Source of the DNA: Methylobacterium sp.
Lineage (GTDB): Bacteria > Pseudomonadota > Alphaproteobacteria > Rhizobiales > Beijerinckiaceae
NCBI GenBank assembly: GCA_020253445.1
Contig: JADCBP010000001.1
Span: 124,001-188,000 of the forward strand
Direction of reading: 5' to 3'
DNA length: 64,000 bases
A program made the translations under genes and the position numbers. The notes below the pieces were generated by a model. The model had not been told where the DNA came from. It did no database searches and saw only the letters and a program-made list of their open reading frames with translations. This document shows positions 1 to 64,000 of this stretch, in pieces; the stretch's first letter is position 1; each line of letters begins with the position of its first letter.

Positions 1-1705
1 CCGGCAGGATCATCTCGTTATGCGCCTTGCCCGAGGGGATCATCGGGAAGCAGTTCTCTTCCTTCGCCACGAGGCAATCGAAGATGACCGGGCCGGGATA
101 ATCGATCATCTCCTGGATGGCGGCATCGAGTTCGGCCGGATCACCGCAGCGGATGCCCTTGGCGTGATAGGCCTCGGCGAGCTTCACGAAATCCGGCAGG
201 GCCGATGAATAGCTCTCCGAATAGCGCCCGCCATGCAGCAATTCCTGCCACTGGCGCACCATGCCCATATACTCGTTGTTGAGGATGAAGATCTTGATCG
301 GCAGGCGATACTGCGCGGCGGTGCTCATCTCCTGCATGTTCATCAGGATCGAGGCCTCGCCCGCGATATCGATCACCAGCGCGTCGCGATGCGCGAGCTG
401 CACGCCAATCGCCGCCGGCAGGCCATAGCCCATCGTGCCGAGGCCGCCGGAGGTCATCCAGCGGTTGGGCTCGTCAAAATGGAAGTGCTGCGCCGCCCAC
501 ATCTGGTGCTGACCCACTTCGGTCGTGACGAAGGTCTTGTGGTTTTTGGTGAGCTGGTAGAGCCGCTCCACCGCGTATTGCGGCTTGATGACCTCTTTCG
601 AATGCTTGTAGCTCAACGAATTGCGGGCCCGCCAGGTGTTGATCTCCTTCCACCACGGGCGGATTTCATCGGCCTGCTCGGTGCGCTTCTTCGCGCGGAA
701 GATCTCGCTCATATCGGCGAGCACCGACGCGGCATCCCCGATGATGCCCACCTCGACCTTCACGTTCTTGTTGATCGAGGAGGGGTCGATATCGACATGG
801 ATCTTCCGGCTGTAGGGCGAGAACGCGTCGAGGCGGCCGGTGATGCGATCATCGAAGCGCGCGCCGATATTGATCATCACGTCGCAGCCATGCATTGCGA
901 GGTTCGCTTCGTAGGTGCCGTGCATCCCCAGCATACCGAGCCAGAGCGGATCATTCGCCGGATAGGCGCCAAGGCCCATCAGCGTGGAGGTCACCGGAAA
1001 GCCCGTGAGGCGCACGAGCTCGCGCAGCAGGCGGCTGGCTTCCGGCCCGGCATTGATGACGCCGCCACCCGTGTAGAAGACCGGGCGCTTCGCGCGGATC
1101 ATCAGCTCCACCGCGCGCTCGATCTGCCCGCGATCCCCTTGCGTCTTCGGGCGATAGGATTTGTGCATGATCTCGCCCGGCGGGGTGTAGACGCCGCGCT
1201 GGAACTGGATGTCCTTCGGGATATCCACCACCACCGGGCCGGGGCGACCGGATTTCGCCACGTAGAACGCCTCATGGATGATGCGCGACAGATCCTCGAT
1301 GCGCTTCACGAGGTAGTTGTGCTTCGTGCAATGTCGGGTGATGCCCACCGTATCGCATTCCTGGAAGGCATCCGAACCGATGAGATGCGTCGGCACCTGG
1401 CCGGTGAAGCAGACCACGGGGATGGAATCCATCAGGGCATCCGTGAGGCCGGTCACGGCATTGGTGGCGCCGGGGCCGGAGGTCACGAGCACAACGCCCA
1501 CCTTGCCGGAGGAGCGGGCATAGCCCTCGGCGGAATGCACCGCGCCCTGTTCGTGCCGCACGAGGATGTGCTGCACGGAATTCTGCTGGAACAGCGCATC
1601 ATAAATCGGAAGAACCGCGCCGCCGGGATAGCCGAACAGGGTATCCACATCGTGGTCCTGCATGGCGCGCACCACCATTTCTGCGCCGGTCATCATCTCG
1701 GTCAT
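1..1705 (-). CDS. ilvI: Acetolactate synthase large subunit (3' end outside window)
   Basis: Catalytic subunit of acetohydroxyacid synthase, the first common step of valine, leucine and isoleucine synthesis; it condenses pyruvate with pyruvate or 2-oxobutyrate using TPP, Mg2+ and FAD. The translated product starts MTEMMTGAEMVVRAMQDHDV and shows YPGGAVLPIYDALF, the catalytic-Glu segment RHEQGAVHSAEGYAR, SGPGATN, and a C-terminal TPP-binding half with GLGTMGYGLPAAIG. About 568 codons are present and the reading frame leaves the window near the usual C-terminus, so only a short tail is missing. The ATG at 1705 follows a purine-rich GGAGATAAACCG. An attenuator lies directly upstream. ilvH would be expected beyond coordinate 1. 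Very confident. Confidence 0.96.
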   Translation of the reverse strand, partial: MTEMMTGAEMVVRAMQDHDVDTLFGYPGGAVLPIYDALFQQNSVQHILVRHEQGAVHSAEGYARSSGKVGVVLVTSGPGATNAVTGLTDALMDSIPVVCFTGQVPTHLIGSDAFQECDTVGITRHCTKHNYLVKRIEDLSRIIHEAFYVAKSGRPGPVVVDIPKDIQFQRGVYTPPGEIMHKSYRPKTQGDRGQIERAVELMIRAKRPVFYTGGGVINAGPEASRLLRELVRLTGFPVTSTLMGLGAYPANDPLWLGMLGMHGTYEANLAMHGCDVMINIGARFDDRITGRLDAFSPYSRKIHVDIDPSSINKNVKVEVGIIGDAASVLADMSEIFRAKKRTEQADEIRPWWKEINTWRARNSLSYKHSKEVIKPQYAVERLYQLTKNHKTFVTTEVGQHQMWAAQHFHFDEPNRWMTSGGLGTMGYGLPAAIGVQLAHRDALVIDIAGEASILMNMQEMSTAAQYRLPIKIFILNNEYMGMVRQWQELLHGGRYSESYSSALPDFVKLAEAYHAKGIRCGDPAELDAAIQEMIDYPGPVIFDCLVAKEENCFPMIPSGKAHNEMILP

Positions 1706-1774
1706 CGGTTTATCTCCGGGGTGTACTCGCGGGTTCTCGCGGGGGTCGTTTGGGGCGTGGGGTGAAAAAAGGCA

Positions 1775-1801
1775 ACAAAAAAGGCCCGCTGCAGGGGCCT
1801 T
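1775..1801 (-). terminator. Attenuator terminator hairpin in the ilvI leader
   Basis: On the minus strand AAGGCCC (1801-1795) and GGGCCTT (1787-1781) form a perfect 7-bp stem with a 7-nt loop, followed at once by TTTTTT, then a second T run. It lies between the leader peptide and ilvI, so it would stop transcription before the structural gene. Two alternative pairings are visible. A perfect 9-bp inverted repeat (1807-1815 with 1850-1858) has its distal arm inside leader codons 9-11. GGCCT next to the leader stop could pair with AGGCC of the terminator arm. Readout by ribosome stalling is inferred. Confidence 0.82.
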
Positions 1802-1831
1802 CGGAATGCGCGCCGTCAGGGCAAAGGCTCG

Positions 1832-1882
1832 TTAGGCCAATTCCCTCCCCGGCGCGCAGCATACAAGAATGAGACGGGTCAC
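1832..1882 (-). CDS. ilv leader peptide (attenuator), 16 aa
   Basis: A GTG-initiated open frame reads MTRLILVCCAPGRELA and ends in TAA. Residues 4-7 are Leu-Ile-Leu-Val, four consecutive branched-chain codons (CTC ATT CTT GTA), exactly the amino acids made by the downstream pathway. A ribosome-binding sequence (TGGAGCGG) sits 5-8 nt before the GTG. The frame lies between a recognisable promoter and a rho-independent hairpin upstream of the acetolactate synthase gene. This is the classical arrangement of transcription attenuation by charged-tRNA availability. Coding assignment rests on layout and codon content, not on homology. Confidence 0.8.
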   Translation of the reverse strand: MTRLILVCCAPGRELA

Positions 1883-1910
1883 GGTTCCGCTCCAGAATTC
1901 AACGGGTGGA

Positions 1911-1939
1911 AGCTACACGCATCCGCCCCGCATCGTCAA
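1911..1939 (-). promoter_or_regulatory. Probable sigma-70 promoter of the ilvI leader
   Basis: TTGACG (1939-1934) is followed after 16-17 nt by TGTAGC/GTAGCT (1917-1911) on the minus strand. The start point would fall about 20 nt upstream of the leader GTG. The -35 box is near consensus and the -10 box is weak. The promoter lies just past the end of the TRAP operon, so ilvI is independently transcribed. Confidence 0.6.
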
Positions 1940-1956
1940 CGGGTTAGAATTGGCCC

Positions 1957-3522
1957 TCAGCCGTAGAGATAGCGCGGCAGCCAGAGCGCAATGTCCGGGA
2001 AGACATAAACCAGAACCATCGCCAAGAGCACAAGCCAGAGGAAGGGCATCACGCCGGAGAAGATCTGGTTGATCGTCACGTGAGGCGGCGCCACGCCCTT
2101 CAGGTAGAAGGGTGCCATCGCCACCGGCGGCGAGAGGAATGAGGTCTGGATGTTCAGCGCGATCAGGATGCCGAAGAACAGCGGGTCCACCCCGTATTGC
2201 TGCAAGAGCGGCAGGAAGATCGGCACGAAGATCACGATGATCTCGGTCCATTCGAGCGGCCAGCCCAGCACGAAGATGATGATCTGGGTCAGGATGAGGA
2301 ACATCGTCGGCGACGGGTTCATCCAGTTCATGAAGGCCTTGATGGGCTCATGCCCGCCGAGATAGGCGAAGATCGACGAAAAGATGAAGGAGCCGACGAA
2401 AAGCCAGCACACCATCGCGGCCGTGCGGGCCGTGAGATAGACGCTCTCCCGAACCTTGTCGAAGCTCAGCGAGCGATAGGCCGCCGCCAGCAGCAGCGAA
2501 CCCAGCGAGCCCACCGCTGCGGCTTCCGTCGGCGTGGCGATGCCGAAGAAGATCGCGCCGAGCACGGACATGATCAGCAGCGTCAGCGGGAAGAAGCTCG
2601 AGACAAGCGCCACGAAGACCATGCGCCCCAGCACCAGCAAGGCCACGAGGCCGGCAATACCCCCGGCGATCACGGCCTGGATGACGAAAGGCGGCACCTC
2701 GTAATCGACAAGACGCACCCGTGCTCCGGCAGGAGCCGTGGCCGTCTTGATCGCGTTGATGAGGCCTTCCAGCGCGAGCACGCCATAATAGACTGCCGGA
2801 ACCGCAACCACCGCGATCGCAATGAAGCCCAGCACGAACAGCTTGTCCTTGCCGAGATCGATGCCGAGCTTCGCCCTTTCCTCCGGCGGCAGCTTGGGCG
2901 CCAGAGATGGCGTGATCATGCAGCGAACCACCACATAGGTCATGTACAGGCCCGCCAGCAGCAAGCCCGGGAACAGGGCGCCGGCATAGAGTTTCGGAAC
3001 GGAAACGCCGGCCGTCGCGCCATAGAGGATGAGCATGACCGAGGGCGGAATGAGAATGCCGAGACATCCGCCCGCGCAGACCACGCCAGCGGAAAGCTTC
3101 ACATCGTAGCCGGCGCGCAGCATGGCGGGGAAGGCCAGCAGGCCCATCAGCGTCACCACCGCGCCGACAATGCCGGTGGCGGTCGCGAAGATCGCGCAGG
3201 TCGCAAGCGTCGCCACGGCCAGCGCGCCCGGCATCCAGCCGATCGCGAGCTGGATCGACTTGAACAATCGGTCAAGGATGTTCGCTCGCTCGATGATGTA
3301 GCCCATGAAGACGAAGAGCGGGATGGAGACCAGCACGTCATTCGCCATCACCGAATAGGCGCGCTGCACCACGAGCTGCAGCACGGTGTCGCCCATGGCG
3401 ATGTAGCCGAAGAAGAATCCGAGGGCCATCAGCGTGAAGGCGATCGGAAACCCGAACATGATGAAGACGATGAACAGGGCGAGCATCAGCACGCCGAGTT
3501 CCGGGTTCGACAATCCCAACAT
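1957..3522 (-). CDS. dctM: TRAP transporter large permease (DctM family)
   Basis: Large, 12-TM-class membrane subunit of a tripartite ATP-independent periplasmic transporter, which couples substrate uptake to an ion gradient. The protein of about 521 residues is hydrophobic throughout, with typical DctM segments such as VSIPLFVFMGYIIERANI, CAGGCLGILIPPSVMLILYG and GIATPTEAAAVG. A hydrophilic stretch around residues 205-280 is longer than in short DctM proteins and resembles the mannitol/chloroaromatic-type subfamily. Its ATG at 3522 overlaps the dctQ stop by one base (TGATG), implying translational coupling; an in-frame GTG lies one codon upstream. The substrate cannot be read from the sequence. 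Confidence 0.92.
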   Translation of the reverse strand: MLGLSNPELGVLMLALFIVFIMFGFPIAFTLMALGFFFGYIAMGDTVLQLVVQRAYSVMANDVLVSIPLFVFMGYIIERANILDRLFKSIQLAIGWMPGALAVATLATCAIFATATGIVGAVVTLMGLLAFPAMLRAGYDVKLSAGVVCAGGCLGILIPPSVMLILYGATAGVSVPKLYAGALFPGLLLAGLYMTYVVVRCMITPSLAPKLPPEERAKLGIDLGKDKLFVLGFIAIAVVAVPAVYYGVLALEGLINAIKTATAPAGARVRLVDYEVPPFVIQAVIAGGIAGLVALLVLGRMVFVALVSSFFPLTLLIMSVLGAIFFGIATPTEAAAVGSLGSLLLAAAYRSLSFDKVRESVYLTARTAAMVCWLFVGSFIFSSIFAYLGGHEPIKAFMNWMNPSPTMFLILTQIIIFVLGWPLEWTEIIVIFVPIFLPLLQQYGVDPLFFGILIALNIQTSFLSPPVAMAPFYLKGVAPPHVTINQIFSGVMPFLWLVLLAMVLVYVFPDIALWLPRYLYG

Positions 3523-4211
3523 CACGCAATGCCCTTCTGCGCGGCTTCGGCCTGCTCGAGAATGATCTTTTCGGTTTCCTCCACGTCATGGAGGCGCTGC
3601 GGCCATTCGCCGGTCTTCAGGGCACGGAAGGCGCGAACCACCTCGGCGCAGCCCTGCAGCAGCATCAGCCCGCCCACGAGCGGGATGAGCGTCTTGAAGT
3701 GGTAGAGGGGCGGACCATTGGGCGAGTTCGAGGAATGTTCGCCGATCATCCAGGAGAAGGCCGCAAAGCCATAGCCGGCATAGCAGAGGGCGAGAATCCC
3801 GGGGAAGAAGAACAGGAAATAGAGAACAAGATCGAATGCGGCCTGCCGGCGCACAGGCCATTGCCGGTAAAGGAAGTCGCCGCGCACATGACCATTGCGG
3901 GACAGCGCATAGGGTCCGGCCAGCATGAAGAGGGTGCCATAGAGGATATAGCTCATGTCGAACGCCCATTCCGTGGGCGCTTGCAACAGGTAGCGCGCGA
4001 AAACCTCGTAGCACATCGCGAGCGTGAGGATCACGATCGACCAGGCGCCGAACTTCCCGACCGCCACCGAGATCTGGTCGATGCCATGCAGCACGGTGTC
4101 GATGGAGAGCGAGCGGCGATTGGTGAAGATGACCAGCGCCAGATAGGCAAGAACCGCCAGCGCGGCCGACCAGAGGACCGCATTGAGATGCGGCGAGGAA
4201 ATATTCGGCAT
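3522..4211 (-). CDS. dctQ: TRAP transporter small permease (DctQ family)
   Basis: Small four-TM subunit that joins the DctM permease and receives substrate from the DctP-type binding protein. The protein of 229 residues starts MPNISSPHLNAVLWSAALAV and has hydrophobic helices near residues 10-30, 50-75, 90-115 and 150-175, with the DctQ-like motifs EVFARYLLQAPTEWAFDMSYILYG and NGHVRGDFLY. The start chosen (4211) has GAGGGGG about 4 nt upstream. An upstream in-frame start would add 22 Arg-rich residues without a better ribosome site. The stop overlaps the dctM start by one base. It follows dctP after about 108 bp holding stem-loops. Confidence 0.88.
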   Translation of the reverse strand: MPNISSPHLNAVLWSAALAVLAYLALVIFTNRRSLSIDTVLHGIDQISVAVGKFGAWSIVILTLAMCYEVFARYLLQAPTEWAFDMSYILYGTLFMLAGPYALSRNGHVRGDFLYRQWPVRRQAAFDLVLYFLFFFPGILALCYAGYGFAAFSWMIGEHSSNSPNGPPLYHFKTLIPLVGGLMLLQGCAEVVRAFRALKTGEWPQRLHDVEETEKIILEQAEAAQKGIA

Positions 4212-4273
4212 GACGCCCCCTCGACTGCTAGGGCGGATCCGGCCTTCTGGAAGGCGAGCCGGTATCCGAAAAC

Positions 4274-4293
4274 GCAAGGGAGGAGGCCCTTGC
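4274..4293. other. Stem-loop between dctP and dctQ
   Basis: GCAAGGG (4274-4280) and CCCTTGC (4287-4293) form a perfect 7-bp stem with a 6-nt loop in the 108-bp gap between the binding-protein gene and the permease genes. No T run follows. Such a hairpin could stabilise the upstream dctP message and give more binding protein than permease, which is inferred. The neighbouring bases 4255-4273 (GAGCCGGTATCCGAAAACGC) resemble the core of the palindromic elements found elsewhere in the window, so the gap may contain a decayed copy. Confidence 0.5.
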
Positions 4294-4319
4294 GGCCACC
4301 TCCCCCGGGTTCAGGTTTG

Positions 4320-5432
4320 TCAGATCTTGAGGATGGACTTCGAGGCCATCAGCCGGTCCGGCGTATTGGCGATCTCGTAGGTGCGCATGCGCCTGGCCCA
4401 GGCGATCTGGCTGTCGACGACCTTCTTGAAGAAGGCGTTCTCGGCCGAGAGCTTCTCGATCACCTTGCCCCAGGCATCGAGCTGGGCCTGCAGGACGGCC
4501 GTCGGCGTCTCGATGATCTGGACGCCACGCCCCCTCAGGGCCTCCATGTCCTTGGAGTAGCGGTCGAGCGCCTTCCACAGCATGTCGGATGAGGCGGATT
4601 CGGCCGAATACTTCACGATCGCCTTCAGTTCGGCCGGCAGCGCATCGAACTTGCCCTTGTTGAAGATGATCTCGAAGGCTTCCGCATCCTGATGGAAGGA
4701 GCGGAGCATGTAGGCCTTCGACACATCCGGGAAGCCCAGCAGCGAATCGGAAGTCGGGTTGTTGAATTCCGCGCCATCGATCACGCCACGCTCCAGCGCG
4801 GGAACGATTTCACCACCGGCGAGGATGGTCACGGCGGCGCCCATTTCGCGCATCAGATCCGCCGCGAGGCCGACCGTGCGATACTTCAGGCCCTTGAAAT
4901 CGTCGGCGCTGGTCACCGGCTTCTTGAACCAGCCGAGCGGCTGGCACGGCATCGGGCCCGTGAGGAAGCCGACGAGGTTCAGCTTCATGATGCTGCCGAC
5001 GAGTTCATTGTAGAGCTCGTAGCCGCCGCCATAGTTCATCCAGCTCAGGAAGCCGTTCGCATCCCAGCCAAGCGCCGGCGGCGTGCCGAACAGCGAGAAG
5101 GCCTTGTTCTTGCCATACCAATAGGCGCAGACGCCGTGACCGCCATCGAGAATGCCGGCATTCACCGCATCCTGCATCTGGAAGGCCGGGACGATCGCAC
5201 CCGCCGGGAGAACTTCCAGCTTCAGCCGGTTGCCCGCCATATCATTCACGCGCTTGGCGAAATCCTGCGCAAATTCGTGAAAGATGTCCTTGGTCGGCCA
5301 TGTCGACTGAAACTTCCAGCTGATCGTCTGCGCACGGCTGACATTCGGCATCGCAACCGTCGCGGCAGCAGCCACTCCGAGTGTCTTCATGACAGACCGG
5401 CGCGTGCCGGAAGTTCCGTTTTTCGTGGTCAT
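4320..5432 (-). CDS. dctP: TRAP transporter substrate-binding protein (DctP family)
   Basis: Periplasmic solute receptor of the TRAP system, first gene of dctP-dctQ-dctM. The N-terminus carries a twin-arginine export motif (TRRSVMK) followed by an Ala-rich stretch and a likely cleavage after VSRA. The mature part has DctP landmarks: WKFQSTWPTKDIFHEFAQDFAKRV, GILDGGHGVCAYWYGK, and the specificity region ERGVIDGAEFNNPTSDSLLGF. This form is typical of the 2-oxo acid/mannitol/chloroaromatic-annotated group, so the ligand remains uncertain. Start at 5432 is preferred because GGGAGG lies 9 nt before it; the ATG at 5441 abuts the ribosome site. Length of about 370 residues fits the family. Confidence 0.9.
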   Translation of the reverse strand: MTTKNGTSGTRRSVMKTLGVAAAATVAMPNVSRAQTISWKFQSTWPTKDIFHEFAQDFAKRVNDMAGNRLKLEVLPAGAIVPAFQMQDAVNAGILDGGHGVCAYWYGKNKAFSLFGTPPALGWDANGFLSWMNYGGGYELYNELVGSIMKLNLVGFLTGPMPCQPLGWFKKPVTSADDFKGLKYRTVGLAADLMREMGAAVTILAGGEIVPALERGVIDGAEFNNPTSDSLLGFPDVSKAYMLRSFHQDAEAFEIIFNKGKFDALPAELKAIVKYSAESASSDMLWKALDRYSKDMEALRGRGVQIIETPTAVLQAQLDAWGKVIEKLSAENAFFKKVVDSQIAWARRMRTYEIANTPDRLMASKSILKI

Positions 5433-5610
5433 GGTCTCCATCCTCCCTTTTTGTTCCGATGCACATTCGTGATGCCAGCACCGTTATCGTCAGATTTAGG
5501 GTCCCGTGTCGCGCTGACAAGTGCGTCGAGCGCACCCAACTCATGAACGATTTGCAAAGAAATACCGCATAAAACTGGACCGTCAGTTTCGAACAAAATG
5601 AAAGCTGCAC

Positions 5611-7050
5611 GTGCTGAACGAGGTCTTCACAGCAGATATCGAGGTTCGGCTGCGCTCGGGAGAAGCCTCGTATCTGTTGCGCCTCTACCGGAAGGAGCGT
5701 GCCCAGAGCGAGCAGGCCACCATCGCCATGCTCACCAGCGAAGTGATGAAGGCCTATGGTTCGCATCTGGTGGTGCTCGAGCAAAATGGCGAAGGCGATT
5801 ATGCCTTTCTCTATGCCGGGGCTCGCGTGCCCGACCATGATGGCCAGGCCATTACCGGGAAATCGACCTCCGCCATCGCGCCCGAAACGGCCGAACTCTA
5901 TCTCATGGGCTGTGAGGAGGCCCGCGAACAGAACGATGCAGTCTGCATCAACCACATCACCAAACCGAAATGTCTGGTGCATCACTGGGAATGCCTGTTC
6001 CTTCCGATGGAGGACAGCGCGCATCGCCGCATGTTCGTGGCCTTGTGCATGCCGCGGGAGAACAAGGACGACTTTCTTCGCAACATGCTCGACAACACGC
6101 CCGAAGCGATGATCGCAGCGACCCCGGTGCGCGACCTGCATGGCGAAGTGACGGATGCGGTCGTGCTCTATGCGAACAAGACAGCGGCCCGGCTTTCCGG
6201 CCATGTGGACACCAACAAGTTGGTCGGCACCTCGATGATGGGCCTGTTCGGCGATGTCGCGACCGCCGGAGCCTGGGCCCGAAACCTCACGGTCCTGCGT
6301 TCGGGCAAGGCGGCGCAATTCGAGTTCCACCATCGCTCGCAGACCGATTCCCGCTGGCTGCGCGTCTCCTCGATGCCGACCAAGGACGGCCTGCTCGCCT
6401 CCTTCCACGACATCACGACCCAGAAGCGCGCCCAGCTTGAGCTCGAACATCAGAAGAAGATGCTGATGGACGAGATGGAACAGCGCCGCGGGCTGGAGCA
6501 GGAGCTTTGGGCGCTTGCCCATCTCGATCCGCTGACCTCCCTGCCAAACCGTCGCGCATTCCGCGAATCGGCCCTTGTGAAGCTGGCCGAAAGCCAGACC
6601 GCGCATCGCCCGCTGGCGTTGATCTCGCTCGACATCGACCATTTCAAGCACATCAACGACGCCTATGGTCACGGCGCGGGCGACACCGTCCTGCGTCGCG
6701 TGGCCGATGTACTGAAGGCGCCCCTGCGCCCCAACACGGACATGGCGGCGCGCGTGGGCGGCGAGGAATTTGCCGTGATCCTGCCGGATACGGATATCGA
6801 CTCCGCCATCGCCTTCGCCGAGAAGCTGCGCCGGCGCATCGAGCAGACCGTCGTGGTGGTGGGCGAACACGAAATCCGCCCCACGATCTCGCTCGGCATC
6901 GCGATGAACCGCAGGAGCACCAATCTCGACGAACTGATGGACCGCTCCGACCGCGCGCTCTACACGGCCAAGCGCTCGGGCCGGAACAAGGTCTGCACCG
7001 AAGTCGATGTGCAGGCGAAGCCCGGCGACGGCACTACGGCAGCCGCCTAA
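5611..7050 (+). CDS. PAS-GGEEF diguanylate cyclase
   Basis: Probable c-di-GMP synthase of 479 residues. The N-terminal 150 residues have several Cys/His (CINHITKPKCLVHHWECLF) and no assigned fold. A PAS-like domain covers about 155-270, ending FHDITTQKRAQLELEHQKK, then a coiled-coil linker 272-300 and a GGDEF domain 300-465 with DPLTSLPNRRAF, DIDHFKHINDAYGH and the active site RVGGEEF at 383-387. The canonical RxxD inhibitory site before the active loop reads PNTD, so product feedback at that site is probably lost. The start is GTG at 5611: an in-frame TGA at 5599-5601 excludes longer forms, and the ribosome site is weak. The stop codon overlaps a 16-bp inverted repeat. Divergent from the TRAP operon. 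Confidence 0.88.
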   Translation: MLNEVFTADIEVRLRSGEASYLLRLYRKERAQSEQATIAMLTSEVMKAYGSHLVVLEQNGEGDYAFLYAGARVPDHDGQAITGKSTSAIAPETAELYLMGCEEAREQNDAVCINHITKPKCLVHHWECLFLPMEDSAHRRMFVALCMPRENKDDFLRNMLDNTPEAMIAATPVRDLHGEVTDAVVLYANKTAARLSGHVDTNKLVGTSMMGLFGDVATAGAWARNLTVLRSGKAAQFEFHHRSQTDSRWLRVSSMPTKDGLLASFHDITTQKRAQLELEHQKKMLMDEMEQRRGLEQELWALAHLDPLTSLPNRRAFRESALVKLAESQTAHRPLALISLDIDHFKHINDAYGHGAGDTVLRRVADVLKAPLRPNTDMAARVGGEEFAVILPDTDIDSAIAFAEKLRRRIEQTVVVVGEHEIRPTISLGIAMNRRSTNLDELMDRSDRALYTAKRSGRNKVCTEVDVQAKPGDGTTAAA

Positions 7051-7109
7051 AGCATTTTCCGATCTGATCGAACAAGAGCGCCGGAATTTGCCTGATCGGA
7101 AAATGCTTT
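7049..7109. repeat. Palindromic element with 16-bp perfect inverted repeat
   Basis: AAAGCATTTTCCGATC (7049-7064) is exactly reverse-complementary to GATCGGAAAATGCTTT (7094-7109), separated by 29 bp. The first arm begins within the TAA stop of the diguanylate cyclase gene. The arms share GCATTTTC/GAAAATGC with the two elements that follow. It could act as a 3' stem-loop for the cyclase mRNA, though no T run follows beyond TTTA. Confidence 0.7.
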
Positions 7110-7125
7110 ATCTCTTTCTTATATC

Positions 7126-7191
7126 GCATTTTCTTCACGCGAACCGGTATCCACCCCCGCCTCCGCAGGGGCATGCTTCGCTTGAAAATGC
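7126..7191. repeat. Palindromic element copy 1 (with 22-bp internal insertion)
   Basis: The element runs from GCATTTTC to GAAAATGC with the core TTCACGCGAACCGGTATCCAC. It is identical to copy 2 (7210-7253) except for a 22-bp insertion at 7155-7176 that itself contains a CCCC...GGGG hairpin. It lies between the cyclase gene and the end of miaA. Confidence 0.75.
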
Positions 7192-7199
7192 TTCTCTCT

Positions 7200-8150
7200 T
7201 TACTTTATCGCATTTTCTTCACGCGAACCGGTATCCACTTCGCTTGAAAATGCTCTGGGTGCCTCTTCGGCGCTCTCCGCCCATTGCCAATGTTTGCCGG
7301 CGAGATACCGCCGCGCGAAAATCACCTGCCGGCGCGCATAGGCGCGGGTATCCCGCTGCGAAAGACGAACCGCTTCGGCGCGGTCCATCTCGCCCCGCAA
7401 AAGGCGCGCGAGATGCGGCACGCCATGAGCCTTCATCACCCCGAGATTGGCCGGCAGGGGGGGCTGATGCGCCAGAAGCCCCCTCACCTCTTCCGGCGCG
7501 CCCTCGTCCATCATCGCCTCGAAACGGGCATCGATCCGGGCATGCAGCAATGCGCGGGGCGGGTTGAGAAAAATCCCCCGCCATTCACCCGGCCGGAGCA
7601 GTGGCTCGCCGGGATTGTCGCGGAGCCATTCGGTGTAGGTGCGGCCGGTGGCGCAAAAGAGTTCGATGGCCCGCAGGATGCGCGGCGCATCCTGAGGGTG
7701 CAAGGCTGCTGCGCGCTGCGGGTCGCAGGCTCGGAGCGCCGCATGCAGATCCTCCCCCGCCGCCGCGCGCTGCCGCCATTCCGCCCGCACCGCAGCATGG
7801 ATCGGCGGCGATGGCATAAGGCCCTCTGTCAGCGCCCGGAAATAGAGCCCCGTTCCACCCGCGATCACGATGGCACGGCCCTTTGCCCGCGCCTCGGCGA
7901 TGAGGGGAGCCGAATCCGCGAGATAGCGCCCCACGGAATATTCCTCCCCGGCAGGCACGAAACCGAAGAGCGCGTGCGGCACGCGTGCCACTTCCGCCAA
8001 GGTCGGCCGGGCCGAGAGCACCCGAAGATCGGCATAGACCTGCATGGAATCCGCGTTGATCACGGTGGCGCCGCCGCGTTCGGCCACCGCGATCGCCAGG
8101 GCCGACTTGCCGCTGGCGGTCGGACCTGCAATCAGGGTGGCGAATGCCAT
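7200..8150 (-). CDS. miaA: tRNA dimethylallyltransferase
   Basis: Transfers a dimethylallyl group to N6 of adenosine 37 in tRNAs reading UNN codons. The 316-residue protein starts MAFATLIAGPTASGKSALA, with the P-loop GPTASGKS at residues 9-16, and continues with INADSMQVYADLRVLSARP, IVIAGGTGLYFRALTEGL and the C-terminal RDTRAYARRQVIFARRY. It diverges from serB with 36 bp between starts. An upstream in-frame extension would run antisense through serB and is rejected. The last 17 residues (AFSSEVDTGSREENAIK) derive largely from palindromic element copy 2, so the native C-terminus has been replaced or extended. The enzyme core appears intact. Confidence 0.94.
   Translation of the reverse strand: MAFATLIAGPTASGKSALAIAVAERGGATVINADSMQVYADLRVLSARPTLAEVARVPHALFGFVPAGEEYSVGRYLADSAPLIAEARAKGRAIVIAGGTGLYFRALTEGLMPSPPIHAAVRAEWRQRAAAGEDLHAALRACDPQRAAALHPQDAPRILRAIELFCATGRTYTEWLRDNPGEPLLRPGEWRGIFLNPPRALLHARIDARFEAMMDEGAPEEVRGLLAHQPPLPANLGVMKAHGVPHLARLLRGEMDRAEAVRLSQRDTRAYARRQVIFARRYLAGKHWQWAESAEEAPRAFSSEVDTGSREENAIK
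7210..7253. repeat. Palindromic element copy 2, encoding the MiaA C-terminus
   Basis: A 44-bp element with 8-bp outer arms GCATTTTC/GAAAATGC and an inner imperfect hairpin (GCGAAGTGG ATA CCGGTTCGC on the minus strand). It lies inside the miaA reading frame and encodes the tail AFSSEVDTGSREENA. The miaA TAA at 7200-7202 lies 7 bp outside the element. The same core is present in frame inside thyA. Confidence 0.8.
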
Positions 8151-8186
8151 CGCGAATTCCTTCCTTGCCGGAACTGGATCTAGCCC

Positions 8187-9098
8187 ATGAATGCCTCCGC
8201 CGCCAATGCCGATCCGTCTCATGTCGCGACCGTCGTGGTGCCGGAAGGCAGCGGGCTTCTCGAGCTGCCGCGCCTCGCGCGGCTGCGCGAGGCCTTGCCG
8301 CAAGCGGAAGTGAGCGTTCTCTCTCCCGGCCGGGCTGTCGATTTCTACCTGCCGCCCGGGCTCACGGCGGCACGGGAGGCCATCCTTTCGGCCATGCCTG
8401 GCGCGCCGGTGGATGTCATCGTCCAGCCAGTGGCCGCGCGGCGCAAGAAACTGTTCCTCGCCGACATGGACTCCACGATGATCGGGCAGGAATGCATCGA
8501 CGAACTCGCCGATGCCGTCGGCCTGAAGGCCCATGTCTCGGCCATCACCGAGCGCGCCATGCGCGGGGAGATTGCCTTCGAGCCGGCCTTGCGCGAACGC
8601 GTCGCGCTGCTGAAGGGCCTGACGGCGGACGTGGTGGAAAGGATGATCGGAGAGCGGATCACCTTCACGCCCGGTGGCAAGGCGCTGGTGCGCACCATGC
8701 GCAGGGCCGGCGCCTATACGGCACTGGTTTCCGGCGGCTTCACCGTCTTCACCGGGCCGATCAGCGCCATGATCGGCTTCGACATGCATCGCTCGAACAC
8801 GCTGATCATCGAGAACGACCAGTTTGCCGGCCTTGTCGCCGATCCCATCCTCGGTCGCGAAGCCAAGCGCGAGACGTTGATCGAACTGCGTGATGCACGT
8901 GGAATCTCGGCCAGCGAAACGCTGGCCGTCGGCGATGGCGCGAATGATCTCGCGATGCTCGGCGAAGCCGGGCTTGGTGTCGCCTTCCGTGCCAAGCCCA
9001 TCGTGGCGGAAGCCGCCCATGCCCGCATCGACCACACGGATCTGCGCACCCTGCTCTACGCGCAAGGTTATCGAGACGAGGATATCGTCGAGGGCTGA
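8187..9098 (+). CDS. serB: Phosphoserine phosphatase
   Basis: Last step of serine synthesis: hydrolyses O-phospho-L-serine to serine. The protein of 303 residues has an N-terminal regulatory-type segment (about 1-85) and a HAD phosphatase domain with DMDSTMIGQECIDELAD (nucleophile Asp93, acid/base Asp95), the Ser/Thr motif ALVSGGFTVF, a Lys in LGREAKRETL, and VGDGANDLAMLGEAGLGVAFRAKP. It is divergent from miaA, and this pairing is common in Hyphomicrobiales. A hairpin terminator shared with convergent degP follows. Confidence 0.95.
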   Translation: MNASAANADPSHVATVVVPEGSGLLELPRLARLREALPQAEVSVLSPGRAVDFYLPPGLTAAREAILSAMPGAPVDVIVQPVAARRKKLFLADMDSTMIGQECIDELADAVGLKAHVSAITERAMRGEIAFEPALRERVALLKGLTADVVERMIGERITFTPGGKALVRTMRRAGAYTALVSGGFTVFTGPISAMIGFDMHRSNTLIIENDQFAGLVADPILGREAKRETLIELRDARGISASETLAVGDGANDLAMLGEAGLGVAFRAKPIVAEAAHARIDHTDLRTLLYAQGYRDEDIVEG

Positions 9099-9120
9099 CA
9101 CAACAAGCCTGGCGCATGAA

Positions 9121-9146
9121 AAAGGCGGGGTTTCGGCCCCGCCTTT
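9121..9146. terminator. Bidirectional terminator between serB and degP
   Basis: AAAGGCGGGG and CCCCGCCTTT form a perfect 10-bp stem with loop TTTCGG. Read on the minus strand the hairpin ends in TTTTTC, a good terminator for degP. On the plus strand it ends TTTCG, serving serB less strongly. It lies between the two convergent stop codons. Confidence 0.85.
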
Positions 9147-9170
9147 CGCATTCGTGGTGTCCGTCGTCGC

Positions 9171-10682
9171 TTATTCGAGCGGCAGCGTCACATAGCGCAG
9201 GGTGCCTTCCGGGCCGGAAGCCACATAGAACAGCGCGCGCTTCTGGCCCTGGCTCTTCAGAGTCTCGATGCGCTTGCGGATATCCGCCAGCGACTTCACC
9301 GGCTCGCGCTGCACTTCCACGATCACGTCACCCGCGGAGATGCGACGCTCGGCAGCCGTCGAGTTCGGATCGACCTGGCCCACCAGCACACCCTCGATGC
9401 CATCCTTCACGTTGAAGCGGCGACGCGCCTCCGGCGAGAGCGCGCCGAGATTGAGGCCCGGCACGATGTTGGCACCGCTCGAGGGATTCGCGTTGCGCGG
9501 ATCGTTCTGCTGGAACGAGGCCTGCTGCGGCGATTCATCGAGGCGGCCCAGCGTCACCCTGCGCACGACCTCACGGCCCTGGCGCACCACCACAACATCG
9601 ACTTCCTTGCCGATCGGGGTGAGGGCCACGATGCGCGGCAGGTCGCGGCTGCTCTTGATGTCCTGGCCATCGAAGCGCACGATGACATCCTCGCGTTCGA
9701 TGCCGGCCGGCTTGGCCGGCCCCTTTTCGTCGACGCCTGTCACCATGGCGCCGCGCTTGGCGCCGAGCTTCAGGGCTTCGGCGGTCTCGTCATCCACGTC
9801 CTGGATGGCGACGCCGAGCCAGGCGCGGCGGGTCTCGCCGAATTCGCGCAACTGCTGGATCACCGGCATGGCGAGGTTCGAGGGGACAGAGAAGCCAATG
9901 CCGATCGAGCCACCCGACGGCGAGATGATCGCCGTGTTGATGCCGATCACGTCACCGGCCATGTTGAAAAGCGGACCGCCCGAATTGCCCTTGTTGATGG
10001 CCGCATCGGTCTGGATGAAGCTGTCATAGGGGCCAGAGCGGATGTTGCGCTGCTTGGCCGAGACGATGCCCGCCGACACCGAGCCGCCGAAGCCGAACGG
10101 ATTGCCGATCGCCATCACCCAGTCGCCGACGCGTGCCTTGTCGCTGTCGCCAAACTTCACCGCCTTCAGCGGCTTGTCGGATTTCACGCGCAGAACCGCG
10201 ATATCGGTCTTCGGGTCCTTGCCGAGCACCTCGGCCTTGAGCTCCGAACCATCATTGAACACCACGAACACGTCCGTGGCTTCGGCAATGACGTGGTTGT
10301 TGGTGACCACGATGCCGGAGGAATCGATCACGAAACCCGAGCCCAGCGATTGCGAGCGCTGGTTGGGCTGCGGGCCCTGCTGCGGCGCGCGCGGACCCTG
10401 ACGGTTGAAGAAGTCGTTGAAGAGATCCTCAAAGGGCGAACCCGGCGGCACCTGGGGCGCCGGCACATTGCGCTGCGCCACACGCTGGGAGGCCTTGATG
10501 TTGACGACCGAATCCATCACGCGCTCCGCGAGATCCGCGAAACCGTCCGGCGCGCGCGAATTCTGCGCCGCCGCCGGCAAAACCACCGACACGGCCAAAA
10601 TCACAACCGCGAGAAGCCGCGTCACGCCGGCTCCTGCGCCTTGTGACTGGCCTCCGAACTTAACCCGAAGGGCTTGAGACAT
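9171..10682 (-). CDS. degP: Periplasmic serine protease/chaperone DegP (Do family)
   Basis: ATP-independent protease and chaperone of envelope proteins. The 503-residue product has an N-terminal signal segment (TRLLAVVILAVSVVLPAAAQ), a trypsin-like domain with His130 (TNNHVI), Asp160 (DPKTDIAVLRV) and Ser234 (KGNSGGP), and two PDZ domains (about 295-390 and 405-495). A Gln/Pro-rich loop at 95-112 corresponds to the LA loop. Start at 10682 is chosen because GAGG lies 6 nt upstream; an upstream in-frame ATG at MRNEMSQ is possible. It belongs to a minus-strand cluster with hflK, hflC and a DUF2065 gene, suggesting shared membrane/periplasm quality control. Confidence 0.94.
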   Translation of the reverse strand: MSQALRVKFGGQSQGAGAGVTRLLAVVILAVSVVLPAAAQNSRAPDGFADLAERVMDSVVNIKASQRVAQRNVPAPQVPPGSPFEDLFNDFFNRQGPRAPQQGPQPNQRSQSLGSGFVIDSSGIVVTNNHVIAEATDVFVVFNDGSELKAEVLGKDPKTDIAVLRVKSDKPLKAVKFGDSDKARVGDWVMAIGNPFGFGGSVSAGIVSAKQRNIRSGPYDSFIQTDAAINKGNSGGPLFNMAGDVIGINTAIISPSGGSIGIGFSVPSNLAMPVIQQLREFGETRRAWLGVAIQDVDDETAEALKLGAKRGAMVTGVDEKGPAKPAGIEREDVIVRFDGQDIKSSRDLPRIVALTPIGKEVDVVVVRQGREVVRRVTLGRLDESPQQASFQQNDPRNANPSSGANIVPGLNLGALSPEARRRFNVKDGIEGVLVGQVDPNSTAAERRISAGDVIVEVQREPVKSLADIRKRIETLKSQGQKRALFYVASGPEGTLRYVTLPLE

Positions 10683-10787
10683 TTCGTTCCTCATTCCTGT
10701 TCCGCTGGTCGCCGCCCGCGACACCTGCATGTTAGAAGGGGAGCAATTGCGGCGAATTGGCGACGTGACCACCCCCCGAAAGCCCAT

Positions 10788-10994
10788 TCACAACAGGTTG
10801 ATCGCGGGAAACCCGCGGATCGCCCAGACCAGTGCAATTCCAATCACCGCCGAGGCGATACCGACGAGTCTGAGAACGCCTTCCGGCGTCTCCGCGGCAT
10901 CCCGCATCGCCCGGCGCATGGCACCCGGAAAGGCCGCGAAAGCGAGCCCTTCCAGCGCAAGCATCAGGGCCAGCGCGATCAGCAGGTCGCGCAT
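10788..10994 (-). CDS. DUF2065 small membrane protein
   Basis: A 68-residue protein starting MRDLLIALALMLALEGLAFA with two hydrophobic helices (about 3-22 and 45-62) joined by a short basic loop (PGAMRRAMRDAAETPEG). This is the DUF2065 (YjeT-like) pattern, and the gene sits in its usual position between hflC and degP. GAGAGGG precedes the ATG. The function is unknown; conserved linkage suggests a link to HflKC or DegP. A longer in-frame start upstream would overlap the spacer and lacks support. Confidence 0.82.
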   Translation of the reverse strand: MRDLLIALALMLALEGLAFAAFPGAMRRAMRDAAETPEGVLRLVGIASAVIGIALVWAIRGFPAINLL

Positions 10995-11111
10995 CAACCC
11001 TCTCCCGCAGCGGAAAGCTCCGCTCCCATGGCCCCGGCCATCATCCGCTCCCCATCGGATGAATGGCGTAACCCGGAGCGCCACGCTCGGCGCTCCGGGC
11101 CGCTCATTCGT

Positions 11112-11990
11112 TTATTGTGCTCCCCGCGGCTTGCCCGACGGACTGTTCAGATACTGGAAGAAATCGTTGTCCGGCGAGATGACAAGGCGCGTATCCCCGT
11201 TCTTGAGGCTCGTTTCATAGGCCTGAAGCGAGCGATAAAACGAGAAAAACTCAATGTTGCGCTGATGGGCCTCGGCGAGAAGCCGCGTGCGCTCCGCTTC
11301 TCCCCGGCCGAGCGCCTCGCGGGCGATCCGGTCCGCTTCGGCGCGCGTGACGGTGACGGTCCGATCCGCCTGCGCCTTGATGCGATCGGAGATTTCGACG
11401 CCCTGCGCGCGCAGTTCGGCCGCCTCGCGCTGGCGCTCGGTCTGCATGCGCCGGAACACCGCCTGGCTGTTCTGGTCCGGCAGGTCCGCCCGGCGGATTC
11501 GGATATCGACGATGGAAACGCCGAGGCCCGTCGCCTCGCTGTTCACCTGGTCGCGGATCTTCGCCATCAGGCCACCGCGATCATCCCTCACGACCTGCGA
11601 GAACGTCGATTCGCCCAGAACGCGCCGCAGGGCGGCGTCCATGAAGGTGCCCAGCTGCTGGTTGCCGCGGACCGTAGAGCCCGCCGTCGCCTGGAAGAAG
11701 CGCAACGGGTTCTCGATGCGGTAGCGGGCGAAGGCATCCACCACGAGACGCTTCTGATCGGAGGTAATCGCTTCGATGGAAGCCGATTCCAGATCGAGGA
11801 TGCGCCGTTCGAGGCTGATGACCTGCTGGATGAAAGGGATCTTGAAGTTCAGGCCCGATTGCGTGATGACACGCACCGGCTGGCCGAACTGGGTGACGAT
11901 CGCCTGTTCGGTCTGGTCGACCGAGAACATGGAGGCGCCGCCGACAATCACGGCCGCCACGGCGGCCAATCCGAGTGCAGAGCGCATCAT
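11112..11990 (-). CDS. hflC: HflC, membrane-protease regulator
   Basis: SPFH/band-7 protein that forms the periplasmic HflKC cage around FtsH and modulates its proteolysis of membrane proteins. The 292-residue product has an N-terminal anchor (ALGLAAVAAVIVGGASMF) and the band-7 domain with VDQTEQAIVTQFGQPVRV, GLNFKIPFIQQV, LGVSIVDIRIRRADLP and a long charged helix about 190-255. Its start codon overlaps the hflK stop by one base. The C-terminal end (DNDFFQYLNSPSGKPRGAQ) is typical of alphaproteobacterial HflC. Confidence 0.93.
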   Translation of the reverse strand: MMRSALGLAAVAAVIVGGASMFSVDQTEQAIVTQFGQPVRVITQSGLNFKIPFIQQVISLERRILDLESASIEAITSDQKRLVVDAFARYRIENPLRFFQATAGSTVRGNQQLGTFMDAALRRVLGESTFSQVVRDDRGGLMAKIRDQVNSEATGLGVSIVDIRIRRADLPDQNSQAVFRRMQTERQREAAELRAQGVEISDRIKAQADRTVTVTRAEADRIAREALGRGEAERTRLLAEAHQRNIEFFSFYRSLQAYETSLKNGDTRLVISPDNDFFQYLNSPSGKPRGAQ

Positions 11991-13159
11991 CAGCGTTTCC
12001 CCTGGTCCTGGATGCGCGAACGCATGAGATCATTGAGTGGCAAAAGCGGAACCACGCCGCCCTGCTGTCGCTGGCCCGTATCCACGATCACCTTCTCCAT
12101 GCCGCCAAAGACGCGCTCGATGGTTTCAAGATAGAGACGCTGGCGGGTCACATCCGGTGCTTTCTGGTATTCGTCGAGAATGGCGTTGAAGCGCGTGGCT
12201 TCGCCGCGGGCATCCGCGATCATGCGCTCGCGCTCCGCTTCCGCCCGCTGGGTGATGCGGGAGGCTTCACCGCGCGCCTCGGGGATCACACGATTCGCGT
12301 AGGTCTGCGCCTCGTTCTGCGCGCGCTCCTGGTCGGCGCGCGCGGCCTGGACGTCGCGGAAGGCGTCGATCACCTCATTCGGCGGGTCGACCTTCAGCAT
12401 CTGCACCTGCTGGATGACAATGCCGGCACCATAGGAATTGAGGGTGCGCTGCATCAGTTCCTGCACCTGCCGCTCGATTTCGAGACGGGCGCCGGTCAGG
12501 ATCGGCTGGATATCGCGCCGGCCGATCACGTCGCGCATGGCGCTTTCCGCGACCGCCTTCACGGTCCCTTCCGGGTTGCGGAGATTGAAGATGAAGTCTT
12601 GCGGTCGCCGTGCATCCACGAGCCAGAGCACGGTGAAATCCACATCCACGATGTTCTCGTCGCCTGTCAGCATCAGGCTTTCCTCGCGGACATCGCGTGA
12701 GCCACGCCCGCCCTGCCCAGTGCGAAGCCCGATCTCGACCGTCTGCACGCCGATGGTGGGCCGGTCGATGCGGCCGACGGGATAGGGCCAGTTCCAGTTC
12801 AGGCCCGGCGCGGTGAGCGAGGTGAACTGGCCAAACACGCGCTCGATGCCAACCTCGTTCGGCCGCACGGTGTAGAAACCGGTCAACCCCCAGCCAATGA
12901 TGCCGAGAACCGCAAGAATGGCGATACCGAGCCCGCCGAGCCTGCCGAAACCACCCTCGCCGCCCCCGCCGCCGGGAATGACCCGGCGCAGCTTGTCCTG
13001 ACTGCGGCGCAGGATCTCTTCCAGATCCGGCGGCTCACGTCCGCCGCCGCCCCCGCCGCCTCCGCCGGATGGGCCGCCTCCCCATGGATTGGGGTTGCGA
13101 GGCCCCTGTCCCTTGGGCTGCCAGGGGCCGCCGCCGCCGTTATTGCTGTTCCAGGGCAT
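11990..13159 (-). CDS. hflK: HflK, membrane-protease regulator
   Basis: Partner of HflC in the FtsH-regulating complex. The 389-residue product starts MPWNSNNGGGGPWQPKGQGP, a Gly/Pro/Asn-rich cytoplasmic tail containing nine consecutive Gly (residues about 32-42), then DLEEILRRSQDKLRRVIPGG, one TM helix (LGIAILAVLGIIGWGLTGFY) and a band-7 domain (FYTVRPNEVGIERVFGQF, DVDFTVLWLVDARRPQDFIF). The start at 13159 has AAGGA at 8 nt; a longer in-frame start has no better ribosome site. It is 71 bp downstream of folA in the thyA-folA-hflK-hflC run. Confidence 0.93.
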   Translation of the reverse strand: MPWNSNNGGGGPWQPKGQGPRNPNPWGGGPSGGGGGGGGGREPPDLEEILRRSQDKLRRVIPGGGGGEGGFGRLGGLGIAILAVLGIIGWGLTGFYTVRPNEVGIERVFGQFTSLTAPGLNWNWPYPVGRIDRPTIGVQTVEIGLRTGQGGRGSRDVREESLMLTGDENIVDVDFTVLWLVDARRPQDFIFNLRNPEGTVKAVAESAMRDVIGRRDIQPILTGARLEIERQVQELMQRTLNSYGAGIVIQQVQMLKVDPPNEVIDAFRDVQAARADQERAQNEAQTYANRVIPEARGEASRITQRAEAERERMIADARGEATRFNAILDEYQKAPDVTRQRLYLETIERVFGGMEKVIVDTGQRQQGGVVPLLPLNDLMRSRIQDQGKR

Positions 13160-13230
13160 GAACTGTCCTTCGTCTCGTCCGAACTCGTCAAAAAACTTCC
13201 GCTCTGATGTGGGTCCTGATCGGCAGAAGG

Positions 13231-13740
13231 TCAACGCCGAACATAGGTTCGAAAGCGAAAGTCCGCTTCGTCATCCTTCGATTTGGTGAAGGATTGCTCC
13301 TTCGCAACCCTCCAGAGGGCGGAATCAATGGGCGGAAAGGTCGCATCCCCGGCGGGTTCAAGCGCCACGTCGGTGATCTCGAGCCGGTCGGCGACATCGA
13401 GGAACAGGCGATAGATCTCTCCGCCGCCGGCCACGAAAACCGTCTTCACGCCCAGCTTTTCGGCTTCCTCGGCGGCCATCGCGAGCGCCTCGCTCCGGGA
13501 ATGCGCCACGCGAACCTCCGGAACCTGCCAGGCCGCATCCCGCGTGATCACGATCATCACCCGACCGGGCAAGGGCTTGCCGATGGAATCGAAAGTCTTC
13601 CGGCCCAGAATGAGCGGATGCCCCATGGTCAACGCGCGGAAGCGCTGGAGGTCGCTCTTCAGCCGCCAGATCAACCGGTTATCGTCGCCGATCACGCGAT
13701 TTTTCGCCTGCGCGGCGACAAGAACGAGTTCCGGCGCCAT
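13231..13740 (-). CDS. folA: Dihydrofolate reductase
   Basis: Reduces dihydrofolate to tetrahydrofolate with NADPH, regenerating the cofactor consumed by thymidylate synthase encoded just upstream. The 169-residue product shows VLVAAQAKNRVIGDDNRLIW, LTMGHPLILGRKTFDSIGKPLPGR and VAGGGEIYRLFLDVADRLEIT, with the substrate-binding acidic residue of DNRLIWRLKSD. Its ATG overlaps the thyA stop by one base (TGATG), so the pair is probably co-translated. Length is normal. Confidence 0.95.
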   Translation of the reverse strand: MAPELVLVAAQAKNRVIGDDNRLIWRLKSDLQRFRALTMGHPLILGRKTFDSIGKPLPGRVMIVITRDAAWQVPEVRVAHSRSEALAMAAEEAEKLGVKTVFVAGGGEIYRLFLDVADRLEITDVALEPAGDATFPPIDSALWRVAKEQSFTKSKDDEADFRFRTYVRR

Positions 13741-14618
13741 CAGACCGCCACCGGCGCCTTGATGGCGGGGTGAGGGTCGTAGCCTTCGATGGCGATATCC
13801 TCGAAACGGAAATCGAAGAGGTTTTTCACCTGCGGGTTGAGCTTGAGACGCGGCAGGGCGCGATGCTCGCGGGAGAGCTGCAGCCGCGCCTGCTCCAGAT
13901 GGTTCGAATAGAGATGCACATCGCCGAAGGTATGCACGAAATCCCCTACATCGAGATCGCAGACCTGCGCGATCATATGCGTCAGCAGCGCGTAGGAGGC
14001 GATGTTGAAGGGCACACCCAGTAACAGATCCGCCGAACGCTGGTAAAGCTGGCAGGAAAGCCGCGGTTTCACAGCGCCGTTTTCTTGGCTGGTCGCAAGA
14101 TCCTCACGCGAACCGGCGGCCACTTCGCTTGATCTGGCTCCCCTCGGCTGGGCGACATAAAACTGAAACAGGCAATGGCAGGGTGCCAAGGCCATTTTCG
14201 GGAGATCCGCCGGGTTCCAGGCCGAGACGATCAGCCGGCGGGAATCCGGTGTGCGCTTCAGATCAGCCAGCAGGCCCGCCATCTGATCGATGGTTGTGCC
14301 GTTGGGGGCCGGCCAGCTCCGCCACTGGCGACCATAGACCGGCCCGAGATCGCCATTCTCGTCCGCCCATTCATCCCAGATGGAAACACCTTTATCTTTC
14401 AGATACTTGATGTTCGTTTCACCGGAGAGGAACCAGATCAGTTCGTGGATGATCGATTTCAGATGCAGCTTCTTGGTCGTCACCAGCGGGAAGCCGGCCT
14501 GGAGATCAAAACGCATCTGCGCGCCGAAGAGCGAAAGCGTGCCGGTGCCGGTGCGGTCGGTTTTCTCGACGCCCTCATCGAGCACGCGCTGCATCAGATC
14601 GTGATAGGCCCGCATCAT
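13740..14618 (-). CDS. thyA: Thymidylate synthase with in-frame palindromic-element insertion
   Basis: Converts dUMP and methylene-THF to dTMP and dihydrofolate. The 292-residue product has all the landmarks: [36 protein letters not shown], and the nucleophile Cys147 in [13 protein letters not shown]. Between FYVA (ending residue 156) and [11 protein letters not shown] (from 184) there are 27 extra residues containing [11 protein letters not shown]. In typical family members only a short turn such as DGK is found here, linking two beta strands. The inserted DNA contains the core of the palindromic element. No frameshift or stop is present, so the enzyme is likely functional. Two ATGs overlap at the start (14618/14615). 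It is coupled to folA. Confidence 0.94.
14070..14150. repeat. Palindromic element inserted in frame in thyA
   Basis: An 81-bp (27-codon) segment interrupts thyA. Its central 30 bp (14103-14132) match the element core of miaA almost base for base: TCAAGCGAAGTG, then GCCGCC instead of GATACC, then GGTTCGCGTGA. The outer arms here are AGATC/GATCT, whereas in the miaA copy they are GCATTTTC/GAAAATGC; both pairs are self-complementary. It is read in the same phase as in miaA ([10 protein letters not shown] versus SSEVdtGSRE). Confidence 0.85.
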
Positions 14619-14671
14619 CCTCTCCTTCCGGCCCTGACCCTTGCTTCAAATCCAATGACCGCAAAAGAAAC

Positions 14672-14693
14672 AAGGAGGGACGATGCCCTCCTT
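14672..14693 (-). terminator. Terminator after the DUF2853 gene
   Basis: AAGGAGGG (14672-14679) and CCCTCCTT (14686-14693) form a perfect 8-bp stem with a 6-nt loop. On the minus strand it is followed by TTGTTTCTTTTG. It separates the DUF2853 gene from thyA. Confidence 0.65.
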
Positions 14694-14742
14694 GAAAGCC
14701 ATCCACCCCGCATGAGCGCCCGCGATCAATCGTCGCAGGGCC

Positions 14743-15063
14743 TCACTTCGGATGGAACATCGAGAGCACCTTGAAGTGCTCGGCGATGAGATAATAGACC
14801 GTGATGCGTGACTTGGTGCGGTCGGCCTTCATCTTTTCGCACTGGGCCTGCACGACGCCGGCGAGAACCGCGTCGCTCTCCTTGCGCCCGAGCTTCTTCT
14901 TGCAGAAATTCTCCACCACGCGCTTCACTTCCTCCGGATCACTCGCGGCGACATAACGCGTGTCTGCCTTGCTCATCACCAGAGCATAGGTCTTGGCCAG
15001 ACCCTGGACAGCTTTCTCATCCACGGAACTCGTGTATTTCCTGATGTCGGCAAGATGGTCCAT
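14743..15063 (-). CDS. DUF2853 family protein
   Basis: A 106-residue protein starting MDHLADIRKYTSSVDEKAVQ and including GLAKTYALVMSKADTRYVAASDPEEVKRVVENFCKKKLG, which fits the small all-helical DUF2853 family common in alphaproteobacteria. No signal or membrane segment is seen. A strong ribosome site (GGAGGAAA) precedes the ATG at 15063; the longer in-frame extension lacks one. It lies between thyA and ssrA with its own terminator. The biochemical function is unknown. Confidence 0.8.
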   Translation of the reverse strand: MDHLADIRKYTSSVDEKAVQGLAKTYALVMSKADTRYVAASDPEEVKRVVENFCKKKLGRKESDAVLAGVVQAQCEKMKADRTKSRITVYYLIAEHFKVLSMFHPK

Positions 15064-15215
15064 CGTCGATTTCCTCCAAGCGGAACGCTTGCCCCGAGCG
15101 CCCTTTCCCCGGAACTTCGCTGATCGATCTGGAGCATGATTCCGGGGCGAATGCCACAGTTTCCGCAGCATTTCCCCGGAGTTTTCGCGCGAAAGCCGCA
15201 GGTTGCGATTGGCCC

Positions 15216-15244
15216 TTCAATTCTGGACCGGTCATCCCTATAAT
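15216..15244 (+). promoter_or_regulatory. ssrA promoter
   Basis: A perfect -10 box TATAAT (15239-15244) with a plausible -35 TTCAAT (15216-15221) at 17-bp spacing. The predicted start near 15251 is just upstream of the tmRNA acceptor piece. Confidence 0.65.
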
Positions 15245-15250
15245 GAAGTG

Positions 15251-15570
15251 GCCGTCCTTCGGGTCGGCTATGGCGATACACGGCGATCGTAATAAACCCA
15301 TCGGACCCGGGGGCAGTACCCGGCGCCTCCACCCAAATCCTTTTTCAACAAGGATTTCGGCGGGGGCGAAACAGGATCGACGAGGGCGTAAAGGGTTGGT
15401 CGTCGCCCGGCATGATACCGCCGTCATCGGGTCAACTTAATAGTTGCCAACGACAACTATGCTCCGGTTGCTCAGGCCGCGTAACGCGGTTTGAAAGACC
15501 GAACCAAAGCCCTTCAGGTTAGCCCCTGAAGGCGGGGCCGGCAGGGGCCTGGCAACAGAACCCTGCCACT
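15251..15570 (+). ncRNA. ssrA: tmRNA, circularly permuted two-piece type
   Basis: Rescues stalled ribosomes and tags nascent proteins. The gene is permuted: the acceptor piece comes first. Its T arm is a perfect 5-bp stem and 7-nt loop at 15307-15323, followed by the 3' acceptor strand CGCCTCC (15324-15330) and ACC. A perfect 8-bp hairpin (15335-15342/15350-15357) joins it to the coding piece, which starts GGGGGCGAAACAGGATCGAC at 15362. GGGGGCG pairs with CGCCTCC over 7 bp with one G-U. The tag frame 15446-15484 encodes ANDNYAPVAQAA then TAA. Pseudoknot-like stems follow to about 15570. Outer ends are approximate. sspB lies downstream. Confidence 0.93.
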
Positions 15571-15716
15571 TCCCCTTTCCCGATTTAATCCTGCCCGGTT
15601 CATTCTGCGGGTTTCTTCATGCTTTCGAATCGCGCCATAGGTGACAGGCGCGGCCTGATCGCATTATGCTGGCCGAGCCGGTGTTTCCTTTCCCAGCCTT
15701 TTGCGAAGTCTGAACG

Positions 15717-16391
15717 ATGACCGAGCCCGCATCCGAGGATCTGATCCGCTACGATGTCATGGTGCAGCAGGCGCTGATCGGCGTCGTGCGGAAGGTCCTG
15801 CAGGATGCCGCAAAGCACGGCCTGCCGGGAGAGCACCATTTCTATGTCTCGTTCCGCACCGATGCTCCGGGCGTGCGCCTTTCGTCGCGCCTGAAGGAGA
15901 AGCATCCGGACGAGATGACGATCGTGCTCCAGCACCAGTTCTGGGATTTGCTGGTGACGGATCATGCCTTCGAAGTTGGCCTCTCCTTCGGGGGGGTGCC
16001 TGAGCGCCTGCTCATCCCCTTCGAGGCGATGACCGGCTTCTTCGATCCATCCGTGCAGTTTGGGCTGAAATTCGCCGTGGACGAGGCTCTGGCCGACAAC
16101 GATGCCGAGGCGGATGACGAGGGCGAGGGTTCCGCCCGTGACACGCTCGAGCAGATTTCCGCCCGGGAGAAGTCCAGCACCGGCAAGCCGAAGCCGATCG
16201 ATGCCGATAACATCGAGGCTGCGAAGGCCCCGCCGGCCACGAAGAAGACGCGCAAGCCCAAGTCTGAACCCGCAGAGAAGGATGCCCGCAAGACTGAGGC
16301 GGCAAGCCCGGCGCCGAAAGGCGATGAAGCGGCCGCGCCGCCCGCTGGTGCCGAGGTTGTAAGCCTCGAAGCCTTCCGGAAGAAGAAATAG
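15717..16391 (+). CDS. sspB: SspB, ClpXP adaptor for ssrA-tagged proteins
   Basis: Delivers ssrA-tagged substrates to ClpXP. The 224-residue product has the alphaproteobacterial SspB fold at about 5-125 (YDVMVQQALIGVVRKVLQDA, HHFYVSFRTDAPGVRLSSRL, MTIVLQHQFWDLLV, LSFGGVPERLLIPFEAM, FFDPSVQFGLKF). An acidic linker (about 128-145) and a disordered Lys/Ala/Pro tail follow, ending VVSLEAFRKKK, which fits the ClpX-docking tail. It starts about 150 bp after ssrA, so tag and adaptor sit side by side. No terminator is obvious before fumC; a 14-bp tandem repeat lies in the gap. Confidence 0.92.
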   Translation: MTEPASEDLIRYDVMVQQALIGVVRKVLQDAAKHGLPGEHHFYVSFRTDAPGVRLSSRLKEKHPDEMTIVLQHQFWDLLVTDHAFEVGLSFGGVPERLLIPFEAMTGFFDPSVQFGLKFAVDEALADNDAEADDEGEGSARDTLEQISAREKSSTGKPKPIDADNIEAAKAPPATKKTRKPKSEPAEKDARKTEAASPAPKGDEAAAPPAGAEVVSLEAFRKKK

Positions 16392-16392
16392 C

Positions 16393-16429
16393 GCCCGACT
16401 GACCAAGCCCGACTGACCAAGCCCGACTG
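16393..16429 (+). repeat. 14-bp tandem repeat downstream of sspB
   Basis: The unit GCCCGACTGACCAA occurs at 16393-16406 and 16407-16420, with a third partial copy to 16429. The repeats are perfect and start just after the sspB stop. This is probably replication-slippage sequence; no function is evident. Confidence 0.8.
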
Positions 16430-16569
16430 GCAGCACGGATCTTGCCGACCGGCATCGGGGCGGAAGCAAGGAAAACGGCGCTCTTCCCCTTTCCGCCGAT
16501 TGCTCCGGAGCCGGGGCTTCGCTAGAAGCGCGCTCATTCCGGCTGACCATTCTCCGACAAGGCGCGACC

Positions 16570-17955
16570 ATGGCGACCCGCACTGAATCCGATACCTTTG
16601 GCCCGATCGAGGTGGATTCCTCGGTCTATTGGGGCGCGCAGGCCCAGCGTTCGCTCGGCAATTTCAGGATCGGGTGGGAAAAGCAGCCGAAACCGATCAT
16701 CAAGGCCTTGGGCGTGGTGAAGCGTGCGGCGGCGGAAGCCAATATCGCGCTCGGCAAGCTCGATCCGAAGCTCGGCGAAGTCATCATCAAGGCCGCGCAG
16801 GAGGTGATCGACGGAAAGCTTGACGCGCATTTTCCGCTTGTCGTCTGGCAGACCGGCTCGGGCACGCAGTCCAACATGAATGCGAACGAGGTGATCTCGA
16901 ACCGCGCGATCGAGATGATGGGCGGCGAGATGGGCTCCAAGAAGCCCGTCCACCCGAACGATCATGTCAACATGAGCCAGTCCTCCAACGACACCTTCCC
17001 CACGGCGATGCATATCGCCTGTTCGGTGGAGGTGGTCGAGCAGCTCATTCCGGCGCTGAAGCACCTGCATGGCGCGCTGGATGCAAAGGCGAAGGCCTGG
17101 GCGTCGATCATCAAGATCGGCCGCACCCACACGCAGGATGCGACGCCGGTGACGCTCGGGCAGGAATTTTCCGGTTACGCCAAGCAGATCGAGAACGGCA
17201 TCGCCCGCATCGAGATGACGCTGCCAATGCTGATGGAACTCGCGCAGGGCGGCACTGCGGTCGGCACCGGCCTCGCTTCCCCCATCGGCTTTGCCGGGAA
17301 GGTGGCCGAGCGCATCGAAGCGATCACCGGCCTCCCCTTCACTTCCGCGCCGAACAAGTTCGAGGCGCTCGCGGCGCATGATGCGATGGTGATGACCCAT
17401 GGCGCGATCACCACCGTGGCGATGAGCTGCTTCAAGATCGCGAATGACATCCGCTTTCTTGGTTCGGGTCCGCGTTCGGGCCTCGGCGAACTCGCGCTGC
17501 CGGAGAACGAGCCGGGCTCGTCGATCATGCCGGGCAAGGTGAACCCGACCCAGTGCGAGGCACTGACGCAGGTGGCCGCGCATATTCACGGCAACAACGC
17601 GGCGATTGGCTTCGCCGGATCACAGGGTCATTTCGAGCTGAACGTCTTCAACCCGATGATGGCCTACAATTTCCTGCAATCGGTGAAACTGCTCGCGGAT
17701 GCCGCGATCTCCTTCACCGATAATTGCGTGGTCGGCATCGAGCCGCGCCTCGACAACATCGAGCGGGGACTCAAGAATTCGCTGATGCTGGTGACACCGC
17801 TCAAGGAAAAATATGGCTACGACCTCGCGGCGAAGGTCGCGAAATACGCGCACAAGAACGGCACGACCCTGCGCGAGGAAGCGATCGCGCTCGGCATTTC
17901 CGGTGAGGATTTCGATGCGATCGTCGACCCCTCGAAGATGATCGGGCCGGGCTGA
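16570..17955 (+). CDS. fumC: Class II fumarate hydratase
   Basis: Interconverts fumarate and L-malate in the TCA cycle, without an iron-sulfur cluster. The 461-residue protein shows [80 protein letters not shown] and the superfamily signature [16 protein letters not shown]. Length and motifs match FumC closely. It stands downstream of sspB on the plus strand and converges on the DM13 gene with only 10 bp between stops. Confidence 0.96.
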
Positions 17956-17965
17956 GGCAGAGCCT

Positions 17966-18433
17966 TCAGCGGTATTTCGCGGCCGAGATGAACTTGCCGA
18001 AGCGCTCGCACCAGATCACGACCGCGCTGTAGGCATTGACATCCACGCCCTCGGGAACGGGAGCGATGAAGCCCGAAAAGCCCTTCACATCCCCGATGCG
18101 GAGGGATTTTTCCTTGATGGCGAGGAAGGATGCCTCGTCATCCACGAAATCCGGCGCGAGATAGAGCTTGTAATCCGGTCCCGGCGAAAGCCGTCCGCGA
18201 TGGGCGATTTGCCTCGGCGTCACGAATACCTCGCCCTCGCCCCAATGCAGCAGGTCGGAACCCTTGAGATCGGTGCGGAACTCGCCGCGGAAACTGGCGG
18301 AGCGTTCCACATCCAGCACCGCCGTGGGTGGCGGCGCGCTTTCGGCCACGAGAACGGGCAGCAGATAGATGCCCAGCACGATTCCCGCGACGAAGGTCAC
18401 GATGTGGCTCAGCAGCAGAAACAAACGGCGCAT
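17966..18433 (-). CDS. DM13-domain membrane-anchored protein
   Basis: A 155-residue protein starting MRRLFLLLSHIVTFVAGIVL with an N-terminal anchor or signal (about 5-30) followed by a DM13-like domain (ASFRGEFRTDLKGSDLLHWG, YKLYLAPDFVDDEASFLAIK, and the C-terminal YSAVVIWCERFGKFISAAKY). DM13 domains carry one conserved Cys, seen here in VIWCERF, and have been proposed to act in extracytoplasmic redox. The start at 18433 is supported by AAGGGG. It is divergent from the DUF4169 gene. Function not established. Confidence 0.75.
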   Translation of the reverse strand: MRRLFLLLSHIVTFVAGIVLGIYLLPVLVAESAPPPTAVLDVERSASFRGEFRTDLKGSDLLHWGEGEVFVTPRQIAHRGRLSPGPDYKLYLAPDFVDDEASFLAIKEKSLRIGDVKGFSGFIAPVPEGVDVNAYSAVVIWCERFGKFISAAKYR

Positions 18434-18518
18434 GGGTTTCCCCTTCCGGCGGGTTGCGAAGGCCCGGGCAATGCCCCACCCTTCATGCCTGCCATTCCCC
18501 TCACGCGAGGAGTCACAG

Positions 18519-18722
18519 ATGAGCGACAACGTGGTCCGGCTCCGGACGTTCCGCAAGGCGAAAGCCCGAAACGAAGCGGAGAAGCGAGCCGAAGAGAACC
18601 GCATCAACTTTGGGCAAACCAAAGCGGAGAAGCAAGCCCGCAAGGCCGAGGAGGCCCGCGCCGGCAAGGCTCATGAGGCGGGGCGGATCGTGCTCACCAA
18701 ACCGGGGACCGACCCGCATTGA
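18519..18722 (+). CDS. DUF4169 family protein
   Basis: A 67-residue, highly charged protein starting MSDNVVRLRTFRKAKARNEA, rich in Lys, Arg, Glu and Ala, with the core ENRINFGQTKAEKQARKAEE. This is the pattern of the small DUF4169 family that accompanies fumC/sspB and an RHH gene in alphaproteobacteria. It is probably helical; the basic charge would permit nucleic-acid contact, but no function is known. A strong ribosome site (GAGGAG) lies 7 nt before the ATG. Confidence 0.75.
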   Translation: MSDNVVRLRTFRKAKARNEAEKRAEENRINFGQTKAEKQARKAEEARAGKAHEAGRIVLTKPGTDPH

Positions 18723-18801
18723 CGCCGGCAGCGTGCTGCGCCTGGAGCGGACCCCGATCTGATTGAACGAGGCCTTCCGTTCTCATTCCTTATCATTTCA
18801 C

Positions 18802-18844
18802 GCATTTTCTTCGAACAGCCGGTATCCAAGGGATCGGAAAATGC
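18802..18844. repeat. Diverged copy of the palindromic element
   Basis: Outer arms GCATTTTC (18802-18809) and GAAAATGC (18837-18844) match the elements near miaA. The core reads TTCGAACAGCCGGTATCCAA, a diverged form of the CGAACCGGTATCCAC core. The preceding 40 bp (CCGATCTGATTGAACGAGG...) resemble the spacer of the inverted repeat at 7049-7109. Intergenic, between the DUF4169 and RHH genes. Confidence 0.65.
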
Positions 18845-18950
18845 TCTAGCCTGCCTTTCGAGCAACATCGCAAGGCCCGGCGGAACGGGTGCATCCGGGG
18901 GAGAAATGCATGCGTCGCCTTCTGCTTTCGCTCGCCTTCACCGCGCTCGA

Positions 18951-19196
18951 ATGAGCGCGGTCGTCAAACGCTCACTCACCATTGCCGGCCATCGCACCTC
19001 AATCTCGCTGGAGGAGCCGTTCTGGCGGCTCCTTCAAGCCGAGGCGAAGGCGGCCGGCATCAGCGTTGCTGCGCTGGTTGAGCGCATCGATGGCGCAAGG
19101 CGCGACACCAATCTCTCCTCTGCCCTGCGCATCCATCTCGTCACGCGGCTGATGGAAGGCGGTGCCCTCAGGGGCTCAGCTGCGGAACAAGATTGA
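18951..19196 (+). CDS. Ribbon-helix-helix domain protein
   Basis: An 81-residue protein starting MSAVVKRSLTIAGHRTSISL. The N-terminal strand KRSLTIAGHRTSISLEEPFWRLL followed by two helices (QAEAKAAGISVAALVERID and LSSALRIHLVTRLM) matches the RHH_4 family of putative DNA-binding proteins. It follows DUF4169, a recurrent pairing. An in-frame ATG at 18906 with a purine-rich leader would add 15 residues and cannot be excluded. Its 3' end overlaps the convergent AsmA-like gene by 29 bp. Target unknown. Confidence 0.75.
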   Translation: MSAVVKRSLTIAGHRTSISLEEPFWRLLQAEAKAAGISVAALVERIDGARRDTNLSSALRIHLVTRLMEGGALRGSAAEQD

Positions 19197-22100
19197 GCGG
19201 TGCGGCCGTTGGGGCCGGCTGCTCCGCGGCCCGGCGGCGTTCGGCTTCCGCCTCCATGCGGCGACGCTGATTCTCGGCCTCGGCCCGGCGACGTTCATTC
19301 TCCGCCTCGGCGCGGCGACGTTCGGCCTCGGCTTCCACCCGGCGCCGCTCGCTCTCGGCCTCGACCCGGCTGCGCCGCAGGAAGAACGAGCGCTCGCGCT
19401 GGTCGGCCTCGAAATTCTCGATCATCTCGAGATCGCGCTGGAGCCCCACGGCCAGCAGCCCGTTCAGCAGGGCCGAGACGGAAAGCTGCCGTCTTGGTTC
19501 GCCCGGCGGGATGCCGGCCCGGCCGGTCCAGCTCAGGGCGATTTCCGGCGGCGCACCGCGCCAGCCTTTCGGCAAGGCCAGCAGGCGCTGCGTCAGCCGC
19601 AACTCGTAGGTGAGGCGCGGAAGATCAAGCACGAAACCCGGCTGGATCGTCACCGATCCGGCATTCACGGGCAGGGCGGAAAGACGCAGCACGCCACCGG
19701 CCAGCGTGATGGGCAGCGACAGCGGCGGCAGGCGCGCCGGGCCTTGCTGCAGTTCTGCATCCAGCAGGCCACCGAGGCGATTCTCGTCGATCGGCGAAAG
19801 CTCGGTCATCGGGCGCTGGAAAAGCCGGGACATCGCCGCAGGGTCGGCCGCGGGGAGGGTGAGGCTTTCGAGTTGCATCTGTCCCGCGCCACCGAGATTG
19901 GCGAGAAGATCCCGAAAGCTGCGACCCTGGCTTGTCAGCGGGATTTCGCCCTCGGCCCGCGCAGCAACGCCCGGCAGGCTCAGATCGGAAAAGGTGAGGC
20001 GCCCGGCGAGGTTCACGCCCTCCCCTTCTCGCAGAAGCGTGATCTGTCCGCCGAGGCGCGCGTCGCCCTGCCCGGCATCCAGCCCCTCGATCGCGAAAAG
20101 TCCGGGCGCGAATCGCAGGACGAATTTCGGTTCCGCGAGGCGAAGCCCTTCCGCAAGGGTGAGGGAGCGCGCCTCGATCCGAAGATCGCCCGGGCGGAAG
20201 GGCGGGACCGGCGCGGTGAAAGGCCGGGACGAAACGGGCCCTTGCAGCGTCGTGAGCCCCGCCTGCGGCAGGACGGTCGCCAGGAGGGTCGGCAGATGCA
20301 GGTCTCCCAGCCGCAATTGCCCGGCGACCTGCCCGCCCCGTGCGAAATCGAACGAGATCTCGCCCTGCACCGGATTGGGGCCGATCTCGCCGGAAAAGGC
20401 AGTGAGAGTGAGCTTGGCGGGTTCCGCGAAGAAGCGGCCCTGGAGCCGGGCGGGCGTGCCATCGGGAAGAACGGGCGCTCCGCCGCCCAGGGCCCGATGG
20501 AGCGGCGCGAGATCCACCGCCCGCAGGGTGAAAAGCCCGTCCAAGGGCTGTGCCCGGAACAGGCTGACACCCCCATCGACCGAAACCTGCGTGCCGAGCA
20601 CATCGCCATGGAGTTTGAGCATCATCTGCCGGCGCGGGTTGCCCTCCAGCGCCAGGGTGAGCTTGCCCGGCTGGACCGGAAGCCGCACGCCTGCTGGCGG
20701 TGCCACTCCGGCGATCTGCCGGACAAGCCGGGCGCCATCGGCCTGCGACACCTCGCCGGTGAGCGAAAGATGAAGCTCCGAGCCGCGCAGTTCGGATTGC
20801 GTCTTCACCGCAACCGTCGAGCCGCCAAGCCGGCCCTCGGCCTCGATCGTCCAGATCGTCTCTCCGCCCGTCTGGTCGATGCGGATGCGCGCCAGCGCCA
20901 GGGCCGGTTCCAGCAACCCCGCCCGCGCCCGCAGGGCCGAGGTCCAGGCGCCGGGAGCGATGGCCTCGGCCATGCGGGAGAGATCTTCGAGCTTTTCGGC
21001 ATCGACCTTGGCGGTGGCGACCATCTCGCCCTCCGCGATCTGGCCCGAGAGGCGGATTTCCTCGCCCGCGCGGCCCCGCAAGGTGAGTTCGTCGAGCCGC
21101 GTGCGCGGCCCCTCCCGGGTGAAGCCCAGACGGATGGAGCCAAGGCCCCGCCCGTCATAGATCACTTCGCGGATATCCAGCCGCCCGTCGATGCCAAGCC
21201 ACAAGGCCGGGCTGCCGAGCGGATCGCCAAGGCCGACGAGGCGCGCGTCGAAGCGGTCGGCATCGAGCGTGAAGGCCAGCACGGGGGGAAGGCTGCGCCC
21301 CGGCGGGGACGGCGTAAGGCTCACACGGCCACGCAACTGGCCGGCCGGGCTCTCGACCACGAGATCGGAAGCTTCCAGCCGGCCCTGGTTGCGCAAAAGC
21401 CGGGCAGCGAGGCTCATTTCGTTTGGCAAGCCCTCCGGCACCGCAAGCCCGAAGGCGCGCGCGAAGGCCGGGAGATCGGCAAAGCCGAGCCGCGCCATGC
21501 CGTCCAGCGGGTCGAGGGCATCGGCACTGCGCTTGAAGAACAGGCTGTTGCGGCCGGCAAGCCGCGCCTCGAGCCGGTCGATGGCCAGCGCCCCTTCACG
21601 AAAGCCCATTTGCAGGCGCACATCCTGCGCCGCGCCATTGGCCAATTGCACCTGCGTGATGCCGAGATCCAGCGCGAGATCCACCGGCACGCTCTCGCGC
21701 AAGGTCTGGCTCAGCCAGTCGAGCACCGCATTTCCCTCCGCGAGCCAATCGCGCGGATCGGGATCGCGCTGCGGATCGCGGGTCATGAGGCGGGCGAGAT
21801 CGAAGCGCCGGGCACCCAGTTCGAGGCGCAGGGCGGGATGCGCGCCGGCATAATCCAGAAAGCCCTTGCCGGTGGTCGCGAGGCCCCGCTCGCCGCCGAT
21901 ATTCAGCGCGATCGGATCTGCCAGAACCTGACCGGCCTGAACGAGCAGGCGGGCCTGAAGATCGAACGGCATCTGCACTTTATCCCCGCCTCGCCCGAAG
22001 GTCGGGTTGCCGGTCACCTGCACCTGTCCGTCGAAGGTCGAGGGCGTCGTTGCGCCAGGCTGGCCCAGCCAGCCATCCAGCGTGGCGCGGATCGCCCGCG

Positions 22101-22716
22101 GGTGATCTTCCCCCGTGGCGCGGAAACGCGCGCGCCCATCCTCGAAGCGCCCCACCTGCCCGCGCCATTCCCGCCCCTCGCGGGGGATGAGCACCTCGAA
22201 ACGGAAGGGCCCGGCGAGATCGGGGGCCTCCAGCATCACATCGAGCGGTGGCGCGATCGGCTCGTCGCTGTCTGCGCGAAGCAGGGTCAGGCCCTTCAGG
22301 GTGAGGCGATCGAGTCCGATCCTGCGGCCGGAACGCGCAAGTTCACCGGGCTTCGGCACCAGATCGAACGTTTCGACGCTGAGGGCGACATTGTCACCCC
22401 GCGCCTCGGTGAACTGGAAGGTGCCGCGCGCCAGGGCGGTGAGGTCCAGAGACAGCGTGAGCCGCCCCGCTTTCAGAAGCGGGCGATCTTCCGGGCCGAT
22501 CGAAACCTCGTCCGCGTCGATTTCCGGCCTCGGCAGCAGCGAGAGGCGAAGCTCTCCACCGAAGCGCACGGGTTGGCCGATGGCGGGTGACACCAGGGCG
22601 GCGATACGCTCGCGCCAGGGCTTCCAATCCAGAAAGGGGGGCACGGCGGCCAGCGCCAAAAGGGCGAGCGCCAGGAGCGCCGCCAGTGCCGTGAGGCTTT
22701 CCCTGATGATCCGCAA
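19168..22716 (-). CDS. AsmA-like inner-membrane protein with repetitive charged tail
   Basis: A large 1182-residue protein with an N-terminal TM anchor (ALAALLALALLALAAVPPFL) followed by PWRERIAALVSPAIGQPVRFGGELRLSLLPRPEI, the AsmA N-terminal signature. Long beta-rich repeats then resemble the bridge-like lipid-transfer superfamily (AsmA/TamB/YhdP). Such proteins help carry phospholipid to the outer membrane. The C-terminal 50 residues are repeats of AEAERRR/AEAENERRR, probably a charged helix. The first codon is TTG at 22716, with a weak GAGG upstream and no in-frame ATG. The 3' end overlaps the RHH gene by 29 bp. Precise role inferred only. Confidence 0.82.
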   Translation of the reverse strand: MRIIRESLTALAALLALALLALAAVPPFLDWKPWRERIAALVSPAIGQPVRFGGELRLSLLPRPEIDADEVSIGPEDRPLLKAGRLTLSLDLTALARGTFQFTEARGDNVALSVETFDLVPKPGELARSGRRIGLDRLTLKGLTLLRADSDEPIAPPLDVMLEAPDLAGPFRFEVLIPREGREWRGQVGRFEDGRARFRATGEDHPRAIRATLDGWLGQPGATTPSTFDGQVQVTGNPTFGRGGDKVQMPFDLQARLLVQAGQVLADPIALNIGGERGLATTGKGFLDYAGAHPALRLELGARRFDLARLMTRDPQRDPDPRDWLAEGNAVLDWLSQTLRESVPVDLALDLGITQVQLANGAAQDVRLQMGFREGALAIDRLEARLAGRNSLFFKRSADALDPLDGMARLGFADLPAFARAFGLAVPEGLPNEMSLAARLLRNQGRLEASDLVVESPAGQLRGRVSLTPSPPGRSLPPVLAFTLDADRFDARLVGLGDPLGSPALWLGIDGRLDIREVIYDGRGLGSIRLGFTREGPRTRLDELTLRGRAGEEIRLSGQIAEGEMVATAKVDAEKLEDLSRMAEAIAPGAWTSALRARAGLLEPALALARIRIDQTGGETIWTIEAEGRLGGSTVAVKTQSELRGSELHLSLTGEVSQADGARLVRQIAGVAPPAGVRLPVQPGKLTLALEGNPRRQMMLKLHGDVLGTQVSVDGGVSLFRAQPLDGLFTLRAVDLAPLHRALGGGAPVLPDGTPARLQGRFFAEPAKLTLTAFSGEIGPNPVQGEISFDFARGGQVAGQLRLGDLHLPTLLATVLPQAGLTTLQGPVSSRPFTAPVPPFRPGDLRIEARSLTLAEGLRLAEPKFVLRFAPGLFAIEGLDAGQGDARLGGQITLLREGEGVNLAGRLTFSDLSLPGVAARAEGEIPLTSQGRSFRDLLANLGGAGQMQLESLTLPAADPAAMSRLFQRPMTELSPIDENRLGGLLDAELQQGPARLPPLSLPITLAGGVLRLSALPVNAGSVTIQPGFVLDLPRLTYELRLTQRLLALPKGWRGAPPEIALSWTGRAGIPPGEPRRQLSVSALLNGLLAVGLQRDLEMIENFEADQRERSFFLRRSRVEAESERRRVEAEAERRRAEAENERRRAEAENQRRRMEAEAERRRAAEQPAPTAAPLNLVPQLSP
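19235..19380 (-). repeat. About 30-bp imperfect tandem repeats encoding the charged AsmA-protein tail
   Basis: Four to five imperfect copies of a roughly 30-bp unit (containing CGGCGACGTTC and TCGGCCTCGG on the plus strand) encode decapeptide-like repeats RRRAEAENE/RRRVEAEAE. Variation is mostly synonymous or conservative, so the charged-helix property is kept. Confidence 0.7.
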
Positions 22717-22798
22717 ACCCTGGCCACCTCGTTCCGACCGGGATTGATTCCCCGATGCTCGCCTGACACCACCAATCTAGCGCGAGCTTTCCCGAGGA

Positions 22799-24193
22799 TC
22801 ACGACCCAATCATGACGATCTTTCCGGGATTCATCAGGTTTCTCGGGTCGAGCGCCTGCTTGATGAGACGCATGGCATCCAGAGCCGGCGCGCCGAGTTC
22901 TGTTTCAAGGTATTTCATCTTGCCCTGCCCCACGCCATGTTCGCCGGTGCAGGTACCTTCCATGGCCAGCGCGCGCTCCACAAGCCGGGCCATGAAGCCC
23001 TTCGCGGCGGCGATTTCCGCCTCGTTCGACATGTCGATCAGCGGCAGGCAGTGGAAATTTCCGTCGCCCACATGGCCCACGATGGGCGATATGAGGCCCG
23101 TGGATTCAAGATCGGCCTTGGTCTCGGCGATGCATTCCGCGAGGCGCGAGATCGGCACGCAGACATCGGTGGAAATGCCTTTCGCGCCGGGCCGCAGCGT
23201 GAGCGAAGCCCAATAGGCATTGTGGCGCGCCTCCCAGAGCTTCGTGCGATCCTCCGGCTTCGTGGCCCAGCTGAAGGGACCGCCACCGAGATCGGCCGCG
23301 ATTTCGCCGAAGCGCTCGGCCTGTTCGGCCACGCCCTGTTCCGTGCCGTGGAATTCCACGAAGAGCGTCGGCTGCTCCGCCAGGTTCAGCTTGGAATACT
23401 GGTTGCAGGCGCGGATCTGCACCTCGTCCAGCAACTCGATGCGCGCCACCGGCAGGCCAGACTGGATGGTGAGGATCGTGGCATTCGCCGCGCTCTCGAT
23501 ATCCGGGAACGGGCAGATACCGGCCGAAACGGCCTCCGGCAGGCCGGAGAGCTTCAGCGTGATCTTCGTCACGATCCCCAACGTGCCCTCGGAGCCCACG
23601 AGCAGCCGCGTGAGATCATAGCCGGCGGAGGTCTTCTTCGCGCGCCGCGCGGTCACGAGCTTCTCGCCATTGGGGAGAATGGCCTCGAGCGCCAGGACAT
23701 TATCCTTCATCGTGCCATAGCGCACGGCATTGGTGCCGGAAGCGCGGGTCGCCACCATGCCGCCGATCGAGGCATCCGCGCCCGGATCGATGGGGAAAAA
23801 GAGCCCGTGGCTCTTGAGATATTCGTTGAGCTGCTTGCGCGTCACGCCCGGCTCGACCACGCAGTCAAGATCCTCGGGATGCACCGCGATGATCTTTTTC
23901 ATGCCCTGCATGTCGATGGAAACGCCACCGAAGGGCGCATTCACATGCCCCTCCAGCGAAGAACCGGTGCCGAAGGGAACGATCGGCAGGTGATGCGCGG
24001 CGGCGATGGTCACCGCATCGCGCACATCCTCCTCGCTTTCGGCGAAGACCACCACATCCGGCGGCTGGTTGGGAATCCACGTCGTCGTATGGGCATGCTG
24101 CTCGCGGACCGACTGGCTGGTGACAGCGCGATTGCCGAAACGGCGGTGCAGTTCCAGCGTGGCAGCGGCCACGGCTTCGGGTGACGGGCGCAT
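22799..24193 (-). CDS. dld: FAD-linked oxidase, D-lactate dehydrogenase (cytochrome) type
   Basis: A 464-residue flavoprotein of the GlcD/D-lactate dehydrogenase family. The FAD-binding PCMH domain contains PDVVVFAESEEDVRDAV, VPFGTGSSLEGHV, DPGADASIGGMVATRASGTNAVRYG and LVGSEGTLGIVTKITLKL. The C-terminal cap has HVGDGNFHCLP and the terminal GTCTGEHGVGQGKMKYL. The natural substrate is most likely D-lactate or another D-2-hydroxy acid, with electrons passed to cytochrome c or quinone. ATG at 24193. Monocistronic in appearance, with the FkbM gene upstream in the same direction. Confidence 0.9.
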   Translation of the reverse strand: MRPSPEAVAAATLELHRRFGNRAVTSQSVREQHAHTTTWIPNQPPDVVVFAESEEDVRDAVTIAAAHHLPIVPFGTGSSLEGHVNAPFGGVSIDMQGMKKIIAVHPEDLDCVVEPGVTRKQLNEYLKSHGLFFPIDPGADASIGGMVATRASGTNAVRYGTMKDNVLALEAILPNGEKLVTARRAKKTSAGYDLTRLLVGSEGTLGIVTKITLKLSGLPEAVSAGICPFPDIESAANATILTIQSGLPVARIELLDEVQIRACNQYSKLNLAEQPTLFVEFHGTEQGVAEQAERFGEIAADLGGGPFSWATKPEDRTKLWEARHNAYWASLTLRPGAKGISTDVCVPISRLAECIAETKADLESTGLISPIVGHVGDGNFHCLPLIDMSNEAEIAAAKGFMARLVERALAMEGTCTGEHGVGQGKMKYLETELGAPALDAMRLIKQALDPRNLMNPGKIVMIGS

Positions 24194-24272
24194 CGGTTTT
24201 CCTTCCCTCTCCGGCCTGTTGCGGTCACCGGATATGGGTCAGTGTGACTGACCTATTTTCAGAATTCAAGCT

Positions 24273-25022
24273 TCATGGCGCGGCCGGGCGGTGCACGAGC
24301 CGGGTCTGGCCACGGCGGCGGTAGAACATGCGGCCATAGATGTCGCCCATCAGCGCGCGGCGGTAATCCAGGTAATCGAGGATGGGGTCCCACGGGCATT
24401 CCTCGTCGAGCACCGCCTCGAAACCCTGATCGCGGAACACCGCCTGCATGGAAAGCCGCGCCTTGCGGTTCTGGAATTCCGCGAGCACCAGCGCGGTTTT
24501 CGTCAGGTCGAGTGCGGCGAGCACCTCGGCCTCGCCGCCCTCGATGTCGATCTTCACGATATCCGCCGAGCCCAGCGTCTCGGGACGGATGATATCCACC
24601 TCGAAACTCGGCTCGATCACGCCCTCGCGGAAGGTATCGCCGATGTAACGCAGGAGGCCCGCCTCGCCGTCACCGGCATAGCGGCTGAAGAAGGCCTCGC
24701 GGGCCTTGTCGGAGGGGTAGATCGCCGCGTTGAAGGGCTGCACCTGGCCATAGCCCGCGAGGTTGCGCTTCAGGATCGCGAAGGTCTCCGGGTTGGGCTC
24801 GAAGCAGCGCACACGGCTGCCGGGCCAGCGGCGCGTGGCCCAGAGCGCGAAGGAGCCGACATTCGCTCCGATATCGAGAATATCGAGATCGGTGCCGTCA
24901 TGGTGGCTCTCATATTCGCCATCGAGCACGTAGCGCACGGCGGAGAGCATCGCATCCGGGCATTCGATGCTCACGGGCACCGCCACCGTCAGGCGATGCT
25001 CGCCCGGTCTCACCTCAGACAT
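24273..25022 (-). CDS. FkbM family methyltransferase
   Basis: A 249-residue SAM-dependent methyltransferase. Visible motifs are the SAM-binding LDILDIGANVGSFALWATRR, the acidic loop VRCFEPNPETFAILKRNLA, VDIIRPETLGSADIVKIDIEGGEAEVLAAL and LVLAEFQNRK. The DIEGGE segment is characteristic of FkbM proteins, often O-methyltransferases acting on sugars, lipids or polyketides. No membrane segment is seen. It is not embedded in a biosynthetic cluster, so the acceptor is unknown. Confidence 0.8.
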   Translation of the reverse strand: MSEVRPGEHRLTVAVPVSIECPDAMLSAVRYVLDGEYESHHDGTDLDILDIGANVGSFALWATRRWPGSRVRCFEPNPETFAILKRNLAGYGQVQPFNAAIYPSDKAREAFFSRYAGDGEAGLLRYIGDTFREGVIEPSFEVDIIRPETLGSADIVKIDIEGGEAEVLAALDLTKTALVLAEFQNRKARLSMQAVFRDQGFEAVLDEECPWDPILDYLDYRRALMGDIYGRMFYRRRGQTRLVHRPAAP

Positions 25023-25069
25023 TCAAACCCCCATCCCGGCTCAACCCGACCCGGATGGGAGCTTATCGA

Positions 25070-25573
25070 TCAATTGCGCCCGAGGAAATCGTTCTTGCCG
25101 ATGTCCACGCCGCCATTCCGCAGAATTCCGTAGGTGGTCGAGAGGTGGAAATAGAAATTCGGCAGCACCACGAAGTTGAGATAGGTGAGGCCGGGGAAGG
25201 ACATCTCCTGCCCACGCATCTTCAGCGTGATGGTGCGCTCCTCGCTTCCATCGATTTCCGAATCGGGAATGGCCGCGATGAAGGCAAGCGTCCTGGCAAT
25301 GCGATCCTTCAGTTCGGGAAGGGTGGCCTCGTTATCCGGCCATGACGGATTCTCGCGGCCCGCGAGGCGCGCCACCGCACCCTTGGCAAAATCGCAGGCG
25401 ATCTGCACCTGCCGGGTCAGGGGGAACATGTCCGGGAAGAGGCGCAAGGTCATGAAAACCACCGGGTCTATCTTCTTCGCCTCGCAATGCGCCGCGAGCT
25501 TGTCGAGGATGCGATCGAGCGCCCCGAGCATGTGGATGAAGGCGGGCTTTGTGAGTTGGCTCATTGCAGGCAT
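25070..25573 (-). CDS. DUF1993 family protein
   Basis: A 167-residue protein starting MPAMSQLTKPAFIHMLGALD. It includes DPVVFMTLRLFPDMFPLTRQVQIACDFAKGAVARLAG, TLPELKDRIARTLAFIAAI and the C-terminal FPGLTYLNFVVLPNFYFHLSTTYGILRNGGVDIGKNDFLG, which matches DUF1993, a four-helix DinB-like fold. The His of NFYFHLSTTY could belong to a metal site, but no activity is established. Ribosome site GGAG lies 9 nt upstream; an alternative ATG is three codons in. Confidence 0.82.
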   Translation of the reverse strand: MPAMSQLTKPAFIHMLGALDRILDKLAAHCEAKKIDPVVFMTLRLFPDMFPLTRQVQIACDFAKGAVARLAGRENPSWPDNEATLPELKDRIARTLAFIAAIPDSEIDGSEERTITLKMRGQEMSFPGLTYLNFVVLPNFYFHLSTTYGILRNGGVDIGKNDFLGRN

Positions 25574-25773
25574 AGTGTGATTCTCCGGAGCAAGGTTTGG
25601 CCGGCGGGCAGACTGGTGCCTCACGGCTCCGCTTGCAAGGGCTGCGACCGCGCGAATGCACGAAGGTTGCTTGCGCGAAACACCGCTTGGCCCCATTTCA
25701 GCGAGCGGGCGCAAAGCGCGCGAATCAGTGATGATCACGTCATTTCACGGCTCATGAAGCAAAGGAACCCGGA

Positions 25774-28170
25774 TTGTCCGATCCGCTCTCCCTCGATGAA
25801 TGGACACCCGCGCCCGCGCATCCGGCGGGGGGCATCGCCGCCCGCGCCATGGCGGCGTCGCGTCCGGCTGTCCATCTGCAAGGGCTGAACCCGGAGCAAC
25901 TGCGCGCCGTGGAAACGCTCGATGGGCCCGTGCTGGTGCTCGCGGGCGCAGGCACGGGCAAAACCAGGGTTCTCACGAGCCGCATCGCGCATGTCATCGC
26001 CACGGGCCGCGCGCGGGCCGGCGAAATCCTCGCCGTGACCTTCACCAACAAGGCCGCGCGCGAGATGAAGGAGCGCATCACCGCGTTGATCGGCGCCGTG
26101 GGCGAAGGCATGCCATGGCTCGGCACCTTCCACTCCATCGGCACGAAGATCCTGCGCCGCCACGCCGAACTCGTGGGCCTGCGCCCGGATTTCACCATCC
26201 TCGACACCGATGACCAGATCCGCCTGCTGAAGCAGATCCTCCAGGCCGAGAATATCGACGAGAAACGCTGGCCGGCCCGTGTGCTCGCCTTCCAGATCGA
26301 CGCCTGGAAGAACCGCGCGCTGACCCCCGAGAAGGTCTCGGCCGGCGAGGGGCATGTCTTCGCGGAGGGGCGCGCACGTGAACTCTACAAGCTCTACCAG
26401 GAGCGGCTGAAGGCGCTGAACGCGGTCGATTTCGGCGATCTGCTGCTCGAGAACATCCGCCTCTTCCAGGAAAACGCCGACATCCTCGCCGATTTCCAGC
26501 GCCGCTTCCGCTTCATCCTGGTGGACGAGTATCAGGATACCAACGTCGCGCAGTATCTCTGGCTGCGGCTGCTCGCAGCAGGCCACCGGAACCTCTGCTG
26601 CGTGGGCGATGACGACCAGTCGATCTATGGCTGGCGTGGCGCAGAGGTGGATAACATCCTGCGCTTCGAGAGGGATTTTCCCGGCGCGACCGTGATCCGC
26701 CTTGAGCGGAATTACCGCTCGACCGGGCATATCCTCGGCGCGGCCGGGCATCTCATCGCCAGGAACGAGGGCCGCCTCGGCAAGACGCTCTTCACCGATG
26801 GCGAGGAGGGTGAACGCGTCTCGGTCGCCTGCGCATGGGACTCGGAAGAGGAAGCCCGCATGGTGGCCGACGAGATCGAGGCGCTCCAGCACAAGGGCCA
26901 TTCGCTGCAGGAAATGGCGATCCTCGTGCGCGCCTCCTTCCAGATGCGCGAATTCGAGGAGCGCTTCATCACCAATGCCATTCCCTACCGCGTGATTGGC
27001 GGCCCCCGCTTTTATGAGCGCGCGGAAATCCGCGATGCCCTCGCTTACTTGCGCATTGTTTCGCAGCCAGCGGATGACCTCGCCTTCGAGCGCATCTTCA
27101 ACACGCCCAAGCGCGGCCTCGGCGATGCGGTGCTGAACGCATTGCACGCCTATGCACGGCCCAATCGCGTGCCGATGCTGCAGGCGGCGCGGGTGCTGAT
27201 CGAGAGTGACGAGATTTCCTCGCGCGCCCGGCCGAACCTGCGCGCGCTGGTGGAAAACATTGGCCGCTGGGCTTCCCTCATCGAAACCACGCCGCACCAC
27301 GAGCTTGCGGAAATGATCCTCGAGGAATCGGGCTACACCGACATGTGGAAGAAGGACCGCTCGGCCGATGCCGCGGGCCGGCTCGACAACCTCAAGGAAC
27401 TCGTCCGCGCGATGGAGGAGTTCGAGAACCTCGCGGGCTTCCTCGAACATGTCGGCCTCGTGATGGAGAAAAGCCAGGGCGAGGATGAGGCCCGCGTCTC
27501 CATCATGACGCTGCATGGCGCGAAGGGCCTCGAATTCGAGACCGTTTTCCTGCCGGGCTGGGAGGAAGGCCTGTTCCCGTCGCAGCGCACGCTCGACGAG
27601 CAGGGTCGTGCGGGTCTGGAAGAGGAGCGTCGGCTCGCCTATGTCGGCCTCACGCGCGCCAAGCGCCGCGCAAAGCTCTATTTCGCCACCAATCGCCGCA
27701 TTCACGGCCTGTGGCAATCGACCGTTCCCTCGCGGTTTGTGGATGAATTGCCGGCCGGGCATGTCGAGGTGGTCGAGGGCCAGGGCACCTATGGCTCGAT
27801 GCAGCGCATGGGTTACGGCATGGGCGGAAGCCGCTTCGCTCATGTGAACCCCACCGCCGCCAGTTACCAGACCCCAGGCTGGCAGCGCATGCAGGCGGCG
27901 CGGGAAGCGGGCTTCACCCCGTCGCGCGCGCCGCAGGAGCCGGGCCGCGGCTGGGGTGCCGGCGGTTCATCCCCGCGCACCATCGAGGGCCGGGTGCTCG
28001 CTTCCTCCACCACGCAATCCTCGCGCTACAGGTCGGGCGACCGGGTGTTTCACATCAAGTTCGGCCCGGGCTCGGTGGCGGAAGTCGACGGCAACAAGCT
28101 GACGGTCGATTTCGACAAGGCGGGGCGGAAAATGGTGCTGGAGAGCTTCGTGCAGGCGCAAGCCGGTTAA
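25774..28170 (+). CDS. uvrD: UvrD/PcrA-type DNA helicase II
   Basis: Superfamily 1 3'-5' helicase for nucleotide excision and mismatch repair. The 798-residue product has Walker A AGAGTGKTRVLTSRIAHV, TFTNKAAREMKERI, Walker B VDEYQDTN, DDQSIYGWRGAEVDNILRFE, LERNYRS, VSIMTLHGAKGLEFETVFLPG and YVGLTRAKRR. The C-terminal 60 residues form a Tudor-like tail (DRVFHIKFGPGSVAEVDGNK) as in PcrA/UvrD RNAP-binding domains. The start is TTG at 25774 with AAAGGA 7 nt upstream; the next in-frame ATG lies 25 codons in. The last 30 bp of similar sequence recur at 28393-28422. Confidence 0.95.
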   Translation: MSDPLSLDEWTPAPAHPAGGIAARAMAASRPAVHLQGLNPEQLRAVETLDGPVLVLAGAGTGKTRVLTSRIAHVIATGRARAGEILAVTFTNKAAREMKERITALIGAVGEGMPWLGTFHSIGTKILRRHAELVGLRPDFTILDTDDQIRLLKQILQAENIDEKRWPARVLAFQIDAWKNRALTPEKVSAGEGHVFAEGRARELYKLYQERLKALNAVDFGDLLLENIRLFQENADILADFQRRFRFILVDEYQDTNVAQYLWLRLLAAGHRNLCCVGDDDQSIYGWRGAEVDNILRFERDFPGATVIRLERNYRSTGHILGAAGHLIARNEGRLGKTLFTDGEEGERVSVACAWDSEEEARMVADEIEALQHKGHSLQEMAILVRASFQMREFEERFITNAIPYRVIGGPRFYERAEIRDALAYLRIVSQPADDLAFERIFNTPKRGLGDAVLNALHAYARPNRVPMLQAARVLIESDEISSRARPNLRALVENIGRWASLIETTPHHELAEMILEESGYTDMWKKDRSADAAGRLDNLKELVRAMEEFENLAGFLEHVGLVMEKSQGEDEARVSIMTLHGAKGLEFETVFLPGWEEGLFPSQRTLDEQGRAGLEEERRLAYVGLTRAKRRAKLYFATNRRIHGLWQSTVPSRFVDELPAGHVEVVEGQGTYGSMQRMGYGMGGSRFAHVNPTAASYQTPGWQRMQAAREAGFTPSRAPQEPGRGWGAGGSSPRTIEGRVLASSTTQSSRYRSGDRVFHIKFGPGSVAEVDGNKLTVDFDKAGRKMVLESFVQAQAG

Positions 28171-28422
28171 AGTCTCCGTTGTCATTCCCGACGCCCGAGA
28201 GGGCGAGCGGGAATCCACGAAGCGATTTCCCCCCGTGTTTTCGCTCTTCCTTTGTCATGGCCGGACCTGACCCGGCCATCCAGCGCCATGTGCACAGCCG
28301 TCATGGCCGGACTTGTTCCGGCCATCCACGTCTTCGGCGGGCGATGAAAAGTCGTGGATGCCCGGGCCAAGCCCTGGCATGACGGCGAAGGTGGAAATTG
28401 GCGCTGGAGAGCTTCGTGCAGG
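28127..28422 (+). repeat. 30-bp direct repeat of the uvrD 3' end flanking a repeat block
   Basis: 28127-28156 (inside uvrD) and 28393-28422 (intergenic) are identical at 28 of 30 positions, sharing GCTGGAGAGCTTCGTGCAGG. The interval contains the uvrD stop and the palindromic repeats. This looks like a partial duplication of the uvrD 3' end created when the intervening or downstream DNA was inserted. Confidence 0.8.
28179..28390. repeat. Compound palindromic repeat block (GTCATGGCCGG family)
   Basis: At least four stem-loop modules are seen. ATTCCCG...CGGGAAT lies near 28186-28214; TGGCCGG and CCCGGCCA near 28257-28280; TGGCCGGACTTGTTCCGGCCA near 28303-28325; and TGCCCGGGCCAAGCCCTGGCA near 28359-28380 in the opposite orientation. 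CATCCACG and CGTGGATG link the last two. These resemble the rhizobial repeats with a GTCATGGCCGGGCTTG theme and form a mosaic. Confidence 0.75.
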
Positions 28423-28437
28423 GGGGATGAGCGGGTC

Positions 28438-28468
28438 AATCACGGAAACGTGATTGTTCAATTTTTTT
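28438..28468 (+). terminator. Hairpin with T run upstream of the hicAB block
   Basis: AATCACG (28438-28444) and CGTGATT (28449-28455) form a perfect 7-bp stem closed by a GAAA tetraloop. The T run of 7 follows after GTTCAA. It could end uvrD transcription. The following 180 bp are markedly AT-rich for this genome. Confidence 0.55.
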
Positions 28469-28653
28469 CATTTCACTTCATGAACTTAATCCGGTTTCCG
28501 GGGAAAAACTGTTTTGGTAAGTTGCTTGGCAGCAAAGCTAGAAAATCAATAGCTTACGCCACTTGCCTAGAAAAAATCTTGCAAATCACCCCTGTTGCCA
28601 CGACTCGAAACACTGAGATTAAAGAAGACGCCCCAAACACAGGAGCGTCGCCA

Positions 28654-28791
28654 ATGCCTCCCCTTCCTGACCAAAAGCCCCCCTTCCTCCGCCTTCTGCG
28701 CAACATCCGCTTGGCGCTCTGGGAACTCAATCTGATCGCCATCAGCACGCTTGGCCTCTTGGCCTTGTTCGGCTTCCAGTGGTTCCGCTGA
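28654..28791 (+). CDS. Small single-pass membrane protein, 45 aa, coupled to hicA
   Basis: A 45-residue frame starting MPPLPDQKPPFLRLLRNIRL. It has a basic amphipathic N-half and one hydrophobic helix (LNLIAISTLGLLALFGF, about residues 26-42). AGGAG lies 8 nt before the ATG, and the TGA overlaps the hicA ATG by one base, so it looks translated and coupled to hicA. The frame is open upstream to an ATG at 28480, which would give about 103 residues, but that start has no ribosome site and the added part is AT-rich. I do not recognise a family. Its role with hicAB is unknown. Confidence 0.6.
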   Translation: MPPLPDQKPPFLRLLRNIRLALWELNLIAISTLGLLALFGFQWFR

Positions 28792-28988
28792 TGCCTCCCC
28801 CCACCAATTCCCGCGAGATCATCGCGCGCCTGCTGCGCGAAGGTTGGGTCGAGCAGCCCAAGAACGGCTCCTCGCATCGGGTCTTCAAAAAGCCCGGTGT
28901 TCGTGACACACTTGTCGTGCCGCATCCGAAGAAGGATTTCGGTAAAGGCTACCTGAACACGCTTCACAAGAAGCTCGGTTGGAAATGA
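28791..28988 (+). CDS. hicA: HicA toxin (type II toxin-antitoxin mRNA interferase)
   Basis: A 65-residue double-stranded-RNA-binding-fold protein. The HicA pattern is clear: SREIIARLLREGWVEQPKNGSSHRVFKKPG, with the catalytic His29 in GSSHRVF, then TLVVPHPKKDFGKGYLNTLHKKLGW. HicA degrades mRNA until neutralised by HicB. It overlaps the upstream membrane-protein ORF by one base and hicB by four bases (ATGA). It is inserted between uvrD and prmA. Confidence 0.9.
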   Translation: MPPPTNSREIIARLLREGWVEQPKNGSSHRVFKKPGVRDTLVVPHPKKDFGKGYLNTLHKKLGWK

Positions 28989-29281
28989 CGCATTACGTTG
29001 CAATCGTCGAGGATGGCGGAACGGACCATGCCACGGGCATCTGGTTTCCGGATCTTCCCGGCTGCTTTTCCGGTGGCGATACGCTCGATGAGGCGATGGC
29101 CCATGCGCCGGAAGCCCTTCAGCTCTACATCGAAGCCATGATGCAAGATGGGAAGCCTGTTCCCGCGCCCCGGCACATCAGCGAAATCAAGGCCGACCCT
29201 GAATGGGCTGATGATGTCGCGCAATACATGGTCGCCCTCATTCCCGCGCCTTTGGTGACGTTCCGCCCTGCGGCAGAATAA
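28985..29281 (+). CDS. hicB: HicB antitoxin
   Basis: A 98-residue partial RNase-H-fold protein starting MTHYVAIVEDGGTDHATGIW, with the hallmark FPDLPGCFSGGDTLDEAMAHAPEALQLYIEAM. The C-terminal 35 residues show no clear ribbon-helix-helix or helix-turn-helix, so DNA binding for autoregulation is not evident. It overlaps hicA by ATGA, giving the order hicA-hicB. It neutralises HicA. Confidence 0.9.
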   Translation: MTHYVAIVEDGGTDHATGIWFPDLPGCFSGGDTLDEAMAHAPEALQLYIEAMMQDGKPVPAPRHISEIKADPEWADDVAQYMVALIPAPLVTFRPAAE

Positions 29282-29323
29282 CCAGCCCTTGCATCCCGCG
29301 CCGGCCTCGCTGCATAAGCCGGC

Positions 29324-30376
29324 ATGCCCATGTCTTCCCGTGGCTTGCCCGCCCCCACCACGCTCGCGCATCTCGTGACCGATGAGCCAACCGCCCGCGC
29401 CATCGCCGATGGCATGAGCGAACTCTTCGAGCCCGAGGAGATCGCCACCGCCGCTTTCGAGATCGCCTCGCTGGAAGCCGGCCTGCGCGGGGCTTCCACC
29501 GCGCCTGTCAAGACAGCGCCTGCCAAGACCGCGCCTGTCAAGACCGCGCCTGCAAAACAGGGCCGCGAGGGCGCGATGGGCACTCTCCACCCCGATGAAA
29601 CAGGCCCGTGGCGGCTGGAACTGCACTTCGCCTTTGAGCCCGACGAGGATGATATCCGCGCGATGGTCGCCGGATTTTCGTCGGAAGAAACGGCCGAAAA
29701 GCTTGTTTTCGAGCCCATCGCCGCGAAAGATTGGGTCGCCTCTGCGCTCGAAGGCCTCAAGCCGGTCACCGCCGGGCGCTTCGTGGTGCATGGCGCGCAT
29801 GATCGCGGCGCGGTGCGCATCGGGCAGATCGGCATCGAGATCGAGGCCGCTCTGGCGTTTGGAACAGGCCATCACGGCACCACGCGCGGCTGCCTCGAGC
29901 ACATCACGGCCCTGCTGAAGCGCCGGCTTCCGCAGCGAATCGTGGATATCGGGACCGGGACGGGCGTGCTCGCCATCGGCCTCGCGAAGGCGCTGAATCA
30001 GCCGGTGCTCGGCGGCGAGATCGACCCGGATTCGGTGGCGATCGCGCGCGAGAATGCGCGACTCAATGGATTGGGGGATCGCCTCAAGGTGCATCGCGCG
30101 GCTGGACTGCAGCATCCCGCCTTGCGCCGCTCCAACCACTACGATCTCATTCTCGCGAATATTCTCGCGCGGCCGCTGAGGGGCATTTCGCGACAGGTGG
30201 CGCTGGCGGCGGGGCCGGGCTGCGAACTCATCCTCTCCGGTCTCCTGCCGGGTGACGTAGCGGGCGTGCTCTCGGCCTATCGACAGCAGGGCTTCGCGCT
30301 CGTCGCAAAGCGGCAGATCGAGGATTGGGTCAGCCTCACGCTGAAGCGAGGCGGGCAGGGTCCGCGGCCGCGCTGA
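29324..30376 (+). CDS. prmA: Ribosomal protein L11 methyltransferase with N-terminal repeat insertion
   Basis: Methylates ribosomal protein L11. The 350-residue product has the C-terminal SAM domain with LAFGTGHHGTTRGCLEHI, VDIGTGTGVLAIGLAKAL, GGEIDPDSVAIARENARLN and YDLILANILARPL. Unlike usual PrmA, the N-terminal domain contains the low-complexity repeat TAPVKTAPAKTAPVKTAPAK at about residues 59-78, encoded by near-identical 24-bp direct repeats (GCGCCTGTCAAGAC/GCGCCTGCCAAGAC). This probably adds a flexible loop. A second ATG two codons in is possible. uvrD-prmA-pepP linkage is interrupted here by hicAB and small genes. Confidence 0.92.
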   Translation: MPMSSRGLPAPTTLAHLVTDEPTARAIADGMSELFEPEEIATAAFEIASLEAGLRGASTAPVKTAPAKTAPVKTAPAKQGREGAMGTLHPDETGPWRLELHFAFEPDEDDIRAMVAGFSSEETAEKLVFEPIAAKDWVASALEGLKPVTAGRFVVHGAHDRGAVRIGQIGIEIEAALAFGTGHHGTTRGCLEHITALLKRRLPQRIVDIGTGTGVLAIGLAKALNQPVLGGEIDPDSVAIARENARLNGLGDRLKVHRAAGLQHPALRRSNHYDLILANILARPLRGISRQVALAAGPGCELILSGLLPGDVAGVLSAYRQQGFALVAKRQIEDWVSLTLKRGGQGPRPR

Positions 30377-30392
30377 AAGCCAGACAGGAAAA

Positions 30393-30419
30393 AGCCCCGG
30401 GTGGGAGGAACCCGGGGCT
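30393..30419 (-). terminator. Terminator of the small-protein operon (and prmA)
   Basis: AGCCCCGGGT (30393-30402) and ACCCGGGGCT (30410-30419) form a perfect 10-bp stem with a 7-nt loop. On the minus strand TTTTTCC follows, a strong terminator for the 38-aa gene. On the plus strand it lies just after prmA and is followed only by CTCCTT. Confidence 0.85.
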
Positions 30420-30479
30420 CTCCTTGGCCGGCGCGCGAGGGAGGAGAGCGCGGGACCCGGCCGACTTTCGCTTGAAGCG

Positions 30480-30596
30480 TTACTCGGGGCTGAGGCCCGG
30501 GTAGCGGCGGCGGCTCGCGATATAGGCGGCGCGCGCTTCAGTCATCACCTCGACCATGAAACGGATGGCCTTGAGAATGTTCGGGATGAGGGCCAT
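30480..30596 (-). CDS. Uncharacterised 38-aa protein
   Basis: A frame of 38 codons starting MALIPNILKAIRFMVEVMTE and ending YPGLSPE. It has a nearly ideal ribosome site (AAGGAG, 6 nt before ATG) and its own downstream terminator, and lies 30 bp after the 80-aa gene. The sequence is a probable amphipathic helix with a basic second half (ASRRRYPG) and no TM segment. No family recognised. Coding status is supported by the ribosome site and position, not by homology. Confidence 0.65.
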   Translation of the reverse strand: MALIPNILKAIRFMVEVMTEARAAYIASRRRYPGLSPE

Positions 30597-30626
30597 GTCC
30601 GGCTCCTTTCAAAAAAGGGGATGACG

Positions 30627-30869
30627 TCAGTCGTTCGACGTCAGGAAGGGAAGGTCACGCGCAGCCTTCGTGGAGCGGTTGCCGGCGAATTCGCGCAGGG
30701 AATGGCCGTAAATGGCCTCAATGCGGCGGATTTCGCGCTCGGCTTTCGCCTGGTTGCTGGCGGCGATCGCATCGATGATGCGACCGAAGAAGCCGCGCTT
30801 TGCCGGCTTCGCCTGGCTTTTCTCACCCGCAAGCGGGAGAAGCGCGTCGGAATAAACACTGGTATTCAT
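30627..30869 (-). CDS. Uncharacterised 80-aa protein
   Basis: An 80-residue protein starting MNTSVYSDALLPLAGEKSQA, then a central helix GFFGRIIDAIAASNQAKAER, EIRRIEAIYGHSLREFAGN and a polar tail. AGGAG lies 7 nt before the ATG. It is the first gene of a two-gene minus-strand unit ending at the hairpin at 30393-30419. The helix FGRIIDAIAAS...AEREI is reminiscent of small basic regulatory or DUF1127-like peptides, but I cannot assign a family. Upstream DNA carries three dyads. Confidence 0.72.
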   Translation of the reverse strand: MNTSVYSDALLPLAGEKSQAKPAKRGFFGRIIDAIAASNQAKAEREIRRIEAIYGHSLREFAGNRSTKAARDLPFLTSND

Positions 30870-31018
30870 CGGGTCACTCCTTTTTTCGGAGGCGGTCCGG
30901 CAACCCCCTTCTTGCGAACCGATGGCGCCCATCGCCATCAGCCTGCTGCCGTCCGTCTTGTGGAGGAAAGATGCGCCTTGTGCTGCGTCGCAACAAGAGG
31001 AGCGAGCGCAACCAAGCA

Positions 31019-31052
31019 ATGCGTAAAACGCATATATATGCCACAATTTGTG
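31019..31052. promoter_or_regulatory. Three adjacent dyads between divergent small operon and pepP
   Basis: ATGCGT-AAA-ACGCAT (31019-31033), GCATATATATGC (31030-31041, sharing four bases with the first) and CACAA-T-TTGTG (31042-31052) are perfect dyads lying head to tail in an unusually AT-rich stretch. The region 30870-31164 otherwise holds no gene I can support. Position suits an operator/promoter for either divergent unit. No regulator is assigned. Confidence 0.5.
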
Positions 31053-31164
31053 AAAAGCCGCCTTATTTATGCATGAATGATGAACAGCCCGCCCCTCAAT
31101 CGAGCAGAACTCCACAAACGATGAGCAGGCATATTCTGGCCGAACATCGCTTGAAGCGCAGGGC

Positions 31165-33084
31165 ATGGCCCGTTACGATTTCGACTTTCCCGAAAACAGG
31201 ACCGAGCCCTTCGTGCCGCGCCTTCGCCCCGTTGCTCCACATTTCTCCCAAATCCAGGCCCGGTTCCAGAGCTTCACCGAGCGCGGCGAGCCGCAGCACG
31301 GCGCCGCGCGCGCCAAGGCGCTGCGCAAGGTGCTGAAATCGCTGAAGCTCGATGGAATTCTGGTGCCGCGCGCCGATATCTTCCAGGGCGAATACATCCC
31401 GGCTTCCGAAAATCGCCTGGGCTGGCTCACGGGATTCACGGGCTCCGCCGGGTTCGCGATTCTCATGGCGGATCGCCTGCCGCTCTTCGTCGATGGCCGC
31501 TACACCGTGCAGGCCAAGGCGGAGGTGAATGGCAAGCTGATCACTGTCGTGCCGCTGGCCGAGACAAGCCCGGATGCCTGGCTGAAGCGCGAGGCGGCGG
31601 GCACGCGGATCGGCTATGATCCGCATCTCTTCACCGCGCGCGGCCTCGCCCGGTTCGAGCGGGCCGCAAAGGAAGCGGAGATCACGCTGGTTGCGACCGG
31701 GAAAGACCCCTTCGCCACGGTCTGGGAAAACCGCCCCGCACCCCCCGCGACCCCCGTGATCGATCACCCCGAAACCTTCGCGGGCGAAAGCCGCGAGGCG
31801 AAGATCGCGCGATTGCAGGAGAGCCTGCGCGAGCAGAAGCTCGGCGCGCTGCTCGTTTCGGAATGCCCCTCGGTCAACTGGCTGTTCAATATCCGCGCGG
31901 GTGATGTGCCGCACCTGCCGATCCTCCGCGCCTTCGCGCTGGTGCCGGCGGAGGGCAAGCCGAGCCTGTTCGTCGATCCCGCCCGGCTGGAGCCGGGACT
32001 CGCGAAGGCGCTGGCCGGCATCGTGGAGATCGTGAAACCGGGCACGGACGGCGCGCTGGAGGTCGAGGCGCGGCTCATCACGCTCGCGAAGGCCGGCCTC
32101 CGCCTTCGTCTCGATGAGGAGAGCGCGCCCTTGCGCTTCTCCGAAGCCATTTGCTCGGCCGGCGGCACGCCCGATCTCGGCCCGGACCCCATCGCCTTGA
32201 TGAAGGCGCGCAAGAACGCGACCGAAATCGCAGGCGCGCGCGCCGCGCATGTGCGCGACGGCGTGGCGATGGTGCGCTTCCTCGCCTGGCTCGATCGCGA
32301 GATCGCAAGGGGCACACCGCTCACGGAGATCGACGCAGCGGTGGCGCTGGAAGGGTTCCGGCGCGAGACGCATGCGTTGGTCGATGTCTCCTTCCCCTCG
32401 ATCTCGGCCGCAGGGCCCAATGCCGCCCTGCCGCATTACCGCGTGACGGAAGCGACCAACCGCTCGATCGCGCCGGGGCTCTATCTCATCGATTCAGGCG
32501 GGCAATATCGCGATGGAACGACCGATATCACCCGCACGGTCGAGGTGAAGCGCTCCACGAAAGCGATGCGCGAGGCCTTCACCAATGTGCTGCGCGGCAT
32601 GATCGCCGTGGCGCGCGCGACCTTTCCCAAGGGCACATCCGGCGCGCAACTCGATCCGCTCGCGCGCCTGCCGCTCTGGGAAGCGGGCATGGATTTCGAC
32701 CATGGCACCGGCCATGGCGTGGGCTCTTTCCTATCGGTTCACGAGGGGCCGCAACGCCTTTCGAAACTGGGGCATACCGCGCTCGAACCGGGCATGATGC
32801 TCTCCGACGAGCCCGGCTATTATCGCGAGGGCGCCTTCGGCATCCGCATCGAGAACCTGCTTGTCGTGGAGCCGCGCGCCATTGCCGGTGGCGAGCGGCC
32901 GATGTTCGGCTTCGAGACGCTCACCTTCTGCCCGATTGACCGGCGCCTGATCGTGAAGTCCATGCTGAGCCGGACCGAGCGCGACTGGATCAACGCCTAC
33001 CATGCGGAAACGCGCGACAAGCTCGCCTCCCTGCTGGATGCCGAGAGCCGGGCGTGGCTGGAGAATGCGACGCGCCCGCTATGA
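31165..33084 (+). CDS. pepP: Xaa-Pro aminopeptidase (aminopeptidase P)
   Basis: A 639-residue M24B metallopeptidase that removes N-terminal residues preceding proline. An N-terminal creatinase domain (VPRADIFQGEYIPASENRLGWLTGFTGSAGFA) is followed by a second creatinase-like domain and the pita-bread catalytic domain. Metal ligands are visible in DSGGQYRDGTTDITRT (two Asp), GHGVGSFLSVHEGP (His), LSDEPGYY (Glu) and IRIENLLVV (Glu). The first 40 residues (MARYDFDFPENRTEPFVPRL...) precede the usual family start and may be a lineage extension or a mis-set start. The stop overlaps the MFS gene start by ATGA. Confidence 0.92.
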   Translation: MARYDFDFPENRTEPFVPRLRPVAPHFSQIQARFQSFTERGEPQHGAARAKALRKVLKSLKLDGILVPRADIFQGEYIPASENRLGWLTGFTGSAGFAILMADRLPLFVDGRYTVQAKAEVNGKLITVVPLAETSPDAWLKREAAGTRIGYDPHLFTARGLARFERAAKEAEITLVATGKDPFATVWENRPAPPATPVIDHPETFAGESREAKIARLQESLREQKLGALLVSECPSVNWLFNIRAGDVPHLPILRAFALVPAEGKPSLFVDPARLEPGLAKALAGIVEIVKPGTDGALEVEARLITLAKAGLRLRLDEESAPLRFSEAICSAGGTPDLGPDPIALMKARKNATEIAGARAAHVRDGVAMVRFLAWLDREIARGTPLTEIDAAVALEGFRRETHALVDVSFPSISAAGPNAALPHYRVTEATNRSIAPGLYLIDSGGQYRDGTTDITRTVEVKRSTKAMREAFTNVLRGMIAVARATFPKGTSGAQLDPLARLPLWEAGMDFDHGTGHGVGSFLSVHEGPQRLSKLGHTALEPGMMLSDEPGYYREGAFGIRIENLLVVEPRAIAGGERPMFGFETLTFCPIDRRLIVKSMLSRTERDWINAYHAETRDKLASLLDAESRAWLENATRPL

Positions 33085-34262
33085 GGACGGACACGAACAG
33101 CCGGGCCTTCCTCATCCTGCTCGTCATGCTCTCCATGCTGGGGCCGCTGACGCTGAACATCCTCGTGCCTTCGCTGCCGGGTATGGTGGATAGCCTGAAG
33201 GCCCCGAAGGAGAGCGTGCAGCTCACGCTGTCGCTCTACCTTCTCGGCATGGCGGTGGGGCAATTGATGCTCGGCCCGCTGGCCGATCGCTTTGGACGGC
33301 GCCCTGTGCTGCTGGTGGCGCTCGTCCTCTATATCCTGTCGAGCCTTGCTGCCTATCTCGCCCCGAATGTCGAGATGCTGATTGTCGCGCGCATCCTCCA
33401 GAGCTTCGGCGCGACAGCGGGGATCACATTGGGGCGCACGATGATCCGCGACCTCTATTCGCGCGATTCCGCCGCCAGCATGATCGCCTACGTCACCATG
33501 GCGATGGTGATCGCGCCGATGGTCTCGCCCGTTCTCGGCGCGACGATCGACGATCTGTTCGGCTGGCGTGCCATCCTGCTGTTCTGTTCCGTGCTCGGCT
33601 TCATGTCTTTTGTCATCGCGGCACCCATCCTGCCGGAGACGCGTCCGGAAAGCCTTGTCGCCGCCACGGCGGGCGATGTCGCAAGGCGGAGCATGGAATT
33701 GCTCGGGGACCGTCGCTTCATGGGCTTTTGGGGCGCGGGCGCCTTCTGCTCGGGCATGTTCTTCGCCTTCCTCGGAACCGCTCCCTACCTGATGATCGAG
33801 GTTCTCGGACGTCCCAAGACCGAATATGGCCTGTGGTTCATGACGCTCTCGCTGGGCTACATGGCGGGGAACTTCGTTTCCGGCCGCTTCGCGCCCAGCC
33901 TGGGCGGCGAGCGCCTCATCTTCTGGGGCAATATGGTGGGGCTGGTGGGCGCCCTGCTGATCCTCGCCGGCGCGATCACGGGCTGGCTTCACCCGCTGGC
34001 CCTGTTCATACCCGCCATGGTGGCCTCGTTCGGCAATGGCCTGGTGTTGCCTAGCAGCATCGCGGCGGGCGTGGGCATCAATCCGCTCGCGGCGGGCGCG
34101 GGTTCGGGGCTGCTCGGCTTCGGGCAGATGGGCCTCGGCGCGGTGGCGAGCTATCTCGGCGGCAAGCTGGTGACGGGCACGGCCATGCCGCTCGCGATCA
34201 TCATGACGGTCTGTGCCGTGCTGGCGCTCGCCTCGGGTTGGCTCTCGCGTCGAGAGGATTGA
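33081..34262 (+). CDS. MFS multidrug efflux transporter (Bcr/CflA type)
   Basis: A 393-residue 12-TM major facilitator. The start MRTDTNSRAFLILLVMLSML is followed by the motif-A loop [20 protein letters not shown] and the motif RILQSFGATAGITLGRTMIRD, which is typical of the Bcr/CflA drug-resistance group; SPVLGATIDDLFGWRAI is the motif-C region. It exports small molecules by proton antiport; the substrate is unknown. It is coupled to pepP by an ATGA overlap and converges on ligA with 3 bp between stops. Confidence 0.88.
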   Translation: MRTDTNSRAFLILLVMLSMLGPLTLNILVPSLPGMVDSLKAPKESVQLTLSLYLLGMAVGQLMLGPLADRFGRRPVLLVALVLYILSSLAAYLAPNVEMLIVARILQSFGATAGITLGRTMIRDLYSRDSAASMIAYVTMAMVIAPMVSPVLGATIDDLFGWRAILLFCSVLGFMSFVIAAPILPETRPESLVAATAGDVARRSMELLGDRRFMGFWGAGAFCSGMFFAFLGTAPYLMIEVLGRPKTEYGLWFMTLSLGYMAGNFVSGRFAPSLGGERLIFWGNMVGLVGALLILAGAITGWLHPLALFIPAMVASFGNGLVLPSSIAAGVGINPLAAGAGSGLLGFGQMGLGAVASYLGGKLVTGTAMPLAIIMTVCAVLALASGWLSRRED

Positions 34263-34265
34263 GCC

Positions 34266-36416
<2,151 letters not shown>

Positions 36417-38081
36417 TCACGTCTCCATCAGGCGGGCGGCGGCCGCGCGGGCCTCATCCGTGATGGCCGCGCCCGAGAGCATGCGCGCGATCTCCTCGCG
36501 CCGCGCGGCATCGTCGAGCAGGCGCACGCGCGTCGCCACGCGATCCCCCTCGCCGCTCGCGGTTTTCGAGATCTCGAAATGCGTGCTCGCCCGAGCCGCG
36601 ACCTGCGGCGCATGCGTCACCGCGAGCACCTGCACCCGTGCCGCGAGCCGCGCGAGCCTTGCGCCGATGGCATCGGCCACCGCGCCGCCCACGCCCGTAT
36701 CGATCTCGTCGAAAACCAGCGTCGGCGCCGAACCGCGATCGGCGAGCGTGACCTTCAGCGCCAGCATGAAGCGCGCGAGTTCACCGCCCGAGGCGACCTT
36801 CATCATGGGGCCGGGCCGTGAACCGGGATTGGTCGCGACATGGAACTCCACGCGATCGATGCCGGTGGCTTCGAGGCGGGCGGGATCGCTGTCGACACGG
36901 GTTTCAAAGCGGGCGCGCTCCAGTTTCAGCGGCGGCAATTCGCCGGCAATCGCCTCATCCAGCGCAAGCGCGGCGTTCCGGCGTTTCTCCGAGACCATCC
37001 GCGCCTTGGTGGAGAGCAGGGCCTCGCGCGCGGCGACATCCCGTTGGAGGCGGACAAGCTCGGCCTCGCCATGGTCGAGCGCCTCGAGATCGCCCGCGAG
37101 TTTCGCGGCGAGCGCGGGCAGGTCATCCACGGGCGTCTGGTATTTCCGCCCGGCGGCACGCAGGGCAAAGAGCCGCTCCTCGATCCGCTCCAGTTCACGC
37201 GGGTCGAATTCCGCCTGCCGCAACTCCGCCTCGAGGCTCTGATGCGCGAGATCAAGCGATTGCAGCGCGGCGTCGAGCGTGGTGACGGCCACCGCGAGAT
37301 CGGGCCCAGCCTGCTCGCGGCGCCGTTCGAGCCGGCGCAGCACCGAGAGCAGGATCGGCCCCGGCGCATGGTCGCCCGAGAGGATGTCAGCGGCTTCGCG
37401 CAGATCGCCGGTGATCTTCTCGGCCTGCATCATCCGCTGACGCTCGGAGGCGAGGCGTTCTTCCTCGCCCGGCTCAGGCGCAAGTTTCTCGAGTTCAGCG
37501 GTGGCATGGCGGATATAGTCTGCTTCGCGCCGCGCGGCATCGATGCGCGCCTCATGCTCGCGAAGGACGCGTCCCGCCTCACGCCATTGGGCATGAAGCC
37601 GGGAAAGCTCGGCGACATCATCGCCCAGGCCCGCAAAATCATCCACGAGATCGCGATGCGTGCCTGGGTCGATCATCGCGCGATCGGCGTGCTGGCCGTG
37701 GATTTCGACGAGCGCGGCCCCGATGGCGCGCAGCGCCTGCATGGAAACCGGCTGGTCGTTCACATAGGCGCGCGAGCGGCCATCAGCCATCTGCACACGG
37801 CGCAGGATGAGATCACCTTCGACCTCGGCACCAGCCTCCCCGGCGGCGAGGATCGCCCCGTGATCGGGCGGGAGATCGAAAACGGCCGTCACCTGCCCCT
37901 GCATCGCGCCCGCGCGCACGAGCGCGCCATCGCCGCGCCCGCCCAGTGCCAGCGCCAGCGAATCGAGCAGGATGGACTTGCCCGCGCCGGTTTCGCCCGT
38001 GAGAACGGAAAGGCCCTGCCGGAAACCAAGGTCCAGCCGCTCGATCAGAACGATATCGCGGATCGAGAGCCGGGAGAGCAT
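36417..38081 (-). CDS. recN: DNA repair protein RecN
   Basis: SMC-like ATPase of double-strand-break repair. The 554-residue product starts MLSRLSIRDIVLIERLDLGF and has Walker A TGETGAGKSILLDSLALALG, long coiled-coil arms (about 150-370) and the C-terminal signature ASGGELARFMLALKV, Walker B PTLVFDEIDTGVGGAVADAIG and VLAVTHAPQVAA. Start at 38081 matches the conserved N-terminus; an upstream in-frame extension into the spacer is rejected. Lies between bamD and ligA. Confidence 0.95.
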   Translation of the reverse strand: MLSRLSIRDIVLIERLDLGFRQGLSVLTGETGAGKSILLDSLALALGGRGDGALVRAGAMQGQVTAVFDLPPDHGAILAAGEAGAEVEGDLILRRVQMADGRSRAYVNDQPVSMQALRAIGAALVEIHGQHADRAMIDPGTHRDLVDDFAGLGDDVAELSRLHAQWREAGRVLREHEARIDAARREADYIRHATAELEKLAPEPGEEERLASERQRMMQAEKITGDLREAADILSGDHAPGPILLSVLRRLERRREQAGPDLAVAVTTLDAALQSLDLAHQSLEAELRQAEFDPRELERIEERLFALRAAGRKYQTPVDDLPALAAKLAGDLEALDHGEAELVRLQRDVAAREALLSTKARMVSEKRRNAALALDEAIAGELPPLKLERARFETRVDSDPARLEATGIDRVEFHVATNPGSRPGPMMKVASGGELARFMLALKVTLADRGSAPTLVFDEIDTGVGGAVADAIGARLARLAARVQVLAVTHAPQVAARASTHFEISKTASGEGDRVATRVRLLDDAARREEIARMLSGAAITDEARAAAARLMET

Positions 38082-38100
38082 GGCGTGCTCTTCCCGGCGA

Positions 38101-39009
38101 TCAGAGGACGGCCGAGAGGCCCATCGAACGCAGGGTCTTGCTGATCCAGGAGCCACGATCCTCGCGCGGCTCGAGCCCGCCCGATTTCAGCAGCGTGAAG
38201 GCATCCTTGTACCACTGGCTTTCGGGGAAGTTATGGCCCAGCACGGCGGCCGCTGTCTGCGCCTCCTTCACGACGCCCAGAGCCATGTAGGCTTCGGTGA
38301 GGCGTGAGAGGGCCTCTTCCACATGGCGCGTGTTCTGGTACTTCACCAGCACCTCGCGGAAGCGGTTGATCGCCCCTGTGAAGTTGCGCTGTTCGAGGTA
38401 GAAGCGCCCCACTTCCATCTCCTTGCCGGCAAGCTGGTCTCGCGCCATACGGATGCGATCGCGCGCATCGCCGGCATATTCCGAGTTCGGCCACTTGCGG
38501 ACGAGATCCTCGAAAGTCTGAAGCGACTTTTCGGCGCGCTCCTGATCACGCTGAACATCGAGAATCTGGTTGTGGTAGCTCATGCCGACCAGATATTGCA
38601 CATAGGGCGTATCGGGGCTGGCAGGATAAAGCTGGACATAACGGCGACCGACGCTGATCGCCTCGGCGTAATCGCCGCCCTCGTAGGAAGAGAAGGTCGA
38701 CAGCACCATCGCGCGGCGCGACCAGCCCGAATAGGGATATTGCTTGTCGAGTTCGGCAAATTTCTTGGAAGCGCCACCATAATCGCGGGCCTCCAGGCGC
38801 GCGAGGCCATCGTTGAACAGCACTTCGGCACGCTCATCCTTGCCGATATCGCTCTTCGGGCCCTTGTCCTCGAAGGGATTGAAACTCGAGATCGTGTCGG
38901 AAACGGTTTCGCAGGCCGCGACCGAGAAGGCCAAAAGAGCACCCGCCGTGAGCCGCAGGAAGAAACTGGCCCGGCCCGGCTTGCTATTCTTGTCGTTTCC
39001 GTCCGTCAT
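38101..39009 (-). CDS. bamD: Outer-membrane assembly lipoprotein BamD
   Basis: Essential lipoprotein of the BAM complex that folds beta-barrel proteins. The 302-residue product has a lipoprotein signal with the lipobox FSVAAC (Cys about residue 33), then TPR-type repeats: AEVLFNDGLARLEARDYGGA, AELDKQYPYSGWSRRAMVLS, YAEAISVGRRYVQLYP and GRFYLEQRNFTGAINRFREVL. The C-terminal extension (DRGSWISKTLRSMGLSAVL) is typical of alphaproteobacteria. It sits between lpxC and recN, its usual place in this order. Confidence 0.93.
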   Translation of the reverse strand: MTDGNDKNSKPGRASFFLRLTAGALLAFSVAACETVSDTISSFNPFEDKGPKSDIGKDERAEVLFNDGLARLEARDYGGASKKFAELDKQYPYSGWSRRAMVLSTFSSYEGGDYAEAISVGRRYVQLYPASPDTPYVQYLVGMSYHNQILDVQRDQERAEKSLQTFEDLVRKWPNSEYAGDARDRIRMARDQLAGKEMEVGRFYLEQRNFTGAINRFREVLVKYQNTRHVEEALSRLTEAYMALGVVKEAQTAAAVLGHNFPESQWYKDAFTLLKSGGLEPREDRGSWISKTLRSMGLSAVL

Positions 39010-39222
39010 CACGACCACCCTGCCCCCAACTGAACCGGGAGATTGTTCCCGAACTCGCCCCAAGGGCAAGGCCGGATTCACCATAATGCTTGCGCTCTTC
39101 TGGTGGAAACCGCCCGTCAAGGCAAGAGCCCGTCAGCACTCATCATGGAATGTCGTTAACCGAAGCGACGCGGCATATTTGTGGCAACGGCTTCAAAATG
39201 CGACAGGTTTCGCCAAGGATAT

Positions 39223-40206
39223 TCAGTTGACCTCGGGAGCGAAGGCCGCGGCCGGCTGCATCACCATTTCACCGCGGGCCCGGGCCGGCCGGCGAACCGC
39301 ATCGGTGACGGCATAATTCCCCCGATCGGAGAACAGGGCAGAGAGCATCATCACGTTGAGCTTGTGGCCGGGGCAGAAAGCCTTGTAGTGCCCCTGAAGG
39401 GCATGGCCAGCAAGCGAAAGATCGCCAATGGCATCCAGCAGCTTGTGGCGAACGAATTCATTCGGGAAGCGAAGGCCTTCGGGATTGACGACGCGGTCTT
39501 CGCCGACGGCAACGGTATTCTCGAGAGAGGCGCCAAGGGCGAGGCCCGCTTTCCAGAGCGCCTCCACATCCTTCATGAAGCCGAAGGTGCGGGCGGCGGC
39601 GACCTCACGGCGATAACGATCGGCCGAGAAGTCGAAAGAATAGGTCTGGCGGCCGATGGCCGGGTTCTTGAAATCGATCTCGATATCAAGCCGGAAACCA
39701 TCATAAGGCGAGAGTTCGGCATGGGCGTTGCCCATCTCGATACGCACGGGGCGCAGCACCCGGACCATCTTGCGCGGCGCGAAGAGACGCTTCACACCCA
39801 CCTGAAGGATCTGCTCGACGAAGATGCGCGAGGAGCCGTCGAGGATCGGCATTTCCGGCCCATCGACCTCGACCAGCACGTTATCGATCTCAAGGCCGGC
39901 AAGGGCCGACATCAGATGCTCGATGGTGGCAATGCTGGCACCGGTCTCATCGCCGATCACGGTGCAGAGCTGCGTATCCTGAACCGAGGTATGGCGCGCC
40001 TCGATCAGCCGCTCGCGGCCATTCGGAAGGTTGGTGCGCAGGAAGGTGATGCCTGAATTCGCTTCTGCCGGATGAAGAACAACGCGTGCGGGTTGACCCC
40101 GATGAACACCAATTCCCTCGATGACAACCTGATCGGCCAGCGTGGTTTGAGTCACGGCGCAGTCCCCTTGTCCGAAGGTGATCGCTGCTGGCCGGTTCAA
40201 TTCCAT
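39223..40206 (-). CDS. lpxC: UDP-3-O-acyl-N-acetylglucosamine deacetylase
   Basis: Committed zinc-dependent step of lipid A synthesis. The 327-residue product shows QTTLADQVVIEGIGVHRGQP, the zinc ligand His97 in TIEHLMSALAGLEIDN, GPEMPILDGSS, RTFGFMKDVEALWKAGLALGAS and the second zinc site RHKLLDAIGDLSLAG, with the catalytic His in QGHYKAFCPGHKLN. The N-terminal extension (MELNRPAAITFGQGDCAV) is longer than in E. coli. It is separated from ftsZ by 340 bp, so it probably has its own promoter. Confidence 0.95.
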   Translation of the reverse strand: MELNRPAAITFGQGDCAVTQTTLADQVVIEGIGVHRGQPARVVLHPAEANSGITFLRTNLPNGRERLIEARHTSVQDTQLCTVIGDETGASIATIEHLMSALAGLEIDNVLVEVDGPEMPILDGSSRIFVEQILQVGVKRLFAPRKMVRVLRPVRIEMGNAHAELSPYDGFRLDIEIDFKNPAIGRQTYSFDFSADRYRREVAAARTFGFMKDVEALWKAGLALGASLENTVAVGEDRVVNPEGLRFPNEFVRHKLLDAIGDLSLAGHALQGHYKAFCPGHKLNVMMLSALFSDRGNYAVTDAVRRPARARGEMVMQPAAAFAPEVN

Positions 40207-40546
40207 CGAACCTGCCTCTTGCCATTGACCGCGTGGAGGAGTGCCGGATCATTCCGTCCCTGCCAGCCCGAAGCGCGATCGATCACCTCCTTCGGCCGCA
40301 ACGCGAGGCAGCGACCTTTCCGGAAGAAGTGATTAACGTCTGGCGGCGCGTTCGCAAAATCACTGTTTCTTACCAACTGTAACACAAATCGGCCATGATC
40401 CGTCACCGGGTCACAGCACAAATTTTCTAATAATGTCATAGGCTTGATCGGCATTGCCGCTGAGCCGGATTGTGGCCGCCCGCCAACACGCGAAGGGCCA
40501 TGTGTCAGAGCCTGACAGCGGGTAGCACTTCCCCGCTATCCACAGA
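40207..40546 (-). promoter_or_regulatory. Non-coding gap between ftsZ and lpxC
   Basis: 340 bp without a supported gene. Just after ftsZ two hairpins are visible: TGTCAG/CTGACA (40503-40517) and AGCGGG/CCCGCT (40517-40537); neither has a clear T run. The part nearest lpxC (40350-40440) is AT-rich and could hold the lpxC promoter, but I see no convincing -35/-10 pair. A short open frame on the minus strand here shows no family resemblance. Confidence 0.4.
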
Positions 40547-42277
40547 TCATTTCGCCTGGCGGCGCAGGAAGGCCGGAATCTCCAGCTGGTCGTCTTCGAA
40601 GGAGCGGGCCGGAGCCGGCACGCGGCCCTGCGAATCGAGCTGGCCCTGCGCCGGACGATAGGCCGGAGCGGCGGGCTGCGACGCCGGGCGGCGACCGTAC
40701 ATCGCATGGGTCGCGGTCGGCGGGGTTGTGTCCATCGCCGGCAGTTCGGCCTGCGGCGCCGGAGCAGGGTCGGTGTCGTCGCGGCCACGGCCGAGGCCGA
40801 CCGCCGCGAGGCGCTGCATGAGGCTCATGCGCCTGGCTTCCGGCGGCGGAGGCGCGGCCACCGCTTCCGAGCGGCTCGCCTGAAGGACGGCCTGGCCCGG
40901 CAGCGGCAATTCCTCCATGGTCGGCATGCGCTGCGGACGCGCAACACGCTCCGGCATTGGCGGGATGAAGGCTTCCGGCATCACGGATTCGGGCGCGGGA
41001 GCCACCGGCTCCTCGATCACGGGCTGTGCAAAGAAGACCTGGCGCGGCGTGGCGGGTGCCACCACGACCTGCGGCTCGGGCTGGGGCGCAAAGGCAACCG
41101 GCTGCGGCTGTTCGTTGACCGGCTGGAAGGCCGGCGGGGGCAGGGGCGCAGGCGCCGGGGCAACGACCGGGGCAGCCGGAACCGGCGCTTCGGCGACGGG
41201 GTCCGGCAGCGTCTGGGCCGCGCGGGCGGCCATCTGGGCGCGCAGGCGATCCGCCATCAGGGCGAGACGCTGATCGATGGTCATCTGCGGCTCGCCCGCC
41301 GCTTCGGCACGGGCCTGATCGAGACCGGTTGCCACCACGGAAACGCGGATGATGCCCTCGAGGCTTTCATCCTGCGTCGCGCCGAAGATGACATTGGCAT
41401 CCATGTCCACTTCCTCGCGGATGCGGTTGGCGGCGGCATCCACCTCGAAGATCTTCATGTCCGGGCCGCCGGTGATGGAGATCAGCAGGCCGCGCGCGCC
41501 CTTCATGGAGGTTTCGTCGAGCAGCGGATTCGCGATCGCGGCCTCGGCGGCCATGATGGCACGGTTCTCGCCGGTCGCCTCGCCCGTTCCCATCATCGCC
41601 TTGCCCATGTCGCGCATCACGGCGCGGACATCGGCGAAATCGAGGTTGATGAGGCCGGGCTTCACGATCAGGTCGGTGATGGAAGCCACGCCGGAGAGCA
41701 GAACCTGGTCTGCCAGCGCGAAGGCCTCCGCGAAGGTCGTGCGATCCGATGCGATGCGAAACAGGTTCTGGTTCGGGATGACGATGAGCGTATCCACCGC
41801 CTTCTGAAGCTCGGAGATCCCGGCTTCCGCCACGCGCATGCGGCGCTGGCCCTCGAAGTGGAACGGCTTCGTCACCACCCCCACCGTAAGGATGCCCATC
41901 TCGCGTGCCACGCGGGCGATCACCGGCGCGGCGCCCGTGCCCGTGCCACCGCCCATGCCGGCGGTGATGAAAACCATGTGCACATGCGCGAGGTGATCGC
42001 GAATCTCGTCCATCACCTCCTCGGCGGCGGAACGGCCGACTTCCGGCTGCGAGCCGGCGCCAAGCCCCTCCGTGACCTGGATGCCCATCTGCACGCGCTT
42101 TTCGGCATGGCTCAGCAGGAGGGCCTGCGCATCCGTGTTGGCGACCACGAACTCGACCCCGGCGAGGCCGCAGCGGATCATGTTGTTCACCGCATTGCCG
42201 CCCGCACCGCCAACGCCGAACACCGTGATCCGCGGCTTCAGTTCCCGGATGTCCGGAGCCTTGATCGTGATTGTCAT
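40547..42277 (-). CDS. ftsZ: Cell division GTPase FtsZ
   Basis: Tubulin homologue that builds the division ring. The 576-residue product has [19 protein letters not shown], the tubulin signature GGGTGTG at 109-116, [16 protein letters not shown], the T7 loop [11 protein letters not shown] and [20 protein letters not shown] long Pro/Ala/Gln-rich linker (about 335-560) is followed by the conserved tail [12 protein letters not shown], which docks FtsA and other partners. Such long linkers are typical of alphaproteobacteria. AAGGAG precedes the ATG. It follows ftsA after 52 bp. Confidence 0.97.
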
Positions 42278-42329
42278 GGTCGTCTCGCTCCTTAAGCGTT
42301 CCGGGCGCCGGGCCCAGGATTCGTTGAAA

Positions 42330-43652
42330 TCAGAAACTGTCCCTGAGCCATTGGGAGACGCGGGCGATGTATCCCCCCGTCCCCGTCATTCCGAGCGCGG
42401 ATGAGCGCCCGGCCTCGAAGAATTCGCGTCCCGCCACCTGCGGGTAGACCAGCAATCCCACCGCGCTGGAGAAAGCCGGGCTCTTTGCCGCTTCCGGCAG
42501 ACCCTGGATGCCCACGGGCCGCGCGACACGCGTTTGCGTGCCGAACACCCGGCGCGCGAGTTCGGTCAGGCCACCGAGCTGCGAGGTGCCGCCGGTGATG
42601 AGCACGTGCTGGCCCGAGACGATGGGGAAACCGGCCTTCGCCAGCCGCTCGCGCACGAAATCGACGATTTCCTCGGCGCGGGGACGCACGATCCGCGTCA
42701 GCTGCCCGAGGGGGACGGAATGGCTTTGATCCCGTTCATCATCCGAGACCTGCCGGATGGTAAGGATGTCACGCAGATCAGCCTCGGTCTCGATGCAATG
42801 CGCGTGGCGGCATTTGAGCTTCTCGGCATCCTCAAGACGCATCGAGAGGCCGCGGGCGATGTCGAGCGTGATGTAATGACCGCCGACGGCAATCGCATCG
42901 ACATGCACGAGATGGCCCTGATGATAGACCGCGATGGTCGCGGTGCCGCCGCCGATATCGATGACGGTCGCGCCGAGCTGGGTCTCGTCGTCGCAGAGGG
43001 TCGCAAGCGAGGAGGCATAGGGCGTGGCGACCAAAGCCTCGACCTGGATATGCCCGCGCTCCACCGCGATCATCAGGTTATGCGCCGCGAGCGGATCGCA
43101 AGCCGCGATGTGCAGGTCCACTTCGAGTTGATCGCCGACCATGCCCTTCGGCTCCTGGATGCCCGGGGCGCCGTCGAGCGTGTAGCCGACGGGCAGCGCA
43201 TGCAGGATGGCGCGGCCATTCTGCTGGGCATGCGAGGAAGCAACCTCGATCACGCGCTGGATATCGCTATCGGAGACATCGCGGCGGTTGATCGCCACGC
43301 GACCCGCGAAATGCTGCGAGCCGATACGCCCGCCGCTCATGTTCACGATCGCGCTCGCGACCTGCACCCCGGCCATGCGCTCGGCGGCATCCACCGCGAG
43401 GCGGATCGCCTTCTCGGCCTCGCCCAGATCGATCACCGTGCCACCCTTGAGGCCGCGCGATTTCTGATGCCCGATGCCGAGCACGCGCATGCGGTGCGAG
43501 CGCCCCGAGAGCACATCCGAGCCTTCCAGCGGATCAAGCCGGGCGATGAGGCAAACGACCTTCGACGTGCCGACATCGAGCGCCGAAAGAATGGCGCTCT
43601 TGTTGGCAGGAACCGGCCGGATGCGAGGCGTGATGTTCGAAGGCAGCCGCAT
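42330..43652 (-). CDS. ftsA: Cell division protein FtsA
   Basis: Actin-like protein that tethers FtsZ to the membrane and recruits the divisome. The 440-residue product has [20 protein letters not shown], the SHS2/1C subdomain region, [20 protein letters not shown] (phosphate 2), [19 protein letters not shown] (adenosine motif) and a C-terminal amphipathic end [13 protein letters not shown], the membrane-targeting helix. Its ATG overlaps the ftsQ stop by one base; a longer in-frame start would overlap ftsQ deeply and is rejected. Confidence 0.96.
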
Positions 43653-44572
43653 CAGACCCGGCCTCCGAGCTTCTTGATGCGCGCCGCCACGTCCTCGGCA
43701 TGCTGGGCGGCCGCCTCCTCCGTGAGGCGCAGGGCGATGCGATCCGGCAGGCGCAGGTCGATCGCCAGCACGGCGCGCTCGCTCAGCTTGTGCTCTTTCT
43801 CGAGCGTCCAGAAACGGCGAAGCGCCTCTTCGGCGCTCTCCTCCGGCAACTTGAGATCCACCCCGTTCATGAGCTTGAGATCCCACCGTCGCCCGGCAAC
43901 GAGCGTGCCGGCCCGAACCTTCGCGCCGAGTTCCGGCACGGCTTCCAGCAGGGTCGCGTATTCCTTGACGCGCAGATTGGCTTCCTTGCCGACGACATGT
44001 GGCAGGCGCAGGAAGCGGGCATCGTTGAAAGGCTCGATGGCCGTGCCATCGGCCGCCACGACCTTCACCTCGCCATCCAGCTGCCAGATGGCGTAGGGCA
44101 TGCGCTCACGAATATCGATGCGCAGGCGATCGGGGTAGAGCTTGGTGATCGTCGCTTCCGCGATCAGGGGGACGCGGGCGAGGTTTTCCTGCAAATCCTT
44201 TGGATCAAGGAAGGGGAGCGATGCGCGCGCATCAAGGCCGGAAAGCGCGATCACCTCGTCGCGCGCAAGTTCGCTCGCGCCTTCAACCGCAATCTGGCGG
44301 ATGCCAAAGCCGAAGGCGCGCGCCAGGGCATCGGGAATCGTGCCGTATTCGCGCCGGAAGCCGGCATCATGGCCCCCGATGAAGAAACCGGCAATGCCGG
44401 AGATCGCAAGGAAAAGGAGTGCGAGGCTGCTGCCGATCCCGCGACGAATTCGGAATTGCCCGCTCCGGGCCCGGCGACGCGCGGCCCGCGAGGCACGATA
44501 AAGGGCGATGGCTTCGGCGGGTTTGCCGAGCCAGGACTTCACCGACCCAGTGAGGCGTCCTGCACCATCCAT
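43652..44572 (-). CDS. ftsQ: Cell division protein FtsQ
   Basis: Bitopic divisome scaffold. The 306-residue product has a basic cytoplasmic tail (RASRAARRRARSGQFRIRRG), one TM helix (about 46-67, ALLFLAISGIAGFFIGG), a POTRA domain (FGFGIRQIAVEGASELARDEVIALSGLDARASL) and the FtsQ beta domain (ERMPYAIWQLDGEVKVVAADG). It overlaps ddl by 34 bp upstream and ftsA by 1 bp downstream, so the ddl-ftsQ-ftsA trio is tightly coupled. Confidence 0.94.
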   Translation of the reverse strand: MDGAGRLTGSVKSWLGKPAEAIALYRASRAARRRARSGQFRIRRGIGSSLALLFLAISGIAGFFIGGHDAGFRREYGTIPDALARAFGFGIRQIAVEGASELARDEVIALSGLDARASLPFLDPKDLQENLARVPLIAEATITKLYPDRLRIDIRERMPYAIWQLDGEVKVVAADGTAIEPFNDARFLRLPHVVGKEANLRVKEYATLLEAVPELGAKVRAGTLVAGRRWDLKLMNGVDLKLPEESAEEALRRFWTLEKEHKLSERAVLAIDLRLPDRIALRLTEEAAAQHAEDVAARIKKLGGRV

Positions 44573-45480
44573 GTGACCAACTCGCCGAACACGAGGCCGT
44601 GATGAGCGGCCAGCTCGGGCACCAGCGAGGTCTCCGTCATGCCGGGTTGGGTATTCACCTCCAGGCAGACCAGCGTGTCGGTCGTCTCGTCGTAACGGAA
44701 ATCCGCCCGCGAGACGCCGCGACAGCCGAGAGCCTCGTGTGCCCTCACCGCCATTTCTTGAACCTTCTGGTAAATATTTGGTTTAAGAGGTGCAGGCAGG
44801 ACGTGAATTGAGCCACCTTTCGAGTACTTTGCCTCATAATCGTAGAAGCCGCCTCCGGCAGGGCGGATTTCAATGATATCGAGCGGTTCTGCCCCGGTTT
44901 TGTAGCCGATTACCCCGCAAGTCAGCTCCAGGCCGGGGATAAAGGGCTCGCACAGCATCTCATCCCCCAGCGGCCAATCGGCCCGGGCGAGGTCAGCCGG
45001 GGGGCTGTTGGCGCCCTCGCGCAAGATGTAGACGCCGAAGGACGAACCATCCGCCACGGGCTTCGCAACATAGGGCAAAGGCAGCGGATGCTCCCGCGCG
45101 ACCTCGAATCGCGAACGTGTCACGCCATGCGCCACCGGCACCCCGGCCGCAGCCATGACGGTTTTCGCCCGGTCCTTCCGCATGGCCAGCGCAGAGGCAA
45201 GCACGCCCGAATGGGTGTAGGGAATGGCGAGGATCTCAAGCAGGCCCTGGATGGTGCCATCCTCGCCGAAGGGGCCATGCAGCGCGTTGAAGGCGACATC
45301 CGGCCTGAGCTTGGCAAGCACCTCGGCGATATCGCGGCCGACATCGACCTCCGTTACCGTGAAGCCCCGCCCCCGCAAGGCATTCGCGCAACCCCTGCCG
45401 GAACTGAGGCTGACGGGGCGCTCGGCCGACCAGCCGCCCATCAGCACGGCGACATGGATCTGGGCATTCGGATTGGACAT
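44539..45480 (-). CDS. ddl: D-alanine--D-alanine ligase
   Basis: Makes the D-Ala-D-Ala dipeptide used by MurF. The 313-residue ATP-grasp enzyme shows HVAVLMGGWSAERPVSLSSG, FNALHGPFGEDGTIQGLLEI, PYVAKPVADGSSFGVYIL, DYEAKYSKGGSIHVLPAP, RADFRYDETTDTLVCLEVNTQPGMTETSLVPE and a catalytic Tyr/Ser/Glu arrangement as in DdlB. A stretch at about 44760-44850 (KPNIYQKVQE region) is clearly more AT-rich than the surroundings, with codons such as AAA, TTA and ATA-type choices unlike the neighbours. Follows murB after 66 bp. Confidence 0.96.
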   Translation of the reverse strand: MSNPNAQIHVAVLMGGWSAERPVSLSSGRGCANALRGRGFTVTEVDVGRDIAEVLAKLRPDVAFNALHGPFGEDGTIQGLLEILAIPYTHSGVLASALAMRKDRAKTVMAAAGVPVAHGVTRSRFEVAREHPLPLPYVAKPVADGSSFGVYILREGANSPPADLARADWPLGDEMLCEPFIPGLELTCGVIGYKTGAEPLDIIEIRPAGGGFYDYEAKYSKGGSIHVLPAPLKPNIYQKVQEMAVRAHEALGCRGVSRADFRYDETTDTLVCLEVNTQPGMTETSLVPELAAHHGLVFGELVTWMVQDASLGR

Positions 45481-45546
45481 GATTCATCCTCGCGCGAATT
45501 TCAAGACTGGCGCGCCCGGCTCTCGCGGACGATCGGCCCGGCACGC

Positions 45547-46506
45547 CTAAACATTCCTGGCCATTTCGGCAAAAACGCCGACACGCTTCACTTCCCATTC
45601 AAGGGTGATGCCGGTCCTGTCGCGCACCAGGGCGATGATCGCCTCGCCGAGCCCTTCGATATCCGCCGCTGTCGCGCCCTCATGCGCGATGAGGAAATTC
45701 GCGTGTTTCTTCGACATCTCCGCCTGCCCGATGCGCAGATCAAGACCGCCGGAATCGCGGATGAGCCGCCATGCGGAATGCCCCGGCGGGTTCTTGAAGG
45801 TGGAGCCTGCCGTGCGCGCCTTCGTTTCCTGATCGCGCTCGCGATGGGCCTGCACGCGGGCATTGATGGCGCGAACCTCCCCGGGCTCACGCGGGAAACC
45901 CTGGAAAACAGCTTCGGTGAAGATCGTATCCGTGGGCACGCCGCAACCGCGATAGATGAATGCCATGTCCTGGGGCGAAAGGCGGATGATCTCGCCCGCG
46001 CGGGTCACGGCTTTGGCTTCCACGAAGCGCTCGCGCGTCTCGCCCTCGATCTCCGGGTTGGTGCTGGAGCGCGTGCCCGCATTCATGCGCAGGGCGCCAC
46101 CGATCGAACCGGGAATGCCGAACAGGAATTCGAGCCCGCCGATGCCCGCTTCCGCCGCCTCGATCGCAACCTTGCGATCCGCCGCGAAAGCGCCGGCGCG
46201 GATGCGGTTGCCCTCTTCCACCTTGATCTGCCCGAAGCCACGGGGCGAGAAGCGGATCACCACCCCGGGAATGCCGCCGTCGCGGATGATCATGTTCGAG
46301 GCTAGCCCGATCACCGTCACCGGGATCTCGGTCGGCAGGTGGTTCAGGAAAGTGGCGAGGTCTTCGGTATCGGCCGGGGTGAACAAGACCTCGGCCGGCC
46401 CGCCCACGCGCAGCCAGGTGAAGGCCGCAAGCGGCTCGTGCGCGAGCAGGCGCCCGCGCAAGCCGGGCATGAGGCCGGCGAGGCGGGCGGCAAGCATCCC
46501 GCTCAC
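45547..46506 (-). CDS. murB: UDP-N-acetylenolpyruvoylglucosamine reductase
   Basis: NADPH/FAD enzyme forming UDP-MurNAc. The product (318-319 residues) shows [62 protein letters not shown], the catalytic Ser in GSTFKNPPG and a C-terminal [21 protein letters not shown] at 46506 overlaps the murC stop (GTGA) and is preferred; the ATG three codons in (46497) is an alternative. It sits between murC and ddl. Confidence 0.95.
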
Positions 46507-47909
46507 GCGCTTTTCCCCGCCAGTTCGCCCGGCAGCGCATAGGCCCATTGGGTGATGTTGCCGGCCCCGAGGCAGACGACGTAATCGCCCGGTTTCGCGA
46601 TTGCCCCGACATGCGCTGCGAGCTTCTCGGCGGCTTCGAGCGCGATGACGTGTCGATGCCCGCGCGCCTTGATCGCCGCGACGAGATCATCGCGTGAGGC
46701 GCCGGGAATCGGGTTCTCGCCCGCCGAATAGACATCCGCGACGATCACCGTATCGGCATCATTGAAACAGGAGGCGAAATCCGAGAACAAGGATTGCAGG
46801 CGCGTGTAGCGATGCGGCTGCACCACTGCCACAACCTTGCCCCTGGTGGAAGCACGGGCCGCACGCAGGACGGCGGCGATCTCCACCGGGTGATGCCCGT
46901 AATCGTCGAAGATCTCGACGCCGTTCCACTCGCCTGTCCGGGTGAAGCGACGCTTCACGCCCGCAAAACCGGCGAGCGCCGAACGGATCACATCCACCTT
47001 CACTCCCAGTTCATGCGCAACGGCAATCGCGGCGGTGGCGTTGAGCGCGTTGTGATGGCCGGGCATGGGCATCATGAGGTCGGGCACCAGCGTCACCTGC
47101 CCGGTCTTGCGATCACGGATTTCGAGGCTAAAACGGCTCTGCCCGCCGGTGAGGTCGATGTTCTTGATGCAGAAATCGGCCTGCGGGTTCTCGCCATAGG
47201 TGATGACGCGGCGATCCTCGATCTGGCCCACGAGATCCTGCACGGTCGGGTGGTCGAGGCACATAACCGCGAAACCGTAGAAGGGCAGGTTGTCCACCAA
47301 CTGGCGGAAGGCGCGTCTGATGGCATCGAAGGTGCCGAAATGGTCGAGATGCTCGGGGTCGATATTGGTGATGATCGCGACATCCGCCGGCAGCTTCAGG
47401 AAGGTGCCGTCGCTTTCATCGGCTTCCACCACCATCCAGTCGCCATTTCCGAGGCGCGCATTGGTGCCATAGGCGTTGATGATGCCGCCATTGATGACCG
47501 TGGGATCGAACCCCGCCTTGTCGAGCAGGGTCGCGACGAGGGACGTCGTCGTCGTCTTGCCATGCGTGCCGGCAATGGCGACGCAGGAGCGGAACCGCAT
47601 GATCTCCGCAAGCATCTCGGCGCGGCGCACAACCGGGATGCGCGCCTCGCGCGCGGCCTGAAGCTCCGGGTTGTCGCGCTTGATGGCGGTGGAAACCACC
47701 ACCACGGCCGCCTTGCCGAGATTCTCCGCCCTGTGGCCCACGAAGCAGGTGATGCCCTGCCCGCGCAGGCGCTTCACGTTGGCATTGTCTGCGGCGTCCG
47801 AGCCCTGCACGGTATAGCCGAATTTCGCGAGCACCTCCGCGATGCCGGACATGCCGATGCCGCCGATCCCGATGAAGTGGATCGGGCCGGTTTCGCGCGG
47901 GATTTTCAT
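46503..47909 (-). CDS. murC: UDP-N-acetylmuramate--L-alanine ligase
   Basis: Adds L-Ala to UDP-MurNAc. The product (468 residues from [20 protein letters not shown]) has the N-terminal Rossmann domain, the ATP P-loop [76 protein letters not shown] and the C-terminal [19 protein letters not shown]. In-frame ATGs at 47918 and 47927 would add 3-6 residues. A gap of 130 bp to murG contains short tandem repeats and is the largest interval within the mur part of the run. Confidence 0.96.
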
Positions 47910-47952
47910 GGCTCTCATGGCTGGCATTTCTGGCGGAGGTCTAGTCAGGGGT

Positions 47953-47998
47953 GGCAGGGAGCGCGGCAGGGAGCGCGACAGGAGCGCGGCAGGAACGC
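47953..47998. repeat. 11-12 bp tandem repeats between murG and murC
   Basis: GGCAGGGAGCGC occurs twice perfectly (47953-47964 and 47965-47976), followed by the variants GACAGGAGCGC and GGCAGGAACGC to 47998. The block lies in the murC 5' leader region. It is probably slippage-generated; an effect on murC translation is possible but unsupported. Confidence 0.75.
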
Positions 47999-48039
47999 GG
48001 GAGCGAATCCGCCCGCGACGCCGCGCGGTTTTTGCCCTA

Positions 48040-49149
48040 TCAGCCGCTTGCGCGCTTGGAAAGCACCGAAAGCACATGCCCGGCAAGGCGCGAGGCGGCA
48101 TCGGCTATGCCAATGCTCCTGGCCTTGGCGGCCATCTCGGCGAGGCGCCCGGGGTTCGACATCTTCCTTTCGAGAATCTCGGCCAGCGAGACCGGCGTGA
48201 AGGCGCTCTGCGGCACCGCGAGCGCACCGCCCGCCGCGACGATCACCGCGGCATTCGTCGCCTGATCCTGATCGAGCGAACCCGGCAGCGGCACGAGGAT
48301 CGCGGGCCGGCCGATCACGGAAAGCTCCGTGACGGTCATCGCGCCGGCCCGCGCGATCACAAGATGCGCATGGGCGATGCGATGGGGAAGATCGGAGAAG
48401 AACGGGGCAATCTCGTGCTTCACGCGGAGGGCGTCGTACATCCGGGAAACGCGGTTCACATCCTCCTCGCGCGCCTGCTGCACAATCGCGAGGCGGGCGC
48501 GAAGCTCCGGCGAAATCCGCTGCATCGCCGCCGGCACCACCTCGCTCATCACGCGGGCACCAAGGCTTCCGCCGAAGACGAGCAGGTTCAGCACGCCATC
48601 CTCTGAAGGTGGGTGATACTCGCCTTCAGCCACAAGCAGCACCGGCCTGCGCACCGGGTTGCCGGAGAACACGGTCTTCTCCGGCCATTCGGGGTGCGGC
48701 ACGGGAAAGCCCGTGGCGATCAGCGTGGCGCGCTTCGCAAGGAAGCGATTGGCGCGCCCCATCACCGCATTGGCTTCATGCAGGATGGTGGGGATGCCCT
48801 TCATCGAGGCTGCGAGAACCGGCGGCACGGTGGGGTAGCCGCCAAAACCGACAACCACACCCGGCTTCAGCCGGGCGATGAGCGCGCGCGCTTCCAGCGT
48901 GCCCTTGGCGAGGCGCAAGACGCCCATCGCCTTGGCGACGAGGCCCGTTCCCGTCACGGTGCCGGCCGTGAGCGTGTAAACCTCGCCGGGGAAGCGCTTG
49001 GCCCAGTCGCCGCTGGCAATGCGTTCATCCGTCACCAGCGCCGCGCGGCAGCCGCGATTGACGAGTTCGATCGCCAGAGCCTCCGCCGGGAAGAGATGCC
49101 CGCCCGTGCCACCGGCCGCCAGCAGGATGAGGGGCTTTTCCTCAGGCAT
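48040..49149 (-). CDS. murG: MurG, lipid II N-acetylglucosaminyltransferase
   Basis: Transfers GlcNAc to lipid I at the inner face of the membrane. The 369-residue product shows the N-terminal glycine-rich loop [70 protein letters not shown] and the UDP-GlcNAc site [39 protein letters not shown]. Its start lies 8 bp inside the ftsW 3' end (49142-49149). Confidence 0.96.
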
Positions 49150-50314
49150 GGGCAGGCTCCCCGGATGCGGACGCGCCATAGGATTGATGGCGCTCAATGA
49201 GGCTCGATTTCGGCCGACGGCGCGTCACGGCGAGCAGCATTCCGGCCGCCAGCCCCACCGAAAGCAGCGAGGAGCCGCCATAGGAGAGGAACGGCAGCGT
49301 CATGCCCTTGGGCGGGATCAGGTTCAGGTTCACCGCCATGTTGATGAAGCTTTGCAGGCCGAAGAGCATCACCAGACCGGCGGCCGCGATGCGGCTAAAA
49401 GGATCGGTATTCTCCCGGGCGAGGATGAGCCCGCGAATGACGATGAAGGCAAAAAGGGCAACCACCATCAGGCAGACGATCGCGCCATATTCCTCGCCGA
49501 TCACCGCGAAGAGAAAGTCCGTATGGCTCTCGGGCAGGCTGCGCTTCACCGTGCCCTCGCCGGGCCCACGCCCGAACCAGCCCCCCTGGAAGAAGCTTTC
49601 CAGCGCCTGGTCGGTATTGAAGGTGTCGGCGTCGCCCTTGTTCAGGAAGCGGTTGATGCGGTCGGTCGCGTGTTCGAGGAAACGGTAGGCGAAGAAGAGC
49701 CCCAGCCCGCCAAGCCCCATCAGGCCGAGCACCCAGAGGATGTGCAGGCCCGTGAGGAAGAACATCGCCGACCACACCGCCGAGACAAGGATGGTCTGCC
49801 CGAGATCGGGCTGGCGGATCAGCGGCACGGTGACCGACAGCAACAGGCAGAAGGCGATGACCAGCGGCAGGATCGCCAGGTCCTTGCGCTCCATCGCCTG
49901 CGAGAAGGCCCAGGCGCTCATCACCACGAAAGCCGGCTTCACGATTTCCGACGGTTGCAGGTTGAAGCCGCCGATGAAAATCCAGCGTTTCGCACCCTTG
50001 ATCTCCGTGCCGATGAACAGCGTGGCGATGACGAGGCCAAGGCCGATCATGAAGAGGATCAGCGCCAGGCGCCGCACAAGGCGGGGGGAGAGAAACGAGG
50101 TTCCCACCATCAGAAAGCCCGCCACGACGAGGAAGATCGCCTGGCGGTTCACGAAGTGGAAGGTGGAGAGCCCGAGCTTGTTCGCGACCGGGGGATAGGC
50201 GGCGAGCCCGAACAGGATGCCCGCCACCATCAGGGTGGCGAAAGAGAACAGCAGCCAGCGATCGATGGTCCACCACCATTCGCCGAAGGGCGTGCGCTCC
50301 GCGCGGCTGACCAT
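49142..50314 (-). CDS. ftsW: FtsW, SEDS peptidoglycan polymerase of the divisome
   Basis: Polymerises septal glycan with FtsI. The 390-residue polytopic protein has about ten TM segments and SEDS motifs: KGAKRWIFIGGFNLQPSEIVKPAFV, IRQPDLGQTILV (with the catalytic Asp), the loop GWFGRGPGEGTVKRSLPESHTDFLFAVIGEEYG, and NLNLIPPKGMTLPFLSYGGSSLL near the C-terminus. It lies between murD (60 bp upstream) and murG (8 bp overlap). Confidence 0.96.
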   Translation of the reverse strand: MVSRAERTPFGEWWWTIDRWLLFSFATLMVAGILFGLAAYPPVANKLGLSTFHFVNRQAIFLVVAGFLMVGTSFLSPRLVRRLALILFMIGLGLVIATLFIGTEIKGAKRWIFIGGFNLQPSEIVKPAFVVMSAWAFSQAMERKDLAILPLVIAFCLLLSVTVPLIRQPDLGQTILVSAVWSAMFFLTGLHILWVLGLMGLGGLGLFFAYRFLEHATDRINRFLNKGDADTFNTDQALESFFQGGWFGRGPGEGTVKRSLPESHTDFLFAVIGEEYGAIVCLMVVALFAFIVIRGLILARENTDPFSRIAAAGLVMLFGLQSFINMAVNLNLIPPKGMTLPFLSYGGSSLLSVGLAAGMLLAVTRRRPKSSLIERHQSYGASASGEPAHA

Positions 50315-50374
50315 CCCGACCTCCCCTTCTCGCGCCGCCCCTGTTCCGGCAGCCTTCGCAGGACGCGCAGCCGC

Positions 50375-51766
50375 TCAAAGGGGCCGGAAACCCGGCAATG
50401 CCGAAACGAGGTCGCGGAAGACTTGTCCCCGCACCTCGAAATTCGGAAACTGGTCAAATGATGCGCAAGAGGGTGAAAGAAGGATTACCGGTTCTGCAAA
50501 ATTGCTCCGATTTGCATCCTCGGCGGCCTGTTTCACGGCCGCTTCGAGCGTGCCGGACAAAACATGCGGCACGGCGTTGCCCAATGTCCCGGCAAAGCTC
50601 TCGGCCGCGTCACCGATGAGATAGGCCTTGGCCACGCGCGGGAAAAGCGGCGCGAGATCGGCGATGCCCCCCGCTTTCGCCTTGCCGCCGCAGATCCAGA
50701 ACAGGCCGTTCTCGAAAGCGAGCAGCGCCTTCCCGGTCGAATCGGCGTTGGTGGCCTTGGAATCGTTGATGACCAGCGCGCGCCCCACCCGGCCGATCTG
50801 CTCCATGCGATGCGCGAGGCCCGGGAAGGTCGTGAGGCCTTTCTGGATGATGTCGCGCGGCACGGAGAGCTGCAGGCAGGCCGCCAGAGCCGCCGCCGCG
50901 TTCTGCCCGTTATGGGAGCCGCGCAGGGAGCCGATTCCCGCCAGATCGGCCAGCGTCTCGCCCTGGTTGTTTGTGATGAAGCGACCCGCGACATGGATCG
51001 AGGCCCCATGCTTCGCCACAACCGAAATCGTCACCGTGCGTCCACCGGCCCTGGAATGGCGCATGGCGATCGCTTCCGAGGCCGGATCATCGATCCCCAC
51101 AATGGCGATCTGCGAGGGCGCGATCATCCGTTCCTTCACGGCCGCGTAATGATCGAAGCTGCCGTGCCGGTCGATATGATCCGGCGAGAGATTGAGATGG
51201 ATGCCGATGGTCGGGGTAATCGCCGGCGCAAGATCGATCTGGTAGGAGGACACCTCCAGCACATGCACGCGGCGGGGTGCATTCGCCTCCGGCGGCGCAA
51301 GTTCCAGCACCGGAGTGCCGATATTCCCACCCATCTGCGCATCGAACCCGGCTTCCCGCAGCAGATGCGCAACCAAGGCCGTGGTGGTGGATTTCCCGTT
51401 CGTGCCGGTGATGCAGACCACAGGGGAATCCGGCGCGCGCCGGGCCCGCTCGCGGAAGAAGAGATCGACATCGCCGACCACAGGCACGGAAAACACATGC
51501 GCGAGCTTCACGCTCCAATGCGGCTCGGGATTGGTCAGCGGCACGCCGGGCGAGAGCACGAGGGCCGAAACGCTTCTCCAGTCGAGTTCGCGCAGATCCG
51601 CGGCATGCAAGCCCGCTGCGCGTGCCCTTTCGACCGCCTTGTGGGAATCGTCCCAGACGGTCACATCCGCCCCGCCCGCGACCAGCGCCTTGGCGGTGGC
51701 CATGCCGGAACCGCCGAGGCCGAAAAGCGCGATCCTGCGGTTGCGATAGGTTTCGACCGGGATCAT
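50375..51766 (-). CDS. murD: UDP-N-acetylmuramoylalanine--D-glutamate ligase
   Basis: Adds D-Glu to UDP-MurNAc-L-Ala. The 463-residue product starts MIPVETYRNRRIALFGLGGS and has ALVLSPGVPLTNPEPHW, the P-loop CITGTNGKSTTTALVAHLLRE, VLEVSSYQIDLAPAITPTIGIHLNLSPDHIDRHGSFDHYAAVK, PGLAHRMEQIGRVGRALVINDSKATNADST and a C-terminal LLSPSCASFDQF. It is 31 bp downstream of the 73-aa orphan gene and 60 bp upstream of ftsW. Confidence 0.96.
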   Translation of the reverse strand: MIPVETYRNRRIALFGLGGSGMATAKALVAGGADVTVWDDSHKAVERARAAGLHAADLRELDWRSVSALVLSPGVPLTNPEPHWSVKLAHVFSVPVVGDVDLFFRERARRAPDSPVVCITGTNGKSTTTALVAHLLREAGFDAQMGGNIGTPVLELAPPEANAPRRVHVLEVSSYQIDLAPAITPTIGIHLNLSPDHIDRHGSFDHYAAVKERMIAPSQIAIVGIDDPASEAIAMRHSRAGGRTVTISVVAKHGASIHVAGRFITNNQGETLADLAGIGSLRGSHNGQNAAAALAACLQLSVPRDIIQKGLTTFPGLAHRMEQIGRVGRALVINDSKATNADSTGKALLAFENGLFWICGGKAKAGGIADLAPLFPRVAKAYLIGDAAESFAGTLGNAVPHVLSGTLEAAVKQAAEDANRSNFAEPVILLSPSCASFDQFPNFEVRGQVFRDLVSALPGFRPL

Positions 51767-51797
51767 GAGCGCACTCCGCCGATTGGATTCTGATATT

Positions 51798-52019
51798 TCA
51801 TGGCGTGGCTCTCGGATCAGACCCGAAAGCTTCAAGCTCGACGCCAAACGCTGCCCTCGCAAACGCCTCGTCGATAACGCGTCCGTCAAGTTCGATCTCG
51901 CCAGAGCTGACCGGAAGCCAGCCGCGCTTGGGCGAAAGCACGAACCCCTCGAGCGTGTCTTCATCGACGACGGCAAGCCGTGCGTCCCAGTTGAACAGCT
52001 TGAACGATGCGAGCGACAT
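51798..52019 (-). CDS. Uncharacterised 73-aa protein within the dcw cluster
   Basis: A 73-residue protein starting MSLASFKLFNWDARLAVVDE, followed by DTLEGFVLSPKRGWLPVSSG, EIELDGRVIDEAFARAAFG and an acidic/Pro end. The ATG has an excellent ribosome site (GGAGG, 5 nt). It is transcribed with mraY (92 bp upstream) and murD (31 bp downstream), where the standard dcw cluster has no gene. The predicted fold is a small beta/alpha protein with no signal or TM segment. No family recognised. Coding is supported by ribosome site, codon composition and position. Confidence 0.68.
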   Translation of the reverse strand: MSLASFKLFNWDARLAVVDEDTLEGFVLSPKRGWLPVSSGEIELDGRVIDEAFARAAFGVELEAFGSDPRATP

Positions 52020-52111
52020 GGGAACCTCCGCCAATCCTTGCCAGACACGGAAACATCCGTGCGCCAGTCTCAAGGCCCCTGCTGGAGCCCGCCACGACCC
52101 CGATCAGGCGA

Positions 52112-53194
52112 TCAGCGCAGCTTCAATGTCGCCAGGCCGATCAGCGCCAGCACCACCGCGATGATCCAGAAGCGGATGACGACCTGCGGCTCCTTCCAGC
52201 CCTTCTTCTCGTAATGGTGGTGGATCGGCGCCATGCGGAAGACGCGTTTGCCCGTGAGCTTGAAAGAGGCGACCTGGATGATGACGCTCATCGCCTCGAG
52301 CACGAAGAGGCCGCCGACAATCGCGAAGACAATCTCGTGCTTCGTCGCCACCGCGACCGAGCCGAGAAGCCCGCCGAGCGCGAGGCTGCCCGTATCGCCC
52401 ATGAAGACCTGCGCCGGGGGCGCATTGAACCACAGGAAGCCAAGGCCTGCGCCGATCACCGCGCCGAGCAGCACGGAAAGTTCACCCACGCCCGGCACGA
52501 AATGGATCTGCAGGTAATTCGCGAAGATCGCGTTGCCCGCAAGATAGGCGATGAAGCCGAAAGTCGCGGCGGCGATCATCACCGGCACGATCGCGAGCCC
52601 ATCAAGGCCATCCGTGAGGTTCACGGCATTGCCTGCCCCGACGATCACGACCATGCCGAAGACGATGAAGAACATGCCGAGATCGATCAGCACGTCCTTG
52701 AAGATCGGGATCGCCAGCTTCGTGGCCAGCGCCGCGGGGAAATAGAGGCTCATGACATAGCAGGCGGTGCCCGCGACCATCGCCTCGATCGCGAGGCGCG
52801 AACGGCCGGAGAAGCCCTTGTGCGATTGCTTCGTCACCTTGAGGTAATCGTCGTAGAAGCCGATCAGCCCGAAGCCGAGGGTCACGCCCAGCACGCACCA
52901 GACATAAGGGTTGGTCAGGTTCGTCCACAGAAGCGTCGAGAAAAGGAACCCCGCGAGGATCATCAGCCCGCCCATGGTGGGCGTGCCGCGCTTCAGCAGA
53001 TGCGTTTCCGGCCCGTCCTCGCGGATCGGCTGGCCCTTGCCCTGCTTCAGGCGCAGCATGTTGATGATCGCCGGCCCGAAGAACAGCACGAAGAACAGGG
53101 CCGTCACGGTCGCCGCGCCCGCGCGGAAGGTGAGGTAGCGGAAAACGTTCAGCACATTGAAGCTGGCGCTGAACTCCGAAAGCCAGAACAACAT
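52112..53194 (-). CDS. mraY: Phospho-N-acetylmuramoyl-pentapeptide transferase
   Basis: Membrane enzyme that transfers phospho-MurNAc-pentapeptide to undecaprenyl phosphate, forming lipid I. The 360-residue protein has ten hydrophobic segments and the MraY motifs [52 protein letters not shown] (catalytic Asp region), [20 protein letters not shown] and the terminal [25 protein letters not shown]. It follows murF after 16 bp. Confidence 0.97.
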
Positions 53195-53210
53195 TCCCTT
53201 CCGTCCCCTC

Positions 53211-54668
53211 TCAGGCCTCTTCGCCCTCGGCCATCGGCTTCGCGGGGTAGCGATCCCTGATCGCCTTCACCATACGGCCCATGCGGCTCCCGAGCGAGCC
53301 CTTCACCATCACAACGTCACCCGGCATGAGGCTCGCGAGCACCGCCACTTCGAGCGCTTCCGAATTCTCGGCATAGGCGCCGCGACGCTCGGCTGGCAAG
53401 GCCAGCCAGAGGCTCTTCATCAAGGGCCCACAGGCGAAAACAAGGTCGATATCCTGCGCGATCACGGCTTCCGCGAGGCCGGCATGCAGGTTCGGACCTT
53501 CCGGGCCCAGTTCCAGCATGTCGCCCATCACGGCGATGCGCCGCCCGCGCAGGCCCCGCGGCATGGAACCGGTGACCGCGAGCGCCGCCCGCATGGAGGA
53601 GGGGTTCGCGTTGTAGCTCTCGTCGATCAGCGTGAAGGTTCCCGCCCCTGTCTCGAGCGAGACGCGTCTTCCCCGCCCCTCCACCGTGGTGAAATCCTGC
53701 AGCGACAGAGCCGCGAGCGCGAGATCGGCTCCAGTCGCGTGCACGGCGGCGAGCACGGCAAGCGAGTTCATCGCGAGATGTCGGCCCGGCGCGCCAAGCC
53801 GATAGGTCACCGGGATACCGAACACCTCGGCCGAGACGGTGGAAAAATCCGGGTCGAGATGGATATGGGTGAGGCGAATATCGGCCCCCTCGCCCGAACC
53901 GAAGCGGATGATGCGCCCGGCCCGGCTTGCGCCGGCATGGGCAGCGAGGCGCGCCGCATGCGGGTTGTCCGCATTGATGATCGCAACGCCACCCGGTTCG
54001 AGGCCGGAGAAGATCTCGCCCTTCGCATCCGCGATGCCATGGATCGAGCGGAACTGCGCGAGATGCACGGGCTCGACCGTGGTGATGATCGCCACTTCCG
54101 GGCGCACCATCGATGTGAGCGGCAGAATCTCGAACGGGTTCGACATGCCGATCTCGAACACACCATAGGCGATGCCGCGCGGCATGCGCGACAAGGTGAG
54201 CGGCACGCCCCAATGGTTGTTGTAGGATGCGACCGAGGCATGGGTGGAGCCCTGCCGCGAAAACACGGTGCGCAACATCTCCTTGGTGGAGGTCTTGCCC
54301 ACCGAACCGGTGACTGCCACCATCCGGCCCGTCACCTCGGCCCGGCGATGCCGGCCCATGCGCTGGAGGCTCGCGAGCACGTCATCCACCACGATCAGCC
54401 GGGCATCGTCATCGAAGGTATTGGTATCAAAGGTATTGGCATGGGCGCGATCCACCACGGCGGCGGCGGCTCCCTTTTCCAGCGCGGCCTGCACGAAATC
54501 ATGCCCGTCCCGCACCTCACCCCTGATGGCGAAGAACAGCGCATCCTGTTCCAGCGTGCGCGTATCGATCGAAACGGATGTGACGTCGCCGACCGGCCCG
54601 CGCGCCTCCCCGCCCAGCACATCTGCAAGCTCATCCGCCCGCCAGAGCGGGAGGCTCAACCCGTTCAT
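53211..54668 (-). CDS. murF: UDP-MurNAc-tripeptide--D-alanyl-D-alanine ligase
   Basis: Adds the D-Ala-D-Ala dipeptide. The 485-residue product has [28 protein letters not shown], the P-loop [67 protein letters not shown] and [10 protein letters not shown] short internal duplication ([11 protein letters not shown]) is visible near residue 80. It overlaps murE by four bases (ATGA). Confidence 0.96.
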
Positions 54669-56143
54669 CGTGAAAGCTCCTCGATCACGCCCCGCGCGAC
54701 CTCGTGATCGGAGAAGGGCAAAACCTCCGAGCCGACAATCTGGCCGGTTTCATGGCCCTTGCCTGCAATCAGCAGGGCATCGCCTTCGGCAAGGTAGCGG
54801 ATGCCCTCGCGGATGGCCTGGGCGCGATCGCCGATCTCGATACCGTCCGGCACCCCGGCCAGCACCGCCTGCCGGATGGCGGCAGGGTTTTCCGTGCGCG
54901 GATTGTCATCCGTGACAATCACGAGATCGGCCCGCTGGCTCGCAATCGCCCCCATGATCGGCCGCTTGCCGGGGTCGCGGTCGCCCCCGCAGCCGAAGAT
55001 CACGATCAGCTTGCCTCGCACGGCCGGGCGAAGCGCATTGATTGCATGTGCGAGCGCCTCGGGCTTGTGAGCGTAATCCACGAAGACCGGGGCACCATGA
55101 TACTCGCCCACCTTCTCCAGGCGGCCCGGCACCCCCTTGAGGTGTTCCAATGCCGCGAACACGGCCTCGGGTTTCTCGCCCAGGACCAGCGCGAAACCGG
55201 CTGCGACCAGCGCGTTCTGCGCCTGAAAACCGCCGATCAGCGGCAGATGCACCGCATGTCTCTCACCCTGATGGGTGAGTTCCAGATCCTGCCCGAAACC
55301 GGAAGATGCCAGCCGGTCGAGCCGGATCCCCTCCCCGCGCTTGCCCACGGTGAAAACCGAACGGCCCGCGAAGCCGGCAGCGACCGCCGCCTCGGCCCCG
55401 CGATCCCCATCGAAATTGACGATGGCCGGCGCGCCTTTCGGCAGCAATTCCTGAAAGAGCCGCAGCTTGGCGGCGAAGTAATGCTCGATGTCCTGGTGAT
55501 AATCGAGGTGATCGCGCCCGAGATTGGTGAAGGCCGCGGCCTTCAACTTCACGCCGTCGAGCCGATATTGATCGAGACCATGGCTGGAGGCTTCCATCGC
55601 GAGATGCGTCACGCCGGCCTTGGCCATGGCGCCGAGACGGGCATGGAGCGTCACCGGGTCGGGCGTCGTCAACGCGCCATATTCCGGGCCATCGGGGCCG
55701 ATGAAACCGAGCGTGCCGAGGCTTGCCGCCTTGTGGCCGAGACGCGCGAAGATCTGCCGGGTGAATTCGGCAACCGAAGTCTTGCCCGCGGTGCCGGTCA
55801 CCGCCACCACGGTCTCCGGCTGGCGCGGATGCACGAAACGCGCCGCCAAGGAGAGCGCCTTCCGGGCATTCTTCACGCGGAGGTAATGGGCGGTCAGGGT
55901 GAGGTCGGGCGGGCGGGGAATTTCGCCGACGATCAACGTGGCTCCCGCTTCCGCAGCGGCAGGCATGAAGGCCGCGCCATCGGTCTTGTTGCCGGGAATG
56001 GCGAAGAAGGCGTAGCCGGGCTTCACCTTGCGGCTGTCGGCGACAAGCCCCAGCAGCGGCACGGAATCATGGTTGGGCGCATCCTGCCCCAGGGCCCGCG
56101 CGAGGCCGCCGATCGTCGGTTTCCCCGCCTCCGCGTTCGCCAT
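54665..56143 (-). CDS. murE: UDP-MurNAc-tripeptide synthetase, meso-diaminopimelate adding
   Basis: Adds meso-DAP to UDP-MurNAc-L-Ala-D-Glu. The 492-residue product shows VADSRKVKPGYAFFAIPGNK, the P-loop AVTGTAGKTSVAEFTRQIFA, TTPDPVTLHARL, MEASSHGLDQYRLDG, TNLGRDHLDYH and the DAP-specificity motif DDNPR (TDDNPRTENP), so the substrate is DAP rather than lysine. It lies between ftsI and murF. Confidence 0.96.
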   Translation of the reverse strand: MANAEAGKPTIGGLARALGQDAPNHDSVPLLGLVADSRKVKPGYAFFAIPGNKTDGAAFMPAAAEAGATLIVGEIPRPPDLTLTAHYLRVKNARKALSLAARFVHPRQPETVVAVTGTAGKTSVAEFTRQIFARLGHKAASLGTLGFIGPDGPEYGALTTPDPVTLHARLGAMAKAGVTHLAMEASSHGLDQYRLDGVKLKAAAFTNLGRDHLDYHQDIEHYFAAKLRLFQELLPKGAPAIVNFDGDRGAEAAVAAGFAGRSVFTVGKRGEGIRLDRLASSGFGQDLELTHQGERHAVHLPLIGGFQAQNALVAAGFALVLGEKPEAVFAALEHLKGVPGRLEKVGEYHGAPVFVDYAHKPEALAHAINALRPAVRGKLIVIFGCGGDRDPGKRPIMGAIASQRADLVIVTDDNPRTENPAAIRQAVLAGVPDGIEIGDRAQAIREGIRYLAEGDALLIAGKGHETGQIVGSEVLPFSDHEVARGVIEELSR

Positions 56144-56168
56144 GTTCGCCCCTCATCCTGAAAACGCC

Positions 56169-57986
56169 TCAACGGACCTGCGCCACGCCCAGCCGCGCGA
56201 CATGCGGGAACGGCGACTGCGGCAGCTCGAAACGCGGCTCGATGTTGAGCATCGGACCGATGCGCTCGATGATCCGCCCGGTGGTCGGCGCCGCATTCCA
56301 GCCGGAGGTGGCATAGCCATGCGTCTCGGGCAAGCCCTTCGGCTCGTCGAGCATCGTCATCACGAGGTATCGCGGCTTGTCGGAGGGCATCACGGCCATG
56401 AAGGTGGTGAGCACCTTGTTCTTGGAATAGCGCCCGCGCACCACCTTTTCCGAGGTGCCCGTCTTGCCTCCCACATAATAGCCGGGAATGTCCGCGCGCG
56501 AGGCGGAGCCCTTCTCGGCATTGAGTCGCATCACATAGCGCATCATCTGGCTCGTTTCGGGCTTGATGACTTGTGTCGCGAGCTTCGCGGCCTCTTCCGG
56601 GGTCCGCTTGAGATAGGTTGCGGGAATGAACCTGCCGCCATTCACCAGGGCTGCCGTCGCAATCGCCGCCGTCAGCGGGGCGACGGCGAGGCCATGGCCG
56701 AACGAGATCGTCATCGTGTTGAGTTCACCCCAGCGCGCGGGCACCAGCGGATCAAGCCCCTCGGCGAGTTCGGTGCGCGGCCGGTCGAGCTGTCCCATCT
56801 TCTTCAGGAACGCCTTGTGGCCCTCCACACCGACCGCGAGCGCCATGCGCGCCGTGCCGATATTGGACGAGTAGATGAAGATCTCCGGCACCGAGAGGGG
56901 CCGGTTCTTGCCCTTGTAATCGCCGATGCGGAAGCGGCCATAGCGCAAGGGCTGGCTGGCATCGAAGACGCTCGTGAGCTTCACCTTGCCGGAATCAAGC
57001 GCCATGGCGGTTGTCAGCGCCTTGAAGGTCGAGCCCATCTCGTAGCGTCCGACCTGCAGGCGGTTCACATGCTCGGGCTTCAGCGCTTCGGCCGGGCTGT
57101 TCGGGTCGAAATCCGGCAGGCTCACATGCGTGATGATCTCGCCCGTATCAACGTCGAGCACCAGCGCCGCGCCGGCATCGGCCCTGAACTTCTGCACCGC
57201 GGCACGCAGCTCCTCGCGCACGGCATGGGTAACGCGCACATCGAGCGCCAGTTCGACAGGCTTCAGATCCGCCGCATTGAGCCCGAGACCCACGCCGCGC
57301 AGATCATTCAGGCCCTGACCGTCAATGTATTTCTCGATCCCGGCAATGCCCTGATTGTCGATATTGGCCGAGCCGATCACATGAGCGCCGACCTGGACGG
57401 CCGGATAGACACGCTTGTTCTCCGGCAGGAAGCCGATGCCCGGAATGCCCAGGCGATGCACATCCTGCTGCTGCCTCGGCGTGATCTCTCGCTTGATCCA
57501 GACGAAGGCATTCCGGCGTGAAAGCCGGTCCCGCAATTCATTCCCGTCGAGTTCGGGAAAGACGGCGTTGAGCAGTTCAGCCGCCTCGTCCTTGTCGATC
57601 ACCTTGCGCGGATCGGCATAGACCGACACCGTCTTCACATCCGTCGCCATCACGAAGCCGTTGCGATCCACGATCTGCGGTCGCGCGGTCATGATGGAGG
57701 AGCCGGCGATGCGGCTCGCGGTGGCCGGTTCATCGGTTCTCACCTGCAGGTGCACGATGCGCGCCGCCAGCGCGATATAGAGCCCGCCGAAAGCCAGGGC
57801 CGCGAGAATGAGGCGCGCCGGCAGCTTCTCGCCGCGCAGGGTGAAAAGACTGCGGATCGACCCCAGACGCGGCACTTCCGGCCCGTAATCCGCCATGGCC
57901 ATGCGCCCGCGAAAACGCGGCAGCCTCGGGCGTGGCAGCGCGAGGCGCGGGAGCTTCAGCTTCGGAAGGGGAAAGATGAGACGCAT
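56169..57986 (-). CDS. ftsI: Peptidoglycan transpeptidase FtsI (PBP3)
   Basis: Class B penicillin-binding protein cross-linking septal peptidoglycan. The 605-residue product has a basic Pro/Leu/Arg-rich cytoplasmic tail, one TM helix (about 57-79), a pedestal domain and a transpeptidase domain with the active-site motifs S319-T-F-K322, S373-S-N375 and K508-T-G-T511. The start at 57986 matches the spacing to ftsL (19 bp); an in-frame ATG near residue 29 (MAMADYG) is an alternative. The PASTA domains of Gram-positive homologues are absent, as expected. Confidence 0.95.
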   Translation of the reverse strand: MRLIFPLPKLKLPRLALPRPRLPRFRGRMAMADYGPEVPRLGSIRSLFTLRGEKLPARLILAALAFGGLYIALAARIVHLQVRTDEPATASRIAGSSIMTARPQIVDRNGFVMATDVKTVSVYADPRKVIDKDEAAELLNAVFPELDGNELRDRLSRRNAFVWIKREITPRQQQDVHRLGIPGIGFLPENKRVYPAVQVGAHVIGSANIDNQGIAGIEKYIDGQGLNDLRGVGLGLNAADLKPVELALDVRVTHAVREELRAAVQKFRADAGAALVLDVDTGEIITHVSLPDFDPNSPAEALKPEHVNRLQVGRYEMGSTFKALTTAMALDSGKVKLTSVFDASQPLRYGRFRIGDYKGKNRPLSVPEIFIYSSNIGTARMALAVGVEGHKAFLKKMGQLDRPRTELAEGLDPLVPARWGELNTMTISFGHGLAVAPLTAAIATAALVNGGRFIPATYLKRTPEEAAKLATQVIKPETSQMMRYVMRLNAEKGSASRADIPGYYVGGKTGTSEKVVRGRYSKNKVLTTFMAVMPSDKPRYLVMTMLDEPKGLPETHGYATSGWNAAPTTGRIIERIGPMLNIEPRFELPQSPFPHVARLGVAQVR

Positions 57987-58005
57987 GACGTGTTCACGAC
58001 CCCTC

Positions 58006-58578
58006 TCAGCGCGGTGTTGGCGGGATGTTGCGGCGCGGAACCGGGGCCGAGAGAGCTTCGGCGCGCGGCAGGTCGCGGGCATTGCCCGACGGCGCAGGCG
58101 GCCGCAGGGCCAGCGGTTCGCCGGAGGCCGGACGCGCGGGCGCGTTGACGTTCTTTTGCGGCGTGGTCGCCGGGCGAGGCGCACCGGGGCGGCTCGGTGT
58201 CGAAGGCGTGGTCGCCGGCCGGGCTTGCGTCTTGACGGGGGTTGTGGCCGGCTTCGCATCGATCGAGCCGGTGAGCATGCTCTCGAGCGGATCGACTTCC
58301 GCCCCGCGCTGCGGCACATCACTGGCGCGCAGGATCTGCCGGGCGGAAAGCTGCTGCATGCCCGCTTCCGGTGGTGCGAGCGCCTGAAGCCGGGTCGGCC
58401 GGTTGAGAATCTGCCATTCCGCCTGCAGGACCGCGATCGCATCCTTCTCGCGCATTAGCTCGGCCTGCCGCTTCCTGAGCTTCTCCGCCACGAGAATGGT
58501 CTCGTATTTCACCGAATAGGCGGCTGTCGCCGAGCCGATCAGCGTGGCGATGGCGAGGATGTTGAAGGTCCGCATCAT
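58006..58578 (-). CDS. ftsL: Cell division protein FtsL
   Basis: Small bitopic divisome protein, identified by position and architecture since FtsL diverges fast. The 190-residue product has a TM helix (about 4-23, [20 protein letters not shown]), then a heptad-type coiled coil ([36 protein letters not shown]), the conserved-type [10 protein letters not shown], and a long Pro/Ala/Thr-rich tail of about 100 residues. The tail makes it longer than the E. coli protein. Its ATG overlaps the rsmH stop (ATGA). Confidence 0.85.
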
Positions 58579-59615
58579 CGGCGCCGGCCTCCCTTGCGGG
58601 CTGGCTGTTCGGGCAGTCGGGCAAGCTCGATCACCTGCGCTTCCACCCGAAGCGCCGGCGCATCCGTGCGGATGCCCGCCCGCATTTTCGCCGAGCGCGC
58701 GCGGGGATTGGCGCGGCATTCCTCGTCGGTCGCGGTGATGGCGCCGCGCGTCTCCAGCCGGAAGGTCGGCGCTTCCACGCCCTGCACCGGAGCGTGGCGC
58801 GAACCGCCGCCACGACCCGAGCGCGCGGCGAGGAAAACCTTCACGATGCGATCCTCGAGGCTGTGGAACGACACCACCACCAGCCGCCCGCCGGGCTTGA
58901 GCAACCGCTCCGCCGCGTGAAGCGCGCAGGCCAGTTCGTTGAGTTCGTCGTTCACCGCGATGCGCAAGGCCTGGAAGCTGCGGGTCGCCGGGTGGATATC
59001 CCCCGGCCTGGAACGCACAATGCGGCCGATGAGATCGGCGAGGTCTCTTGTGGTCGCGAAGGGCTTTTCCTTCCGGTCATGCACGATGGCCCGCGCGATG
59101 ACACGCGCCAAACGCTCCTCGCCGTAATGGTAGAAGATATCCGCGAGTTCGGCCTCGGATCGGGTGTTCACGAGGTCGGCCGCGCTCTCTCCCTCTTGCG
59201 CCATGCGCATGTCCAGCGGGCCGGCGAAACGGAAGGAGAAGCCGCGCTCCGCCTGATCGAGCTGCATCGAGGAGACACCGATATCCAGCACGATGCCATC
59301 GAGGCCCCTGATCCCGACTTCCGCCACCGCCTCCTCCATCCCGGAGAAAGGCTTCTCGATCAGCGTCAGGCGGCCACCGAATTCGGCCACCATCGCCTGC
59401 CCGCGCGAAATCGCGTCGGGGTCGCGGTCGAGCGCGATCACCTTGCAATCGGCGGCCGCGAGAATGCCGCGCGCATAGCCACCCGCGCCGAAGGTTCCAT
59501 CGAGATAGGTTTCGCCATCCTGCGGCTTCAGCGCCGCGAGCACCTCGGCGAGGAGCACGGGGACATGAGGGGCGGGTCCGCCATCGGCCGGGTTGCCCCC
59601 GCCGCGCCCGCTCAT
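58575..59615 (-). CDS. rsmH: 16S rRNA (cytosine1402-N4)-methyltransferase
   Basis: Methylates C1402 in the ribosomal P site. The 346-residue product shows [36 protein letters not shown] (SAM site), [72 protein letters not shown] and [16 protein letters not shown] start at 59615 is used; a longer in-frame frame would cover mraZ and is rejected. Second gene of the dcw run. Confidence 0.95.
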
Positions 59616-59644
59616 GTCGCCCGTCTCGTTCGTGCTCCCTCCGG

Positions 59645-60094
59645 TCACCCGTTTCGGGAAAGACCGGCCCGCACGGCGCGCACATTCGAGGTTGCCTCCT
59701 CGAGATGCGCGGCAAACTTCTCCGGCGCCCAGATGCGGAACTTCTCCCCCAGCCCCACGAAGACGAGGCTCGCGGAAATCCCCGCATGCGCCTTCAGACG
59801 CTCGGGCAGCACGAGCCGCCCTTCCGGATCGAGCTTCACGATCTCCGCCTGCCCCAGAAGCACGGTCGCGATTCCGTCCCGCGCTTCCGAATAGGGGGAA
59901 AACCGCCCGATCAACCCGTCGATCTCCTCGAGCAGCCGGTTGCCGCCCGCCTCGATCGCCGGTTGTTCGAGCGCCGGATGCAGGAACACTCCCGGATGCC
60001 CATCCGCTTCCAGCACGGCCCGAAAGGCCACCGGAAGCGATACCCGGCCCTTGGAATCGAGCCGTGCCTGAAAGGTCGAGAGAAAACGCCCCAT
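59645..60094 (-). CDS. mraZ: Transcriptional regulator MraZ
   Basis: First gene of the dcw cluster and its DNA-binding regulator. The 149-residue product has two SpoVT/AbrB-like (MraZ) domains with [24 protein letters not shown] and [22 protein letters not shown]; the paired DxKGR and DPEGR motifs are diagnostic. Start at 60094 (MGRFLSTF) is chosen to match the family; an Arg-rich upstream extension is unlikely. Four TGGG boxes at 10-bp spacing lie 90-125 bp upstream, fitting autoregulation. Confidence 0.93.
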
Positions 60095-60181
60095 CCGCCA
60101 ACGCCCCGCCACAACCGGGCCCGCACGCCACCTCGGTTGCCGGAAGCGCGGCCTCGCCGCGCCACCCGTCGCCATCAGTTC

Positions 60182-60222
60182 TTGGGCAGAATTGGGCTAG
60201 CATGGGAAAATTTGGGCGTCAA
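60182..60222 (-). promoter_or_regulatory. mraZ promoter with four MraZ-type TGGG boxes
   Basis: On the plus strand TGGG begins at 60183, 60193, 60203 and 60213, exactly 10 bp apart, each followed by C or A. E. coli MraZ is reported to bind TGGGN direct repeats with 5-nt spacers, the same period. On the minus strand a -35 TTGACG (60222-60217) and a weak -10 TAGCCC (60199-60194, 17-bp spacer) overlap the boxes, so bound MraZ would block RNA polymerase. Confidence 0.75.
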
Positions 60223-60361
60223 CGCGAAACACGGGCACGAGCCGCCTGCCCGCACCTTCAACCTGCACCTCACCATGAAGGCGTTAAGGAAAGGTTTGGG
60301 TAAGCTTGACGCAGGGTTGAAACGGTGGAGCAAATGCAGCGGATCGCATGCGCCGGAAACG

Positions 60362-60397
60362 CATGGCCCGACTCTTGCACATGGCCCGACTCTTGCA
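60362..60397 (+). repeat. Perfect 18-bp tandem duplication upstream of the deaminase gene
   Basis: CATGGCCCGACTCTTGCA occurs at 60362-60379 and again at 60380-60397 without mismatch. It lies in the 5' leader of the deaminase gene, about 40 bp before its ATG. It appears to be a recent slippage event. Confidence 0.85.
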
Positions 60398-60437
60398 AGA
60401 GCTTTCTGCACACGCCGCAATGCGCCGCGGAGGCCCC

Positions 60438-61043
60438 ATGACCGACAACACCCCCGCCCTCGCCCTCATCGACCGCCTGATCGACGTGATCGAGCATGAG
60501 ATCATCCCCAAGACAGCTGAGGGTGTCGCGGCGGGGAACAAGGTGTTCGGCGCGGCGATTCTGCGCAAATCCGATTGGTCGGTGGTCATCGCGGAGGCGA
60601 ATAACGAGCGTGAAAATCCGCTCTGGCATGGCGAGATGCACGCACTGAAGCGCTTCTACGAGTTGCCCGCGAGCGCGCGCCCCTCCACGAAGGATTGCAT
60701 CTTTCTCTCGACGCACGAGCCCTGCTCGCTGTGCCTCTCCGCCATCACCTGGGCGGGGTTCGATAATTTCTGGTTCCTCTACAGCCACGAGGACAGCCGC
60801 GACCAGTTCGCGATCCCGCATGATCTGCGCATCCTGAAGGAGGTCTTCCGGCTCGATGCCGGCGGCTATGCGATGAAGAACGCCTTCTGGACCGGGCACG
60901 GCCTGCGCGCCGAGATCAATCGCCTGCCACCCGCCGAAGCCGCGATGCGGCATGACCGGCTCGATGCCATCCGCCAGAAATATGATGCGCTCTCCGCGAC
61001 CTATCAGGCGGGGAAGAGCGGGAATGATATTCCGTTAAATTAG
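60438..61043 (+). CDS. Nucleoside/cytidine deaminase family protein
   Basis: A 201-residue zinc hydrolase of the cytidine/deoxycytidylate deaminase superfamily. The zinc site is visible as HGEMHALKRFY (His and catalytic Glu) and THEPCSLCLSAITWAGFDNF (two Cys). The rest (FGAAILRKSDWSVVIAEANN, YSHEDSRDQFAIPHDLRIL) fits a stand-alone deaminase of uncertain base specificity. GGAGG lies 4 nt before the ATG at 60438; a longer in-frame start crosses the 18-bp duplication and is less likely. It converges on rnpB with no spacing. Confidence 0.85.
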   Translation: MTDNTPALALIDRLIDVIEHEIIPKTAEGVAAGNKVFGAAILRKSDWSVVIAEANNERENPLWHGEMHALKRFYELPASARPSTKDCIFLSTHEPCSLCLSAITWAGFDNFWFLYSHEDSRDQFAIPHDLRILKEVFRLDAGGYAMKNAFWTGHGLRAEINRLPPAEAAMRHDRLDAIRQKYDALSATYQAGKSGNDIPLN

Positions 61044-61045
61044 AA

Positions 61046-61452
61046 AATCACCAGCCGGCCTGTAAGCCGGGTTCTGTAGGGCCGGGTTGCCCCGGCGTGG
61101 CGGCCATTCCTCTGGGTCACGGCTCGCGCCGCGCCTCAAGCAATCAACCCGGATGGCTCGGGCCGGAGAGCCCTGCCCTTTTGGGGCGCGTCATCCCTAT
61201 TCGATCTTGCTCCCGGTGGGGTTTGCCCTGCCAGCGCCGTTGCCGGAGCCGCGGTGCGCTTTTACCGCACCTTTTCACCCTTGCCTCCACCCGAAGGCGG
61301 ATCGGCGGTTCGTTCTCTGTGGCACTTTCCCTGGGGTCGCCCCCGGCGGCCGTTAGCCGCCACCGTTTCTCCGTGGAGCCCGGACTTTCCTCGATGCGGG
61401 AAACATCGCGGCCGCCCGGCCGACTGGCGGAACGAGGGATAGGCCGGCGGAT
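61046..61452 (-). ncRNA. rnpB: RNase P RNA (type A)
   Basis: Catalytic RNA of tRNA 5' maturation. On the minus strand the universal 5' block GAGGAAAGTCCGGGCTCCAC is present near 61397-61378, AGAGAACGAACCGCCGATCC follows near 61320, and the 3' block ACAGAACCCGGCTTACAGG lies near 61077-61059. The 5' segment GCCGGCC pairs with GGCCGGC near the 3' end as helix P1. Ends are estimated from P1. Open frames crossing this interval on either strand are artefacts of the structured RNA gene. Confidence 0.94.
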
Positions 61453-61547
61453 GATCGAGGTCAACCATCCTCACCGGGGGGGGTTGAGCAACGCGAGAAG
61501 CCGTGCGAGAACCTTAATCCGATTTCAACACACAGGGAGGTCTCCTC

Positions 61548-61835
61548 ATGAAGAAGCTGACGTTGATTGCGGGCGTTGCAGCGCTGGGTCTGGTGATGGG
61601 GGCCTGCACCCCGCGGGAAGAGCGTGCAGCCTCCGGCGCATTGCTCGGCGCGGGCGCTGGCGCCCTGGTCGGCGGTCTGGCAACCGGGCGTGGCAGCGGC
61701 GCACTCGCTGGCGCGGCGATCGGTGCCGTCGGCGGCGCGGTGATCGCGGATGCCACCCGCCCGCGCAGCCGTTGCGTGCGCGTGCGCTACAATTCCAATG
61801 GCGAGGCCTATTGCACCCGCTGGCGCAGCTACTGA
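61548..61835 (+). CDS. Glycine-zipper lipoprotein
   Basis: A 95-residue protein starting MKKLTLIAGVAALGLVMGAC, with a lipobox (VMGAC, Cys20), then GALLGAGAGALVGGLATGRGSGALAGAAIGAVGGAVIADA, a long glycine-zipper hydrophobic stretch, and a basic C-terminus with two Cys (SRCVRVRYNSNGEAYCTRW). This resembles small 17-kDa-antigen-like or osmotically inducible outer-membrane lipoproteins. Strong ribosome site (GGGAGG). Role inferred as envelope integrity. Confidence 0.82.
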   Translation: MKKLTLIAGVAALGLVMGACTPREERAASGALLGAGAGALVGGLATGRGSGALAGAAIGAVGGAVIADATRPRSRCVRVRYNSNGEAYCTRWRSY

Positions 61836-61947
61836 GTGCGGGCGAACCGCAAGGACAGCCGGATGGCGGGGGCAACCCCGCCATTTTTCGTTCAGAAGGC
61901 CCTTGCCGGGAGTCGCGTTCTCTCCGACCCTCGGTCATGATCCGACC

Positions 61948-62799
61948 ATGACCGTTATGCCGCCCGAACCGAAACCGGACAGCCCCTGCGCGACGCGGCT
62001 CTTCCCCTCGCCGAACCATGGCGCGCGGATGGGCGGGCGAAGCGGCGAGCCACGCGCGCCGGACAGCATCATCCTGCATTATACCGGCATGGCGGATGCG
62101 AGTTCGGCTCTGCTCTGGCTTTGCAACCCCGTCGCGGAGGTCTCGGCGCATTACTTCGTGTTCGAGGATGGCCGCATCTTCCAGCTCGTGCCGGAGAGCC
62201 GTCGCGCCTGGCACGCGGGTCGTGGTTCTTGGCGCGGCGAAACGGATATGAATTCCGCCTCCATCGGCATCGAGATCGCCCATCCCGGTCATGATCCCGG
62301 TCGGGGTTTTGGCGCGAATGGCCATCCCCTGCCCCTGCCGGAAGGCGTGAAGCCCAACCCCTACCCGCCCCCGGGACCACCCTTCCCGGAAAGGCAGATC
62401 GAGGCCGTCATCCGCCTCGTCGGCGACATCAAGTCACGCCGGACCATTCCCGACAGCCGCATCCTCGCGCATTCGGATATCGCGCCGGGGCGGAAGATCG
62501 ATCCGGGCGAGAATTTCCCGTGGGAAAAGCTGGCAGCGGCGGGTCTGGGGCTGTGGACGACCATATCACCGCCGACCGGCGGCCCCACCTATCGCCGCGG
62601 CGATGAGGGCATGCCGGTGGCGGCTTTGCAATCGCTCTTCGCGGATTTCGGCTACGGCCTCGAGATCAGCGGCGTCTTCGATGAGCGCATGGAGGCGGTG
62701 GTCGCCGCCTTCCAGCGGCATTGGCGGCCGGGTCGCGTGGATGGCGTGGCCGATGGCGAGACGTTCCAGCGCCTGCGCGCGCTGGCCGGCATGGCATGA
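61948..62799 (+). CDS. N-acetylmuramoyl-L-alanine amidase with PG-binding domain
   Basis: A 283-residue zinc amidase_2 (AmpD/AmiD-like) cleaving the MurNAc-L-Ala bond. Visible are IILHYTGMADASSALLWLCN (first zinc His), VSAHYFVFEDGRIFQLVPE, AWHAGRGSWRGETDMNSASIGIEIAHPGHD and ILAHSDIAPGRKIDPGENFPW (zinc His and Asp). A C-terminal PG_binding_1 domain (about 215-280) follows. No signal peptide is evident from the start at 61948, suggesting cytoplasmic muropeptide recycling or a mis-set start. The next gene begins 7 bp later. Confidence 0.88.
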   Translation: MTVMPPEPKPDSPCATRLFPSPNHGARMGGRSGEPRAPDSIILHYTGMADASSALLWLCNPVAEVSAHYFVFEDGRIFQLVPESRRAWHAGRGSWRGETDMNSASIGIEIAHPGHDPGRGFGANGHPLPLPEGVKPNPYPPPGPPFPERQIEAVIRLVGDIKSRRTIPDSRILAHSDIAPGRKIDPGENFPWEKLAAAGLGLWTTISPPTGGPTYRRGDEGMPVAALQSLFADFGYGLEISGVFDERMEAVVAAFQRHWRPGRVDGVADGETFQRLRALAGMA

Positions 62800-62806
62800 G
62801 GAAACG

Positions 62807-63808
62807 ATGCAGCAGATCATCTCCACCGTGGAAATGCATACCGGCGGCGAGCCTTTCCGCATTGTCACCAGCGGCTTCCCCCGCGCGCCGGGCGCCCGCA
62901 TTGTCGATCGCCGCGCCTGGCTCAAGGCGAATGCCGATCACCTCCGGCAGGCCATCATGTTCGAGCCGCGCGGGCACGCCGACATGTATGGCGGCATCCT
63001 CACCGACCCCGTCAGCGAGGGGGCGGATTTCGGGGTGATGTTCATTCATAACGAGGGTTATTCCGACCATTGCGGCCATGGCGTCATCGCGCTCGCCACC
63101 GCTGCGGTGCAGCTCGGCTGGTTGCTGCCGGAATCGCCGGAGACGCGCGTAGGGATCGACGCGCCCTGCGGCTTCATCGAGGCCTTCGTGGGGTGGGACG
63201 GGAGCCGCGTCACCGGCGTGCGCTTCCTCAACGTGCCGAGTTTCCTGCTTCACCGGGATGTGACGGTGGAAACCCCGAGCTTCGGCCGCGTGACCGGCGA
63301 CATCGCCTTCGGCGGCGCGTTCTATTTCTATGCGAGCGGCGTGCCGCATGGCCTCGCGATCCGCGAGCATGAGGTCGAGCGGCTCATCCGCTTCGGGGCG
63401 GAGGTGAAGGCGGCGGCAAACCGCGCCTTCCGCGTGCAGCACCCGGATATCCCCGAGATCAACCACATCTATGGCACGATCATCGATGGACCCCCGCGCC
63501 ATGCCGGCTCGACACAGGCGAATTGCTGCATCTTCGCGGATCGGGAGGTGGATCGCTCGCCGACCGGTTCGGGCACGGCGGGGCGCGTGGCGCAGCTCGT
63601 GGCGCGCGGCGAACTGGCGTTTGGAGCGGAGATCATCAACGAATCGATCATCGGCTCGGTGATGCGCGGCAAGGCGATCGCGAAAGCCCGTTGCGGCCCG
63701 CATGAGGGCGTGATCCCGGAGGTTTCGGGCACCGCCCATCTCGCAGGCCTCGCGCATTGGATCATCGACCCCGATGATCCGCTGAGGCATGGCTTCCTGG
63801 TGCGGTGA
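62807..63808 (+). CDS. Proline racemase superfamily, probable trans-3-hydroxy-L-proline dehydratase
   Basis: A 333-residue member of the proline racemase/hydroxyproline epimerase superfamily. The N-terminal catalytic Cys is present in DHCGHGVIALATAAV. The second position, Cys in racemases and epimerases, is Thr here (DRSPTGSGTAGRVAQ). The Cys/Thr pair characterises trans-3-hydroxy-L-proline dehydratases, which give delta1-pyrroline-2-carboxylate. MHTGGEPFRIV and FGGAFYFYASG are also typical. GAGGAAA precedes the ATG, and the gene is 7 bp behind the amidase. No catabolic partner genes are visible here. Confidence 0.88.
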   Translation: MQQIISTVEMHTGGEPFRIVTSGFPRAPGARIVDRRAWLKANADHLRQAIMFEPRGHADMYGGILTDPVSEGADFGVMFIHNEGYSDHCGHGVIALATAAVQLGWLLPESPETRVGIDAPCGFIEAFVGWDGSRVTGVRFLNVPSFLLHRDVTVETPSFGRVTGDIAFGGAFYFYASGVPHGLAIREHEVERLIRFGAEVKAAANRAFRVQHPDIPEINHIYGTIIDGPPRHAGSTQANCCIFADREVDRSPTGSGTAGRVAQLVARGELAFGAEIINESIIGSVMRGKAIAKARCGPHEGVIPEVSGTAHLAGLAHWIIDPDDPLRHGFLVR

Positions 63809-63814
63809 GGCGGA

Positions 63815-64000
63815 TTACTCCGCCGCCTTCATATAGGCTGCCGGATCGTAGTTGAGGATCGGCGCGAGCCAGCGCTCGACCTCGCGGATATCCATCCCCT
63901 TGCGGGCGGCATAATCCTCGACCTGGTCGCGCTCCACCTTGGCGACCCCGAAATAATGGCTCTCGGGGTGGCTGAAATAGAGGCCCGAGACGGAAGCGCC
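63815..64000 (-). CDS. metH: Cobalamin-dependent methionine synthase, C-terminal end
   Basis: The last 61 codons of a minus-strand gene entering from the right edge. The translation [36 protein letters not shown]...[13 protein letters not shown] matches the end of the activation domain of MetH, which includes the SAM-binding YFSHP-type segment. MetH methylates homocysteine to methionine using methylcobalamin. It ends with TAA at 63817-63815 and converges on the dehydratase gene. Only the C-terminal part can be judged. Confidence 0.85.

Follow-up and report, generated by a model that had tools for sequence, protein, structure and literature searches.

A palindromic repeat lies in frame inside thymidylate synthase and other enzymes of Methylobacterium

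Palindromic repeats that sit in frame within genes have been described in Rickettsia, in Wolbachia, and among several MITEs (PMC10969869, PMC2229807, PMC6649704). As these reports present them, the Rickettsia palindromic elements (RPEs) are dispersed, lie in frame in conserved genes and encode a recurrent peptide, with only some families found in genes; their length is given as 105 to 146 bp (PMC2229807). REPs have also been reported inside genes of free-living species, including the tRNA synthetases of alphaproteobacteria (Di Nocera 2013, PMC3733652). The CGTC REPs of that paper are mostly alphaproteobacterial, are listed there with no known transposase, and have stems of 8 to 9 bp, loops of 4 to 5 bp, AT as the first stem pairs, and a CCA tail. 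An earlier note on the DNA analyzed here had held that in-frame palindromic elements in essential enzymes are well known in Rickettsia but are not a described feature of this lineage. The second half stands for the open-licence literature, which contained no report of the repeat element or of such insertions in this lineage, and short sequence strings of the repeat turned up only in papers that, judged by their titles, concern unrelated subjects. The first half needs widening, since the intragenic REPs in PMC3733652 show that Rickettsia is not the only host.

We analyzed a 64,000-nucleotide stretch of Methylobacterium sp. DNA (the window), in which the repeat lies inside thyA and at miaA (Table 1). 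In a Pfam scan PF00303 spans the whole length of ThyA (412.8 bits), and the gene shares one base with folA, in agreement with its earlier description as otherwise intact and normally overlapping. Between FYVA and LSCQLYQRS the window ThyA has 30 residues, compared with 3 in E. coli ThyA. Counted after FYV, the turn measures 31 residues here and 4 in 76 of 80 named relatives from outside the genus, all at most 70% identical; the remaining four have 10 to 14. Homologues do have a short turn at this position, as had been proposed, and a general insertion of the same length in Hyphomicrobiales ThyA is ruled out by these counts. The insert represents a single copy of a 44-nt palindrome and its A-rich tail; the core opens with the GCC codon of Ala161, a codon also present in the empty alleles. 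The thyA reading frame was preserved through the insertion, and so was the fold of thymidylate synthase. A structure model, with low confidence in the insert itself, suggests that the insert lies on a surface turn. A permuted tmRNA gene with the tag ANDNYAPVAQAA was found by ARAGORN at positions 15242-15575 of the window.

Table 1. Positions of the thyA and miaA features within the window
Feature	Position	Strand	Basis or remark
thyA (thymidylate synthase, 292 aa), holding the in-frame insert	13740..14618	-	open frame; PF00303
Insert in thyA	14070..14135	-	codons 162-183; one codon in the clade's empty alleles; sister-genome alignment
44-nt palindromic core	14095..14138	-	arms GCCAGATC / GATCTTGC
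folA, downstream of thyA	13231..13740	-	name from the earlier note and reading of the protein
Second copy, coding for AFSSEVDTGSREENAIK and the closing TAA stop of miaA, in the frame used in ThyA	7200..7253	-	repeat match at 7210-7253; TIGR00174 miaA on the same frame
Third, longer copy immediately downstream of miaA, containing an additional GC-rich segment	7125..7191	-	

The earlier note had proposed dating the insertion by aligning ThyA from related genomes. Among 17 genomes of the genus, the long insert occurs in two, that of the window (G000) and G010. A 10-residue turn, for example AQPRGATKPQ, is found in G011, G003, G006, G009, and G007, and in eleven genus genomes the turns are shorter or similar and free of the repeat. 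Aligned with sister-genome DNA, thyA shows a net gain of 63 nt (21 residues), flanked by CAGCCGAGGGGAGCC and a AAACCGCGG-like sequence. The 27 extra residues that had been counted hold against E. coli, but by the alignment only 21 of them come from the repeat; the other 6 are older, because the nearest empty alleles already have the 10-residue turn. In the ThyA tree G009 joins G010 (0.987) though the G009 allele is empty, which may reflect either loss or the replacement of an inserted allele by an empty one. The edges of the insert, GGAGCC and GGCGCT, form only a weak direct repeat, and the sister-genome alignment revealed no exact target-site duplication at this site, where the arms are complementary to each other.

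A DNA search of the window's own genome with the thyA insert gave 52 matches at E ≤ 10, including 30 at E ≤ 0.00155, so copies of the core do exist beyond the window. Common to the copies is a 44-nt core, GCATTTTCAAGCGAAGTGGnnnCCGGTTCGCGTGAAGAAAATGC, with a tail rich in A. The size of this family and the empty sites in relatives rule out chance similarity and bear out the earlier description of the thyA insert as an in-frame palindromic core. The core is predicted to form a stable hairpin (-18.9 kcal/mol), with an 8-bp outer stem around 28 nt that contain an inner hairpin. We assessed covariation in all 119 distinct cores from the retrieved genus loci, many of them chosen for long open frames. 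Pairing was found in 94.3% of cells, compared with 85.4% (SD, 0.4) after shuffling, and two-sided changes numbered 134, compared with 31.1 (SD, 4.5) after shuffling and at most 72 with slid partner columns; none of 500 shuffles equalled either the pairing or the two-sided changes. All eight outer pairs are intact in 80 cores, seven in 23, and six or fewer in 16, and 16 to 17 types of perfect arms were seen. The stem arms covary. Kinship without structure is able to exceed such shuffles, but the slid controls, together with the variety of compensated arms, make it an unlikely account. Tandem arrays with a period of ~62 nt were seen at four loci, some of them at contig ends. Rfam gave no match at gathering score for positions 6900-14700 of the window. 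Of the two copies that the earlier note had placed beside miaA, both are present, but one proved to be the coding end of miaA itself: in G000 the final 17 codons of this gene and its stop come from the repeat, and miaA of G009 ends likewise.

Peptide-profile matches, with intergenic copies counted, occurred in all 17 genus genomes (2 to 113 each at E ≤ 5, among the matches listed). At E ≤ 1e-5 the profile matched 34 of 297 genomes and 12 of 122 genera of the order, three of the 34 genomes belonging to this genus. The 48-nt consensus matched 54 plasmid records (Sinorhizobium, Bradyrhizobium, Methylobacterium, Xanthobacter, Bosea, and others); a plasmid search with the repeat peptide gave no match. 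Outside the genus, 20 long-frame matches were retrieved and 10 of these were scanned with Pfam. One of the 10 falls within a LysR gene, flanked by two matched domain stretches; two are terminal in an alpha/beta hydrolase, three stand before a domain, and four are in frames without a family. The repeat family is dispersed in the genus and thinner in the order Hyphomicrobiales, and frequent in-gene insertion was seen for this genus only. Mobilization by a RAYT/IS200 transposase was set aside, as a search for PF01797 (Y1/RAYT transposase) was negative in all 17 genus genomes and positive in 5 of 14 control genomes. We conclude that the insert is very probably (about 0.85) a non-autonomous, REP/MITE-like palindromic repeat of ~57 to 63 bp that is dispersed in the genus.

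Locus reading and family scans placed the repeat in frame inside recognized genes at at least 19 sites in the genus. The earlier note had suggested counting copies inside coding sequences, and the window's own genome has five such genes: those for ThyA, a short-chain dehydrogenase-type protein (SDR), Pgi, an FAD monooxygenase, and an RsmB-type methyltransferase, the last placed by ortholog alignment, as its insert precedes the Pfam matches. Sister genomes have the repeat inside SerS, CysS, GlyS, HemH, a TPP enzyme, GlcE (assigned at a score of 272.2, under the curated cut-off of 284), TopA, ValS (two sites), diaminopropionate ammonia-lyase, ArgC, prolyl oligopeptidase, and GcvPB, and between the two domains of a LUD/ferredoxin protein. 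Near the C terminus it occurs in UvrB (G016 and G006) and in MdoH and a metal ABC permease (both G004). Besides ThyA, we surveyed Pgi, with inserts in 3 of 17 genomes (G000, G009, and G010), the RsmB-type gene in 2 of 16 (G000 and G011), SerS in 3 of 16 (G004, G009, and G010), and HemH in 2 of 16 (G004 and G007); for all five genes the remaining genomes have clean empty sites. Net gains at the measured sites are 57, 60, or 63 nt. An insert with so stable a hairpin might be bypassed or removed, in the RNA or during translation, like the yeast mitochondrial palindromes described in PMC6649704; that the gains are multiples of three and the frame free of stops, neither of which skipping would require, makes this scarcely credible. 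The valS gene of G009 has two copies of the repeat, and G010 is empty at the second site. At three SerS and two ValS loci we also saw other long stretches, unrelated to the repeat, that differ strongly between close species, and SerS of G000 has a different short extra stretch, ARRIFDRRSAAGDDGARFRRS, beside the empty site of the repeat.

We next consider the reading frame. All 14 in-gene sites found by frame-blind DNA searches read SSEV..GSRE. In the own-genome test, 45 of the 52 DNA matches (all but the seven weakest) were examined in six frames for ORFs of at least 110 residues with 25 residues on each side of the copy; 42 were found, and the 40 distinct ones were scanned with Pfam. Nine have a Pfam family, and in five of these the copy is inside the gene, reading SSEV..GSRE each time. 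In the other four (Mur ligase type, IspA, FAA hydrolase, and MAPEG) the copy stands before the domain in a different frame. Since start codons stand between copy and domain, these four copies probably lie upstream of the start and are untranslated; otherwise they would be exceptions to the frame. A search of the 17 genomes with a SerS copy gave 33 two-armed matches among the matches listed, with only those covering both arms classed and ORFs in other frames left out of the Pfam scan. Twenty-two lie in recognized genes (12 sites), all in one frame, two at the C terminus of UvrB, two at a possible N terminus (QueG and Nudix), and seven elsewhere, outside recognized genes. The consensus is open in four of six frames; were frames equally likely and sites independent, a single frame would have odds of 1/256 at five sites and ~1.5 per 100 million at fourteen. 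The simplest reading is that a hydrophilic, sense-orientation peptide is selected for after insertion.

The arms of the copies fall into two classes. Most copies outside genes have the arms GCATTTTC/GAAAATGC or GCGTTTTC/GAAAACGC. Altered arms, GCGAAATC/GATTTCGC, GCAAAATC/GATTTTGC, and similar ones, read AKSS..EDFA in place of AFSS..EENA, are changed on both sides and occur mainly in genes. In the window's own genome, three of four copies with altered arms are in genes, compared with 2 of 41 others (Fisher P = 0.0027, for classes set post hoc); the FAD monooxygenase, ValS, ArgC, and GcvPB are exceptions with common arms, and the seven two-armed matches outside recognized genes are exceptions on the other side. 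We tentatively consider, at somewhat less than even odds, that a sub-family has adapted to proteins, with arms rewritten on both sides, one hydrophilic frame, repeated entry into core enzymes at preferred sites, and stems that are renewed by arm-to-arm copying and change less than the surrounding synonymous sites. If so, it would be selfish DNA whose coding capacity is selected to be harmless.

Several sites carry the repeat in species that are distant from each other: SerS in G004 and in G009/G010, HemH in G004 and G007, SDR in G000 and G006, UvrB in G016 and G006, and GlyS in G008 and G001. In a four-gene tree the carriers of the SerS, HemH, SDR, GlyS, and UvrB inserts are not nearest relatives, and such sharing is not predicted by simple random transposition. 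The shared inserts may stem from independent insertion at a preferred site, from allelic recombination, or from an old insertion followed by many losses, and arm-to-arm copying may keep their stems alike. In eight orthologous insert pairs the third codon positions differ at 10 of 112, with flank divergence of 0.185 to 0.481. Together with the single frame at all 14 frame-blind sites, this conservation could mean that the peptide is useful and that positive or purifying selection maintains the inserts, for instance as an interaction or stability tag on core enzymes. We consider that highly unlikely: a scarcity of third-position change points to the DNA rather than the peptide, each insertion is missing from most species of the genus, and the cores of ThyA (3/41 versus 0.097), Pgi (5/41 versus 0.116), and the RsmB-type gene (4/41 versus 0.137) diverge about as much as their flanks.

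Alternatively, inserted alleles may spread from species to species chiefly through homologous recombination of gene segments, with few original insertions. The RsmB-type insert is present in G000 and G011 yet not in G009/G010, against the trees; SerS inserts are found in G009/G010 and the distant G004; the ThyA insert is in G000 and G010 and not in G009, despite the grouping of the latter two; and G004 and G009 have SerS cores that show no difference outside a 3-nt loop (0/41), with flanks that differ by 0.297. However, the loops differ among SerS alleles, flank exchange is only presumed, and recombination accounts for the sharing rather than for first entry into 19 sites, so that as the main route it is possible with the odds against it. 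An old, vertical origin with many losses and decaying remnants would fit the nearest empty ThyA alleles, whose turns are already 6 residues longer, and the GlyS inserts of G008 and G001, which have the variants AGCGAGG and GGCTCGCG in common, as some non-gene copies do too. This origin is nevertheless unlikely, as the cores of SerS, CysS, HemH, and ValS are near-identical in diverged flanks and the empty sites in the five surveyed genes are precise rather than ragged. Recombination together with stem renewal is the likely background of the shared inserts.

For the REP/MITE-like repeat that we favor, a course of events can be outlined. The repeat would spread as a hairpin, through template switching or with the help of some enzyme. 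Insertions disrupting genes or adding other peptides would be lost, and those in surface turns with the hydrophilic frame SSEVxxGSRE(D/E)xA would survive as nearly neutral; part of the family, with altered arms mainly in genes, seems suited to life inside proteins. In this free-living genus, core enzymes have repeatedly gained ~20 residues from repeat DNA. Orthologues with and without the insert coexist naturally, making palindrome entry and its effects on proteins testable without engineering, and selection on the peptide can be told apart from selection on a DNA hairpin by the one-frame rule and the covarying arms.

Compared with the described systems, the repeat resembles RPEs in entering protein genes in frame with a recurrent reading frame. 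It is set apart from them by size and host, adding 57 to 63 nt (~20 residues) in Hyphomicrobiales. Like the GTAG and CGTC REPs of PMC3733652, it is a small palindrome found in genes that include tRNA synthetases and UvrB. Unlike the CGTC REP geometry given there, its 8-bp outer stem starts with GC and encloses 28 nt with a second hairpin, and its single fixed frame has no counterpart in what PMC3733652 says of REPs. Upstream of the core, GTAG was absent from all 46 chosen copies, most of them outside genes, and from all 21 in-gene copies; CGTC was absent from those 46 and present in 1 of the 21. In many in-gene copies the core is directly followed by GC-GTC, a string similar to CGTC. The RAYT association of GTAG-type REPs also differs from the absence of PF01797 in this genus. 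Br-REP1 and Br-REP2 of Bradyrhizobium (PMC5082802) are likewise alphaproteobacterial palindromic repeats, described there outside genes, and their printed consensus, compared by eye, is unlike the repeat. The RIME of rhizobia, compared by citation only (PMC2245857), are palindromic repeats from the same order, and 42 Sinorhizobium plasmid records match the 48-nt consensus of the repeat (over 30 nt at 93.3%, among the matches listed). As far as these sources describe the known systems, the repeat is akin to RPEs and intragenic REPs in how it works, yet is neither by size or geometry.
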